The position numbers and the translations under genes were made by a program. 64,000 bases of DNA from Plasmodiophora brassicae (taxonomy: Eukaryota; Endomyxa; Phytomyxea; Plasmodiophorida; Plasmodiophoridae): positions 372,001 to 436,000 of the forward strand of contig JASFAU010000001.1 in the NCBI GenBank assembly GCA_039704465.1, in the 5' to 3' direction. This document shows, one piece after another, positions 1 through 64,000 of this stretch. How positions within the stretch are numbered: position 1 is the first letter of the stretch; each line of letters starts with the position of its first letter. Under the pieces are notes generated by a model, which was given only the letters and a program-made list of their open reading frames with translations, made no database searches and had not been told where the DNA came from.

Positions 1-1
1 C

Positions 2-184
2 CCACGAACGCTGCAGCCGAAGGGCCTGAGGAGTTACGGGTTCATCGTCAGTAACGACAATGACCAGAAGCAGGCGGCGGCGAAGAAGACGACGACGGCG
101 TCGCAGAACGACGCCGTTATGCTCGCCGCTGCGTTGCAGGAGATGACCGCCTTCTTCACCAGCGGCACTCCTGGCATAACGTAA
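2..184 (+). CDS. 3' end of an unidentified gene (partial)
   Basis: An open frame runs from base 2 to a TAA at 182-184 and gives the last 60 residues of a protein whose start lies outside the window. The tail has a basic stretch followed by Lys/Thr/Ala/Gln-rich sequence (QKQAAAKKTTTAS) and a hydrophobic end (MTAFFTSGTPGIT). No domain is recognisable. It could be a final exon rather than a whole reading frame. Confidence 0.45.
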   Translation, partial: PRTLQPKGLRSYGFIVSNDNDQKQAAAKKTTTASQNDAVMLAAALQEMTAFFTSGTPGIT

Positions 185-244
185 CGCGTCGGTTGCGATC
201 AGGGCGGAGACGAATACCCTGACTTGTCGTGACGCAGAGGCAAG

Positions 245-409
245 ATGGGCCCCAGGCAAGGCAGCCACCGTCGGCAGAAGTCCAACGAATCGGCGTCGTC
301 ATCGCTGCGTAAAAAGTCGTCGGATTCGGCATCGTCCGCGATGGCGGATGCGCGCCGGGCGCGGAAAGGCCTGTCCACCATCAAGGACGAACCCAAGACG
401 AAGCTCTAA
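245..409 (+). CDS. Possible small Ser/Lys/Arg-rich protein, 54 aa
   Basis: ATG at 245 opens 54 codons ending at TAA 407-409. The product is very basic and Ser-rich (SSSLRKKSSDSASSAMADARRARK). It lies between the end of the preceding gene and the fucosyltransferase and has no recognisable domain. An opposing 65-codon frame on the minus strand covers the same bases, so which strand, if either, is coding is unclear. Composition alone supports it; it may be transcribed flanking sequence of a neighbour. Confidence 0.25.
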   Translation: MGPRQGSHRRQKSNESASSSLRKKSSDSASSAMADARRARKGLSTIKDEPKTKL

Positions 410-638
410 ATACTACGGACCACGAGTGATACCACGAATCGTGTGTGCGCGCGCGCATTGCTCAGGTTGCCAATGCCAGCACGGCGAGCGCGCGATTCGT
501 TCGCGCGCCGCGGTTGACTTCGCGCGGCTCCGCAGTGCGTTGCTCCGGGTGCCGTCGCCCGCTGTCGGACCCAAATTTGCCTGCTCGACCCTTTGGCTAC
601 GTATGACGATCATTGCGGTTTTGGGGGGAAGGGGGCGG

Positions 639-2069
639 ATGCCGCCGGCGAGGGCACATGGGAGCGCACCGTGGGTGCAGCTCCTACGTCGACGTCTCCC
701 ACGGATCAGGGTCCCGGTTCTGTTCGCCGCTGTCGCCGCCTGGGCGACGTTCAGCGCCGTATCGCTCGTGTTCGGCAGGGGTCGCCTGCCGGGTCCGACG
801 GACGGGCCGGGCGCCGCCGCCGATCCCGGGCCGCGCGACACGCCGTCCAGGCTGGTCCCGATCGAGGAACTCGATCTCTTGCGCGGGATTCAACCCGAGG
901 TCCCTGATGTGCTCATGTCGGGCGACGAGTTCGGTACGATCACGGTCTTTGTCGACACCGAGCATCAAGGATTCTTTGGCAACAACTGGCCGTATTTCCA
1001 CGACGCCTGCCCTTGGCGCCTCGGCGATCAGATCGATTGCGAATTCACGGACGACCCGAGCCGGCGAAGCAGTGCCCATACGCTCTTCGTGCACGCTCCC
1101 CATCGGAAACCTCGTCACGATCGAGTCGGTAAACGAAGGCGCCCGTTTCGGTGAAGCGAGCGCTGACCTTGTCACACCGGGCAGGCGTTTCCCGAGCAGA
1201 AGAAACTGGTCGTTTGCATGGAGAGCCCAGACCACTACAATGGAAAGCTGCTGGCCGACGAGGACTTCATGAAGGACTTCGACTACGAGATGAGCTACAG
1301 GGCGAGGGCACACGTCCCCTGGCTGTACTCGGAACCGTACCTGAACGGCGTCTTCAACACGCCGCACAGGCTATGGGATCCGCCCGTGCCGTTTTCCGAG
1401 AAGCTGAACGCGGTCGCGTACCTGAACTCGAACTGTCACACGCCGAGCGGCCGGGCAGAGGCCATGGAGGCCCTGATCCAGATGAACGTGTACCCAGTGC
1501 ACGCCTTCGGCCGGTGCAGCCACAACAAGGACCTTTCACCCGACTTCAAGTCGAAGGTAGCAGGCGCGATGGGCTGTATGTCATCTGACCGAACGGGCCT
1601 GTTACCCTCCAGGTGGAGCTGTTCTCCAAGTACAAGTTCTGCATCGCCATAGGTGTGCCGATTGTCGAACGATATGTCCCGCGGCCACCTGATTGCCTAC
1701 CGGCCTGTGACAGAAAACTCGAACGTTGACGATTACATCACGGAGAAGGTGTACCAGGCGCTGTCGGCAGGGTGCATTCCGATATATGGCGGCGCGTCGA
1801 ATATCGGCTGGCACATGCCAGTCCCGGTCGACCAGATGATGATCATTTTCGAACCGAAACGGGATTCAGTCGGCGACCTGGCCGCTCGCCTCGCCCAGCT
1901 GTCGAACGATCAAGCCGCATACGAAGGCATGCTGGCGTGGAAGACCATGCCCGTCAAGGACATGTCCCCCGGGTTCCGATTCCACGTGAAGAACGCCGAA
2001 TCCAGCGTGCAGTGCAAGATGTGCCAAATCCAGGCGCTTGACGTCGAGCGCCGCCGCGCCAGCTCATAA
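639..2069 (+). CDS. Alpha-1,3-fucosyltransferase (GT10 family), type II Golgi protein
   Basis: Transfers fucose from GDP-fucose to glycans in the Golgi lumen. ATG 639 (603 is an in-frame alternative) gives a short basic cytoplasmic tail, then one hydrophobic anchor (VPVLFAAVAAWATFSAVSLVF), the type II topology of Golgi transferases. GT10 hallmarks follow: VCMESPDHY in the first half and the donor-binding block ENSNVDDYITEKVYQALSAG, then IPIYGGASNI. Introns 1557-1612 (56 nt) and 1653-1713 (61 nt) are supported because splicing rebuilds KFCIAIENS. A further intron ends at 1184; its donor is either 1125 (GTCGGT) or 1129 (GTAAAC), and only the former keeps the FVHAPH frame upstream. The Cys-rich end (CKMCQ) is common in the family. 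The exact acceptor sugar cannot be told. Confidence 0.85.
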
Positions 2070-2311
2070 CGGTACACTGCACTGTTCGCCGGTGAATCGT
2101 CGTGCCCGATACCCAGACCTATAACTCGTGCGTGGGGAAGGGAGGGGTCACCTCCTTCATCGTCGTCGTAGAGGCGTTGGAATGCGTCCGAACGAACACC
2201 CAGAGGCGGGTACGGAGGGGTTTCAATATCCTGGATCGGGTGCGGGGGGTACCCGGGGTCGACCTTTCTAGCTTGATCTAGCTTGCGTAAGACGGGGAGG
2301 GGGCCGACACA

Positions 2312-3763
2312 ATGGAGGGCGACGTCGCCGCCCGCCCCGATGTCGTCGAGCCGCCGCACATGCAGTCGGACGCGTCCCAGGTCCAGGTCGAGTTCGTCGT
2401 CGTGCCCGAGGGCATCCAGGTCCAGCAGTCGTTCCCGTTCCGCGAGCCGATCGCCGCGCTGCGCTCGGCGATCGCCCAGCGCATGCGCCTGCCGGCCGAC
2501 CAGCTCGTCCTCCAGCTGCAGGGCAACGACCTGACGGACGGCAGCACCCTGGACAAGTACCTGTCCAAAGGCGTCGACCGCGTCACGATCCAGGTGCGCA
2601 TCGAGTACCGGGCGGCGGCGGCGCAGGCCCCGGTTGCACCGCGCGCCGACTTTGTCGACGTCCGCCACGATCCCGGCGACGGCACGAAACCGTACACGAT
2701 CCGGGTCGCGATCGAGCGGGCGCCGCCGGACGCCAGGCCGTTCCTGGGCGGGTTCGCGCACCGCCTGACCGGGCAGGTGTTCCACAACGCGTCGTGCCAG
2801 ACGGCGCGGATCGTGAACCCGACCGGGCGGGGCGCCCCGCCCGACGACTGTCGGCACCGGGAGACGCAGACGGTGAAGGTGATCTCCAGGTCGATCCAGG
2901 CGCAGCGCGAATGCGGGACGCAGATGGAGCGCCCCGGGTTGGTGCTCGACACGAGCGGCGACCGGGAGGTCGTCCCCCGGCCGTACTTCACGTCGGAGGC
3001 GCTGACCGCCCTGCAAATCGAGAAGGTCGTCCTGCTGCAGTGCTTCGTCCGGTACCGATTCGCCCGGCGCCGGGCGCTGGCCCTGCTCCGCCTTCGCATG
3101 GAGCTGACGAACCAGACGAAGGAGGCGGCCGAGCGCCTGCAGGCCGTGCAGGACGCCCAACGGGACATGGAGGTGCGCCGGCGATTGCACCCGACGACGT
3201 CGTCGGATTTCGGGACGCTCGTCAGCGAGTTGCAGTCGTGGTGCCAGCACGAGACGGATCGCATCAAGAGGAACACGGGCGACGACCCGACGAAGCAGGC
3301 GACGCTGCTCAGGGAGCTGCTCGACAAGGAGGTCAAGCTGCTGCAGACGATCGACCGGCTTCGCAGCAGCGCGGCCGTCGTCATGAAACGGAACGGGCAG
3401 CGGGAGCGCCTGCAGAGGATGGCGGCGCCCCGGCCGTGGAAGACGGGCACGGGCCTGACGGTCATGATCCAGGACCCGTGGTCGTTCCGGGCGCAGGAGT
3501 TGCTGGAGTTGTACGTCGCCCTGCGCCTGCACGCGGTGAACGTGGACGCCCGGCTCGACATCCTGCTCAACGTCAAATGGGCGGTGAAGCAGTTCGCGGG
3601 CGCGCTGACGGACGAGATCGTCGCGCTGATCGATCGCGAGGCCGACATGCTGAACCGGGGCCGGCCCGTGGCCAGCCTGGCGGGCCTGCGACACCGCCTC
3701 GCCCTGCTGTTCTATCGGTTCGCGTGCACGCCCGAGTTCAACCCGCAAGCGGGTCGAGTATAA
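2312..3763 (+). CDS. IQUB: IQUB-like ciliary protein (ubiquitin-like and IQ motif)
   Basis: Axonemal protein; animal IQUB is linked to radial spokes. The 483-residue single exon starts at ATG 2312. Residues about 20-95 form a ubiquitin-like fold (VEFVVVPEGIQVQQSFPF through VTIQVRIEY). Residues 145-195 carry the family blocks FHNASCQTA and RETQTVKV. An IQ-like helix follows near 235-255 (EKVVLLQCFVRYRFARRRA). The family-typical end FNPQAGRV closes the protein. It is shorter than vertebrate IQUB (about 790 aa), mostly through a shorter N terminus. No intron is needed, unlike most neighbours. With CFAP57 and SPAG6 it indicates a flagellated stage. Confidence 0.85.
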   Translation: MEGDVAARPDVVEPPHMQSDASQVQVEFVVVPEGIQVQQSFPFREPIAALRSAIAQRMRLPADQLVLQLQGNDLTDGSTLDKYLSKGVDRVTIQVRIEYRAAAAQAPVAPRADFVDVRHDPGDGTKPYTIRVAIERAPPDARPFLGGFAHRLTGQVFHNASCQTARIVNPTGRGAPPDDCRHRETQTVKVISRSIQAQRECGTQMERPGLVLDTSGDREVVPRPYFTSEALTALQIEKVVLLQCFVRYRFARRRALALLRLRMELTNQTKEAAERLQAVQDAQRDMEVRRRLHPTTSSDFGTLVSELQSWCQHETDRIKRNTGDDPTKQATLLRELLDKEVKLLQTIDRLRSSAAVVMKRNGQRERLQRMAAPRPWKTGTGLTVMIQDPWSFRAQELLELYVALRLHAVNVDARLDILLNVKWAVKQFAGALTDEIVALIDREADMLNRGRPVASLAGLRHRLALLFYRFACTPEFNPQAGRV

Positions 3764-3784
3764 AGCCGGGTCAGGACGGTTTAA

Positions 3785-5158
3785 TCACGGCGGGGTGCCA
3801 TGCTCAGGGGAGAGCAACGGGGACGTTAGCCGCGGGTACACCCCGTCGGCCATGTTGCTGACCAGGAGGCGCTCCCGAATCAGCAGATGCCGCTGCATGG
3901 CCTGCCGCATCGCCCGGTACGAGTCGCTGAGGCGGAAGCGCCGCAGCGTGAAGTGCTCCATCTGGTGGAACACGTCGCTGAGCGGCTTGCTGAACAGGTC
4001 GCCGGGGAGCGGCGCGGCCCCGTCGATCAGCTGCTTGATGTGGTGGATTTCCGGCGCCTCCAGATCGACATCTTTCGACAGGTTCCTGGCAGACCGCTTA
4101 TCCAGATACAGGTCGAATATGCGGTGGGCACATCGACGACGACCGGCGTCGTTCGCCTCCTCGGGGAACAGCTTGGCCTGCACGAAGAACTCCAGCAGAC
4201 GGCTATCGTCGTCCGTGGACACGAATTCGCTGAAGAAACTGAAGTACATCGGGTCGGAGAGGATGCCCTGCAACGACAGGGCCCGCTCGGGACGCGGCAG
4301 CACCGGCACACACGGGGAACGCTGGTACGACTGGTACAGGGGCAACGCAACCGACGCGACGAAGCAGACGATGCATCTGGCGATGGCGATGTACGCCGAC
4401 GGGTCGACAAGGTCGGCGGCAGGCAGCGTGATCGGGAGCGCGTACGCAGCAACGAAGACGGCCTGCGACAAGGCAACGGTCCACAGGTGGTGTCGGATCC
4501 CGAACGTGGAGCACGACCGTTGCACGGCCGCCAGGAGATACGCTAGCACGAACAGAAACGTTGCATTGCCAGCGAACAGCAGCAGCAGCGTCTCGCGGGA
4601 CAACCTGAGCGTGCACGAGTAGTATAAACCGGCGGTGGCGTATCGGATGAACGGAACGGCGGTTTGAAGCAGCGTGAACGATACGGGTAGGACGAGGGAG
4701 ACGAGGAATAGACGGACGAGGCCCATGTCGGTGATCAGGTAGAGCCAGGCGGACACTGGGCCCAGTTGCGGTTCCCCGGCCTCGAATATGACGTACAGGC
4801 GCCAGGCCATGACGAGGTATGGGGCGACGGTCGCCAACGAGATCACGTTCACGGCCCATCGTTCCAGATGGTTGCACTGGACGACATCGGATACGACGCC
4901 GGAATAATACAGGACGTCGCTGGCCACCGACAGCATGTTGGCGAGGACGCAACACGATATCAGTGGGAGGCAGCCCTGGGCAAGCGGCGGATACCTCCGC
5001 CTGACGAACGCCAGCGTCATGACGGCGGCGACCGACGCCCAGGCGACGGCAAGCGCCGCCACCGACAGCCAGACGGGCGCAATGCGCGCCACATACCCGA
5101 CCAGCAACGCGACGACCGCCCCGCCGGAACAAACGACAGCAGCCCCACGCCTGCCCAT
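3785..5158 (-). CDS. Seven-transmembrane receptor-like protein with C-terminal RGS domain
   Basis: Probable membrane regulator of heterotrimeric G proteins, with the layout of plant RGS1: a serpentine membrane part joined to an RGS domain that would accelerate GTP hydrolysis on G-alpha. The 457-residue intronless frame has seven or eight hydrophobic segments in residues 8-290 (for example PLISCCVLANMLSVASDVLYY and LLLLFAGNATFLFVLAYLLAA). Residues about 300-425 have the RGS pattern: LSLQGILSDPMYFSFFSEFV, SRLLEFFVQAKLF, AHRIFDLYL, then the acidic helix VDLEAPEIHHIKQLI. The gene is transcribed towards IQUB and ends 21 bp from it. The ligand, if any, is unknown; the membrane part shows no class-A GPCR motif such as DRY. 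Confidence 0.8.
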   Translation of the reverse strand: MGRRGAAVVCSGGAVVALLVGYVARIAPVWLSVAALAVAWASVAAVMTLAFVRRRYPPLAQGCLPLISCCVLANMLSVASDVLYYSGVVSDVVQCNHLERWAVNVISLATVAPYLVMAWRLYVIFEAGEPQLGPVSAWLYLITDMGLVRLFLVSLVLPVSFTLLQTAVPFIRYATAGLYYSCTLRLSRETLLLLFAGNATFLFVLAYLLAAVQRSCSTFGIRHHLWTVALSQAVFVAAYALPITLPAADLVDPSAYIAIARCIVCFVASVALPLYQSYQRSPCVPVLPRPERALSLQGILSDPMYFSFFSEFVSTDDDSRLLEFFVQAKLFPEEANDAGRRRCAHRIFDLYLDKRSARNLSKDVDLEAPEIHHIKQLIDGAAPLPGDLFSKPLSDVFHQMEHFTLRRFRLSDSYRAMRQAMQRHLLIRERLLVSNMADGVYPRLTSPLLSPEHGTPP

Positions 5159-5662
5159 TCGCTACAGCCGCCGGACGCCGATCGTCGCATTCGACATCAA
5201 CGACGACGACGCACGCACGTTCCGCCCGCGGCGACGTACACACCAAGTGTCGTGAACGACGATGTCCGGAGCAACGTCGCCCCCCGGCCAGACGGCAAAA
5301 CGCCGCCGGGCCATCGGCCATCTAATTCTCCGCCTTCGTCCTGCGGCCACTATATAACTCTGCGCCCCCCATTTAGTTTAGGTACGCGGGTCGAGGCAAG
5401 CTCAGCGAAGATGACCTGTTTTCCCCCGATCTAGCTGCTGCCGTGGAGGAGAATGCCAACATGCCGCTAAACATGAGGGCGCGGTCCAGATAAACGTGCC
5501 TATCTTTAGAATATCGTCATCCAACAACTCGCCCCCGCCAACCGCACGCCGCGTTCAGGTTGCCATTTTCAGTCGCCTGTTGTCTGCGCCGACGTCTCCA
5601 GCGAGATTCGCATCAACGAGAGGTCTACCCAAGGTCGGACGCCGGTCGGCCGCTCCGCTACA
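5159..5662. promoter_or_regulatory. Divergent spacer between the 7TM-RGS gene and the ankyrin gene
   Basis: Roughly 500 bp separate the minus-strand receptor start from the plus-strand ankyrin start. It contains a TATA-like TATATAA at about 5351-5357, read on the plus strand, some 190 bp from the receptor start and 310 bp from the ankyrin start, so it cannot be assigned to either gene with confidence. No RNA gene or credible additional ORF was seen; the short frames here look like random GC-rich openings. Confidence 0.35.
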
Positions 5663-6742
5663 ATGTCCATCGGAAATCGCGCCGGCGTCGCTGCGCTATG
5701 GCTGGTCATGTTGATGGTTCTCTACGTTGGTGGGGTCGGCGCTGTCACGCTCCTCTGCAGCGACGGTGTGCGGTACGACAACCGCGACATCACAGATCTG
5801 ATCGACCACTCGGACGAGGTGCAGCGCCTCGTCATGGATCCGCAGTTCAGGGTCGACGGGGTCCTTCGGCTGGACATCACCAGTGATCAGTTTGAGATCG
5901 TCAGCAACTTCGCCTCGGGAATACATCCGTATACGGTAGGACAGCGCATTGGTTTTCGTGCTGCATCCCTCCGGTGATGACCCGTTGCCCCGCCACAGAT
6001 TGGGTGGGCACTTGGATGGATCCAACGCGTGCGCCGTCGTGGATATTTGTTGGAGCAACTGATGGAGATCGCCGCTTATATCAAGATCCGCGCCCTGACC
6101 GTGTCGATCGCATGGTATTCGCGGAATGACGAATATTATGGGGCTGCGTCTTCGGACGACTATTGGGTTTCGATCCGGCAACGAGAGCGGCACTACCATT
6201 TCGTCGCGGGCATTGCCCGACTTCACAGGTTGGCTGACAGATCACGGCAGGTCAAAATGCTCGTACAGGAGAGTTGTCGTGTCCTGGTCGTCAGAGGCAC
6301 CGTTGACCACATCAATGCGGTACCTTTTCACGAGTGTGCAAACGTTCTGGAGTACGCGGCCGGTCATGGCGAAGAATTCATCGTCGAGGTGCTGCTCGAT
6401 CTCCCCGGAGTCGGTGTCAACGCCCACATCGGCGACAGCACCCGGACGCTATTACACTACGCTGCAATGAATGGGCATCTGGGCGTTGTCAACCTGCTGG
6501 TCGGGTGGCCCGGTATCATCGCCGACTTGCAGGACGCCCACCTGTGGACGCCTCTGCATTACGCCGTGCAATACGAGCACGCCGCTATTGTCGATGCGCT
6601 ACTGGATGCGAAGGTTAACCGTAGCGTCTCGATCGACCTGAACAAGCGAGACTGGAATGGGCTCACGCCTTACACTTTGGCTTACAATACTGGGCAGGCA
6701 TCGGTCAAGGAGGCGCTGGGACGCTGGGGTGGACAATTTTGA
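5663..6742 (+). CDS. Predicted secreted SKP1/BTB-like ankyrin-repeat protein
   Basis: The N terminus has a signal peptide (ALWLVMLMVLYVGGVGAV). A SKP1/BTB-like module follows: VTLLCSDGVRYDNRDITDLI, a hydrophobic ITSDQFEIVSNFA strand-helix, and after the intron LLEQLMEIAAYIKIRALTVS, which resembles the SKP1 helix that precedes F-box contacts. About three ankyrin repeats come last (RTLLHYAAMNGHLGVVNLL; WTPLHYAVQYEHAAIVDALL). The intron at 5936-5998 (63 nt) removes an in-frame TGA while keeping the frame. Such a fold would suit a substrate adaptor of a cullin E3 ligase acting outside the cell or inside a host; that role is inferred. The RING protein at 22065 shares the N-terminal module. Confidence 0.75.
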
Positions 6743-7547
6743 ACGGCAATCGCCGCAGGTTGAATACAGTCTCCATGTTTCTGTGCCGAACATCGTCGCT
6801 GTCGATGGCAGCATCGAAACTGGGCGCTCCGTTATACGTCGCAGTCGTGATGCAACAGCGACATGCGTCGTCATCTGCAATGGCGGTGATCGTCGCGACT
6901 GACGTTGCCGTTCAGATTGTCGCGTTGCTTTTGCGCTCGTACCTCGGGCGAACAGGCCCAGACCGGCCAACACAGTAGTATGGATGGGATGTACGGTAGA
7001 TATCGGGATTTGGCAGGACAGCAGGTCGAGGAATGAAGAATATGAACCAAACCCGATCGCGGATCTTGGTCTCAACGTAGCCCGTGAGGCGTGAGGGGGT
7101 GGGTCCGGGTCGGTCGCTCTCCCGGGACCTGTTTGTTCTGGCCGATAGAGCCAGGTCGAAATGACTGTTAGGTCGACTGTTTCGTCTCCTTCTGGGACGT
7201 TCCTCTTCCATGTCAATTTTTGTCTTTGGAAATGAGATGAAAGCCAGGGCTCAAAAGAGACACGAAGGAGACGAACAATCAACTACCTGCAAGGCCCCAA
7301 TGTTTCGGATGTTTGCAACGGAATCTTGCGTTTGAACATAGCAAAACTGAGGCAAACTTTGACCAACTTGTAGTATTCGGCGAGCACCATCCCATCTGAA
7401 AATGCAAACATGTTTCTGTTCTAAACACAGGTGGCCTCGATATGAGAGCCTGAGAGGCCGACGGATTACACGACGTCACATGCCCAGACATGGTAGCGGG
7501 TCGTTGCTAAAGGTTGGTGTATAAGCGTTCGTGTGGGCGTACAGGAC
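6743..7547. other. Spacer of about 800 bp without a supported gene
   Basis: Convergent spacer between the ankyrin gene and TIM17. A 227-codon minus frame at 6599-7282 runs into the ankyrin 3' end but has no domain, no codon-like character and is open mostly by base composition. Local GC falls around 7220-7400. No tRNA, rRNA, tandem repeat or terminal inverted repeat was seen. Confidence 0.5.
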
Positions 7548-8266
7548 CTATGTGAAGCGTTCGGCGGATGTGAAGTCGTCGGCAAAGTCGTCGGTGCGGA
7601 AGTCGACGTCGTCGAACGCGAACGCGCTGTCGTCAACCATGGCGTCTTCGGCGCGGAACGATTCGACGAAGGACGGGCCCTGTGCGGGCGGCGGAGGCGA
7701 AATGTCGCCCGGCTTGCCGAACGGTTGCAATCCAGGCGGTTCCGCCATCTGTGGTGCAGCGCCGTACTTCGTCAGGACAATGCCCAGGCCTTCGATGACG
7801 CCCAGAATGACGCCACCGACTACAGCCTGACGAGCCATGACTTTCCAGCCAGCTATGGCAACGTGAGCCAGCAGGCATAACCAGCAGCAGACCTGACCAT
7901 ACCGCGGGCGGCGAGAATGGCACTCGTGGCAGCTCCAGACATGATCGCATTCCAGGGATCCTCCTTTTTCCTGACGTGGACGAGCGCGCAATCAACGGAG
8001 GAGAATATCCCGCCGAAAGCGGCGAACGCGCCACCGAGAGCGGGCGATCTCAGCTTCACCGAGTGGACCATACCAGTGAACCTCTCGTTTCGTGGGCTGT
8101 TTCGCAACCCTGCGCAGAGACGATTGGTACAACGAACACGCGCGTCCGCAGCAAACGTGCACTGACCCTTGATGGAGTGCCAAATGCCGCCTCCGATGGC
8201 GCCCATGCAGAAAGCGGACCCCATGTCGTCGAGGATACGGTCCGGGCAAGGCGCTGGAGGGTCCAT
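7548..8266 (-). CDS. TIM17: Mitochondrial inner-membrane translocase subunit TIM17
   Basis: Channel-type subunit of the TIM23 complex that imports presequence proteins. Splicing out 8110-8166 (57 nt) and 7853-7902 (50 nt) leaves 612 nt, 203 residues. The family pattern is intact: [74 protein letters not shown], then [12 protein letters not shown]. The first intron splits a Gly codon in KG-LRNSP and the second splits AAR-AGWK; both joins restore the conserved sequence. Oddly, the C-terminal tail after the last membrane helix is Pro-rich, then strongly acidic and Phe-rich ([15 protein letters not shown]). The short loop type fits TIM17 better than TIM23. Confidence 0.9.
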
Positions 8267-8485
8267 GATCGCAGCGCGAGCAGCCGCGCGACACTTTGCG
8301 CCGTGGCGGAGTCCGAACTAGGACGTGGTCCGGTCCGCTCGTGGCTACCGTATCGGACCGCCGCCACTCGTTCCGCAGCTTAAACAGGCAGCACGACCTG
8401 CTGTTGCAGGCCGTTAGCTGGTGGTGGCCCTGCCTTGAAAACGCCGACAAATGCAAACGGTAGTACAATTTAGTGATGGTTACAA

Positions 8486-10975
8486 TCAGAGGACGTCGTA
8501 GATGCACTTCACCAGGCATGAGCGCGCCAGCTCCGGGTCGGTTTGGGCGGCCCATTTCCAGGACGGCATGGCGATGACGCGCCAGCCGGCCCTGGCGACA
8601 AGACGTCGTCTCATGACGGTCCGCCCGGTAGGCTGATGACACAGCTGGCCGCAGGCCTCATCGCCTTCGAGAAGGATGCCGATCCGTTTGCTGGGGATGG
8701 CCACGTCGATCGCGTACCCGGACCCTTCGCACTGGACCGACAGCTTCACGTTGTACTGCAAGTACTCGAGAATCGATGCGATCTCCTGCCGCCACACAGA
8801 GTTCGTGTCGGATGCGTCGAAAACGACGTCACCCGGCGACCCAATCACACCCGGGCCCAGCTGGTCGGCTCTGTCGCGTCGAATCACATTAAGCCGCTCG
8901 ATGTCGTCGGGATCGGTGAGGTCGTCGGCGCCAATCCCACCGATGATAGGGCCAGCTTCAGACCAGAACGTGTCCAGGCTGGCAGGTTGTCTTCGGGAAG
9001 GGTGGACGACGCAGATGGCCCAGGCGACGCGCATCAGTTCAACAGGGGTCAGCGACGTCAAACGGGTACTGAGAGCAGAGAGGACCGCGCCGAAGGATGG
9101 ATCGTCGGGATCCCTGAAGAACATCGACTGGGCGAGTGCCGTCATCACTATGGACAGCTGGGCAGGAGACAGCTGGTCGGCAATCTGCGCTACACGATCA
9201 CCTGCTTTCGACATGAACTTGCTGTGGTCGATCCTGGCGACCGAGAACGCGTCGATGGCACCAACGAGCGCATCCGGCGTGAACCCGGTGATCTTCGCGG
9301 CGCAGGGCACGGCGATCGCCGAGAATACCTGATGGATATGCCTTCGGGACTTGGCGAGGCCGATCGCGATGTCGGCCAGAGCGCATGGCCACATGGACGC
9401 ATAGAATGCAGGGTCCTTCTGCATTAGGAACGCGACGGCGCGCTCAAGGACTTCCGCCCGGAACCGCACCATGTCGGGAGCTTCGCCAACGGCCCGGATC
9501 GTCATCGCGAGGTCGTTCGGTGACAACTTGTCGATATCACGTTGCGCACGGTCGAGCAATTCGACAAGAACGCGTCTGCGACACTCATTACTGGGGGATT
9601 TCAGAAAACTGGCGATGGTTGTTGCAAGCTCCTGACTGTAGGAAATGCAACCGTTAGCCAACGTTGCGATTCGTCGACAGGCACTGACCCGCTGAGGAAC
9701 CCGACAATCGGGACGAGGAACGTGGCAGCAGCGTCGAGCAGTGCATCATGCGGTTTGACCTTTGTACAACTCCACAGGACTCCACAGAGTTCGCTGTTCT
9801 TGAACGTAGATAGACACTGGACAGCACAATCGGCAATATGGCCCAGGGCTTGCTCTGCACGCTCCGGTCGACTTCGCGATAGCGCCCACGCCATGATGTT
9901 AAGATCGGATGCGCGGAACAGCTTCCACCGTTCAGGTGACAACGACGTAACCGCTCTGAAGAAGCCGTTGTGACGGATATCGAGCTTGGCGAACGACCAG
10001 GCAATGGTCGCCAACGACGCATTAGATCGCATTGTGGGCACGGCCTGCTCGGCGAGCCGTCCAATGTGATCGAAAAGCGAGGTGTCGTCCGTGACGGCCT
10101 GCGTTGACGCGATCGCCCAGATTAACGACGACAATGAGTGCGGCGACAGAGACGCCAGCTGAGGTCGAAGAAACCGAGTGACAAGCGCGACCAGCTTAGC
10201 ACAATCCGTGTTGCGGTCGATGTCGGACGCGACGACCGCCATCGCCCACGTAAGATCCGCTAACAGATTCGACTTGAGAAAGCACGTCGTCTTCTCCGGG
10301 TCGTCTGCCAGTCAAAACACTCAGAGGAGGCCCAAGCAGATGAACCAATGAGGCGGCCATACGAAACAGGACAAGGCACCGATCGAGAACGGCATTGAGC
10401 AGGGCCGGGCCGGTGTCTAGGCAAGCAAGCAGCCCACTCTTCGCAAATGCCCAGGCGCATTTGCACAGGTCCGCCTGTTGCATGTGGTCGACTTCGCCAA
10501 CCAGACATCTGGCAACGCATTCGAACAGCTGCGCGTCCTTGTGGCCCGTACGCGAGCAGGAGTTGACAATGAGAAGAGCGTCCTTTGCCGATAGTCCTGG
10601 TGCGACAAGAATCTGATGCGACGCCGCACGGAACAGGTCCCGATGCCGGTGTCGGTACCGCCCAAACGCGTCCAGGATTTTCGCGATCGCGGTAGGCGTC
10701 AGGAGCTCCAGACTCGACGTTGACACATGTGCTCCGACCGCGTCAAGGACCTGCGGGTTCAGTTCCTGCGCCGACGCCAGCACATGTACGTACTGCGCCA
10801 GCGTCGCCGGATCCATTGCCCCCATGTCGTTCATCACCCGATGACGCAGGTCGTCCCAGTGCTTGACGGGCGACGCGCCGCCGCCGGCGGCCCTGACCGG
10901 CGCCGGCGCCGAACCCGACATCATCATCATCGCATGACGTCCGGCACGCCAACCGTGCCTCAACAGCGGTCGCAT
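8486..10975 (-). CDS. RAP-domain organellar RNA-binding protein
   Basis: Large alpha-helical repeat protein ending in a RAP domain, a class that handles mitochondrial or plastid RNA (FASTK/OPR-like). Introns 10260-10320 (61 nt) and 9636-9688 (53 nt) leave 2376 nt, 791 residues. The start at 10975 opens an Arg-rich, acid-free leader (RPLLRHGWRAGRHAMMMM) typical of a mitochondrial presequence. Helical units of FASTK type fill the middle (LSSLIWAIASTQAV, LATIAWSFAKLDIRHNGFF, LNIMAWALSRSRPE). The last about 70 residues are the RAP domain: YAIDVAIPSKRIGILLEGD, then RRRLVARAGWRVIAMPSWKW. The open frame continues upstream of the start into the next gene, but the sequence there is spliced and terminated by that gene. 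Confidence 0.8.
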
Positions 10976-11105
10976 CGCCGACTGGCAGACTCCGTGCGAC
11001 GATGCAGCTCCCACTGGGCGCAGGTCACGCGTTTGGTCGACGACACAGTCGCGCAAACAGGCACTCGGCGGTTCGCCGGCATTCGTACGGGCGTTTACCA
11101 GTGCG

Positions 11106-11804
11106 TTATTCCAGGGCGAGCGTGGACCAGACCGCGTCGATGTCGTTGCAGAACTCTGTGGGACGGAATGAGGCGCGCGACCGAGCAATCGTGTGCGGAA
11201 CAACGGTGTGCACGTACGCCGAAATTGTGGGTCGGTGTCCAGGCGGCCGATTCGTTCATGAATAGCGGCTTCGTCAAGAGCGGCGGCGAGACTGTTACTG
11301 GACACGCCTCGCAGGTCGACTGCGATTGCTGGGGTTCGAGACAGGCGTGATAACCGGTCATCGAGTTCGGCAAACATGGACGTCGCTGCGAATGCGATGG
11401 AATTACGGCGGCATGGTACGAAGCACGCCAGGAATCGGACCATGGAGTCCGCCCGTTCGCGAATCTGGATCGGGAGCTGTGCGGGAACCTGACCAGACAG
11501 CACCGTCAGCTCAATAGCAGACGACCGGTCCGACGGCGTCTCGATGATGATCTTCGGGAACCCTTCCAGCAAGCATATCGACTTCTGGACAGCCGGGTCC
11601 AGGACGTCGAACGCTAGCTGGCACAACCGATGACGACCCGTTCGCGACGCGATCGCACGTCGCACTCACCTGTGCTTCGCCGGAATCGTACCGGACGACC
11701 AACCGCACGCCCTCGCTGCAATCCAGGGACACGGATCGTCGACCGTCCTCGACCGTCCACGCCACCCCGTCTCGGCGCGCCAGCTTGACGAAGAGGCCCG
11801 CCAT
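11106..11804 (-). CDS. Conserved-looking protein of unknown function, 194 aa
   Basis: Three exons, 11670-11804, 11218-11617 and 11106-11155, with introns 11618-11669 (52 nt, GTGAGT donor) and 11156-11217 (62 nt, GTACGT donor). The exons sum to 585 nt and end in TAA. The protein opens with a compact alternating-hydrophobic domain (LFVKLARRDGVAWTV, EGVRLVVRYDS) and ends in a helical tail (FCNDIDAVWSTLALE). I do not recognise the family. It starts 66 bp from the divergent NSUN gene, so the two probably share a promoter. The unspliced frame stays open into the RAP gene, which makes a naive ORF call merge them. Confidence 0.65.
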
Positions 11805-11870
11805 AATGATCGTGATCGTCCTGCACGGCGAAGGTGCGCGTTCCGCTATTTCGAGCGGCGGTTACCGGCG

Positions 11871-13010
11871 ATGACCAGCAGCATCCTGCCTGCGTCGTTC
11901 GTGTCGTTCCTGGAGGCCAACGGCGTGGACCTGTCGGAGTACGGCGACCAGCTGCGTGCCGACCCGCCGCGCTTCATTCGCCTGTCGCCCGTCGCTGTTG
12001 TCGATCTGCACCAGTTGGCGCTGGACCTCGGCTGCCCCATCACGTCAACGATCCTGGCGGATTTCTTCGCCGTTCCAGGTCGAATTGCGTCGTGGGACGT
12101 CGTCGTTCTATCGCTTGTTGCTGAACCACATCGGACAGGTCATGTGAAGATTGCCCACTGTCATGCGTATCGCGATGGGCGGATTTATGGCGTGGATCTG
12201 GCGTCTGGGTTGGCGGTCGACAATCTGTCTCTGGACGAGTTACCCTCTGGATGCGACGAAGAAGGCCGTCGTGGTGAGAACGCGATACTGGACATGTGCT
12301 GCGCTCCAGGCGCGAAACTAGCCATGATATGCGATCGGATCGGCAGACGTGGTGTCGTTGTCGGCCTCGACGTCAGCGAGCAGCGCCTGCGGGTTGTCAC
12401 GAACCAGATCGTGGACAAGTACGGCCTGTGTCGCGGGTCGAACAACCTCGACCTAACGATTGAATGCACGGACGCTACGTTGTACAGCGGGCGCCTGTTC
12501 TCCCGTGTCCTTGTTGATGCCGAATGCAGCCACGATGGGAGCATCAAGCACGTGCTCAAGTATTCGAAATGGTGCGATCAATGCCGCTGCTCGTAGTATA
12601 TGCTAATCGGATCGCTGCCCAGGGGCTGGGACACGTTCGAGGAGCGGTTTATGAGTGGCTCACGACTGGAGCACTTATGCTCTTTGCAGCGGCGCTTGCT
12701 GGCGAACGGCTTCCGTCATTTGAAGCCGGGCGGCGTCCTTGTGTATTCAACGTGCAGGTAGCATCCGGTCCGTTCTGCCCACATGTCTCCAACAGCTGAA
12801 ACGTCTGTTCTCAGTTTCTGCACCGCTCAGAACGAGGACATTGTTCAGTGGTTGCTGGACAATCACCCGTCAGCCCGTCTGCTGCCCGTCAACGATGCTA
12901 CACGGTCGATATCGTACTCCAGCAAGCAAATGCCTGACGCTGCGCGCCTTGACCCAATCCGGTCCCGAACCAGCGCCTTGTTCATTGCCCGAATAACAAA
13001 ACAATCATAG
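11871..13010 (+). CDS. NSUN-family RNA (cytosine-5) methyltransferase
   Basis: SAM-dependent enzyme that methylates cytosine C5 in tRNA or rRNA. Introns 12079-12138 (60 nt), 12572-12622 (51 nt, with a perfect TGCTAAT branch site) and 12758-12814 (57 nt) leave 972 nt, 323 residues. Motifs: ILDMCCAPGAKLAMICDRIG (SAM-binding motif I), VVGLDVSEQRL, then VDAECSHDGSIKH in place of the usual DAPCSG, KYSKWGWDTFEERF across the second intron, and the catalytic Cys in GGVLVYSTCSFCTAQNED across the third. The IYGVDLASGLAV block precedes motif I. The AEC variant of motif IV is unusual but the Cys is kept. Substrate cannot be predicted. Confidence 0.8.
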
Positions 13011-13071
13011 CAACGACTAGTTGACACGGTTTACTGTTACATGTTCAGAGTTGTGGCTTGGCGCCGGCGTG

Positions 13072-13908
13072 TCACGCTTTGGCATCTGACGCGGCTTTGG
13101 CGTCTGCAGCAGACGTGACGTCCTTGCTATCGTGTTCACATTCCTCACCGCAGCTAGGTTCCTTTCGTCGCGCCCAGCGCTTGTAAAAGAGGACACCCGC
13201 GACGCAGAGAATAACGAACAGGGCGGCGCCTGTTGCTGACACGGCCGCGACGCCCGTTGTCGACAGTTTCGAGCCAGACGACGCTGAGCCGTTTGCCTGC
13301 GGTTCCTTGTCCGGTGCCGTACCGGCGCTTCCTGCACCCGAAGGGGTCGACGATGAGCCAGGTTCTGGGGGCGATGCGACTGGCGCTGGCGGAGGCGGTG
13401 GTGTCGGCGGCAACGTGAAATCGGACATCTGCGGCACCGGCGGTATCGTTCCAACCGCCCCCATCACGCCTGGGTTCGCCGCAGGCGTCCTTGCCCCTGT
13501 TGACGGCCCCGGCTCTGTCCCGTCCGACGAGGGCGTCGACGTCAGCCCGGACAACGACGGGTTGGATGCAACTTGGTCGGCCACTCCGGTTGATGACGGC
13601 GCGGGCGGATCCGGAGAGTTCGCTAACGCGATCGCCCCGGCTGCACCCGACTGGACTGGATCATCGGCGTGCGCGTCTGGAGACGTTGCAACTCCACTGG
13701 CGCCGCTTGGTACAGATCCCGTACTGCCGTCGTCGCTCGGTGTAACTTCGCCGGGTGGCGCTCCGGCGGGTGCTGCTCCGGAGGGGCTGAGCGGGTCAGT
13801 CCCGGAGGACGATGCGCCAGGTGCTACGCCATTAGGTGACTGTCCGGATACTACGAGGCCAATCGCAACGGCGAGGAACGTAATCGCAACGCCGCCGCGC
13901 TGTGTCAT
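13072..13908 (-). CDS. Predicted type I surface protein, Pro/Ser/Gly/Ala-rich ectodomain
   Basis: The start chosen at 13908 gives a clean signal peptide (GVAITFLAVAIGLVVSG); an upstream in-frame ATG at 14028 would overlap the next gene's coding end and bury the signal. The ectodomain of about 190 residues is low complexity (repeated PSG, TPS, APAG, PPPPP), likely heavily O-glycosylated. One membrane helix (VAAVSATGAALFVILCVAGV) is followed by a basic stop-transfer FYKRWARRK and a charged tail with DAKA repeats. 278 residues, no intron. Function unknown; a cell-wall or cyst-surface protein is possible. Confidence 0.65.
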   Translation of the reverse strand: MTQRGGVAITFLAVAIGLVVSGQSPNGVAPGASSSGTDPLSPSGAAPAGAPPGEVTPSDDGSTGSVPSGASGVATSPDAHADDPVQSGAAGAIALANSPDPPAPSSTGVADQVASNPSLSGLTSTPSSDGTEPGPSTGARTPAANPGVMGAVGTIPPVPQMSDFTLPPTPPPPPAPVASPPEPGSSSTPSGAGSAGTAPDKEPQANGSASSGSKLSTTGVAAVSATGAALFVILCVAGVLFYKRWARRKEPSCGEECEHDSKDVTSAADAKAASDAKA

Positions 13909-14024
13909 TCGTCGATAACGGAGTGAGCGTCCGACGGAGGGGACCGCGTCATCCGGAGCCACAAGGGCCCTCCGACCGCGACCGGATATTGACGACTCAC
14001 TGCTGACTGACAAGGTATGCACGT

Positions 14025-14902
14025 TCAACTGCGTTTAACCGCGCTAGCAAGCACATCGGTTGCACCAGTCTTAAATAGCAGGTAAACGCCCAATGCAATC
14101 TGCATGAACGGCACGACGAACCTGATCGCGGTTTCCGTCAGTACGCAGACGTATGAAAACCATTCGTCACGCGTTCTGACTTTGCTGACAGTTGGATCCG
14201 TTTGGCGACGGCCGGTATTCTAGTGAAGTAGTCTGAAGATACCACGAGGATGGCTAACAGGAAGTACTGCGTGGCGATACAGATGACGAGGTCGCCGATG
14301 CCCAACGGTACGAAGAGTGGCGTCTGCAGACGTTCAGACATCCTGCAAGCGGATACGCGGGAGCTTACATAGATGGAGACGTTGTCGCCACCGTTGATTA
14401 CAGTGACGGTCATGACCTTGACGGTGTTGACGTCGGCGAACTTGGAACAGAGGCGGGGCGGGCGATGCTCGAGAGTAGACGATGCGGGTTCTGGCATGGC
14501 AGGGGTGCTTTCCTGAGGTTGCAATCCGGGACTGTGACATGGTCGAAGTTCTCGTAGGCTCCAGCACCCCTTCAAAATGGGCAGGAACCCCAGCAGTCCT
14601 ATGTCAACTGGCCGTCAGCACGGCAACTGTGTGGAGCCCGCCTGTCGTAATGGTCACATACCGACGTACTGAATCGGGAGGAAGATTCCGCCGATGAACC
14701 CGACCAGGCTAAGGGCGATGAGCAGCGTGAACCCGATGGCCTGGCCGACATAGATATGGTGCCGCTGGAAACCGGATGTGTTGAGAAACGCCGGCAGGCC
14801 CGCTTCTGTGTAGAACGCGATCAGGATCACCAGATCATCCATGTTGGTGGCGACGAACGCCCAGCACGCCATCCCAATCGCACTTGCCACTGACGACACC
14901 AT
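14025..14902 (-). CDS. CadD-like (cadmium resistance transporter family) membrane protein, copy A
   Basis: Small polytopic protein of the Cad family, members of which move Cd2+ or related cations in bacteria; substrate here is unknown. Four exons: 14662-14902 (241 nt), 14369-14598 (230), 14181-14323 (143), 14025-14121 (97), together 711 nt, 236 residues. The family signatures are present: FVATNMDDLVILIAFYTEA near the N terminus and VTVINGGDNVSIY in the middle, both carrying the conserved N-x-D-D and G-G-D-N acids, plus helices LLIALSLVGFIGGIFLP, LVICIATQYFLLAILVVSS and VVPFMQIALGVYLLF. The introns have GTATGT, GTAAGC and GTCAGA donors. A paralogue with the same exon pattern lies at 16079. A TATA-like TATTTATATATGG on the minus strand sits about 140 bp upstream. 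Confidence 0.8.
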
Positions 14903-15060
14903 GGTGCGGTGCCCTGTCTAATAACACGCTACGACACTGTACTAGCGGTTCGATCGGTATGCTGAGCACATTCAGACAAGGTGTCGCGAAGGGTCCGGAC
15001 AGAAGGTGCACACGAAAGACAAAGAATACCTCCAGCCATATATAAATACTGCAGTGGACT

Positions 15061-16038
15061 TTAGTCTTGGATGCGGCGCCAGACACTCACGAAGGTAGTG
15101 CCATTGTTCTTCTTCACGCGTCGCGCTTCGTCAGTCTGGAACATGGCAGGGACGGCAGGGTCGGCGGCGACCTCCACCTCGGACAGACGTTCGAAGAGCG
15201 GATGCGCTTCGAAATGCGTTACAGTCCAATTGAACAGATCCTCCACGTCGGTGACGTTGTAGATCAGGCCTCCAACCTGCAGGACGTATGCGTATTCGCT
15301 GAGCAGGTTCGGGGATATGATACGACGACGATGATTAGATCGCTTGAAATGCGGGTCGGGGAACAGGAAAAACAGCTTCTCGAGCTGTCCCTTCTGGAAG
15401 AATTTCACCATATACTTCATGACGTTGGTATGGCAAACGCCAATGTTCGAGTACGCTGGGATGTCCTCACTCTTCCATTCGGATGCGCCCTGCGGTGCGT
15501 TCAGGGACATCATGCATAAGGAGAACGCATCGAAAGGCCGAACCTTTGAGCCCGCTTGAAGACAGTTCAATCGGGTATTGACATGCTTAACGACCTGCTC
15601 GCGGATTTCCATACCGAGGATCATTTTGTTAGGGAACGTCGGGGCCAACGCCTCCAGCAACCCTCCAAAGCCACAGCCTGCATCAACGAATCTGACTGTG
15701 TCGTCAAGGCCCGCTGGGGCATCATCTGAGACCCCTGGGAACTTCGGGAAGTATTCTTTCCAGACGACACTGGATGGCCCATCCGGGCAGACTAACGAAA
15801 CGGGCAGCGATCAGAACTCGTCGCATCTCAGGTACCCCTACCGGTCACCATATTGGTCGCTGAAAGACAGCGGGTTGACATGAGCCCGAATGCGCACGAA
15901 CCGTTTGCCCTGGACGCGCTGGAACGGTAGCGACATCTGGAACTGACGGGGCATGCTCGGGTGAGCGAACGTATCACTGTCCGTGGCGGACTCCGCGGCG
16001 CACTTCTCCACGTCCTGGCTACGGGTACACCGTTGCAT
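15061..16038 (-). CDS. METTL1: tRNA (guanine-N7-)-methyltransferase (TRM8/METTL1)
   Basis: Catalytic subunit making m7G46 in tRNA with a WDR4/TRM82 partner. Family blocks are all present: RIRAHVNPLSFSDQYV (first intron 15792-15848 splits the Val codon), VDAGCGFGGLLEAL (SAM site), FPNKMILGMEIREQVV, KFFQKGQLEKLFFLFPDPHF, IISPNLLSEYAYVLQVGGLI, TVTHFEAHPLFERL and the end VWRRIQD. Start 16038 is chosen because an upstream ATG at 16119 would overlap the coding end of the adjacent transporter; 15957 is a further option. An extra stretch of about 18 residues after LQAGSK could be a 54-nt in-frame intron (GTTCGG..CGCAG with CTGAAC branch). The gene is sandwiched between the two CadD-like copies. Confidence 0.9.
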
Positions 16039-16078
16039 TCGAATTATACGTGCCACATAACGCTGCGATAACGCGCGT

Positions 16079-16982
16079 TTATGTATCGTAAGCGACGCTA
16101 GCGAGCACTTTGCTTGCACCGGTTTTAAATAGCAGGTAGATGCCCAGCGCCATCTGCACGAACGGTACGACGAACCTGTGCGGAGCGCGCTTCAGAACGT
16201 ACGGGTGGCGTCATGGCGAGTGCGTCCGATCGAACTTTGCTGAATTCACGATCTTTTCCGCGACAGCCGGTATCCTAGCGAAATAGTCGGCGAATGTAAC
16301 GAGGGCGGCCAGCAAGGCAAACAGCGTGGAGATGCAAGCCACCAAGCTGGCGACGTCCATCGATACGAACAGTGCCGTCTGCGAACGGATCAGAAAATAA
16401 TAGCACCTGGGCAAACGGGCTCATGGTCGAATGCTTACGTAGGCGGATACATTGTCGCCGCCGTTAAGAAGCGTCATGGTCGTCACCCTGGCGACGTTCA
16501 TGTTGATGACCCGTGTATAGGTCCGGGGTGACGTCAGCACGAAGCTAACTGCTGTCGGCGTTGTCACCTCTGGATCAGCACGAACGCTCTCCTCCGGGTG
16601 CAACCTCGCCCTCGCAGTATCTGGGCGAAGGTCACGTAGGCGCCAGCAGCCCGTGAATATCGGTAAGAAGCCCAGCATCCCTAGGACACGTTTAAGAGCA
16701 GGCCAATTGGACGGGGCGGCATCGTCACACTAAGCGCATACCGACATAATGAACTGGAAAGAACATGCCGCCAATGAATCCGATCAGGCTGAGCGCGATC
16801 ATCAGCGTGAACCCTAAGGCCTGTCCGACGAAGATATGGTGTCTGTGGAACCCGGACGGATTCAAGGACGGTGGCAGGCTCGCCTCGGTGTAGAACATGA
16901 TCAGGATGAGCAGGTCGTCCATGTTGGTCGCGAAGAAGGCCCAACAGGCAACCCCGATCGCATCCAGCACCGGCGCCACCAT
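16079..16982 (-). CDS. CadD-like (cadmium resistance transporter family) membrane protein, copy B
   Basis: Paralogue of the gene at 14025. Exons 16742-16982 (241 nt), 16439-16680 (242), 16236-16378 (143) and 16079-16175 (97) sum to 723 nt, 240 residues. Exons 1, 3 and 4 have exactly the same lengths as in copy A; exon 2 is 12 nt longer. Motifs match: FFATNMDDLLILIMFYTEA and TLLNGGDNVSAY, followed by FADYFARIPAVAEKIVNSA and VPFVQMALGIYLLFKTGAS. Membrane cation transporter by family; substrate unknown. Its start faces CFAP57 across about 160 bp, with an AT-rich TTATATTATTCTAATAGG at 16994-17011 that could serve either gene. Confidence 0.8.
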
Positions 16983-17140
16983 TGGCGCCCGACGTTATAT
17001 TATTCTAATAGGAATCACTGGGTACGCTGCCCAACCGTTTCCTGGAGAGGGAGCAATCGTCATGGGCGGTCGGTCGCCTGTGACGAGACACAACGCACGC
17101 TCCTCAGACAAAGTGTTGACGACCGGCGCACGGCTCTACG

Positions 17141-20100
17141 ATGACGTCGCCGCCGGTGCTAACACATGTCCACACGCTGGGCATGTCCAGCGATGTGCTA
17201 TCGCCGCTGCACTTTGTCGACGAGAACGTCGTCCTGTACCCGGCCGGGCACTCGGTCGTCATCTACAACGCCGAGAAGAAGGCGCAGCGGTTCATCTTCG
17301 GGTCCGAAGGCGCGCGGATCACCGCCCTGGCCGTCTCTCCGAACCGTCGCTTCGTGGCCATCGCCGAATCCAGCGACCGCGCCGTCATCACCATCTACGA
17401 CGTCGGCACCCTGCGCAAACGCAAGGTCATCAACAGCGGCCAGATCATGTCGTACGTCTGGATGGCGTTCTCCCCCGACGGCAAGTACCTGCTGACGCTC
17501 GGGTCCGCCCCCGATTACCTGCTCACCAACTGGATGTGGGAGAAGATCCGCCCTCTGCACTCCGTTCGTGCCGCCAGCGGCGCCGTCGCCGACGAATCGC
17601 AACCATCGCCGTCGACGGCCACGACGTCGTCGCCCGTTATGCGACAATGCTCGTTCTGCACGGCTGACCAATCGCTCGTCGTTGTCATCGGCACCGCGAT
17701 CCTCTGCTGGTACCGGGTGTCGAGTTCGGGCCAGCTGGAGCCGATCGCCCACGACTTCCCTGTCGCTGTGCACGATTTCACGAGCCACGTCTGGTTGCGG
17801 GACACGCTGGCCTTGGGGACTCAGGCCGGGCGCCTGTTCCTGACGCGCCCAGGGACGACCATGTTCCAGCAGGAGATCAACCTGGGCGTGTCGCCCGACA
17901 ACGGCAACGTTATCCATTCGCTGGCGGCGTACGCTCGTGGCCTGGTCGTCGGGTCGCGCCTGGGCACCATCTTCCTCGTCGACATCACGGGCCTGGAAGC
18001 GTCCAGTGCGGAAATCGGGGCGCTCAGGCGTTTGACCGTCACGAAGAGCGGCACCGGCGCCAGCGCCGACGTCACGTGCCTGGCGTTGAACCCGTCCGAA
18101 GAGCTACTGGCCGTGGCGACATCGTCGTCCCGCGCGTACTTCCTGTCTCTGACGAACAGCGACATGCTCCGCCCGGAGGAGATGAAGTTCGAGCCGCTGA
18201 TCGAACCGTTTCACACGGGCCCGATTGTCGGCATGGACGTCTGCATACGGAAACCGCTGGTCGTCACGTGCGGCGCCGACAGCAGCATCCGCGTCTGGAA
18301 CTACCTGGAGCGGCAGATGGAGTGCGTGAAGACGTTCGCGGAGCAGTGCCTGTCGGTGGCGATCCACCCGGCCGGGTTCCAGATCGTGGCCGGCTTCACG
18401 GACAAGCTGCGCCTGATGAACGTCCTCATGGACGACATCCGCCTGTGCAAGGAGTTCAACGTGAAGAACTGCCGCGAGGTGCAGTTCGCCAGTGGCGGAC
18501 ATATGTTCGCCGCCGTGCACGGCTCGCTGGTCGTCATTTATTCGACGTACACGTGCGAGCTGGTGGCGACGTTACGCGGGCACAACCAGCGCGTCCAGTC
18601 CGTGCAGTGGTCGCACGACGACTCGACGGTGATCACGAGCGGCAGCGACGGGGCGATCTACGAGTTCCAGTCGAGGACCGGGCAGCGCGAACGCGAGTAC
18701 GTCCAGAAGGGCTGCAAGTACTTTGCGGCGGTCGGCGCGCAGGACGCCCGGATCTACGCCGTCGGCAACGACCGCGTCCTGAAGGAGATCGCCGACGGCG
18801 CCGTGCAAAAGGAGCTGGACAGCGGCGCGATCATGACCCAGATCGTGTTGTCGCATGCGCCCGAGCGCATGCTCTTCACCGGCAGCGACTTTGGCGTCAT
18901 CCGGTCATTCAAGTTCCCGCTGACCGGGCACTGCCAGGATTACCAGTGCCATGCTGGGAGCGTCGCCCGGATACGGCTGTCCCATGACGACACGTTGCTG
19001 TTCTCAGCAGGGATGGACGGATGCCTGGCGATGTTCGAGGTTCGAGAACAGGAGGGCAGGACGCAGACGACAGTGGCCGGCGCGGTTCTCCCATGGAGCG
19101 ACGAGGTGCTGGTGACGCGGAGCGATCTGGACGAAAGGACGGCGATGAGCAACGAGCTGAAGAACAAGGTCGACGAGCTGACGCTGCACAATGAGTACCA
19201 GTTGCGGTTGCAGGAGATGACGCATAACGAGCGACTGAAGGAGGTGAAGGAGACGTGCCAGGTGGCGCTGGAGGAAGAGAAACGCGTGTACGACCACGTG
19301 AAGGACGCGAAACAGGACATGGAGATGGAGTACGAGGAGCAGATCAAACGGATCGAAGAGCTCCATGCGGGGACGATTGCGTTGGCGAAGCAGGAGCATC
19401 AAGACGCCATTATGCGGGAAGTCGAGTTGTACCATGAGTTGGAGCGCGAGATGAAGCGGGCGGAAGATGCGGCATCGAAACGGTTGGGCCAGGAGGACGA
19501 CGCGCATCAGGACGCGATGGATGAGCGCCAGATCATGCTGGAAGAGGCGTCGGAGCGCGAACGGGAGCGGTACCAGAGGCTGGTGGAGGAGCGCGACGCG
19601 ATCATTCGCGAGTTCAACGAGACGAAACGGCAGCTGGAGCAGGATACCGACCTGGAGATCATGGAGCTGAAGGAGAAGTTCGACCAGACGCTGGCCGCCG
19701 AGCGCGAGACGACGTTGCGGTTGAAAGGCGAGAACAGCATCATGAAGAAAAGGTTCTCGTCTCTGTCGAACGATATCGAGGACCAGAAGGAGGAGATTAA
19801 GCTGATGACGGAGAAGGAGGGCCAGGTCCGCGATCAGATCGCGCGCCTGCGGGCGGAGATCGAGGCGAAGAAGTCGGCGATCACGTCGTTGGACGCCACG
19901 ATCGGCGACAAGGAGCGCACGATCTACGAGCTAAAGAAGCGGAACCAGGAGATGGAGAAGCACAAGTTCGTCCTCGACTACCAGATCAAGGAGCTGAAGC
20001 GCGAGATCGAACCGCGCGAGATGAAGATCGCCGACATGGGCGAGCAGGAGGCCCAGGTCGACAGTCAGCTCGAGTCGCTGCACAGTCAAAATGGCGATCT

Positions 20101-20754
20101 CCGCGCCCAGGTCAGTCAGCGACGGTTCACTGCGTCGCACTTTGTCCTGCGTTGCGGGAACGTTGACCAGTCGGTGCGCAGGTCGACAGCCTGAACGTGC
20201 AGATTGCCGACGTGCAGGGCAAGGTGAGTGCGGCGCGGCAGCGGGCGCAGCGTTCCAATGCGGAACGGCGCCGACAGATGTACGACCTGGAGCGAGCGGC
20301 GCACGCCGCCTCGAGTGAGGAGCGAGTGGAGATCGTCAGGAAGTACGAGAAGGGTGGGGCGGGCGATGACGCGGACGGAGATGACAGCGGGAAGCGCGCG
20401 GTCGTGTCGGAAACGTTGGCGGAGCCGCAGGTGGCCGAGGAGTACAAACGGCAGAGCGAGTTCCTGCACCAGACGATCGCCCAGATGAAGGTGGATGTCG
20501 CGAGGAACTATAGCCGACACCGTCGGGAATCGCACCAGATCGTTCGTGAGAACGAGGAGCTGATACGGGAGATCAACGCGTTGCGGAAGGAGCTGACCGC
20601 GAAGCGTGCACAAATGAATGCGAACGCCATCAGCATCAAGGAGCAGGGCGGGCAGGCCGAAATCCAGCAACTACAAGCGCGTCGACAAGCAAACCAGGCC
20701 GCGATAGATCAGCTGCGGGCGCAACTCGCGACCATGAAACCAAGCAAGACGTAA
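17141..20754 (+). CDS. CFAP57: CFAP57 (WDR65), WD-repeat and coiled-coil axonemal protein
   Basis: Component tied to inner dynein arm assembly in motile cilia. Exons 17141-20110 and 20182-20754 with a 71-nt intron (GTCAGT..GCGCAG) give 1180 residues, near the length of animal CFAP57 (about 1250). Residues 1-640 form two WD-repeat propellers; the start matches family order: FVDENVVLYPAGHSVVIYN, RFIFGSEGARITALAVSPNR, ITIYDVGTLRKRKV. From about 660 to the end it is almost continuous coiled coil rich in Glu, Lys and Arg. It is by far the most codon-biased long gene here and the identification is secure. Confidence 0.93.
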
Positions 20755-20819
20755 GTAAAGGCCGACTGGTTCGTGATTTTACCTCGTGCTGCCCTTGCCA
20801 GCTAGTGAAGAAGGTCCGC

Positions 20820-21204
20820 ATCCCCATGCCTCCGAGCTTCAGCGGACGGTTCTTTCGTGACATTGTCGTCACTGGGCAGTTACGGTGCCGACGACACGTC
20901 AGACGGAAAGTGGAACGGGACGTGTCTACGCTCCCTGTCGAAGGAGTGGCAACCAATACCGTTTACCGATATCGTCCGTGCAATAGGTCAGAGGTGACGG
21001 CACCGGGCGACGGCCCCATCGCCGTCGCATCAGTGCCGGGCTGGCGGACGCGGGAACCGTCCGCGTGCGGACTGCGGGTTCCTCGACGGCAGCAGCCACC
21101 GGTCCCGCTACATCGCCGTCGTCTCCCTCGATGGCCTCGGCGCGGGTCAGTATGCGTCATGTCTGGTCTGCCGCAAGAGGTGCGCGATGTGCACTCGGGT
21201 GTGA
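20820..21204 (+). other. Possible small spliced gene of unknown function
   Basis: Two stretches in the spacer between CFAP57 and the Tse2-like gene read like protein: one around 20840-20996 (SYGADDTSDGKWNGTC, then KEWQPIPFTDIVRAI) and one around 21050-21204 (DCGFLDGSSHRSRYIAVVSL, CLVCRKRCAMCTRV, TGA). A GT donor at 20997 and an AG at about 21030 lie between them, but the phases I tried do not join cleanly and no ATG opens the first part without another upstream exon. It might be extra 5' exons of the Tse2-like gene or chance open frames. Confidence 0.2.
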
Positions 21205-21276
21205 CGAGGACATGCAGGGCTGATTACGTGGCCGACAGGTATTGCGACGGCAGCGGCCGATGCGACCGAGCAGAGG

Positions 21277-21729
21277 ATGACGCGGTTCTCCCGGTTCCCG
21301 ATCACGCTGTACCGGATCCAGCCTAGCCTCCCCGTCGCACTTCGCAGCTACGCCGATCAGATGGCCAAAGGTCGCGCGTCGTTCGATTTGAAGCTGCACG
21401 ACGGTCTGTACAAACCGATCGGCCCGCCAAAGGACAAGTTCCATACGCCGAACGGCATGTCGCTGCGGCCGGCCGGAGCCAACATGCTGTCCATCCTGGA
21501 GAACTTTCGTGGCTCCCCCATGATTTACGCGTTTGTGTGCGGCATGGAGGTCCCCAAAGATATGGCGCTGTACCATGAGCATACGGACCATTACTCCCTT
21601 CAGACGGACGTGGACATCCCGCTCGAGGAGTACAACGAAAAGCTGACCAGCCTCCTGCAATCCGTACCCGCTCAAACGAAGGAGCAGTTCCTCGAGATGC
21701 TCAACGATGATAACGACCAGGACAACTGA
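21277..21729 (+). CDS. Tse2-type ADP-ribosyltransferase-fold domain protein
   Basis: A 150-residue single-domain protein matching the eukaryotic relatives of the Tse2 ADP-ribosyltransferase toxin fold known from fungi. It opens FPITLYRIQPSL, then has the strand-loop HTPNGMSLRPAGANM (residues about 56-70), PMIYAFVCGMEVPKDM and the diagnostic block HEHTDHYSLQT near 100-110, and ends in an acidic tail (EMLNDDNDQDN). No signal peptide is visible at this start. Enzyme activity is unproven in most such proteins. Function may be self or non-self toxicity or metabolic; the sequence does not decide. No adjacent immunity-type gene is evident. Upstream coding sequence may add an N-terminal exon. Confidence 0.6.
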   Translation: MTRFSRFPITLYRIQPSLPVALRSYADQMAKGRASFDLKLHDGLYKPIGPPKDKFHTPNGMSLRPAGANMLSILENFRGSPMIYAFVCGMEVPKDMALYHEHTDHYSLQTDVDIPLEEYNEKLTSLLQSVPAQTKEQFLEMLNDDNDQDN

Positions 21730-22064
21730 ATCACGTTACACGATGTTGTCAGGCACACATAGACGCTGTGCAATCCTGTTCATAATGTTGTCACTGCGGT
21801 TAAGTTTGGACCTGTACAGATCAGGTTGTACACATCGGGATGCGACCCGTCGCTCACACTGCGCGACTTCTCCAGGTGCGCCAGACCAGTCGGCCGCACT
21901 TGCGCGCGCAGGTTCTGCGGACCCGGAAGCCCGCGCTACAGGCCGGAAAGTCGACCAGTGTGGCAGACTGGCAGTCCATTTGCAATCAGCACAGACGCAG
22001 ACGTCAGCTCCGGTGCTACGGCCGACGTACGTGAACGTCACGGGCCTACTGAGGACCATCAAAG
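21730..22064. other. Spacer of 335 bp
   Basis: Between the Tse2-like gene and the RING gene, which read in the same direction. No gene, RNA or repeat is supported. The stretch holds 3' flank of the former and the promoter of the latter; no clear TATA box was seen. Confidence 0.4.
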
Positions 22065-22912
22065 ATGTTCAAGTTGCACACAAGCCGCCTCGCAGTACTT
22101 CCCCTGATTGTCCTCCTGAGCGGACTCGGTGACGCTATCACGATACGGATCAGCGACGGCTTGACGCAGTATTTCGTGCCAGACGAGCGCGCTCGGATGC
22201 ACTCTGCAGTGCTTGAGCTGGAGATGATGGCCTTACCCGACGTCACTGACTTTTTCTTGCCTTCCTCTCTGGGTATTAGGGATGAAACGTTGGGCCTTAT
22301 CGTCGGATTCATGACGAACGTGAGCCTCACTCAGGTATACTCACAGTCACTGGCGTGCTGTCTAATGCTGCCAACTAACGACCAAGGATCCCACGACAGG
22401 TCGAAGATGCGTGTCAGTGGGTCAGGCACGAGCTTGGGGAGAGAGATGTTGCCAACAACGCGCTGGTAATGGCAGCTGCCAAAGTTCTGTTCGTTGATCT
22501 GCTCATTGTCGCCATGGGAATGTCCTTGCCACTGCGGTCGACAGGTCAAGTCCCGCCCGCCGTGCGAGAACTCATCGACGAATTGCTGCCAACAGAAAGC
22601 GATGACCGGTACCGTTCATTACTGTTTATACGTGCTGGATTCCTCGCTCTGATCAGGTCGTCATCCAGGTGTTCCATCTGTCAGATGGCTTACACGCGTG
22701 CTGACGACATTGGAACTCTGCCTGACGCATGCAACCACCGTTTTCACCAGGAATGCATCAATCACTGGCTATCGTTAGGCAAAACTACTTGTCCAAACTG
22801 TCGTCGGTCGACCGCCTTCCGCAGTCCAGCGAGCTGGTGGTCCTACAAGGACCTCCTACACTACATCGCCTGGGAGGTTGAAGACATTTGGCATCGTGAA
22901 GGCCTATTCTGA
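22065..22912 (+). CDS. Predicted secreted SKP1/BTB-like protein with RING-H2 domain
   Basis: Exons 22065-22334 and 22400-22912 (65-nt intron, AACTAAC branch site) give 260 residues. A signal peptide (LAVLPLIVLLSGLGDA) leads into a SKP1/BTB-like module: ITIRISDGLTQYFVPDERAR, DFFLPSSLGIRDETLGLIVG, and after the intron MAAAKVLFVDLLIVAMG, the counterpart of the SKP1 AA-x-YLxI helix. The C terminus has a complete RING-H2 finger, C-S-I-C at the start, then C-N-H-R-F-H-Q-E-C and C-P-N-C, implying E3 ubiquitin ligase activity. The N-terminal module resembles that of the ankyrin protein at 5663. Joining a cullin-adaptor-like fold and a RING in one secreted protein is unusual; a host-directed role is only inferred. 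Confidence 0.75.
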
Positions 22913-23126
22913 ATGAACTACCGTACCTGTGTTCGAGGGCTGAAGCCCGGGTGGAAATTTTAGGGCAGAGCGTCTGGCCACCACCTGGCTCACGGTTGAT
23001 CTGTGGAGTTTCGCTGAGGCCTCATGTTGCCCCGACCTGCACCAGTTTCGGTGAAGCTGAGACGTAATACGTCCGCGGGCGGTCGAGGCCGGGGTTTTCA
23101 TTGGAGCAGCCGGGAACGCCGCGCCC

Positions 23127-23801
23127 ATGCCGAAGATACTGCCGCTGAACATCAGGCAGCCGTACAGGTACGTCGTGTCGGAGCGGTCGCCGCTGTTCCT
23201 GTTCAGCCACGGCGTCAACGGCGGCATCGACCACCCGGACTGCCTGAAGTGGATGGGCCTGCTGTCGAAGCTGGGCCGCGTCGAGGGCTTCAACTACTGG
23301 TTCGCGCGGTCCGGCTTCCCCGTCCGGCCGCCGGCGGCCGCCGCCCTCGTCGACCAGCAGGTCCGCGAGTTCAACACCTGGCGGGAACGCTTCCCGAAAC
23401 GCCCGATCATCATGGTCGGCAAGTCGATGGGGTCCCGCGTCGCCTGCATGGCCAGCTTGCAGGTTGATACGCTGGGCGTCGTCTGCCTTTCGTTCCCGCT
23501 GGTCGCTGGCGCAACGGGGATGTCCCGCGACGGCGAGTTACGTGCCACCAAGGTCCCGGTCCTGTTCATCCAGGGCACGCAGGACAAGCTGTGCCCGCTG
23601 AACGCCCTGCAACGGATCATGACGGAGGTGCGCAATGAGACCGAGCTTCACGTCATGGAGAGCGCCAACCATTCCCTGCGCGTCGGCAGGAGGTTCGACC
23701 AAGTCGTCTCCGATCAGCTCGCCCTGAACGCCATCGCCAAATGGGTGAAGAAGCTGCTCCAGCCGACAACCGGGCTGGGGCGGGCCGCGCACGACGCGTA
23801 A
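23127..23801 (+). CDS. Alpha/beta hydrolase, TEX30/KANSL3-like
   Basis: Single-exon 224-residue alpha/beta hydrolase fold. The oxyanion segment is LFLFSHGVNGGIDHPD, the nucleophile elbow is IIMVGKSMGSRVACMAS (Ser in G-K-S-M-G), the acid is in PVLFIQGTQDKLCPLNAL and the catalytic His in ESANHSLRV. This spacing and the GKSMGSR elbow match the small TEX30 group related to the KANSL3 hydrolase-like region. Substrate unknown. It ends 60 bp from the convergent SF3B2 gene. Confidence 0.8.
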   Translation: MPKILPLNIRQPYRYVVSERSPLFLFSHGVNGGIDHPDCLKWMGLLSKLGRVEGFNYWFARSGFPVRPPAAAALVDQQVREFNTWRERFPKRPIIMVGKSMGSRVACMASLQVDTLGVVCLSFPLVAGATGMSRDGELRATKVPVLFIQGTQDKLCPLNALQRIMTEVRNETELHVMESANHSLRVGRRFDQVVSDQLALNAIAKWVKKLLQPTTGLGRAAHDA

Positions 23802-23860
23802 CTAAATGGGGGCGCTTTAGATACTCTGTACTGTAGGGAGAAGAAGAGGTCGCATCACGA

Positions 23861-25602
23861 CTAGAACTTGAAGTCCTTGAACTTCTTGCTCTTGGACTTC
23901 AGCTCCTCCTTCCGCTTCCGCTTGCGCATCTCTTCGAGGACAATGTCGCTGACGTCTTCCGTCGATCTGAGCGCCTTGACGGCCTCCATCTGTTCGTCGT
24001 ACTTCCGCGCCAGGGCCGCATCGTCCATCGTGGCGAGCTCGTCGGCCGATATCGTGACGTCGACCCTGCCGTCCGTCAGGTGACTCGCAACCGCAGCGCT
24101 AGCACTGGAGGCCGTCGGGATCTTGTACGTATGCGATGAGCCGTACAACGCGTTGCCGACGGATGCCTCCTGCTGTTCCAGCACCTGGTACAGCTGCTTG
24201 GGTTTCCGCAGGTCCACCTCGGGCGTCTCGCTGCTGATGCCCTTGCGCAGATCGAACGTGTCCGGCGTGACCATACCCGATATGACAGACGACGCGACGG
24301 ATTCGACGCCGGACGTCTCGTCAACGGGAACCTCCTCCTCGTCTTGCTCCATCTCGACTTCTTCGCTCTCGTGGCCCTCTTCCTCGACTTCCTCGATGAG
24401 CTCACCCCATGGCGATACATCCGACACGGGCGTCGGCGCCGTTACGACGTCGGGAGCGACACCGAACGGGTCGCCATACAGCGGCACGCCGAGGTGATCG
24501 ACGGGCGGTTTGCCCCATTGGCCTTCGGCGTACCCGTACGTGGCGCCCGGGGGGAGCGGCGCGTTCAGCCCGGGGATCTTCAGGTTCCGGTACGACGGCG
24601 GTGGGCCGAACCGCTGCATGTTGATGAGCCAAGGCGGCGGGTACCCATCGCGCATGCCAAGCGCCTCGCGAAGCGCAGGGGACAGGACGCCTGGGCGCGC
24701 CGACTTGACGTTGACCTGGAACTCCTTGCCTTCGTAGTAGATATCACCGTGAACCGCCGGTACCATCTTGGGCTGGTTCCGGAAGAACGCGTCGTGGAGG
24801 AGCTGTAGAGCACACAATCAGCAGGCGGACGGCGCCCACGAACAAGCAGGGCACGCGTTACCTGATAGTCGATGTCGATCCGGTTCATCTTCGGCTGCAT
24901 TCGTTCCCTCTGCTTCGTCTTCATCTTCTTGTCGGCGTCGGCCTCGATCTGCGCCTGGCGGATCTTCCCGATGCCGGTGGCCTCGATGAAATCGGGGAGC
25001 TTGAACGCCGACTTCTCCTGCCCGCGCTTGCCCTGCAGGTACTTGCGCTTCTGCGACCAGTGGCCTGGAACGGGGACCGAGTTCCGCACCGATTTCAGCT
25101 GGACGAGCAGGACCGGGTCGGACGTGCACACGTCATGCACGTCGACGACCTCGGGGAACGCGGCCGCCTGCTTCAATTCGCTGACCGCCATCCGGTTCAG
25201 TTTCCGCAGCTGTCGATGGCTCAGCTGGATCTCCTCCTTCTCGTCGTCGGACCCGCCGGACCCGCCCCCGGCCTCGTCGTCGTCCTTCGACACAACGATG
25301 ACCTCGGGCTCGTCTCCAGCGGAACCTTTCGACGAGAACCGCTCGAACACATCGGAGAAGTACTGCGCCAGCGGCTCCGTCGACTCGATCTTGTCCGGGA
25401 CGTACACAACTTCGACGTCCGCGTCGCCGTTGGCCACCGGCTCCGGTGCCGTCGACGTCGTCATCGCCCGCAGCTCCTGCCGGGCCTGCTTCTGGCGCTG
25501 CCGGCGCCGCGCCCGCTTCGACGGCGCCGTGCCGCGCCCCTCCTTATCGTCCGACGCCGGCCCGTCCATCTCGCGGCTCATGGCGTCGACAGACGAGACC
25601 AT
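23861..25602 (-). CDS. SF3B2: Splicing factor 3B subunit 2 (SF3B2/SAP145/CUS1)
   Basis: U2 snRNP subunit that helps place U2 on the branch site. A single 59-nt intron at 24803-24861 joins IDIDYQ to LLHDAFFRNQP; exons of 741 and 942 nt give 560 residues. Recognisable parts: the acidic then basic N terminus, the DUF382-type block (LVQLKSVRNSVPVPGHWSQK, KRKYLQGKRGQEK), then the PSP proline-rich block (PGVLSPALREALGMRDGYPP, PPPSYRNLKIP, PYGYAEGQWG-type segment) and a Lys-rich end (KRKRKEELKSKSKKFKDFKF). It is shorter than human SF3B2 through a reduced N terminus, as in yeast CUS1. Confidence 0.92.
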
Positions 25603-25929
25603 CGACGGCCACTCGCGGACTGCACCACGCCACGGACTTCGCGCGCGCCATCACGAAGCGGCACGGCCCGCTCGCCTACACACCGCACTCGGCACGTTCC
25701 GCCACCGTTCGCACCCGGGCGTCCTCGCGCTTCTGATAAGCGCGCCGGGGCTGCTCGGGAGAAGGAGTCGGCCTAACTCGATGTACATCTCGCGGCGGTG
25801 TTGACCTGGGCCTCGTGCGGCTATACAGGCCCGTGGTGTACGGGGGGCGCGGTTGCACGACGAAGTTGCCACACGACGGAGGAGAGGAGGGGGCGCGCGC
25901 GCCCCGTGCCACATTTTGCGTCGTTTTCG
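25603..25929. promoter_or_regulatory. Divergent promoter region, SF3B2 and Claspin-like genes
   Basis: 327 bp between two divergent starts. It is GC-rich with a (GC)n-like patch (GGGCGCGCGCGCCCC near 25890) and no clear TATA box. No other feature is supported. Confidence 0.35.
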
Positions 25930-28471
25930 ATGGGGCGCCCCGATGATGTGGACGATGCGGACCTGTCGGGCGACGGGGAGGATGACGTCGTCGCCCGGGT
26001 GATGGCGATGCGACAGGGCGTGGCCGACGAGCAACCCGAGGGGTCGGACGAGGGGGATTCCGAAGTGGACGACCCGTTCGCGGGTACGGCCCACGTCGTT
26101 GCCGGGCGGGGTCGCCGCCGGATTGAGGAGTCCGACGACGGTGAGGAGCAGCCGCGTCCTGTGGCGTCGCATCCTGGGACGAAGCCTAGTACCGTGTTCG
26201 ACGGCCTCGACGATGTCTACGCGGCGCTGGGGGAAGACGCGGAACGGGATCGACAATCACGTCGTGACGATTCTGATGAGTGTTCCCAGCCCACAGAGCA
26301 GCGTCCGTCCTCGTCCACAGGGCGCCCAGGGCAGACGCAATTGTCGCCTGGCGGTCGTGGCCAGCCTCATCGTGACGGATCCCGACACGATGAGCGCCCC
26401 GAACGCCCAAGGATCGCACGGCCCGCTGTGTCGGACGCAGACGAGTCTGAGGACGACGTTGAAGGTACTTCTCTGGCTGTAAAGCACGAGCAGGTCAGGC
26501 AGCGACCGAGGCGTCAATACCAGCGGCGACGACAGGTGGCGAAGTCGAACCCGGAATTGCTGAGTTGCCTGCTGCAAAGCATCCTGAGGCGGGCGGCGCA
26601 GGTCGGCATCGCAACGGAGGCACCTCCGATCGAGGTCGCGCCTGACGCGCCAGCGCCGCGCCTCAGCGCAGGTGCTGACGACGACTTCGAGCTGGAGTTC
26701 TCTGATCAGGACGAGCAAGACGCGTATAAGACGCAGGTGTCGAAGCTGGCTCCTTCTAGCGAACCTGGGCGCACCGGTTTGCCCCGATCTGACTCGATCG
26801 CGTCCCAACAGCAACCCAGACCGTCGTCGTTGCCGTCCAAGCCGTTCGTCAAGACGCAGTCCACGTGTGGCCTGTATTTGAACCGGGGCGGGCGCTCGAA
26901 GCGACAGGAGGTCATCGACGATCTTCGCAGGCGGAGCCGCGTGAAACGCGTTGAATCGCTGGCGAACGCCCATCCTGAAGAAGAATGCAAGCTTGAATCT
27001 ACGGATGAGGAGGACTTCGCGGTTGGAATGCCCTATTCCAATGAGGATATCAGAGATGCCGGCGGTGAGGAAGGGCCACGCTCCGCTGACGATTTGAACG
27101 ACGTCACCCGGGAAGCGTCGCCGAAAGGAAGCGCTGACGCTGATAGTGCAGATGTCGAACGTCCAGACGAGCCTGAATGCGATCCGAACTCGTCGCTGGC
27201 GCATTCACATGCGAGGCGTCCTAGAAGAAGGCGGGTTATTGACGACGATGACGGTGCCGATGGTGTTGATGATTGCGAGGCTGGCGTTCGGGGCGCCGAG
27301 GACGCAACAGACGACGCCCAAACCACCCCTGGCCAAGTGGACGACGATGGTATCGCCAACGAGGACAATGCTTCATCCGACGGCGAGTCCGAATCCGATA
27401 ACCTGGCACGGCCTACTCCACCGCCAGATGATGATGATGGCCACAACATGATACTCGATCTGGAAGCTGAAGAGGAAGGCGTCTCGAATCCGTCCGGCAG
27501 CGATGAAGACGATGCTGATGCGGGTTCCATCAATGAGATGCTTGACGACGGCCCGATCGACGATGACTGCAATGCCAACCATGTCCGGTTCGATCAAGCG
27601 CGCATGAACGCCCTGGATTCGGCGGGCCTGAAAGGCATAACGGAGCGATTCCTGCCATTGGCCGCCCCAATGCGTCAGCCCTCCAACGTCCAGCAACGTC
27701 GACCGCCGCCGCCGGCCGCCCCCTCACGTGACGATGATGACGATGACTGCTCAGTCGAGTTCGCTTATTCGGCGTATGATCGCGGCCATGTTCCTCGTAA
27801 AGATCTGCACCGGCTCCTGATAGCCGAACGAAAGGTTTGGTGCTCCCGGCACCGCCCGAACATTGCTGAATCTAATTCTCGTCGCAGTCTCGTACGGCTA
27901 TCGTGGCAACGACGGCACTGGACCTTGACGAAGAGGAGAAGCGGGAAGAGATGCTGTTCAAGACCCGCAAGCAAATCGTACCGATTGGTTGGATCCTTGT
28001 CTCCGTGTGTGGATGCTGACACGGGAACAGAGTCTTACCCGATCGAGCTCAGGGCGCAACTTCCACGAGGTGGAGACCACAATGGAGGTCCGGAAATGGA
28101 TCGCGCCTGCACAGCGTCCGCCAGCTCGACCTGCCTCTGGGCAGCTGTCGTCGCTCGCCTTCAACGGCCACCTGTCGTCACTGAAGCGCTCTGGGTCGTT
28201 CCTCGTGCACAACGACGCCGAGATCGAACGACTTATGGGGCCTGGGGCCACTGCGCACATCGCCAGGGCATCCTCGTTGCAACGCGCGTACACGTTCACG
28301 TCGCACGGTAGTACCACGGCTGACGATGGTCCTGCTGTCGACGAGAACGGCGTCCCCGTCAAGAAGCGGCGCTCCACGGCACCTGCCAAGCCGACGCCGT
28401 TCAACGTCGAATCGTCCGTCGACACAAACTCGACAGTCTTCCAGACCCTAAACCAGAATCGCTTCCAGTAG
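25930..28471 (+). CDS. Claspin/Mrc1-like replication checkpoint protein (candidate)
   Basis: Very acidic, mostly disordered 811-residue protein. Exons 25930-27834, 27888-27977 and 28031-28471, each a whole number of codons, with two 53-nt introns. The N-terminal two thirds are rich in Asp, Glu, Ser and Arg. A block near residues 530-560 (SINEMLDDGPIDDDCNANHV) resembles the MRC1-like domain, where an acidic run is followed by a conserved INEMxDD element; a helical LIAERKSRTAIVATTALDLD and DEEEKREEMLFKTRKQISL follow. Claspin mediates ATR-to-CHK1 signalling and fork speed. Low complexity makes homology hard by eye; another large acidic nuclear protein is the alternative. Confidence 0.5.
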
Positions 28472-28538
28472 GCGCAACCAGCCGTGGCCTATGATCACCT
28501 CCGTCGCGGTGTATGCCCGGCGGCGAACGCGTGTGCCC

Positions 28539-28973
28539 CTAGAACTTGAACTGGCCGGATTTGAACTTCGCGTCCTTCTTGGTGGCCTCGTTGACGATCC
28601 GGTTCATGCGCAGCAGCTCGCAGGCACGCGCGTACATGCGCGGGTTGTCGCGAATGGCGAACAGGAGGTCCTCGGTGCGGACGCGGTCGCGGCTGCCGGC
28701 GACCTGTGCCGCGCGCCGCGTCATCTGCATGATGAACTCGACGGTCAGGTCCTCGATCAGGTCGAGCGATTCGGGCAGCGGGTTGCTGACGTCGCCGCTC
28801 CCGTACATCATCTGGCGCAGCTCCTTCTGGAACAGGTTCCGGAACGGGTTCCCGTCGCCCGACGACGACGACCTGGCGGGCGCCCCGTCATCGGGGTCCG
28901 ACGCCTCCACCGGGCGCGGGCGCTTCAGTGACACGGCGGCATTGACGTCCTGCTGATGATCCGCATCACCCAT
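28539..28973 (-). CDS. TAF13: TFIID subunit 13 (TAF13), histone-fold protein
   Basis: Histone-fold partner of TAF11 in TFIID. ATG 28973 gives 144 residues, no intron; upstream in-frame codons are Cys-run and Arg-rich noise. After a disordered Ser-rich leader the TAF13 fold is clear: LFQKELRQMMYGSGDVSNPL, ESLDLIEDLTVEFIMQMTRR, RVRTEDLLFAIRDNPRMYAR and ELLRMNRIVNEATK, ending in a Lys-rich tail. The stop is 67 bp from the convergent Claspin-like gene. Confidence 0.92.
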   Translation of the reverse strand: MGDADHQQDVNAAVSLKRPRPVEASDPDDGAPARSSSSGDGNPFRNLFQKELRQMMYGSGDVSNPLPESLDLIEDLTVEFIMQMTRRAAQVAGSRDRVRTEDLLFAIRDNPRMYARACELLRMNRIVNEATKKDAKFKSGQFKF

Positions 28974-29340
28974 ACTGCTCTGGTCGCATCGCACTACGCC
29001 ACGGACTTGCGACGCGCAACAACAACAACAACCGGTGCCCCGCCCATCTGCACACTTCCGTATGCCCGCAGCGAACACGCCCAACACATGGACGTCCGAC
29101 ACCTGGACGACAGCGTCGCTGTGTCGAGCTCACGCTTTTGTCGACGTCCACCCTGGCTGGGTACCCAACGGGCTGGGTTTCGGGCCGGGCACGAATCCGT
29201 TGTTATGATGTTCCGGAGCAGCACGGTGCACGGCGAGTCGATGAACGAACCAGCGCAATGCCGCCCATGACGGCCGCGCCACAAATTGTGTCGTCGCTGC
29301 CGGGGGGCCCCACCATAGGCGCATAGTCGGCCGTTGTGTG
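28974..29340. other. Spacer of 367 bp
   Basis: Divergent region between TAF13 and a small membrane protein gene. It contains a short CAACAACAACAACAACAA-like run at 29018-29032 and otherwise nothing I can support. Confidence 0.35.
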
Positions 29341-29730
29341 ATGGCGCTGTCGCTGATCGCTATGCTATGCCTGCCTGCCGCGATGGCAGCGTCGGGCACC
29401 GTCCGAACCCCAGCGCCGCCGCCAGCAAACGGCAACGCCGCTCGCGTTCGTGTCAATCGGGTACCACCCGTCTTGCTAACAACGGCAGTGCCTCCGCCTG
29501 CACCCGCGGCGAAGAGCCCAGCAACGAGAACGGCGCGTACGTCGTCGCCGGATACGACGCCGGCACACGTGTCGCCAGCCAGCAATTCGTCACGTTACCA
29601 GGCGCCGCCGAGCGCGCGTCACCGTCTGACACCCGCCCAGGAAGCGTACATGATCCTGGGGGCGGTCGCGGTCATCACGACCGCGATCGGCGTGACCGTC
29701 TGCGCGACGTCGTACATGCGGCGGGCATGA
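29341..29730 (+). CDS. Small predicted membrane protein with signal peptide, 129 aa
   Basis: ATG 29341 opens a signal peptide (MALSLIAMLCLPAAMA). The middle is Pro/Ala/Thr/Ser-rich and probably extracellular. A single helix near the C terminus (AYMILGAVAVITTAIGVTVC) precedes a minimal tail SYMRRA. The layout parallels the larger surface protein at 13072, although the two sequences are not obviously homologous. No domain; function unknown. Confidence 0.5.
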   Translation: MALSLIAMLCLPAAMAASGTVRTPAPPPANGNAARVRVNRVPPVLLTTAVPPPAPAAKSPATRTARTSSPDTTPAHVSPASNSSRYQAPPSARHRLTPAQEAYMILGAVAVITTAIGVTVCATSYMRRA

Positions 29731-29849
29731 CGCGTGTGTTGGGTCAGAGGGACGGAGCCGGCCGCCCGCCCACAGCCCCACCCGATGTGCATTATACCTA
29801 GCGCGAGTCGCGAACGAGGGGGGCCGGCGCCCCCCCGCCCGCCGAATAT

Positions 29850-30570
29850 CATCTGGGCTGACTAAGGTCCGCGTTCTCCTTGCGGAGGCGCGCGTTCTCC
29901 TCCTTCAGCGTCCTGTTCTCCTCGATCAGCTGCTTGATGCGATGGTGCAGCGCCGCCTGTTGGGACGCCACCCTGTGCTCAGACGGGCGCTAGGGGACGG
30001 CGCGCCGGCTCGTGCCTACCAGCATCATCAGCGGGTCGTTGCTCTGCGATGCCCTCCTGCCCTCGGTGGCCGGCGTCGCGGGCGCCACCCCCACCACCGG
30101 GCCGATGTCGGAGATCTCGAAGCGCCCCGACGACGAGACGGGCGCCATCCTGGCGGCTTGGGCGGCGGCGGGCGCTGTGCGGCACGATCGTCAGTGTGGG
30201 GGCGTGCGGTCCATATCGTCCATGCACGCTGACGAATGTCGGAGATGTGGAAGCGCCCGGCGTGCATGGACGGTCGTTTCGAGCCGTTGCCGGCGGCGGC
30301 GGCCGCGTCGCCTGTGGCCAGCGACGACGACGACGACGACGATGAGGCGGTCGTGTCCGGCGCCGGCTTAGCGCCCGAGGCGGGCGTCAGGCCACCACCG
30401 CCTGCTATGGGACGGTCAGCGACCATTGTGGTGCTGCTGGCTGGCACTGTAGCAGCACCACTGGAACTGGTCGTGCACTGCAGCGCCTTGCGCGCCTCGC
30501 TCGATGGGGCAGCAGCATCCGGCGTCGTCGTCGTCGTCGTCCCCGACCTGAGCAGGGCGATCCGTCGCAT
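29850..30570 (-). CDS. Leucine-zipper protein with two GRF-x-ISDI motifs (TSC22-like?)
   Basis: ATG 30570 opens a low-complexity region with Thr and Ser runs (encoded by a GTC repeat near 30525-30540) leading to HAGRFHISDI. A 59-nt intron (30175-30233, CTGAC branch, CACAG acceptor) joins it to a second exon carrying SSSGRFEISDIGPVVGVAP. A last exon encodes a leucine zipper, HHRIKQLIEENRTLKEENAR, ending KENADLSQPR. The zipper and its short flank resemble the TSC22 zipper (ELIExNxxLxxEN). The last junction needs either a 30-nt intron (GTAGGC..CCCTAG) or a site I did not find, so the model there is uncertain. A bZIP factor is less likely because no basic DNA-contact region precedes the zipper. 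Confidence 0.5.
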
Positions 30571-30988
30571 GTCAGTACCCAGAAGAATGGGCAATGTTCC
30601 AGAACGCTGCCCTGCACCCTACATTTGGACGGCAACCGGCGCGCGGTACTATACGATTATGACGCCGCCCGAGGGTACGCCAGACGGATCATTCGCGCCT
30701 GTTGTGTATCTCTGTGTGGTCAGGCAACACGGGCGCTGAGCTGACAGCGATGAACGACCGCTGTCGTTCGTGCGTCTCGCTGAGCGGCGGGCGCGGTCGT
30801 ACGACGAGGCCAACCGATGCCGATCGGACACGTGTGTGTGTGTGTATGTGGTGTTGTCCTGCCTCTGCGCTTCCCGAAGCGCGCCCGTCTTATCTCTGGT
30901 TAAACAGGGGAGGTTGGGCGATCGACGATCCCATTGGGGGTACGCCTGGGTCGATCGTCACCATCGACCACCGGTTCCGTCGCTAGCG
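30571..30988. repeat. Divergent spacer with a short (GT)n tract
   Basis: 418 bp between the zipper gene and SPAG6. A (GT)7 run occupies 30832-30845, and no TATA box or other gene is evident. The SPAG6 open frame extends into it upstream of the ATG but shows no coding character. Confidence 0.4.
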
Positions 30989-32533
30989 ATGACGTCGCGT
31001 TCGGTCCTGCAGGTGTTCGAGGAGTACCAGGCGGCCCGGACGACGTTCGTCCAGACGGTCGCCGAGCACGCCGTGCGCCCCGCCAACATCGAGGCGCTGC
31101 AGAACGCGGGCGTCATGGCCCTGCTGCGCCCGCTGCTGCTCGACTCGGTGCCGTCCATCCAGCAGTCGGCGGCGATCGCCCTGGGCCGCCTGGCCAACTA
31201 CAGCGAGGCGCTCGCCGAGGCCGTCGTCATGAACGAGATCCTGCCGCAGCTCGTCTACTCGCTGGCCGAGCAGAACCGGTACTACAAGAAGGCGGCGTCG
31301 TTCGTGCTGAAATCGGTGGCGAAGCACTCGCCCGAGCTGGCGCAGGCGGTCGTCGACGCCGGCGCCCTGGTCGCCCTGGTCGGCTGCCTGTCCGAGTTCG
31401 AGCCCAGCGTCAAGGAGGGCGCCGCCTGGGCGCTGAACTTCATCGCCCGGCACAACGCGGACCTGGCCCAGGTCGTCGTCGACGCCGGCGCCGTTCCACA
31501 GCTCGTCCTGTGCCTGCAGGAGCCCGAGCTGGGCCTGAAGCGCATCGCCGCGTCGGCGCTGGCCGAGATCAGCAAGCACTCGTCGGAGCTGGCCCAGGCC
31601 GTCGTCGACAGCGGCGCCGTGCAATTCCTGGCGCCCATGATCCAGCACCAGGACGGCAAGCTGAAGCGGCAGGTCTGCCTGGCGCTGTCGCAGGTCGCGA
31701 AGCACAGCGTGGACCTCGCCGAGGTCATCGTCGAGGCCGAGGTGTTCCCCAAGGTGCTCGTCTGCCTCAAGGACCTCGACCTGGTCGTCCGGAAGAACGC
31801 GGCGACGCTGATCCGCGAGATCGCCAAGCACACGCCCGAGCTGGCCAAGCTGATCGTCAATGCCGGCGGCCACGCCGCCATCATCGACTACATCACCGAG
31901 ACGAAGGGCAACACGAGGTTGCCGGGCATCATGGCCCTCGGGTACATCGGCGCCTTCTCGGAGACGCTGGCGCTGGCCATCATCGTCCACCAGGGCATCC
32001 TGCCGCTGAAGGACGCGCTGGTCAACGAGCCCGAGGCGCACGTCAAGGCGGCCGCCTGCTGGTCGCTGGGGCAGATCGGGCGGCACACGCCCGAGCACGC
32101 CAAGGCGCTGGCCAAGGCCGACGTGTTCCGCCGCGTCATCCAGACGTACGTCGACGCGAGCAGCAAGACGGACGAGGGGTCCGCCGACCTCAAGGCCAAG
32201 GCGCAGCGCGCCATCAAGACGGTCGTGCAGAAGTGCACGCACACGCCCGCCCTGGAGCCCCTGCTGCACGAGTCGCCGCCCAAGATCATCAAGTACATCG
32301 TGCAGCAGTTCGCCAAGGTGCTGCCGAACGACCCGCCGTCGCGCAAGTCGTTCGTGCAGAGCGGCGGCCTGCAGAAGGTCCAGGAGCTGAAGGCCGACGA
32401 CAACAGCAAGCTGCAGTCGTACATCAACACGATCAACAGCTGCTACCCGGTCGAGATCGTCCAGTACTACTCGCCGAACTACTCCGAGACGCTCCTGAAG
32501 AAGCTCGACGTCTTCGAGACGCAGAAGGCGTGA
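30989..32533 (+). CDS. SPAG6: SPAG6/PF16, armadillo-repeat central-pair protein
   Basis: Stabilises the C1 microtubule of the axonemal central pair. ATG 30989 gives 514 residues, close to the 509 of animal SPAG6, without introns. The start SVLQVFEEYQAARTTFVQTV and tandem armadillo repeats (for example LAQAVVDAGALVALVGCL, ALNFIARHNADLAQVVVDAG) are diagnostic, as are ILPLKDALVNEPEAHVKAAA and the C-terminal ELKADDNSKLQSYINTINSC and YYSPNYSETLLKKL. The coding sequence is extremely GC-rich at third positions, suggesting high expression. Confidence 0.96.
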   Translation: MTSRSVLQVFEEYQAARTTFVQTVAEHAVRPANIEALQNAGVMALLRPLLLDSVPSIQQSAAIALGRLANYSEALAEAVVMNEILPQLVYSLAEQNRYYKKAASFVLKSVAKHSPELAQAVVDAGALVALVGCLSEFEPSVKEGAAWALNFIARHNADLAQVVVDAGAVPQLVLCLQEPELGLKRIAASALAEISKHSSELAQAVVDSGAVQFLAPMIQHQDGKLKRQVCLALSQVAKHSVDLAEVIVEAEVFPKVLVCLKDLDLVVRKNAATLIREIAKHTPELAKLIVNAGGHAAIIDYITETKGNTRLPGIMALGYIGAFSETLALAIIVHQGILPLKDALVNEPEAHVKAAACWSLGQIGRHTPEHAKALAKADVFRRVIQTYVDASSKTDEGSADLKAKAQRAIKTVVQKCTHTPALEPLLHESPPKIIKYIVQQFAKVLPNDPPSRKSFVQSGGLQKVQELKADDNSKLQSYINTINSCYPVEIVQYYSPNYSETLLKKLDVFETQKA

Positions 32534-32599
32534 CGGGCGGGCCCCCACACCCCACCACCACACTACAAACACGGGATACACCTAACATCGTGCTGGGGT

Positions 32600-33740
32600 T
32601 CACTGCGGACGCGCCAGCACGTACAGGTCGTGGTCGGCGTGCAACGTGCAGATGATGCCGTCCCGGTTGGCATGGGCGGCATCGGCCCCGTACCGCAGGT
32701 CGTCGCCGTACACGTCGGTCAGGCGCCCGCCGACCGCACGAAGGATCGCGTCCGGCGCACAGGAATCCCACTTCTTCGTGCCGGGTCGCGGGTACAGGTA
32801 CGCGTCCGCAAGGCCTGCCATTGCCAGTAGGCGTCAGGGGACGCGCCCTCCCGAACGCAGAGCACATGCGACAGACCGTCGATGACCAGGACGGCTTTGT
32901 GACCACAGCCTCCGGCCTGGACGATCCGCGCCGGCTGTGGGTTCAGGTTCGCGAAATACGCTGCCAGGGACGCGTCGAAGTGGGACGACGACGTCACGAC
33001 GACGTTCTCGCTCGCACCTGTTTGACGTCGGCGCTCAGCGATCGTCACCGTCAGCAACGCCATGCGGGTCGGACGAACGTTTCCTGGGTTGTGCCGGTCG
33101 CTGCGAGTGATCCGGGTGGCCGACGGCCGCGTACAGCGTGCGACCGTTGAACGGCTCGTGGATGACGCCGAACGACGCGCTGCCGTCGACGGCAACGCCA
33201 ATCAAGACGGACACCGACTCCAGGTTGTCCTTGGTCAACTCGGTCGTCCCGTCGACCGGGTCCACCCAGACGCAGACCTGGCTGTCCGCGCGAACGCCCA
33301 GGTTCGCCGGCCACCTGTCGGCCGCGAACTAAACGACACGCGGTTCAGGAGCGGCCACGATACGGAACACGATGGACGCGCGTCCCAACATATTCCAGCG
33401 TCTCGTAGCGTTCGGGAAGTGTGGGCGGGAGGTCAACGTGCGCGCTGTCCACTTGGTCCTCCTAGGGCGCGCTCGACGATCAGCAAGCGGGCAAGGCGGG
33501 CGAACGGGCGCAGGATCGCACCTCTCCGATAACGACGAGGGATGGGAACTGGCGTCGCAGCCCGCCGACGATGAGCGCCTGCGTGCGCTTGTCGGCCTCG
33601 GTCGACGGGTCGAACTCGCCGGTGCCGGCGCCCTTATCGACCGTGTTGAGCTTGCCGCTGTCGACGACGGCCCGGACGACGTCGCCGCCCGCTTCCGCCA
33701 GGTAGACGCACCATCTCGACAAGGCGCCGACGTCGATCAT
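32600..33740 (-). CDS. BPNT1: 3'(2'),5'-bisphosphate nucleotidase (BPNT1/HAL2 family)
   Basis: Mg2+-dependent phosphatase that turns PAP into AMP in sulfate metabolism. Five exons: 33522-33740, 33390 (or 33378)-33461, 33079-33328, 32877-33017 and 32600-32814. Introns include 33462-33521, 33018-33078 (61 nt) and 32815-32876 (62 nt, CCTGAC branch); phases agree throughout. Metal-site motifs are present: the IGE-ED pair across intron 1, VWVDPVDGTTELTKDNLESV and TKKWDSCAPDAILRAVGG, with VLIGVAVDG and VLVIDGLADAYLYP in family order. Related inositol monophosphatases lack the KKWDSCAP spacing, which supports BPNT1. About 379 residues. Confidence 0.88.
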
Positions 33741-34164
33741 CCGCGGACCTCCTGCGACGCAACCAACGCCAATGTGGCTGATGACGTCGATCCAACCCAC
33801 CAGACGGCGGAAACACGTTCGCCCTGGACCGCAACGGTGGTATCGAGGAGCCACAGGGTGCAGGTCGGCAGCGGAGGCGCGAACAAGACGGATGCTGTGC
33901 GTCCTGCAGCCACGACCGATTTAGGGCGGATTCAATGACTGTCGGTGCACCTTGTTCCGCTGCTCGCGACCGTGTCAGACCTTCGAACATACTGAGTAGG
34001 CAATGAAACCCAACGAGCTGTATTCACAAGCCAGATTCGACATTGCGACGACGCGACGAAAGGGAAGCGATAATGGAATATGACGGAAATCTTGAAGGTC
34101 GTGTGACGGGGAAACGCCCAATTCCAGGTCACGTTGCGTTCGCAGTTGTTGATGTCCGCGCGAA
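33741..34164. other. Spacer of 424 bp
   Basis: Between BPNT1 and AASDH, both on the minus strand. It should hold the BPNT1 promoter and AASDH 3' flank. GC drops relative to the genes. No supported ORF, RNA or repeat. Confidence 0.4.
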
Positions 34165-37100
34165 TTACGACAATTGCAGGGCATGCAGGCAATCGTCTCG
34201 GCAGCCGATGAAGATGACATCGCCTGCGACAACCGGAGCCGAGTAGACTTCTGCAGGAAGGTGCCATGTCGATCGCACGGAGGCCAAGCCCCCATTCCTT
34301 GTTTCAATAAGGAAAAGCTCGCCCATCGTCGAACTCGTACAAAGAGACTGTGGTCCAATGACAACAGATTGATGCAGTAACGACCCGGTCTGGGACAACC
34401 ATCTCCAACGCTGCTTGCCACTATCAACTTGCAGGGCAAGCAGAATTCCTTCGCGGCATGTAATGACAACATCCTGTCCGTCCTTCCGGTTCATCACCAG
34501 GGGGTCTGCAAATATGGAGCAACCGACACGGACTGACCAGATAGACGACCCATCTAAGAGAGACATGGCACGAACGCTGCCGGCAACATCGGCAACGATG
34601 GCGACGTTTTGGTGCAGATCGTTCCCCACCGACGATACTAGACAAGGCGATCCGAAGATAGGGTCCCCCATAGCGGTTTCCCATTCGAGTAGCGGGCACT
34701 CATTCCCGTTGTACTTGAATGCAAGGACGTGGCCACGAAGCGACGCTAAAACGATCAGACGAGCATCATGGCACACAGACGGTGATGATCGAAGTGGGCC
34801 GCCACCAGAAACCTTCCAGACAACTCGGCGCTTGCAGGGATCCAGACAGTACATATGCCCATCGTAGCAGGCCACCAGAAGACACGTACCGACTTGGAGA
34901 GCGCCTGCCTTAATTTCCGTCCCAATGTCGCACTGCCAAACAGGCGATCCGTTCGCCAACGATAAGCAGTATACAATGCCATTTCTTCCGGATATAACGA
35001 CGTACTTGTTCAGGTACAACGAGCATGGCGACTCAAACCGAGTCGGCCTATAAACACGCCAGAGCGTCTCGCCAGTAACAGTTGAGGCGCACAGAACAAC
35101 GCCCGAGTGCGACCCGACAATGACAAGAGATGATGTCGTGGGTCCGGTTGTTGTAACAACCAAGGGTGTCGCATCGACACAACGACCGGTATCAATTTTC
35201 CATCTGGGAACAATCGACTGGACAGGTGATGGAAAGTCTTTTGGAATCGCCAACGCCACATTCAACTCAGCAGTACGGCCGGATTTATAGCGAGGGTCAT
35301 AGGTGACGTATGGCAACTGCTCGCTAATCTGTGCATAATCGCGCTTCCTCGACATCGAGATAGACGACTTCAGGAGACGCTCAAGAGCACGGACTGTACG
35401 ATTATCTCCAAAATCACTGACACGAATGCAGGTCCTCATTCCTAAGGCTTGTTGAATGAGAGCAGCGGCATGCGATGCAGCGAGTGAATCCAATCCGAAC
35501 TTCATGACGACATCGTCATCGTATCCGATTTGACTTGGATCAACATGCAAAGCTTCCGCAATAGATTTTACGACGGCATCAGCAACTGGACTACCAGGGA
35601 CAACAGCAGCAGAGACATCATGGGCGCTTCCGGCCAGCGTCACTTTGGCGCAGAGCATGTCGCGAATCGCGGGCATGTCTGGCTTCCCGCTTATCGTCAG
35701 CGGCATATCCTGCGCCATGGCCCAAACGGTAGGCACCATGAACGGTTGAAGACGACCCGCGCACCACGAACGTAGCTCAGCTTCTGAAACATTGGCGTTT
35801 GATAAAGTACAGATGAAAGCGGCAAGGAAAGATTGTTCGGATGAAGGCGTGAGAGCAACCGCCCGGCTGACATTGGGATGGGAATGCAAGCATGCTTCGA
35901 TATCGTCGAAGTGAACCCAGCGTCCATGGTGTTTAGCAGTGCGGCAACGTGACGCCCGTCCCAAGTAATATGCGAGGCCGGCGTCGTCGACGATGATGAT
36001 ATCCCCTGTGCGAATACAAGTACCAGGAGAGACGACGTCACCAGAAGAGCCGAGTGTACGAAGCGAGACAGAATCGGGAACGACGGTCGGGAACGGCCCG
36101 CCTAATCCTTCTCCCGACACCTGTACTCCGCTAAGCACCAGTTCGAAACCCTCGTCGATATGGTCTGCGACTGAGCATAGCAGCAAGTTTCCGGGAATAA
36201 CATATCCGATTGGGCACAGCGGTGATTTCGTGGTATCCCAATCGCAATGAGGGTCCCCACCACATCCAGTAGGAACACTCATGAAGCGGGACCATTCGAA
36301 GAATAGCGAGTCACCAGTGGCTTCGGTGCTACCGTACAGGTTAAGAAGTATTGTCCCTGGGGATGCGCGACGCAGGGAGGCAGCAAGGCAGAGGTCAAGT
36401 GGTTCGCCACTGGAGATTAGCAGATGGAGGTGACTGGGTCGAGGTCCCCGATTCCAGCACAGCCTCAGCAGCGAGCGTAGAACCGACGGAATCGAAACGA
36501 ACCTCGATACTCGGCACTGACGGAGGGTAGAATCAAGAAGAGCAACGTCGCAGCACGCAGCAGGGTCGACAACGACGAGGACGATCCGATGTAGAAGTCG
36601 ACCAAGGATTTGCCACAACGCATCCACAAAGACGAACGGAGTCGTCCATGCCAGCCGGTCGTCCGCCGTGAAAGGGTACGCCTCCCACATCCACCTGAAG
36701 CGATTGTGGACACCCGCCCACGTAATAATGCAACTCGATGGCATGGAGCTAGTCGACCCCGATGTGAACAAACAGCAACATTCAACATCGTCAATGACAG
36801 CAGCTGATGACGCTGAGGTACTTTGAAGAAGTTCCGTTCGCATTGAAGACTCCTTGCACGAGATCGCAATAATCGTCACATGGGGAAATCGCGTGCACCA
36901 ATCTTCAACGCGGTCTGAAGCCGAGATGAACAGCATATCAGCACGGGACTCCTCCAGCATGCGGGCAACAGTTCGCGACCCCGGATCCAAGGGCAACGGG
37001 ACGAACGACACCGACGTGCACTGAAGACACGCGAGGACGACAGCGACCGCTTCCGCGCATCGGTCCAGCGCGAGGGCGACGCGACGGCCGCCCCCGATCG

Positions 37101-37287
37101 CAACCTGCAGCTCCCGCGCCCATCGATCCAAAACGCAAAATGGCACTGCCGACTGGCCGGGCACGTCGAGTGCAGGCCGGGAGCTGCCGGAATGTCTTCG
37201 CCATAACGCCGCTAGCGCCTGACGGGCGCACATTCCACTGGCGCGGCAACTGCGCCACCAGGCAGTTCGGTCAATACTGAACAGCAT
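34165..37287 (-). CDS. AASDH: AASDH/ACSF4-like: adenylation domain, carrier domain and PQQ-type propeller
   Basis: Multidomain enzyme like animal ACSF4-U26, thought to activate an amino or fatty acid onto its own carrier. One intronless frame of about 1040 residues. The adenylation domain spans roughly 10-545, with the P-loop-like CLFTSGSTSSMPSS, LYGSTEATGDS and RTGDIIIVDDAG. The carrier domain has MKFGLDSLAASHAA, with the Ser that takes phosphopantetheine. Residues about 680-1040 are repeated beta-blades of PQQ-dehydrogenase type (VVGSHSGVVLCAST-like units, ending SAPVVAGDVIFIGCRDD). A minus-strand CATATAAG lies at 37313-37320, so ATG 37287 (alternative 37311 or 37233) was preferred over starts inside the TATA-like site. 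Confidence 0.9.
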   Translation of the reverse strand: MLFSIDRTAWWRSCRASGMCARQALAALWRRHSGSSRPALDVPGQSAVPFCVLDRWARELQVAIGGGRRVALALDRCAEAVAVVLACLQCTSVSFVPLPLDPGSRTVARMLEESRADMLFISASDRVEDWCTRFPHVTIIAISCKESSMRTELLQSTSASSAAVIDDVECCCLFTSGSTSSMPSSCIITWAGVHNRFRWMWEAYPFTADDRLAWTTPFVFVDALWQILGRLLHRIVLVVVDPAACCDVALLDSTLRQCRVSRFVSIPSVLRSLLRLCWNRGPRPSHLHLLISSGEPLDLCLAASLRRASPGTILLNLYGSTEATGDSLFFEWSRFMSVPTGCGGDPHCDWDTTKSPLCPIGYVIPGNLLLCSVADHIDEGFELVLSGVQVSGEGLGGPFPTVVPDSVSLRTLGSSGDVVSPGTCIRTGDIIIVDDAGLAYYLGRASRCRTAKHHGRWVHFDDIEACLHSHPNVSRAVALTPSSEQSFLAAFICTLSNANVSEAELRSWCAGRLQPFMVPTVWAMAQDMPLTISGKPDMPAIRDMLCAKVTLAGSAHDVSAAVVPGSPVADAVVKSIAEALHVDPSQIGYDDDVVMKFGLDSLAASHAAALIQQALGMRTCIRVSDFGDNRTVRALERLLKSSISMSRKRDYAQISEQLPYVTYDPRYKSGRTAELNVALAIPKDFPSPVQSIVPRWKIDTGRCVDATPLVVTTTGPTTSSLVIVGSHSGVVLCASTVTGETLWRVYRPTRFESPCSLYLNKYVVISGRNGIVYCLSLANGSPVWQCDIGTEIKAGALQVGTCLLVACYDGHMYCLDPCKRRVVWKVSGGGPLRSSPSVCHDARLIVLASLRGHVLAFKYNGNECPLLEWETAMGDPIFGSPCLVSSVGNDLHQNVAIVADVAGSVRAMSLLDGSSIWSVRVGCSIFADPLVMNRKDGQDVVITCREGILLALQVDSGKQRWRWLSQTGSLLHQSVVIGPQSLCTSSTMGELFLIETRNGGLASVRSTWHLPAEVYSAPVVAGDVIFIGCRDDCLHALQLS

Positions 37288-37312
37288 CACATTGGAACAA
37301 CCTTCCAGCATA

Positions 37313-37320
37313 CTTATATG
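37313..37320 (-). promoter_or_regulatory. TATA-like element upstream of AASDH
   Basis: CATATAAG on the minus strand lies 26-33 bp upstream of the preferred AASDH start codon at 37287. It sits in the 200-bp divergent spacer shared with the PAQR gene. Confidence 0.35.
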
Positions 37321-37504
37321 CACGATCTGTGATCCAGCTTGGGTGAACCGTCCCCATCAAAGAGTTGATCCAGACTTCTGTCTGGATCAGATTCAAACTG
37401 AATGTCGGATCGGGTACTCTTCGGATCGACACGAAGACTGTTGGAGGTATATCGTTCCAGTAGGTGTGTACGTGTGGCTGTTGTTGTTGGCACTGGATAC
37501 TGTG

Positions 37505-38774
37505 ATGAAGAAGCACGGGATGGACGGGGAGCGGTCACCATCGCCGCGGTCGCATACTCGGATGTTCTTCGCGGCAGATGGCGGGATCGTTGAAGTGCGA
37601 ACGTCAACAGACACGTCGCCAACTCACAAGCAGAGAGCGGAATCTACCCGCAAGTGGCCACCTCACGTTGCGAAGAATAGGTCAGCCCCAGAAGACGACC
37701 ACGTCTTACAGAACTGTCGCCAACACACACGGACAGGTATATCGCTCGTGGGTTCAGTATCCACGAGGGCTACTGGCACAAGCTTGCAGACCTGCACACG
37801 TTTGACAACGAGACAATGAATATCATCAGCGCCATTGTTGGATTCGCTCCAAGGTGACCCCAATAAGTGCCATATCATCCGACCGCGTCCTCATCGATGC
37901 TTGAAGTGCGCTGCTGGTCTTGAACCTCGCGTCGATGCCTTCGATAGATGGTTTCAATCCCAATGGACTCTACATGTCCATTGCGTTATTCGCCTGCAAT
38001 GCGCTGATCGTCGCCGGTTACCATGCATTCCTATCCATTCCACATCACTACAGCATTTGGTCAGCCGGGGATCTGATCGGTAAACGTGCCCTACAGCTCG
38101 GTTCCTCATCAGCATCTAATCGTTGTTGACAGGGATCAACCTCGCCATTATGGCACTGTCCCTGTGTCTCCAGTATTACGGATTCCAGTTAACGAATCTG
38201 TCCTGGCAGGCGGAATTCATCCTTGTTGTTTGTGCAATTGCTGCAACATCAGCGTTCTGTGCAGTCTACCGGTCAGCTGGCAGGCAACTTTATGAAGCTG
38301 AGCGGGTGCTTAAACACGAACGACCCAGGGTAATGGATGGCCGGGACGGGCTTTTGTGGCTCCAGGGGGTCAACATCATCTGCGTCATTATATTCGTTAT
38401 TCCAACCCATATTCTGCATACGCCGAAGACGCCTAGAGGTTTGCCACGGACGGATGTCGAACATTTCCCACCCCTCTGACCACGTGTGCTATACCCACAG
38501 GTGATCTGTTCCTCTTCCTGCTCATTGCAGGCGCAGTGATACACGTTCTCAAGATCCCCGAACGGCTCGTCCCACACCGGTTTGACCTTTTCGGGCACTC
38601 GCACATGTGGTGGCACCTAGGTCCAGCGCCTGATCCGTGCCGCACCTGTTGCCGTTTCTAACCACCTGCTCGCAGCCTACAGCATCGCGTACTATGCGTT
38701 CTTTACGAACATGTTTGTCATCAAGACAGGACGGGCTGACCTGCTCTGGGACCACGAACTGATATTCCATTAGC
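37505..38774 (+). CDS. PAQR-family (progestin/adipoQ receptor, hemolysin III-like) membrane protein
   Basis: Seven-helix membrane receptor or ceramidase-like protein. Diagnostic segments read across several exons: YIARGFSIHEGYWHKLADLH, then FDNETMNIISAIVGF (motif A, equivalent to HNETxNIWTH), helices MSIALFACNALIVAGYHAF, INLAIMALSLCLQYYGF and FILVVCAIAATSAFCAVYRS, and the motif C block VPHRFDLFGHSHMWWHL with the metal-binding His residues. The final intron (55 nt, TTCTAACC branch) joins WHL to AYSIAYYAFFTNMF and the TAG lies at 38772-38774. The 5' exon is tentative: ATG 37505 opens a basic, disordered leader, but I could not find splice sites that connect it in frame to YIARGF. Confidence 0.75.
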
Positions 38775-38900
38775 GTCGCACGTCCTTCCATACTCCCTCT
38801 TTGTGATAAATGACGCAGCTTCAATTCACAGGCGTGAGAGGTAAGGGGACATTGCAAAAACGTCCACGCGTGCCACTCTTCCGAAGCGTCGCTTCGCGAC

Positions 38901-40801
38901 ATGTTGGCGGTGCTGATTTCGGTCTGGGTGTTCGCGGTGGCGTCCGCGGACCGTAACGATGACACGAAGGCGCTAGTCGATGCTGCTACCGGGAACGTCA
39001 TCGCTAACCAGTTCGTGTTGCATGAGCGCCTGGCGCGATCGGAACCCGGTCGATCGCGAGCGCTCGTCTTCAAACCATCGGTCCGGATAGCGGAGCTGCT
39101 GTTCGAGTACGAGATCCATCGCCAGTTTGCCAAAGGGGGATTCGGGGAGGTGTGGACCGCTATTCGCATTAGATCTTCGTCGACATCAAAGGGCGCGTCG
39201 CACTTCACGCATACGTTGTTGGCCAGCAATTCTGATGAGGTCTGGCGGGATACTGAACCGCTGCGGTGAACACAACATGATGTCCGGTACAGTTTATTCA
39301 AGACGACCTAGCGAATTTAGAACTATTCGTTCTGAAGAGATTCCTTCCGGGCGACGGTCGCCAGTTCAGTGCACTCCGGGAGGAGTACTTCGGCCGCCTG
39401 TTGAAGGTGATCTGAACGGATCATAGAAAGGACCCTTTATGACCGGAGTTCATGTTGTAGGGTTCAGCCCATATTGCTCGTTTCGAAGAATGCTTTACTG
39501 AAGGAGTAAGATTTCCATGAAGCTTGTGGCACGATATCTGATGTTGCACTTGGCAACAGGGCGACTACTGGTGTGTGTTCCACCACGAGGGTCGGTCCTT
39601 GTATAGAATGCTGTATGATATCCACGATGGCGTTGTCCATCCCAGTGCCGAGTGGCGCCAAATGAAACTCGAGAAGGAAGGTAACGATGGTTTGTCGCGC
39701 TGAACTGACGATGCCCTTATGATGGTTTCCAGTTGAGTCGAATCCGCTCTGGACAACTATGCAGTCAATCGCATACCAGGTGCTGCAAGCCGTTGCCGAA
39801 TGCCACGACAAGAGCGGTTGGTGGAACCTTCGCGTGCTTGTCCTCCCAGCAGGACTGACCATCTGCGCAGTGACCCACAGAGATGTGAAGCCCAGCAACA
39901 TCCTGCTGAGCCGAGCGCGAACTCAGGGCGCTGCACGGCATCAACGAAACGCGGAATACTTGACTCTTGGGGATTTCGGTAGCGCTGTCGACTATGCGTC
40001 GCTGAAGCGATACTACCCAATCTATGGACCGTCGAAAGAGGAGGAAACCCTTGACTATGCGCCTCCCGAGGTGCTGTTCAGCCAAAACCCATATGCTCTC
40101 CACGCGCCAACAACCTATGATCTATGGTGACCATCGTTCGATTATCAGTCTTCAATATCTGACCGGTCTCCTACATAGGTCAATCGGTGTGTTGTTGCTG
40201 GAAATGGTACTCGGGACCTCGGATGTGTTTCGGGTCAGGCAGCGAACGAGAGCCATTATCGACCGGTTCCTTGGTGAGGATTCCCGAGGGATTCGGCAAT
40301 CCTACGTCGACCCGTGACATTCATTGGACAGAGGGAGAATCGGAGGACACGCGATCACTGGCTGTCAAGTTTCGCGCATTCTTTGAGTATTGCATCTACG
40401 ATCCGCGTCGCGATGGTAGACCTCTTGACATGAGAGGCCTGGACAATGCACAAGCCTGTAGTAACGCCGATTTTCAAGCGCTTCTTGCCACGTTGGATCC
40501 AATCGGAATCGGTGCACCTTCAGCGAATTTCATACGCCTGGTTAGGGTAAGTGGAACATCGACGGTGTATTCCAGAATTGCGGCTGATGGTGTACAGCGT
40601 TTGTTACAATGGAGACCTACGTCTCGGATAACCGCTCAAGATGCCCTGGAACACGCATGGTTTCATGGCCCTTTCCTTTGCGATCGATGTAAATCCGAGT
40701 TCGAGTTCAAGAAGCACCTTGACGAGCATCGATGCGGAGACGGCATCGAATCCCAGCGAATGTCGGTGTGGGATCCGTTAACAATTCGCGAAGAGTTATG
40801 A
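38901..40801 (+). CDS. Protein kinase-like protein with signal peptide and C-terminal CCHH-type motif
   Basis: ATG 38901 opens a signal peptide (MLAVLISVWVFAVASA). A complete kinase core is spread over about seven small exons: glycine loop FAKGGFGEVW, Lys in FVLKRFLPG, HIARFEECFTE, catalytic loop VTHRDVKPSNILL, GDFGSA in the DFG place, LDYAPPEVLF for APE, SIGVLLLEMVLG, and RLLQWRPTSRITAQDALEHA. Introns were seen before SIGVLLL (GTGACC..ACATAG) and inside RFL-EGESED. After the kinase end a small CDRCKSEFEFKKHLDEHRC looks like a metal-binding finger with short spacing. A secreted or lumenal Ser/Thr kinase is implied; a host-directed role is speculative. Long inserts separate the lobes. Confidence 0.7.
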
Positions 40802-40813
40802 AAGACCGTTCAT

Positions 40814-42063
40814 TCAAGAAGCGGCGTCCACGTTAATCCGTCTCACACAAGTGAACGAGATCGCGCCTCCGGCTGTAACGCAGACGATTTCCCCAGAAGG
40901 CAGGCGCCCAACAGGAACTGGTTCGAAACTGTTATTCGTGCACCCCGTGCCCAAATTGCCGTGCTCATTCCAACCGAAGGCCCAGAGCCTTGTCTCGCCA
41001 AGGCACAACGAATGCTCTGATCCACAGCAAATACTTCGAACGCGCTCCGGAACTGGAACGATCCGAGGGGCGGGCCCGCCCTGTGGCGTACCCAGTTGGC
41101 CAAAGTCTAGTCGCGCATTGGTTAACGATGACGAATACAAAACCAAACGGCGTCGGCCTGACCTGATCGACCCCATGCAAGCACGGACCCCACGCTTGTC
41201 AGCGCGATGACGTGCGACCAACCAGAACGAACGTCGACAATCGTCTGCCGGCCGTCCATATCTGTTGGGCGCCATTCGCTGCAAAACGACGCGGAGGTGT
41301 TTCTACCAAGCTGGCCATAGCGATTCTCCCCGGCAGATATCACGGCTCCACTTCCTTAGCAACGATCAGCATCCCACATGACGACAAGCAATGGACAGAT
41401 AAACCTGTCAGTACCACTGAGTGGCGTAGTCCACAACTGGCGAAACGGGCATCGATGGACGCTGAACGTACAGGCCTCGCCACCATGGTCTTGCTTGGAG
41501 CAATTCCTAGTTGGCCACTGCAGGGACACCCATTGATCCTTGGGAGGACGCTGGATAATCGGTTGGACGACGTACAATTTGTTTTGTCCCCAGGCATACA
41601 CGGATCCATCATTGGCAACTGCAATGCTATGTCTGAAACCACACGATATCTGACGAACTTGGCAGATATCGGGAATCAGTTGGCACTGGAACGGGTCCCC
41701 ATCACGGCCGATTTGTTCCGGATGACCCCACGATGCAACTCGGCCGTCACGTGTGAGAACCAAGGAATGCCACCAGCCGCAGGCAACGGTTTCCACAGGA
41801 ACCGCGAACTGAACCGTCGTCGGCGGATGAATCCTGTTGTCCCGCTCCGCGCCGCATTGCCCATGCGAATTGGCGCCCCAGGCGTGCACCTGCCCGCTGC
41901 GGACCGCCAGACAATGCGTCCCACCGCACTGCACTACATCAGCGTCTTCTAACCCCGTCCATCGTCGCGGCTCAACAGCATCGTCAACGCCGCACTCAAT
42001 CGTTGACAGCGACCCCCAGCAATACCACGACAACGCGGTACTCGCCTGGGCGGCATTCGGCAT
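40814..42063 (-). CDS. RCC1-repeat protein, SERGEF-like
   Basis: Seven-bladed RCC1 propeller. The start ATG 42063 leads straight into the first blade (SWYCWGSLSTIECG); successive blades show CGGTHCLAVRSGQVHAWGAN, VACGWWHSLVLTRDGRVASW, CGFRHSIAVANDGSVYAWGQ, SAGENRYGQLG, RSGWSHVIALTSVGSVLAWG, and CCGSEHSLCLGETRLWAFGW with NEHGNLGTG. The WNEHG blade is characteristic of SERGEF (DelGEF), which regulates secretion. At least two or three introns are needed near 41140 and 41350-41480. The stop is 12 bp from the convergent kinase gene. Its 5' end is remarkable: the left end of the transposon begins at 42069. Confidence 0.78.
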
Positions 42064-42068
42064 TATAT

Positions 42069-42104
42069 CCCTACTCCGTGGGCTTCACCGTAATATATTA
42101 CGGT
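42069..42104 (+). repeat. Left terminal inverted repeat
   Basis: Starts CCCTACTCCGTG, then six bases (GGCTTC) and the 18-bp palindrome ACCGTAATATATTACGGT at 42087-42104. It pairs with 44084-44119 on the opposite strand, differing mainly in the short stretch between the two blocks (GGCTTC here against TAA there). Confidence 0.8.
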
Positions 42105-42277
42105 TTAGACTTTGGCCTGTCTCCATAATTTTATAAAGGATCCGAAAATTCGTCTAGCTGTACAGTTCGACAGGACCTGCCGGCCAATGAATTTTGGCGA
42201 AGACGGCAAGGACTGATCGTTCGTCCTCATCGCACGACATTTTTTACAAGCTCCCTCACAAGTCCGGTGGACCTGCG

Positions 42278-42301
42278 CAAACCGTAATATATTACGGTTT
42301 G
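42278..42301. repeat. Internal palindrome copy near the left end
   Basis: A perfect 24-bp palindrome with the core ACCGTAATATATTACGGT and CAA/TTG arms, about 194 bp centre to centre from the terminal copy. Likely a protein-binding site, for example for the transposase. Confidence 0.85.
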
Positions 42302-42477
42302 AAATGAAAATTTGTGGAAAGCCAGTTACGTTCTTAGCGACAGTGATGTCTGTGTGTAAAATTCAGTTATGATCCCCGTGAGCGGCAGAGCGCGTTCGGA
42401 GCGCGATTGGGGTTTCACTCTGATTGCACACCTGGTATCCTCCTGAACCTGAGCGACGCCAGCAGTAGGTCAATGAC

Positions 42478-43889
42478 TCAGTAGAAACTGCAAAGCAGAA
42501 TGCCATGTGAGACAACCTGTGATTCAATGGTGTCATCGCGACGCTTTCGCGGCCGTCCCCGGCCACGCTTGGCGGCACCAGCATTCAACTCGGGACCACC
42601 GTTGCCATCAGAATGGGCGGCAGGCGAGGCAATGCCAGATGTCTTCTTCGAAGCGACAATTTCTATGGCGCGTTGTGAGCGTTGCTCCTCTTCGTCTTCT
42701 TTCATACTGTACGCCCGCTTTGGGACCGACCGCTTCTTCATCGGCAAGTGGCGCAGAGCATGGAAGTCGCAGCACGCACGATGGTCGCTTCCGACAGGAG
42801 CAGTACGAACTGTTTACGCGTATAGCAGTAATGGTTTGTCTCGCGGACACACAAGACGCAGCCTCGAACACTTCGCTTAAGACGCTCGTTCGTTTCCGGA
42901 TCTTGGATCAGCTTCTCCATCGGGTGATGGGCGGAACTCCTGTGCAATTGCGGAATCAGAACACAATGTCAACCACGTTTGGGATGTTACCTACCTGATC
43001 GTCCAGCCTTCATCGGTCCTAAAGACGGAAAGAGCATTACGTCGAGGTATCTTGGGGATGAGGTCCCCGAGATTTTGAACGACGCTTCTCTCTGCAAGTA
43101 CACCTAGGAACGTCGACAGCCTCGTTGAGAATGTCTCGGCCGGCCTGGATCACGAAGTCTTCTATGGTCTCCTCTGAAACAAGGTCTCGGCGTAACGCTT
43201 TGAAAGTCGACAAGGCCGTCTTCTCGTCCTGAAGGTCGTGTCTGCATTTCCAGTACCTTGGAATATTCATTCAGTCAACAGTGGTAAACAAGACTGAGAG
43301 CACGTGACTACCTGAAAGCAATACAGGTGTCCAACCCGCAGGCTTGGAAGAGCAGGTGGATGACGTACTTGACCTCGAATGGAAGGCTGTTTCGTGGGTA
43401 CCTCAACTTATTGACATCGAAAGTTGCCTTGTCGACGCAACGATCTCGTCGTCGAGGACTAACCAGGTGTTCTCCTTGACGAACAGTTTCCGCGAAGCGG
43501 CGACAATCGCTTGCTCAAGAAATCGATAGTTGGAGTATAGTCTGTGGTGTCCAGGAACGTAATTATTAATGTCACAGGAGCCGGACCGCCCGACCGTCTC
43601 GAACGCCCGGAGATGGTTGACCAGCGTCCGGAACAGTTTGGAGGGCAGCGCCCTCGTTCCGAACAGCGAGGCGCCGTACTTGCAGCGCCTGATCGATCCT
43701 GGCGGTGGTGGCCTTTGAGTGATCCGCGAGGCGCTGCTTGAAAACGGCCGACACGAAGTAGTCTTCCATCAACAACTCGAAGCGTGGCGGATCGCTCGGG
43801 ATATTCCACCCATTGGTCCCGTTGAACCGCTTCGTAACTGCTGCTTGAACTGACTTACGAGCGCTCGCACTGCTCGACGCCGGCGCCAT
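42478..43889 (-). CDS. piggyBac-like transposase gene, multi-exon, possibly decayed
   Basis: ATG 43889 opens SASARKSVQAAVTKRFNG and PPRFELLMEDYFVSAVFKQR. Downstream segments in shifting frames read as one protein: GASLFGTRALPSKLFRTLVN, HRLYSNYRFLEQAIVAASRK and ENTWLVLDDEIVAS (first catalytic acid region), then YPRNSLPFEVKYVIHLLFQA with CGLDTCIAF, ETIEDFVIQAGRDILNEAVD, a Cys/His segment RGCVLCVRETNHYC with CCDFHALRH, and an AT-hook tail KRGRGRPRKRR. Order and spacing match the piggyBac DDE domain and C-terminal zinc-binding region. Between DDEIVAS and YPRNS the frame changes within about 35 nt; this is either a tiny intron or a frameshift, so I cannot say whether the gene is intact. Confidence 0.6.
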
Positions 43890-44019
43890 GGCAACAGCTC
43901 TGGCTGTGGTGGCCCAAAAATTGAAGTTGTTGGCCTGGATGTTCGTTCCTATTTTTACAGTTCACCACCATCAGTTTCGAGCATGACGAGTACCCCAAAG
44001 AGACACAGGCAGCACCCCT

Positions 44020-44045
44020 CTAAACCGTAATATATTACGGTTTAG
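44020..44045. repeat. Internal palindrome copy near the right end
   Basis: A perfect 26-bp palindrome with the same core and CTAA/TTAG arms, 63 bp centre to centre from the right terminal copy. The flanks TTTAGCCGA (after this copy) and TCGGCTAAA (before the terminal copy) are themselves inverted, so the two form a larger nested inverted structure. Confidence 0.85.
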
Positions 44046-44083
44046 CCGATCTACAACCAGGACCTCGCAGAGCTATTTTCGGC

Positions 44084-44119
44084 TAAACCGTAATATATTA
44101 CGGTTTACACGGAGTAGGG
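44084..44119 (-). repeat. Right terminal inverted repeat
   Basis: A palindrome of 24 bp centred on the AATATATT core (44084-44107), then CACGGAGTAGGG (44108-44119), the reverse complement of the left terminus. The next four bases are ATAT. Confidence 0.8.
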
Positions 44120-44266
44120 ATATTGGCAAGTCGCCGCAGTTCGGGAGGTCGCAGTCAAAAAAGAGTTGCCAAAATCTGGACAGGCGTCCGGCCAAATTCG
44201 ATATTTTCGCCAGGACCTCTCTGCTGAACGCCTTGGCGCTCGCAGAGCGCGTTGCCCGCTGGTCCA

Positions 44267-47189
44267 ATGGGAGCCGTGAACTCGTCGTTCCCTTACAAAC
44301 TGGGCGACCTGCGCGGCACACATCTCGGCTGGGCGCTGCACGATGGGTCCCGGAAGGTGCGCCGGTAATCGTCTGCCCGCTCGGCATTGTGGATCCTGAG
44401 CATGCGTGTAGTCGGACAACGAGGAGGTATCCGTGTTCGTGTTCGACAAGAAATCGTCGTCGCCGCAGATGATCCACAATGCGACTAGATGTGTTATGCG
44501 CTTGAAAACGCTCAGGTACCCGCATATTCTTCGATTCATCGACTCAACCGAAGTAGGCTGATCGCATTCGCAATACGAAGTGACCTTCCATCTAATGCAT
44601 GGCACAGGTGCCCGAGAATATATTCATAGTCACCGAACGAGTTTCTCCTGTCGTCATCGGCAGTAATGGGTTCGATGGCGACCCAAGGATGATCCCGCTG
44701 GGTCTGTACCAAATCGCCGTACGTTGTTTGGTGCCTGTACTCATATGCTCTCTCTCGCATCCCTAATGGTGCTGATAGTCGGCCGTGTCGTTTATCAACA
44801 ATGATTGCAAGATGTCGCACAGCGCACTGTCGTCCTATTCAGTCTTCGTGACAAGATCTGGGGATTGGAAGTTGGGCGGCATGGATATCGTTTCTGACGC
44901 AGATGGTCTTCGCACGCTGGACCAATATAGTCTGAAGGCGTACCTTCCTTCTGGGTATATCCCGCCTGATATTGCAAAGTCGAGTGGGTCCCTCGCGTCC
45001 TTGCCTGTCCATGCCATCGGTAACCATCTTTGGACCCGACACGTATCGGTGTTGTTAATGACGTCTTGCAGACTCATGGTGTCTGGGTTGCCTCATATTT
45101 GAACTGTTCAATGGTGTTCTGTCGCAGCCTCAACAGCTCGGCAACACAATCAACATTCCTGCTTCTCTAATCCAGCACTACAAACGGTATGCTTTGTGTC
45201 ATTTCTCTGCTGTGTAACTGACCCTGATTTAGGCTGCTTGCAACTGCGTCTGTGAATCGACTGCAGGCTAGCCAGCTTTTAGCAACGTCCAAGTACTTTG
45301 ATAACGATATCGTGAAGACGGTCGATTTTCTGGATCAGCTGGCTATTAAGAACGCGTCTGAGAAAGAAGTGTTCTTCCGTGACATTCAGGACCGCCTGGA
45401 GTCGCTTCCCGAGTCGCTGTCGAGATACCGAGTGCTACCTAGTCTCTTGACTGCTCTTGAATACGGCGGCGTTGCTGCCTCTGCCTCTCGTGTCCTTACC
45501 GCCACACTTAGCATTGGCGCCAAACTGCCTGTCGATGAGTTTGTCTCTGTTGTCCAGCCCTGCCTGGTCAAGCAGTTCGCGAGCAATGACAGAGCCGTTC
45601 GTGCCGCTCTACTGAAGGCATTGCCTGATTACATCATGCATGTCTCTGATGCGGTCGTCAACGATGCTCTGTGGCCCCATATTGTCACCGGTTTCACCGA
45701 CACTGAGCCACGACTGCGAGAAGCAACTGTCAAGTCCTTACTGTACATCTTACCGAAGCTTCGAGACAAGACCATTCAGATTTCAGCAATGCCTGTGATA
45801 TCCAGAATGCAACGTGATCCCGTTGCCGGTATTCGGACGAACACGGTTATTGCTGTAGGCAAAGTCGTTCCCTATTTGTCTGCAACTTCTCAGGCACGAA
45901 TTCTAGCGCCCACGATTGCGTTGGCGTTGAGGTATTGCTGCAAATGGCGCTCTTGCTCTGTAGTCTAACGAAAGAGTCGTAGGGATCCTTTCGTTCCGTC
46001 GCGCGAGGCGGCGCTGTCTGCGCTTCAGGCAACATCCAACCTGTTCAAGCTGGAGGATTTGGTGAAGTCAATCATTCCATCGATATGCCCCTTGATGATC
46101 GATCCCGCTCTCAGTGTACTTTTGCGCCAACGTGCATCCATCATCGATGCTGATTCACACGTGAACAGGTTAGAACACAAGCAAGACAAACAATACGCTC
46201 ACTAGTGGACCAGATCGAGGAGCTTTCGTCTGGCATGGGTGATGCGGCTGCAGAATCCCAGGGTCGGGCTGGAAAGTCTGAAGGCGGCGCCCCACAAGGT
46301 CATTCGCATATTGTGCTCTGCACTGTTCCTGTCTAACAGACAAGTGCTAGTGGCGATGCCGACCGATCTCGCGGGAGCCAGTGCGCTTGCTGGCAAGCTG
46401 ACCGGATGGGCTGTCAGTTCCATCAGCAGCAAGCTGTTGTCAGCAGCCGGTGAAGGAGGGAATAGCAGCGCGAAGCGCAGCTCTGTCAGCAGCACCCAGT
46501 CTGTACCGTCTTCCAAAGCTGGGCCATCATCAACTGCCACATATCAGCCGCCACGTGCGTCGGCTCCGGCTATTACTGAATCGATCCCGATCTCCGACGA
46601 TTGGGACGATGGTGCGCACGATCAACTTACGGTTGGTCCCCGTCTTCGTTCTGTCCGCTTGCAGTGCCCTGACATCGTTGTGGAGGCTGCGTTGTCATTG
46701 ACTTCGAAACGAGACCCGTCTGACGCAGGCCTGTCATTGTATTCTATTCCCGACATGAATCCGCCTGCTGCATCGTCTGGCGCTGATGACATATTTGGGC
46801 ATCTGTCATTGCAGCCTTCGGCGCCAGCAACCGCAGCCGGCTGGGATGACGACTGGCTTAGTGACAACTTCGCGCTGCAGCCATTGTCACCACCGACCAC
46901 GACAACAACCGCCGCCGCCAGTCTTCCGCCTCCGCTTTCATTGTCCGGCCAGCAGTCAACGGGGCGAACATCGGCTCCTGTATCCGCGCATCGACCACAG
47001 CCCGCCGATCCTAAACGGGTACGCCTCGCTAGCGTTAGGTTGGCATTTCTGCGGCTGACCGAAAGTCAGGCACCCGCCACCTCCGCTTCTGCAAGACGGA
47101 ACGCGCCGCCGATGAAGCTTGGTGGTGCAGGCAGAGGTAACGCGTCTGCCCAAACGAAATTTGAGGAGGACTTCTTTAATAATTGGTAA
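44267..47189 (+). CDS. SCYL1: SCYL1-like pseudokinase (N-terminal kinase-like protein)
   Basis: Golgi-ER trafficking scaffold of the SCY1 family with an inactive kinase domain and HEAT repeats. N-terminal exons read FPYKLGDLRGTHLGWALHDG, SVFVFDKKSSS, MRLKTLRYPHILRFIDSTE, ENIFIVTERVSPV, VSFINNDCKMSHSAL and SGDWKLGGMDIVSDADG; HRD and DFG are absent, as expected. HEAT repeats follow (SRYRVLPSLLTALEYGGVA, WPHIVTGFTDTEPRLREATV). The last exon has the SCYL1 amphipathic motif ALAGKLTGWAVSSISSKLLS and Trp-acidic motifs DDWDDG-type (ISDDWDDG, GWDDDWLSDN), ending FEEDFFNNW. About eight short introns, for example one before LLATASVN with ATTTAG acceptor. The start is 148 bp from the transposon. Confidence 0.88.
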
Positions 47190-47269
47190 CATGTCCCTAT
47201 GTGAACTACGACGCGTTAGCGTTCATGGTACCCAGTGATCAATCCCAGGCACGGTAGCTGGTAGAAGCG

Positions 47270-48433
47270 ATGCTGGACGCCGAGGGCGTGCCGGCATCGA
47301 AGGCACGCAGCAGTCTTCGTCGACCAAACAGTGCTTGTCGGTACGAGCAGCACGTCGCCCAATGGGTGTCGCGCCAACTGGCGCTGCGTCGATCGCCGCC
47401 GTGCGAAGGGGAAGGCGTCGGGAACTTGGGGCCGCCTCCATCCACCGCGGAACGTCGTCGTGCGCTTACGCGCGTCTACAGTGCGGCCAACTGCCGACCA
47501 ACTCGTCAGCGATCGCAGTCCCTCGGCAAGCTTCGAACTGCTGAGAAAGGGGCTGACACGACGACCGTGCTTTCCGCGACTAAGAACGTCGACCCCGGAT
47601 CGACCGTCTTGAAGACGCTGGCGATGATGGAGAGCACACTGAACGATACGGCACACTTCTATGGGTACGATAGCGTGCAGGTGCGCGCTGAGGCGAAACG
47701 TATCGTCAAGACGGGCAACGAAGCCGCCATGAAACTAGTCGATCAAGGTTCGATGTGGAATAGGGGCAGCCGAGTTAACGTTTCTCATCTGGATGGAATT
47801 GTCTACCTAGGCGAATACGTGGCGGCGCTGAACGTGTTCAAGCGCACTGAGGCCAGTGGCGGGTTGTGCCCGGGCGCGAACGCGCTCACGTTCAGCAACT
47901 TGGCGTGTGCCTACCACAAGATGGGAAGACTCGATGTCGCCTTGGTGAACGTCGAAGCGGCACTGAAAGCCTACAAATCGGGAAGCGCAATGGGACGATG
48001 CATTAGCTTGTACGGTTGCAATGCTGCCAGGTTGCCTTGGCTAACGCCGCAATTACCCAGAGGTGACATCCGTCTGAATATGGGCGTTATCCTATCCGAG
48101 CAAGGGCGACACAGGGAAGCGCTGTCTCAGGTCCGGCAAGCAGTATCGCTGCTTCGCCAGGAACTATTCGAAGGACGCCCGTGCGATTCGTACCGTGCGC
48201 TGATCGATTGCGTGCGCTGGGAATTGCCGCCGAAACGCCTGGCAATCTTCCCGATTGCGATCTACAACCTTGCCGTCGAGCTTGAACACCTCGGCATGCG
48301 CGCTCGTGCCCTGGAGGCGTACCGGATGGCCCTAGCCATGTCCACGAAACTTGTCGGCAAGAAGCATGCCACGACGGCCATTCTACAGGAGCGTCTCCGA
48401 CAAGCCAAACTCGTAAGAATCCGAGTGCGGTGA
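47270..48433 (+). CDS. Tetratricopeptide-repeat protein
   Basis: Read as one frame of 387 residues. After a basic N-terminal leader, repeated helix pairs appear: LGEYVAALNVFKRTEA, ALTFSNLACAYHKMGRLDVA with LVNVEAALKAY, IRLNMGVILSEQGRHREALS and IYNLAVELEHLGMRARALEA, then YRMALAMSTKLVGKKHATTA. These fit TPR units. A stretch around 48000-48062 (SLYGCNAARLPWLTPQLPRG) interrupts a repeat and may be an unspliced intron of about 60 nt. The partner and pathway are unknown; it follows SCYL1 by 80 bp on the same strand. Confidence 0.65.
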   Translation: MLDAEGVPASKARSSLRRPNSACRYEQHVAQWVSRQLALRRSPPCEGEGVGNLGPPPSTAERRRALTRVYSAANCRPTRQRSQSLGKLRTAEKGADTTTVLSATKNVDPGSTVLKTLAMMESTLNDTAHFYGYDSVQVRAEAKRIVKTGNEAAMKLVDQGSMWNRGSRVNVSHLDGIVYLGEYVAALNVFKRTEASGGLCPGANALTFSNLACAYHKMGRLDVALVNVEAALKAYKSGSAMGRCISLYGCNAARLPWLTPQLPRGDIRLNMGVILSEQGRHREALSQVRQAVSLLRQELFEGRPCDSYRALIDCVRWELPPKRLAIFPIAIYNLAVELEHLGMRARALEAYRMALAMSTKLVGKKHATTAILQERLRQAKLVRIRVR

Positions 48434-48803
48434 ACGCAGGGGAGATTTGAACGTAGGCGTCTTCAAAAGACGTTAGGGGAACAGCCGCGGCCATCAGGTG
48501 CCGGCCTGAACTGGATATGCACGGGAGCATACCATCGAAACGACAGGAGGGAAGGCAGTTCTGCAACCGTCATCCGTCGCCGGTCGGCGCCGAGCATCAC
48601 CATTGATGTTCCGAAGTGCGATTAAGAAATGGGCATAAAAACGCAGAGCAGCGAACGCTGGACTCGTGACGGTAACTGGGTCACGAACGTACGGTAGCCA
48701 CCACAACTGCGCAGCGACTGGTGGAGGGAGAGGCACCGTCGGCACGGACGCAGTCCGTGCGCCGTCAGACCTGGAACTCGTTCCGGACTGGTGAGTGAGC
48801 ATC
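48434..48803. other. Spacer of 370 bp
   Basis: Between the TPR gene and eIF1A. Contains a perfect hairpin CGTCTTCAAAAGACG at 48458-48472 just after the TPR stop. A 112-codon minus frame at 48494-48832 overlaps eIF1A and has no coding character. Confidence 0.4.
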
Positions 48804-49325
48804 ATGCCGAAGAACAAGGGCAAGGGCGGCAAGAACCGGCGACGTGGAAAGAACGAGAACGAGGAGAAGCGGGAGTTGACGGTGCGGGCCGACGGTCAAG
48901 AGTATGCGCAGGTCGTGAAGATGCTGGGCAACGGTATGCGTCATTGTCGGTGCGCGCACCGGGACCTGCATGTCTGACAGAATGAACAGCACGGTTGGAG
49001 GCGGTCTGTTTTGATGGCAAGACGCGGCTGTGCCACATCCGGGGGAAGATGCGCAAACGGGTCTGGGTGCACACGGGCGACATCATCCTACTGGGCCTGC
49101 GCGAATTTCAAGACGGCAAAGCAGACTGCATCCTAAAGTATACCGCTGATGAAGCGCGCACCTTGAAGTCCATGGGGGAATTACCCGACAACGGTATCGC
49201 TGGCGCCTGTGATGTGCCGTCGTCCGATCTGCTAACCGGGACGTTGAACAGCGCGGATCAACGAGACGACTGTGATGGGCTCCGACGAGGAAGAGGAATG
49301 CAACTTCGTGTTCGACGAGATCTAG
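48804..49325 (+). CDS. EIF1A: Translation initiation factor eIF1A
   Basis: OB-fold factor that helps the 40S subunit scan. Exons 48804-48933, 48990-49193 and 49252-49325 sum to 408 nt, 135 residues. Introns of 56 and 58 nt have GTATGC and GTATCG donors and both restore a split Ala codon; the second has a TGCTAAC branch. Family sequence is clear: [94 protein letters not shown] and the acidic end [12 protein letters not shown]. Confidence 0.95.
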
Positions 49326-49638
49326 GCGGCGCTGGGCGTACTCGCCTCGCCTGCTGCTCCCCGTCCCGCTTCGCCCGAACGACGAGCGTACACGTTCGAA
49401 TAAATTGCCAGCAACGAACACACTTCCAAGCAGATCGGCGGTTCATCGAATGGTTCGTTTCAGCAAGGAGGGCCTGCAGGCTGGTGCGTGGTGGACGGTG
49501 GTCGACTTGGCGGCGAAGACTCAGACCAAGCGAGTTGCTGCTGGCGACTTATTTTGAGCGCGGGCGGACTGTGGGCGGCACGGTGGGGAGTGGGGACTGG
49601 GGAGCGGCGGCGGACCACCCACCAGTGAGCGACCCGAC
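49326..49638. other. Spacer of 313 bp
   Basis: Between eIF1A and the SWI/SNF ATPase, same strand. A GGGCGG-rich stretch (49561-49620) precedes the ATPase start. Nothing else is supported. Confidence 0.4.
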
Positions 49639-52600
49639 ATGGCGGATGCGCAGGGCCCGGCCGGGAATGCGTTCGGCGTCGCTGTTCGGCGCAAGATCGA
49701 AGCCGTGCGGGCGATTGCCCAGCGCGACCCGGATGGCGGGCTGGCGGGCGTCGTGGAACGCGACGCCGCCCGGCGGCGCGTGGCGCGCCTGGTCGAGCTG
49801 CAGGCCAGCCTGCGCCGGCGCAGGGTTGGCGTCCGGCCGTGCTTGATCGACCCGGAGCGACTGTCGAGGTCGCAGTTCATCGGGCCCGGCCTGCCGTCGC
49901 TGGCGATCCAGCCGCCTCGGAATCCGACTCTGCTGATCGCGAAAATGGAGGCGTACCGCCTTCACGAACTCAAAACGTGCGACCTTGTTGGATGCATTTG
50001 CGTTTCGCTTAGGGTATGCTTAACCCCGTTATTTGATCTAGTCGCCAAGCTCTCGAAGAGGAACGTGCCGAAGCGGACGCAATTGAAGCCAAGAAGGAGC
50101 GCGAGCGGATCGCGAAACTCGAACTCGAGGTTCGGAAGCGTGCTGTTCGCCAGAGCTTCCTAAAGGCTCTGCTGGCGCATGTGGAAGTCTTCAAGAACGC
50201 AGCCAAGGAAGAGAACCGTGTGCTGAGGTCTCTCTCCAGCCAGGCTCTGGCATGGGTCATTGCCAAAGAACGGTGAGGCGGCGGTGGGGAGGTTTTACCC
50301 CAATCTGACATTGGATGTAGGCGCATTCGAACGCTCGAAGACAAACAACAGAAGGCACGTATGAAGGCGCTGAGGGAGAACGACATGGAAGCATATGCTG
50401 CGCTGCTCGCTGAAACAAAGAATGATCGCCTGCAGACGTTGCTGAATCAAACAGAGGTTCGCATTGGGAAGGCGATGTGTGCTGGCCGATATTCTGAACA
50501 CCATTGTATTAGGATTTCCTAGGTCAGTTGAGCGCCAACAACTCTGGAGCCTTCCACAGCGTCACAGAAGAAATCACTGTGCAACCGATGCTACTCAAGC
50601 ATGGTACACTGAAGCAGTACCAACTAGAAGGGTTGCAATGGCTTGTTTCGCTTTACAACAATAACCTCAACGGGTACGCCGGCATCCACATGCTCGTAGA
50701 GGAAGGCTGTTTAATATGCTTTGTCGACACAGCATTCTGGCTGACGAGATGGGTCTGGGTAAAACGATCCAGACGATCGCTCTGCTGACGTACGTCATGG
50801 AGGCTAAGGGAGACCATGGCCCTTTCATGATCATTGTTCCGCTTTCGACGATGTCGAACTGGGTCAAAGAGTTCGAAAGATGGGCGCCCACCGTCATGGT
50901 AGTCGAGTACCAGGGCAAGCCACCGGAACGTAAAGAGCTTTGGCGAAAGTATATTCGTCATTGCGCCCCAATTGCAGCCGTATTCTGAACGCGCGACAGG
51001 TTTATAATGGCGCGTAAATTCAACGTACTCTTGACCACGTATGAGTACGTACTGAACAAGCACGATCGTTCCAAACTGGAATCGATTGACTGGCATTACA
51101 TTATCGTTGATGAAGGTCGGCGACGCTTTTACATTTGCTCACATCTCTCTACTTAACCGGCCTTTAGGACATCGCATGAAGAACACGAAATCCAAGTTCA
51201 CGGTCGCTCTGAACACTCGCTACCGGTCTCAGCACAGGTGCGACGGTTGATGTTTTAGCTCCCCAATCCTCCACGCTGACCGTTAACAATGCCAGATTAC
51301 TCTTAACGGGAACCCCTCTTCAAAACAACCTTTCCGAATTATGGTCTCTGCTGAACTTCTTGGTGCCAAAGATCTTTAATTCCGCTGAGAACTTTGAAAC
51401 GTGGTTCAACAAGCCGTTCGAAGAGGCCGGCGTTGGAGACACCTCGGCGGAGCTGCAGGAGGAGGAGAAGTTCTTGATCATCAACCGTTTGCACAGAGTT
51501 CTTCGTCCTTTCTTGCTGCGGCGACTGAAGACTGAAGTTGCTGGGGAGCTGCCTGACAAGGTCGAGCGCGTTGTCAAATGCGATCTTTCCATTTGGCAGA
51601 AGCAAGTCTACAAGCAGGTCCAGCTGAAGTTTATCCCGATGGCAACGAGCGGCGCGGGTGTATCTGCCAAGGGCCTTAACAACACCTTCATGCAGTTGCG
51701 GAAGATCTGCAACCACCCATACTTGTTCTTCGACGATATTGCCTATGACTGGGACAACCATCGCGTCACCGATGAGGTCTACAGGTCGAACCCGTTTGTG
51801 ATTATTGGTTTTACTTGCGATTAATTCGTGGCGCAGATGTTCTGGTAAGTTTGAAATGCTTGATCGGATGCTGCCCAAGATTCGGAAGTCGAATCACAAG
51901 GTCTGACCTGACATATGCGATGTTTTCATTGTATACGTAGGTTAATCCATTACGCCAGGTGCTTATCTTCACTCAAATGACCAAGATTCTCGACATTATG
52001 GAGGATTTCATGGACTACAGACGTTATCCCTATTTGCGATTGGGTAACGCTAACACAGATATCGAATCAGGACACAAACTAACGCTTTTCCTCAGATGGG
52101 CAAACAAAGCCCGAGCACCGTTCCAAGCTGCTCGAGCTGTTCAATGCGCCAAACTCGCCGTACTTTTGTTTCCTGCTATCGACTCGCGCTGGTGGACTGG
52201 GACTTAACCTCCAGGTAAACGGGTCTTTCAACGTTTGAGGCCTGCTGCTTAACGTAACCTCAGTCCGCTGACACGGTCATCATTTTCGACTCCGATTGGA
52301 ACCCACAAATGGATCTCCAGGTAACCTGTTGGTGGCGTAGGTGACACGTGGACTCGGGACTCACCTTTGTGGTTTAGGCGCAAGATCGTGCTCATAGACT
52401 CGGCCAACAGAACGAGGTTATTCCTGCGAGTGCATGGAATATGTAGATTACTGATGTCCTGTATTGATAGGTTCGCGTGTTCCGTCTGGTGACCTGCTCT
52501 CCAGTTGAAGAACAGATTCTCATGGTTCGCAGTGCTGTGCTTATCTGTTAGCGGTTACTGATCTGGAGGATAGCGCGCCCAGTTCAAACTTGGCCTGGAT

Positions 52601-53892
52601 CAGATGATTATCCAAGCTGGCAAATTCAACCATCAGGTCGTTGCTGTGTTCCGCTGCTGCCCGTTGATCATTCCTGACAGCAGTGCAGGATTCGTTTGAG
52701 AACACCGCTCATGAACGACGACAAATGCTTGCCACGGTCTTACGTGAAGGTGTCGACATGGGCGAGCAGGTTGACCTACCAACCGGGGAACGCCTCAACC
52801 GTTTGCTGGCGCGGAGCGAAGACGAGTTCGACATGTTTCAGATGATCGATGTTGAAATGGAGCGCGAACGACGCGACTTATGGCTCGCGGAGGGTAACCA
52901 AGGACCGCTACCCCCGCGTTTGATGCAGGACATCAATGAGCTTCCCGACTACTTAAGAGCAGTTGAAGACACGGCTGTCCTGAAGAAGTTTAACGATCTG
53001 GTGCGGTTCGTTGCTCTTCGTCGCATGTGATCCCTGACGCGTTCTCCGAATCATAGGGTGACCGTGGTCGAGGAGCACGTCGTGGGGAAGGCTCGACGCC
53101 TGTGTACACAGAGATGTCCGACGCCCAGTTCAATGCGCTGTGTGTTGAAGAGGAAGAGGCCGAGGCCGCCGGTAATGGAAAGGGCAAGAGAAAGCGCGCG
53201 TCAAAGTCGACCAAGAAGGTCGGCGTCCAGGGTCTCATGCACGACCTGCTTGATGCCGTGATGAACGCTGTTAACGACGATGGCGCTAAGCTGTGCGACC
53301 CGTTTATGGATGCGCCCGACAGCACTGAATACCGGGAGATGTGCGCTCCTGATACGGAGCATCTAGCGTTCCGTCTGTTGACCGTACGTTCGTGCCGACC
53401 GTACATCCAAGGCGGCGGCCCGCTAACATTATGATGCAGGCCAACGTTGCCAAAGGCAAGTACGCCCGACCGAGCCAACTGTCTCGTGACGTGCATTTGA
53501 TGCTGCAGAATTTCGAGTCCTGGTACCCGGTACGTCGCCATGTGTGTCGCCGATGCGTTGCCTGATTACCAGCGTTGCAGGATCCTGAATGCGCTGAGCG
53601 TCGCCAGATCAATGCGATTCGAAAGCTGTTCAACAGGCGCTTCAACGACCTGTTCGGGGACGAACAAGTGTCTCGAGGCAAGCCGAAACGGGACGCGGCA
53701 GACGAGGCGCAGGCAGTCGGGTCAGAGACCGAATCGGAGGAATCGGACCACGATCTCGGCGTCGTCGACGATGACGACGAAGAGGACGACGTGTCCGGCG
53801 TCCGCATCATCGATGACGTTGACGACGACACGACCGCCATCGACGACGAGGAGACGCCGATTCGTTCCCGTACCAAGAAGCGGAGGCAGTGA
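49639..53892 (+). CDS. SMARCA4: SWI/SNF chromatin-remodelling ATPase (SMARCA2/4, STH1/SNF2 type)
   Basis: Catalytic subunit of a BAF/RSC-like complex. ATG 49639 starts a gene of roughly 15-20 exons with introns of about 45-65 nt. HSA-type region: [40 protein letters not shown]. ATPase lobe 1: [60 protein letters not shown] and a DEGH box. Lobe 2: [54 protein letters not shown] and [14 protein letters not shown] (in pieces around 52380). The C terminus has a bromodomain-like part ([33 protein letters not shown]) and an acidic Lys/Arg tail. The HSA plus bromodomain separates it from ISWI and CHD. Confidence 0.9.
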
Positions 53893-54090
53893 TGACTGTG
53901 TTCCCATCGACCGCCCCCCTAATCTATACAGACGGGCCTGTTGACCAACATCCGTCAACTGGGGTTTATTCGGTGGGTCTCCGCTCTGCTCCGCCTCGCC
54001 ACGTTGTCAGACACGCTTGGCCTTTGGCGCAGACGCTGACTCCTGACGTTCCGGCTCTGGGTCCTCCTCGTCGAACACCTGTAGCCAGCG

Positions 54091-54821
54091 TCAGGAGCGG
54101 CTGCCAGCCCACCGATGCAGACGAACCTTCTTCGGCGGGCCTTTGAGCGTGGCGACGATGGATCCTTCCGCGCGCCAGAGGTCGCTGACCTTGCAGGTCG
54201 ACTGCTTCGAGGATGGGATCCTGCTAACGGCGTGGAAGGCGGAGACGAACAGCGACAGCACGATCCCTGAGATGAGGGTCGATCCGCCCACATACAGGAG
54301 CAGGCAGGGTGAAGCGCCGGCCAACGCTTTAACCAGCGTCGGGTGCGGCGTGCCTTGAGCGAAAACGTGAACGGCGGTAGCGATCACGATGATTACTGCG
54401 ATTAGGAACGTCGGCCGAGCAATGCTGTGCACGAATGTCGGCAAACGGGTCATGGGGCGCCGCCGAGGTTGGCCGTACCAGACGAAGCAGGCGGCCAGGG
54501 CGGCGAACGCGACATAGTTCGCCTGGAAGTAGACGCCGTTCAGCAGCAGGCGGCGCTTCAGGACCTGCACGTCTTGCTTGGGCAGGCGCATCCGGCTGGC
54601 CATGAAGAAGTCGTTCCAGTCGCGAAGGCGGATCTGCGGGCGATCGTCTGTTAGCCCGGCCAGGCACTAACCCATCTGCCGCGTACATGACGGATCCTGT
54701 CGAAGACCACCTGCAGCAGCAGGTCGGGGGTCATCGTCGGGTCGCGCTTGAACCCCGGAACGCGCTCAGGCGATTCGCCCCGGCTGCGCTCGTAGTCGAC
54801 ACCGTCGTCGAAGGCCGTCAT
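54091..54821 (-). CDS. PRA1-family protein (ARL6IP5/JWA type)
   Basis: ER/Golgi membrane protein of the prenylated-Rab-acceptor family. Exons 54711-54821 and 54091-54633, 654 nt, 217 residues; the 77-nt intron ends CCGCAG and restores IRLRDWNDFF, the LRxWDDFF signature of the ARL6IP5 branch. Then LLNGVYFQANYVAFAALAAC, a pair of hydrophobic hairpins (FLIAVIIVIATAVHVFA; LLLYVGGSTLISGIVLSLFV) and a basic C-terminal tail. It converges on the SWI/SNF gene, 198 bp away. Confidence 0.75.
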
Positions 54822-55147
54822 GCCGTTGCCAGAGTCGAGAGTGCCGATCGTCGACCGGGTACCACCTTAACGCAGGGGGTGTTAACGCGATTGTCATTCG
54901 ACCCTCACGTACTGATGATCACAGGCTTTCACGGTTGCCATCGTGGCGACGCGCCGATTGGTCCTTGGACGACTGCCCAGACGCTGGCGCTGATGGACGG
55001 GAGCCCTGATGTCGAGAATGGGGGCCAGCCAGGCGTCCCTGACAATGATGCCACGTAGCACGCCTCGTTCGGCGGTACGCTACAGACGTCTACCAGAGCA
55101 AAGTCTACCTCGTTTCGAAGGCTGTCCCTGGGCATAAGCAGATATGT
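54822..55147. other. Spacer of 326 bp
   Basis: Between the PRA1 gene and the end of the ABC transporter gene, both minus. Probably holds the PRA1 promoter; no TATA box, ORF or repeat that I can support. Confidence 0.4.
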
Positions 55148-58100
55148 TTATCTCTTGTTGTGTTTGACGCATTTAAGGACGAGCAGGCAGAGCAGGCGGT
55201 TGGCGGCGAGGACGACGATGAGGCCGAGGAGTAGCTGCGTTCCACTCTCGTCGATGCCATATTGGCCCATGATATCGCGGCCGATGCGGTAGCCGACACT
55301 GTCCTGAGGCCAGGTGGAGACCTCGCCGGCGAAGCAGTAGGAGACGCCATACCGGAAGAAGCTGATGTAGTAGAAGACGATGGAGAACTTCGGCATGGCC
55401 TCGAACACGAGCAGGAACCCGCCGAACGTCATGTACAGTGTGTACAGGACACTCAACAAGCCGCACGCGATGGTCGTGTTGGGCGACAGAGCGATGACCA
55501 GGCGGACACCACTGGACGACGCCTCCGAGCACAACCAGGCGGCGACCAGGAACATAAAGAAGGCGGACGGTTGCAGAGACAGCCCAGCGATCATGTACGC
55601 AGGAATGGTGACGACCAGAACCTGGGCAATGATGTACGGCGTGTCTGCCAACGTCGACGCCAGGAAGTATGTCGCCTCATCGTACATGCCGGACCCAACC
55701 TAACCAACGGCCACATCAGCAACCGGGGCGATCGTTCACGAGGATGTGGACGCACCTCTCGGTAATAGCAGGGTCGTTCGAGAATCACACTGCTGAGCTT
55801 ATACGCTTGCGTCCAGCACATCAGCGTGATCAGGGAGAAGATCAACGAAAGACGGGCCATGACGTCTGCCATCGTGTTGAGCGCCAGGCCAGTGAACATC
55901 GTGCCAAACGTGAACGACAGGAAGATCAGGGAGAACATTCGCGTCACAAGAGTCATGCGATCCCGCCAGTCGGCCAGGAACCGGCGACGGACGAGCACAG
56001 AGAGAGTCGTCAGGAAGGACGGCGCTTTGTACGATGCGGACGACGACGTTGGTCGCACCATGTCGGATGGCGGATCAGGCGCGTCGAACGGTTTCGCGTT
56101 CTCGTCCTGGCAGATGGTTCGCAAAGCGTACTCTGCGAGGTTCTCCTCGTCGGGATTGAATGGCGGGTAACCTTGGCTCTGGCAATACGAAGCCAGGTGC
56201 TCGCTCGGTCCAAAGTACGTCACGACGCCACCTTCCTTCAGCAGAAGCACCCATCCGAACGACTCCACGAGTTCGCGCGACGGCTGCCGCAGACACCGCG
56301 CTTAGACACGCACGAGCATGGCGAATGATGAATCCCCCCAAACCTGGTGAATCGTGCAGATCACTGGTAGATCACGCGATACATACTCGAGGTTCTGCAT
56401 GATGTTCAGCGCATCCGATGAATCTGCCAACGCACTGCACGTCAGGACACGTGTACGGCATCAGGTGCAACACAGACTGTACCAAGGCCGGTGGTCGGCT
56501 CATCGGCGAAGAGCAATCCGCTTTCGTTCGCCACAGATGCAAGTGCCGCTGCAATGGACGTCTTCTTACGAAGTGGCCCGCTGAGACGTGTCGCAATGCG
56601 ATCTTGTACCGATTCAAGCTGCAATGAAAACGATTAGGACGATCTCGGCAAGACAGATGAGCAGTGGACAAACCTGCAGCTTTTCAATGAGCTCGTCAAC
56701 GATCTCCTCCCGCTCTTCCCGGTCGTATTCGGAAGAGAGAGTGAGCTGAGCTGTCTGGCTGATGACTTCACGAACCGTCGTCTCAGAAGGGAGGCTGTCA
56801 AACTGCTCTACGTAGGCAACCATGCGCTTGTGCTTCGAGAAGGACATCGGCTCTCCGTTAATAAGGATTTCGCCGGTGATGGTCCCTTGGGTCTTTCTCA
56901 TTGCCAGAACATCAAGCAGCGTGCTCTTGCCCGCTCCGCTCGGACCGAGCATCGCGATGAGCATTCCAGGAACGGCGAATCCCGAGACATTGTCCAGAAG
57001 ACGGATGTCGCCTTTGACCGTGTACGACAGGTTACGGAATTGCAGGCTTGAGCGGGACGGGGCGGCGGTCGCCGACCTTGACGCATTGCTGCTGTCTGAT
57101 TCTGAGCTGCTAACGCTTTCTTCAATCCCAACAAGGTGGTGCTCTTCCAGCAGTTCCGCTGTCGGAGGGGCGATCGGCTGTGCCTCGAAGTTCAAGCACG
57201 ACATGCAGGCCAGCGAAAGGATTTGGAACAGAACTGGTTGAATTAACACAGATTCAGTTACGGACGTATGACGACACGAAGCGCATAGCTTACAGTAGAA
57301 TCCCCAGGAAAACAACCAAATGTAAATAGGGTGATAGTGCGATGGCGAGTAGAACGAGTACGACGAGAGAACATCAGTGCCTGTCTAACGTCAGTCACCT
57401 ACCTCGACGCACAAGCAGCACAAGGGCCTACCAGATTCCCAAGCCAGGTTCATTTTGCGATCCTTAAGAGGTAGCCCATGAAGTTCGTTGACAGCAAGCG
57501 CTTTGAATGTACCTGTAAAATATGACGCATGGTACAGCCAGATCCATCCTTTAGGGATCAGATCAGCAGGCAGGAAGTAGCCTGGAAAAACGCAACACAT
57601 CCTATCAGGTCATCGCATAAGCGCGCCAGAGGATGCCGGAACGTACCCTGAAAGTTCCAGAACATGTCATTCGTCAGCAGTGCAATCGTAAGGGCCAGGT
57701 TCTCGCTCGGCAACAGATTTGATATGAATGACGTCCAAGCTCGTCCAGTCATCGTCACTTGCAGGATCAACAGGGTGAACATGACAAAGTGGAAGCTCAG
57801 CAGCCCATCCCGAAACCCTGCGTACAGGTCGGTACACTCTCGCTACACACGAAGACATACAGCACACCAACCTGCCATCCCGTAGAATATCGCGGACAGA
57901 AGGACGGATTGAACTAAGACGAGGGGGATATCGGCGATGATGTACGCCAGCCAGAAAGACACGACGCGAAAGTAACCGCTATTCCGCTGCATATAGAAGA
58001 CGTCCCTGAGAACGATACCGTTAGCCCTGCTCGCATGCGAGTCACACGTACCACCCGAACCTTGATGCGAAGATCATGGTGATTTCCTCAACGCCGTCAT

Positions 58101-59760
58101 AACCAACAAATCCGACAATTGTCGCGATTGCACCAAGCCGAGATATGGCGCCCGCCTGCGTGTTGTCAAGCTGCCAGAAAACGAGCCCGGTGACAAACGC
58201 GACAAGAACAGACCGCATCAGACCAGCAAACGACTTGCTCTTCTCGCGGACGTTCATAACGATTTCCCTGAAACGCGTAGTCGATTAAGACAATTCAGCG
58301 AACTAGTACGACATGGCGTTAGATACCGAGTCAAGCAGGTCCAGAACTGAGAATATAGTGAACTCTTGAAGATCGGGCTGCTCGACGTTTCCATTTCGAG
58401 CGCTTTCTGTGCCACACTCCACGTCGTTGATTGCTGAGAGCAGTTTGTCAACGACGAACGCGGACGCAGAGCGCACACGTACTGTGGAGCCATGGCATTG
58501 GGTCGGATGCGCCGGCATAGAATTCCTCCACAGAACGCGACCAAGATCTTCGTGGAACGAAGAGTTGCGGAACGAGCAAATAAGCGACTCGACCGAGCCG
58601 CCATCCAATTCGATATCAGCATGAGTCTCGCCGCCAAACAACGTCCTTGAAGGAAGAAAACGGTCATCGCGGGGCACATCATGACCGATGTAGTGTGCGC
58701 GAGGATTTGCACATATCTGGACAATGCCGAATCAGCCAACGACCAGTCACTATAGATGACCCGGCCTCACCTCGGCAAGAAAATCAGGCACTGATGTAGT
58801 GGGAGGACATACGTACCTGATGGTCAAAGCCACTGTCAGCCCCAACACATGGGGACACAAATGTACTACTACAACTTACCCGAGTTGTTCCATGTAAGGC
58901 AGGGCCTGCTCCCTGGGACCAAAGTACACGAGGCGGCCTCGTGATTGCAGAATCACGAAGTCGAACAACGCAAACAGCTGAGGGGAGACTTGGACGAGCG
59001 ACATAAGCGCGCTGCGCTCGCACTGCTTCGTCAAGCCTCGCACGATCATGCCAATCTCCAGAGCCGCATTCGAATCCAGTCCATTCGTGGCACTGTCCAT
59101 CAGCATAACTGATCGTCCCGCCGTTATCTCCAGCCCAATCGTCAGACGCCTTCGCTCACCGCCGCTGATCCCTCGAACCGACGGACTGCCTATTCGAGAG
59201 TCGGCGATGTGCTTCAGGTTCAATAGGTTCAGCAGCAGCTCGACTTGCAGATCAAGGAACGCCTTCGGTATTAGGCTCGACGTGCGCAGCACCAGAGAGA
59301 ACCGAATCGCTTCCTCGACCGTCATCTCGCTCACATGAATATCCTCGAACGGCGCGTACGACAATTGCATCCTCCGACGTCGAGAATTGGATCGCACGCC
59401 ATTGATGAGGATATGGCCCTTGACCTGACCCTGCTGTCGCCCAGCAAGCGTCTTCAGCAGGTCGCTGATACCGGAATCGCCCGGTCCCATAATGCAGACC
59501 ATCATACCTGGATTCAAGAATCCAGACACGTCTTCGAATACACAGCGTCCACTCTTTTCTAGAGACAGCTCGCGATACACAAGCGTTGCAGGCGGATGCA
59601 GAAGACGGAACTGCTTCTGGATCCAGGTCAGACGCGACAGGAGAACAATGTACGGCACGTCCTCGAAATCATCATCGTGCCATTCCGGCAGCGACACGGC
59701 GGAATCATCCGACGCGTCAGAGTCCGCTCGTGTTCGCGACCCAGCTCGCGACGCCGTCAT
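55148..59760 (-). CDS. Full-size ABCG/PDR-type ABC transporter with degenerate first nucleotide site
   Basis: Drug or lipid exporter with NBD1-TMD1-NBD2-TMD2 order on one transcript of many short exons. NBD1: Walker A region IMGPGDSGISDLLKTLAGR lacks the Lys, the signature GISGGERRRLTIG is intact, and the Walker B region VMLMDSATNGLD has Ser instead of Glu. TMD1 includes LMRSVLVAFVTGLVFWQLDN and TIVGFVGYDGVEEITMIFAS. NBD2: intact Walker A MLGPSGAGKSTLLDVLA, an unusual signature LSGPLRKKTSIAAAL, and intact Walker B GLLFADEPTTGL. TMD2 includes ADVMARLSLIFSLITLMCW, GSGMYDEATYFLASTLADTP and FYYISFFRYGVSYCFAGE, ending HNKR. As in fungal PDR pumps, NBD1 is the degenerate half. Start ATG 59760. Confidence 0.85.
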
Positions 59761-59809
59761 TACGAACACCCGAACGCGGCCGCCACGATGCCTCGAACCC
59801 GAGAGCCTC

Positions 59810-59816
59810 TATATAA
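59810..59816 (-). promoter_or_regulatory. TATA-like element of the PDR transporter gene
   Basis: TATATAA on the plus strand, read GGTTATATAGAGG on the minus strand, 50-56 bp upstream of the transporter start at 59760. Orientation and distance fit a TATA box for that gene. Confidence 0.45.
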
Positions 59817-60350
59817 CCTCGTCGGGGATCGGACAACGTTGTGCACGCGCGAATGGGCAGCCGCTGGGCAACAGGTGGCCGCCGTGCAGAGCGGGATACG
59901 GATTGGGACGGTGTCGCTCTGTCCAGCCCCAAAAACGACGACGACGACGAGGCCTCGACACGTCGATCGAACTGCACGCAGAAATACCCACTTGAACGCC
60001 GCGGAGTTTCCCGGATCTGCCGGAACCGGTCCATCTTTGCTGACCCCGTATCGATTCGATTCTACGGGTGCCTGCCAGTGCAACGGTCCCGCAGGGTTCG
60101 CGTTACTGTGCCTGCGATTGCCCGACGGCCAGTTCTATCTCGCACATTGGTTGCCGTTTGCGACTCGTTCTTTGGAAGCAAACACCAGCGGCAACTATCG
60201 ACGCGCTCTCCACGTGAACAGGTTATGCTAAAAGGCGCGGAATCTGCGATAACCATATGACCAGTGAATCGCGAATGAAGCGTCCCTCTACCAAGGAACG
60301 TGAATACGAAACGAAGAATGCCCGGCGCTGATCGGATACGTTTCAGAACG
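59817..60350. other. Spacer of about 530 bp
   Basis: Lies between the PDR transporter promoter and the 3' end of the SNF2 gene, both minus strand. Plus-strand frames of up to 211 codons cross it but overlap the transporter N terminus and show no domain. Nothing further is supported. Confidence 0.4.
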
Positions 60351-63300
60351 TTAGACATTTAGCAACCGTTTCAAGTCGTCCATCGTGAACAGCTTCACTT
60401 TGGAGACATTGGCGACGGACCCACTTCCAAGTATGTCAGTTGCTAGTCGTTGCTTGCGCTTCTGCAGGTCTAGGACGTTTTCTTCGATTGAATTCGCGAT
60501 AACCTGAACATTGGCGCAAGTAAGCGGACCCGAGCGCGAAACAGCCCTGAGGTTACCAGTCGGTGGATGAACACGGGTTTGGTTTGCCCGATGCGGTAGA
60601 TGCGGTCGAACGCTTGATCCTCAACAGCACCGTTCCACCATACGTCAAGCGAGAAACAGTGATTGGCAGCCGTGAGGTTGAGCCCAACGCCGGCGCACTT
60701 CAAACTCAACAGAAACACGTTCGTTGTCGTGGTGTCGCGGAACCGCTTCACTGCAGATTGGCGCGCTTCCTTTGTCATGGAGCCGTCGAGACGGGCGAAC
60801 TGGTACCCAGCGGATGAAAGCACGGGTTCCAAAGCATCGAGCAATGTCGTCCACTGACTACTGACTAGTGAGATTAGAAACGAACACACCAAGAGCGCCG
60901 ATGGCACCTGAAAATAACGCTCTTCTCGCAGCCAGGTCGTTTCTCAATCTCCGCCAACTCTTTCAAGAGGAACTTGACTTTCGTTGACGACGCTACATGA
61001 TCTTTGACCGGATGCACTGATGCAACACATAAGCAGGGCTTCTCGTGACAGCGAGTGGCCCTTACCTTCAGCGGAGCCATCATTCAAAGGTCTCCGCTTA
61101 ACGACAAGATCGTCTTTGGTCAATCGTTTCTGACAGGTTGGACATTGTTCACGTGTTTGCAGAGCCTACAATCAGGATCAGAAATGCACATGAAATAGAC
61201 AGGACGCGCGTACCGTCGAAATGCATTCGGTGCAGAAAGCGTGACCACATGGCGCAGAGCTCACGGACTCAGCGACAGGGTCAAAACAAATCTCGCAGCC
61301 AGAAGCTAGGTCCACTTTCAACGCATGATTTTCAGCTGGCGAAACGCCGAGATTCGCGAAGCTCTTCGACAAATCATCGCATTCCTTCGTGTCAGTGTCA
61401 CTAGCTACATCAATGGCTGCTTTCGTTTCAACAGTGGCCAGGCCGCAACATGACTGCCTCAGACGAAGCAGCGAAGTTAGCATTTGCTTATAGCCACCGT
61501 CCTGTGAACTACGCATAAGATATTAGGTGTTGACACAAGAAGCCAGACTTACCTGGTCGCCTTTGTAAGCGGATGCGAATTGTTGCTTGCAATGGCGCTG
61601 GAGCTCGTTGTAAACTTGTTGTTCACTTGGACTGAACCTCAGCTTATGAATCAGTAGCGCCCTACATTGACACGTTTACACGAGCCACACTGGCAAAGAA
61701 CACGGATGTGCCTACCGATGAGGAAGGTCGATGAGCAGCTTGCCAGATTCGTCGCGGTCAGCCTTGCTCCGGCGAAGCATAACCGATTGCAAGACGGTCC
61801 TCAGCCTCTCGACGTTTTGACGATTCGGAAACTTGCCGCGCCCTTCAGATAATTCAGTACAGTTCAGCGTCCAGAGTAACTCTCGTTTTACCGAACAACG
61901 TATTCCACTGGTTAAAATCCGCGTATGGCATGAAACGTAAGAACTTCATCGGAGAGTACAGATCCTGCAGCTGGTTCTGCAAAGGTGTCGCTGTTGTTAC
62001 GGTCAAGTCCCGCGAGAAAACATACAAAGTAAAGGCATCACTACCAGACATAAACCATCTGCACATGGCTTCGAGCTCAAAAACGGCTTTGGCTGACATT
62101 GTCGACGCATTCTTAATGAAATGTGCCTCCTAGATCAACTGTAAGGGAACCTCGCACTGACGCAATATACATACTGAACGTCTTACATCGAGAACCACTC
62201 GACGCCACCTGATCGAATGAAGAGGCCCATTTCCTATCATTTTATAGGAGGACACAGCAACCTGTAAAACGTATGAGCGAAAAGGCCTTCAACGCATGTA
62301 GGTCTTTGGCGAACCTGGTAGGTAGTAAGGACGACATCAAACGAGGCAATAACGTTCGGGTCGTTATCGCGTTTAGGGCCATGGCAAGTCAGAACCCGGA
62401 GACGATTCTTAGCGACGTGGCGATCGATCTCATCAGCCCACTATGGTCGTGCATTAAATACGCGAAGTCACGTGGTGAAGAGGCAACCTACCTGACTGAG
62501 TACCGCCAAAGGGCAAACAATCAGCGTAGCGTTGGAACTAATCAAGGTGGACGGCTCGTCATTGTCCTTTACGCTGACAGGCTTGGATGTCAGAATCAAC
62601 GAGATCATCTGCAAGGTCTTGCCAAGACCCATATCTGCTGACGTATGTTATCGCACGTCACAAGCATCCTAATACAACTTGCCGTCGGCAAGGATTCCAC
62701 CAGCAGGTTCATCTTGCCGCAACGATGAAATTTCTTCCCGAGAGCACATCCAACTTAGCGCCTGACGTTGGTGTCGATACAGCTTCGATAGAAGTGCATC
62801 ACTTGGCTGGACCTGACGTAATCACTTTAACCGCGAGTACCGACGTCAGCAATGTTGAACGATTTGCCTCTTGAACGTTTTCTTTCTTAGATAGAGAGTT
62901 CAACAGGCTTTGTACATGGGATATGGTCACCTGACAGAACGTTACTGGCTGCAGCAGGAGACTATGGCCGTACGATCCAAACCACACTAGCTCGATCATC
63001 ATTCAGAGGCCGGTCTGACGATGACCTGCCGAGCGAAAGCCCGGCAAGAGAACGCTCCAAAGTGTCAATGTCGGCATTTGGATTGGACGGTCGTGACGAT
63101 ATCAGTTTCTTATTGTGAGCCCCCGAAACCGGTTCGACCTATGCAAATTGTGTTAGACGCGATATGGTATTACACCAGTCCCCTTACAGCTGTAGGTGTA
63201 GCAGAAGTGGCGGCCTCTTCTAATAGGCGCAGCTTTTCCTTCATCCGCTTCCCATTGTCAGGTGTCCGCGACACCAGAGCAGTGTCAGCAAGCATGTCCT

Positions 63301-63719
63301 TCAAAGTGGCGATTTGTTTCTCGATGGCCCCCAGTGGCATCGACGAAAACGCTGCACACAGTTCAGCCGGACGCTACAAACGCGACGCGACGTGCGGCCA
63401 ACGGTTATTGCAGATCGGCGGTTCCGTCGCGGCAACCTTCGACTGAACGACGTCTGATTCCCATTTGAAGAACCTGTACACAGCAGGTGTCATGGAGAAG
63501 GCCGTTGACGCAGCTGCCCTGACACGCGTACCGGCATTGGCTGGGCCTGGGGAACAGCGGGCAACCGTAGAAGAACCGCCCCTGATTCGGCCCTGCCTTT
63601 CGAACTTCCCTCCGCACGGCCCGGCGCGCGCCGCCGCAGCACATCACATCGCCTGTCGCCGTCGACGTCATCGCGTCTGCGCCGGAATCGCCACGTTCCG
63701 TCACTGGCAGCTGCTGCAT
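60351..63719 (-). CDS. TTF2/Lodestar-like SNF2 helicase with GRF zinc finger and RING
   Basis: DNA-dependent ATPase of the SNF2 superfamily. ATG 63719 (or 63671) leads to a GRF zinc finger: MCCGGARRAVRREV, KAGPNQGRFFYGCP, then SQCRYACQ. A helical region matches the TTF2/Lodestar leader (SSMPLGAIEKQIATLKDML, RTPDNGKRMKEKLRLLEEA). ATPase lobe 1: ADMGLGKTLQMISLIL, a DEAHFIKNAST-type box at about 62110, and ATPLQNQLQDLYSPMKFLRF. A C3HC4 RING follows (GCEICFDPVAESVSSAPCGH, CTECISTV, then EQCPTCQKRL after an intron). Lobe 2: YQFARLDGSMTKEARQSAVK, AGVGLNLTAANHCFSLDVWW and DRIYRIGQTKPVFIHRLV, ending MDDLKRLLNV. RING is a Rad5/Rad16/HLTF feature, GRF and LPDxGKR are TTF2 features, so the exact orthology is open. 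Confidence 0.8.
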
Positions 63720-63983
63720 TTTTAGCCATGCCTCAGGACGCAAGACCGGTCGATGCGTTTTTGCCTTGTTTCCCCATGGCCCGCTCCGTACACCTGATGC
63801 TGGTCAGCCCAGGAATACCCGAGGCTCTATCCCAACCATCGAGAGGGGCACCCTTGTCACAAGCAGCGCGCGGGCGTGACACTCGACATGATTCTGGGGC
63901 GGCATGACGCCGGGGAGGCGGGGACCGGGTGTTGTATGTTACGTGGCTAAATATATTGAGGTGCAGGTCAGTGTCTAGGCGGG

Positions 63984-64000
63984 ATGGCCGCCGCTATGTA
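63984..64000 (+). CDS. Possible first codons of the next gene (partial)
   Basis: ATGGCCGCCGCTATG at 63984 has a good start context (GGGATGG) and lies about 35 bp after an AT-rich TAAATATATTGAGG (63946-63959) that could be a TATA element. Only the first five codons are in the window, so this is a guess from context. Confidence 0.2.

What the first reader, a model, noticed from the sequence alone, without database searches (positions are those of the whole stretch)
42065..44123. piggyBac-like element with CCC ends but ATAT instead of TTAA
The sequence shows inverted ends CCCTACTCCGTG, flanked on both sides by ATAT, enclosing a minus-strand gene with piggyBac-like segments (LVLDDEIVAS, a Cys/His-rich end, an AT-hook). 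Known piggyBac elements begin with CCC and almost always duplicate TTAA. An ATAT duplication would mark a divergent group with a different target preference. Alternatively ATAT belongs to the terminal repeat and the true duplication is something else.
Basis: partly seen in the sequence, partly recalled or inferred. Interest (0 to 1): 0.82.

Follow-up and report, generated by a model that had tools for sequence, protein, structure and literature searches.

The report
Nuclease-bearing piggyBac relatives with relaxed targets
The element is an internally deleted copy of a divergent group of piggyBac-like jumping genes in the clubroot parasite; its relatives duplicate varying four-base sites centred on TA instead of piggyBac's TTAA and have a DNA-cutting domain built into their transposase, which may show how a strictly targeted transposon became relaxed.

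Summary
The element (42065-44123) has inverted ends CCCTACTCCGTG flanked by ATAT. All 8 exact ends in the genome (5 insertions, 3 with both ends) abut ATAT. It is non-autonomous: the first catalytic Asp motif runs within about 9 bp into the third, where a relative has 1.85 kb.

The four bases are most likely target duplication, not terminal repeat. Three sister families in the same genome also start with CCC; of 14 sister copies read at both ends, 12 have matching 4-bp flanks that vary (TTAA, TTAG, TTAC, CTAT, GTAT, ATAA). All 12 are NTAN; 3 are TTAA. Unoccupied sites exist for a TTAC and a TTAA insertion; none was found for ATAT. The window family is ATAT-only (5 of 5 sites).

The parts
42065..42068 (.). 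left 4-bp target duplication ATAT
   Evidence: 8 of 8 ends of this family abut ATAT
42069..42080 (+). left terminal inverted repeat CCCTACTCCGTG
42087..42104 (.). subterminal palindrome 1 ACCGTAATATATTACGGT (possible transposase binding site; inference)
42278..42301 (.). subterminal palindrome 2
42481..42813 (-). coding remnant: C-terminal tail with AT-hook-like KRGRGRPRKRR; 46% identical to the C4 relative
   Evidence: E 5e-17; Pfam AT-hook only E 3.8
42741..42968 (-). coding remnant: Cys/His-rich end (piggyBac CRD-like); 54% identical to the C4 relative
   Evidence: E 4e-13
42994..43270 (-). coding remnant between the third catalytic Asp and the Cys-rich end (two frames), matching P0004
   Evidence: E 1.6e-10 and 1.1e-4
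43311..43514 (-). coding remnant with the third-Asp motif VDKATFDVNKLRYP; in the C4 relative preceded by KTKGG
   Evidence: 73.8% over 42 aa, E 2e-19
43406..43768 (-). coding remnant with the first-Asp motif WLVLDDEIVAS
   Evidence: 31.6% over 95 aa to the C19 relative, E 1.3e-5; first-Asp profile E 4e-4
43436..43445 (-). junction of the internal deletion: first-Asp motif runs straight into third-Asp motif (29 nt between WLVLDDE and VD starts; 1849 nt in the C19 relative)
   Evidence: positions
43575..43961 (-). coding remnant, N-terminal stretch with MAPASSS; resembles a fragment near C13:266500
   Evidence: E 9e-6
44020..44045 (.). subterminal palindrome 3
44084..44107 (.). subterminal palindrome 4
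44108..44119 (-). right terminal inverted repeat
44120..44123 (.). right 4-bp target duplication ATAT

Best explanation
The window holds a non-autonomous, internally deleted copy of a cut-and-paste DNA transposon from a divergent piggyBac-like group, in a genome whose relatives in the protein database are named Plasmodiophora brassicae. SHOWN by sequence: CCC ends; in sister families, 4-bp flanking duplications that are real target duplications; in 15 of 15 concordant copies of the group the duplicated site is N-TA-N rather than fixed TTAA, and the window family has ATAT only; the window copy has lost the second catalytic Asp and the nuclease region. SHOWN by prediction: the group's transposase has the piggyBac fold with a lambda-exonuclease-type (YqaJ) PD-(D/E)XK domain, with a SAP motif in 13 of 15 aligned members, inserted between the second and third catalytic Asp, and a Cys-rich end like piggyBac's. 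INFERRED: ATAT is the target duplication of the window family too; the copy was moved in trans by a full-length relative; the subterminal palindromes are binding sites for the Cys-rich domain; only the inner TA of the target is read, the contact between the two outer bases of canonical piggyBac being relaxed; the embedded nuclease removes the 4-nt end brought along from the donor site (or cuts the second strand), so that a non-matching new target can be filled in and duplicated.
Confidence: 0.9

Rival explanations
1. ATAT (or AT) belongs to the terminal repeat; the element is a TA- or AT-duplicating transposon (Tc1/mariner- or ISL2EU-like) and no 4-bp duplication exists in the window family.
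For: ATAT abuts 8 of 8 ends of this family, as an invariant end would; the flanks also fit a 2-bp AT duplication. ISL2EU elements also carry a YqaJ protein (passage in PMC4482050).
Against: Sister families with the same kind of ends and coding sequence duplicate variable 4-mers, and two unoccupied sites carry one copy of the 4-mer. The predicted fold is piggyBac, and YqaJ here lies inside the transposase chain, not in a second gene.
Confidence: 0.06
2. The embedded nuclease makes the second-strand (5') cut at the transposon ends, like the TnsA/TnsB division of labour in Tn7, in place of the hairpin route of piggyBac.
For: The domain is a PD-(D/E)XK nuclease with conserved catalytic residues and sits beside the region where piggyBac has its insertion domain, which lines the DNA channel (PMC7351741 passages). 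The TnsA comparison is recalled.
Against: The nearest folds are lambda exonuclease and end-processing enzymes (MGME1, Dna2, Cas4-like). The transposase triad is also kept where that region is present (first Asp 9 of 9, second 8 of 8, third 15 of 15).
Confidence: 0.25
3. The nuclease has no role in transposition chemistry; it is a passenger domain that helps copy-number gain through repair or suppresses competing elements.
For: No direct evidence either way; in ISL2EU the function of the additional ORFs is described as unknown.
Against: Invariant catalytic residues across P. brassicae, Phytophthora and unnamed metagenome proteins, and a fixed place between the second and third Asp.
Confidence: 0.25
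4. The window copy is an ordinary TTAA piggyBac whose TTAA flanks mutated to ATAT.
For: A small number of beetle elements lack identifiable duplications or deviate from TTAA (passage in PMC12732532).
Against: Five insertions with unrelated outer flanks all have ATAT, on both sides in the three that have both ends.
Confidence: 0.01

Closest known systems
piggyBac superfamily (T. ni piggyBac 6x67, piggyBat 9c0f)
   Different: duplicated site is NTAN (TTAA in 3 of 15 concordant copies); a lambda-exonuclease-like domain, mostly with a SAP motif, sits between the second and third Asp; DDE_Tnp_1_7 matches only 1 of 15 (E 0.01)
PiggyMac, domesticated piggyBac transposase of Paramecium
   Different: a host gene for DNA elimination, not a transposon; the passages read mention no exonuclease domain and say the processing enzymes are not identified
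ISL2EU group of PHIS transposons
   Same: a DDE transposon that encodes a YqaJ exonuclease domain (PMC4482050 passages)
   Different: YqaJ is on a separate ORF; the transposase belongs to another superfamily (DDE, HTH, THAP)
Lambda exonuclease / YqaJ family (1avq, 3slp, LHK-Exo 3syy)
   Same: fold in two models and conserved D...E-x-K...Q; that these are the family's catalytic residues is recalled
   Different: embedded in a transposase and interrupted by a SAP motif

Membership tests
piggyBac superfamily | TTAA target duplication | tested here: not met
   3 of 15 concordant copies are TTAA; window family 0 of 3
piggyBac superfamily | 4-bp target duplication next to the ends | tested here: met
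   15 of 17 copies with both ends read; unoccupied sites for a TTAC and a TTAA insertion, none for ATAT
piggyBac superfamily | terminal repeats with CC[C/T]T (PMC2872659 passage) | tested here: met
   window family CCCTACTC, A CCCTGGCT, B CCCTGATC; family D begins CCCCAAAC, so three of four families meet it strictly
piggyBac superfamily | RNase-H-like transposase fold with three catalytic Asp | tested here: met
piggyBac superfamily | Pfam DDE_Tnp_1_7 over its cut-off | tested here: inconclusive
   no match for 6 window pieces; 1 of 15 homologs at E 0.01; genome search empty but its controls were empty too
piggyBac superfamily | Cys-rich C-terminal domain | tested here: met
   zf-Tnp_2 (PF13842) in 2 of 15 members, best E 2.2e-4; several members lack the C-terminus; window remnant 42741-42968 matches the C4 relative's
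piggyBac superfamily | seamless excision through a 4-nt hairpin | not testable with these tools
   needs an excision assay
YqaJ / lambda exonuclease family | PD-(D/E)XK nuclease fold and catalytic residues | tested here: met
ISL2EU | YqaJ on an ORF separate from the transposase | tested here: not met
   one 695-aa open frame of family D covers first Asp to third Asp with the nuclease between; gene model P0005 likewise
Tc1/mariner | 2-bp TA duplication | tested here: not met
   flanks agree over 4 bp abutting CCC in 15 of 17 copies of the group

The most novel reading that the evidence does not exclude
A separate branch of piggyBac-type transposons in Rhizaria and oomycetes in which a captured lambda-type exonuclease, embedded in the catalytic core, freed the element from TTAA: it trims the 4-nt end carried from the donor so that any NTAN site can be joined and duplicated. 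It would be a transposon counterpart of the TA-centred, trimming-dependent cutting by PiggyMac in ciliates.
Probability: 0.3. Interest if true: 0.92.

Novelty: new variant of a known kind. Interest (0 to 1): 0.8.

Why it matters
piggyBac's TTAA rule and footprint-free excision are tied together structurally (PMC7351741 passages), yet the domesticated ciliate enzyme keeps only the central TA and depends on processing enzymes not yet identified at the time of that review (PMC3408717 passages). A natural group of mobile elements with the piggyBac fold, N-TA-N targets and a built-in nuclease makes the shift from strict to relaxed targeting directly testable, and could yield a transposase with another target preference for laboratory use. 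It also shows that family-based surveys can miss such elements: named relatives in the protein search are called SAP domain-containing, hypothetical or unnamed.

Tried and rejected
Rejected: a duplication longer than 4 bp (none of 15 copies); a chance 12-mer (control pattern found once against 8); an intact intron-split transposase in the window (first- and third-Asp motifs abut within about 9 bp). Led nowhere: the Pfam family search of the genome, whose control genomes also gave nothing; a protein search with the first/second-Asp part only, which returned two P. brassicae proteins, so whether relatives without the nuclease exist is open. The main protein search used a query containing the nuclease, and only the 7,991 candidates sharing most words were scored, so its 15-of-15 conservation leans towards nuclease-bearing relatives. 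Viral structure library: exonucleases and an IS4-family transposase as separate matches among the 50 rows shown; row 23, an unnamed 1,230-aa protein with low TM-scores, was not looked into. Hits at C4:643715, C6:530859, C11:970618 and C14 (the C14 loci were fetched but ends not found) were not delimited.

Paper searches, all nine in the held open-licence library, none of which listed a description of this group: piggyBac+YqaJ, piggyBac+target site duplication+TTAA+oomycete, any three, P. brassicae+transposable elements+piggyBac, piggyBac+exonuclease domain+transposase+oomycete, P. brassicae+transposons+genome+repeats, YqaJ+transposon+transposase+eukaryotic, piggyBac+SAP domain+Phytophthora, piggyBac and non-canonical TSD terms, any three of six, piggyBac+lambda exonuclease+three more. 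Listings were read as titles and abstract starts only, except for passages of six papers: PMC7351741, PMC3408717, PMC4482050, PMC4471660, PMC2872659, PMC12732532. Repbase could not be searched.

Full report
WHAT IS THERE. The window lies in a 25.34-Mb, 21-contig genome. Database proteins that match its loci at 93-100% are named Plasmodiophora brassicae; taxonomy: Rhizaria, Endomyxa. At 42065-44123 there is a 2,051-bp element with 12-bp inverted ends CCCTACTCCGTG, ATAT outside both ends and four perfect palindromes near the ends; a scan with one of them at up to 2 mismatches finds 13 sites, all in copies of this family. Copies: C12:878403-880459 (99.7% identical), C17:631742-638605 (99%, with two inserts), C12:311637-312938 (98%, left part only) and C10:1124008 (left end and diverged pieces). 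The exact 12-mer occurs 8 times in the genome; all 8 ends abut ATAT.

THE COPY IS DEFECTIVE. Minus-strand remnants match a clade of relatives at C4:1423703, C9:562540 and C19:175788: the first-Asp motif WLVLDDE (31.6% over 95 aa to C19, E 1.3e-5), the third-Asp motif VDKATFD (73.8% over 42 aa to C4, E 2e-19), the Cys-rich end (54%, E 4e-13) and the AT-hook tail (46%, E 5e-17). From WLV[LI]DDE to the third-Asp VD it is 29 nt here but 1,849 nt in C19 (positions), so about 1.8 kb, with the second Asp and the nuclease, is gone. The window, C12:878403 and C17 copies share this state, so the family presumably spread with a transposase made elsewhere (inference). None of the 5 insertions carries a full coding region.

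THE FOUR BASES. Three sister families were delimited by comparing copies. Family A: 3.83 kb, CCCTGGC ends, six copies read. Family B: 3.67 kb, CCCTGATC ends, five copies read, three of them internally deleted. Family D: 3.85 kb, CCCCAAACTCCGTGG ends, sharing CTCCGTGG with the window family, three copies with both ends; two of these three were paired by place and orientation of their ends without reading what lies between. Flanks: A: TTAA, CTAT, TTAG, TTAA, TTAC, ATAA, 6 of 6 identical on both sides. B: TTAG, GTAT, CTAT, 3 of 5; the C2 copy has TTAG/CGTC and the C16 copy TGGA/TTAG. D: TTAC, ATAA, TTAA, 3 of 3. Window family: ATAT, 3 of 3. In all 15 of 17 agree, and all 15 are N-TA-N (13 of 15; two). 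Five more family-D-like ends without a read partner are flanked by CTAA, TTAG, TTAG, TTAA and, for the one end with a mismatch, GCAT. NTAN is 2.5% of tetramers in the window and ATAT 8.6% of NTAN. The window family's 5 of 5 ATAT differs from 0 of 10 sister sites (Fisher p 3e-4, made before the last two family D copies were added). Taken alone, the ATAT flanks also fit a 2-bp AT duplication; the 4-bp reading rests on the sisters. Hits at C4:643715, C6:530859 and C11:970618 were not read.

UNOCCUPIED SITES. Family D's copy at C1:1439625 sits in an inverted copy of its own family; the intact version inside the element matches the joined flanks over 595 bp (92.9%) with a single TTAC. Family A's copy on C12 sits in a repeat: at least 26 other places match the flanks joined with a single TTAA through the junction, 24 of them over the whole stretch (I did not read those places). 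The ten sites tested included the three complete ATAT copies; no unoccupied counterpart of these was listed, 40 of 55 candidates having been scored. So the 4-bp duplication is shown for sisters and inferred for ATAT.

MECHANISM (inference from here). In piggyBac the hairpin bases A-2 and T-3, the inner pair of TTAA, are contacted by N440 and by a pocket of V414, L416 and Y439, while in the target complex the outer T and A bond to each other, which the authors hold most likely responsible for the strict TTAA rule (passages of PMC7351741). P0005 has W788-N789 where piggyBac has Y439-N440, at the same distance from the third Asp; both are identical in 15 of 15. The window's own clade has Y-C (C4) or Y-S (C19, P0003) there. 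Targets with a fixed inner TA and free outer bases fit loss of the outer contact. piggyBac opens its hairpins to leave the old TTAA as a 4-nt end; that this end pairs with the next TTAA without DNA synthesis is recalled (Mitra 2008, not held; title seen in a reference list). With NTAN targets the old end would often mismatch the new site, yet both flanks agree in 15 of 17 copies, so the old end must be removed or never carried. A built-in exonuclease of the lambda, MGME1 or Dna2 type could do this; cutting the second strand, as TnsA does for TnsB (recalled), is the main rival. Paramecium PiggyMac offers a parallel: 4-base overhangs with only the central TA conserved, processed by enzymes not identified at that date (PMC3408717 passages).

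KNOWN OR NEW. The fold, CCC ends and 4-bp duplication are piggyBac-like; the defining TTAA is tested and not met, so I call this a piggyBac-like sister group rather than a member in the strict sense. A small number of departures from TTAA is on record in beetles (PMC12732532 passages), and YqaJ as a second ORF in ISL2EU (PMC4482050 passages). The nine paper searches named under Tried and rejected listed no description of an exonuclease inside a piggyBac transposase or of NTAN as a rule; Repbase and most subscription papers were out of reach. The 2015 P. brassicae genome paper reports 5.4% repetitive and transposable elements (PMC4471660 passages); a search for P. brassicae with transposable elements and piggyBac gave no paper.

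Noticed in passing
L010:4025-8376 (C17:634024-638375): The C17 copy carries a 4,352-bp insert made mostly of about 147-bp tandem repeats, flanked by an 8-bp duplication ACAGCTCT: a mobile-looking satellite array.
   Followed up: partly
L010:2008-2431 (C17:632007-632430): A second, 424-bp insert in the same copy ends in AACTT repeats with a roughly 15-20-bp duplication, SINE-like.
   Followed up: no
C2:1890257 (L074) with L064; C16:132733 (L068) with L073: Two family B copies have mismatched flanks, but the left flank 4-mer of one (TTAG) equals the right flank 4-mer of the other, as an exchange of arms between two insertions might give; the remaining two 4-mers (TGGA, CGTC) do not match.
   Followed up: no
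window 41356-42084: An RCC1-repeat reading frame on the minus strand (RCC1 E 1.4e-17) has an ATG (42061-42063) next to the element's left ATAT, so the insertion may sit at or just before the start of that gene.
   Followed up: partly
L049:2670-3136 (C4): A 208-bp inverted repeat, 98% complementary with a 51-nt spacer, lies just upstream of the C4 relative's reading frame.
   Followed up: no
C9:562540-562818: Third-Asp fragments lie side by side on opposite strands at the C9 relative, a small inverted duplication.
   Followed up: no
P0004, P0006 (database proteins): Two P. brassicae database proteins of this group are labelled (mitochondrion), although the contigs given are 1.68 and 0.80 Mb long; probably an annotation slip.
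   Followed up: no
C12:331399-331509 and at least 26 other places: The family A copy on C12 has landed in a high-copy, nearly identical repeat of unknown kind.
   Followed up: no
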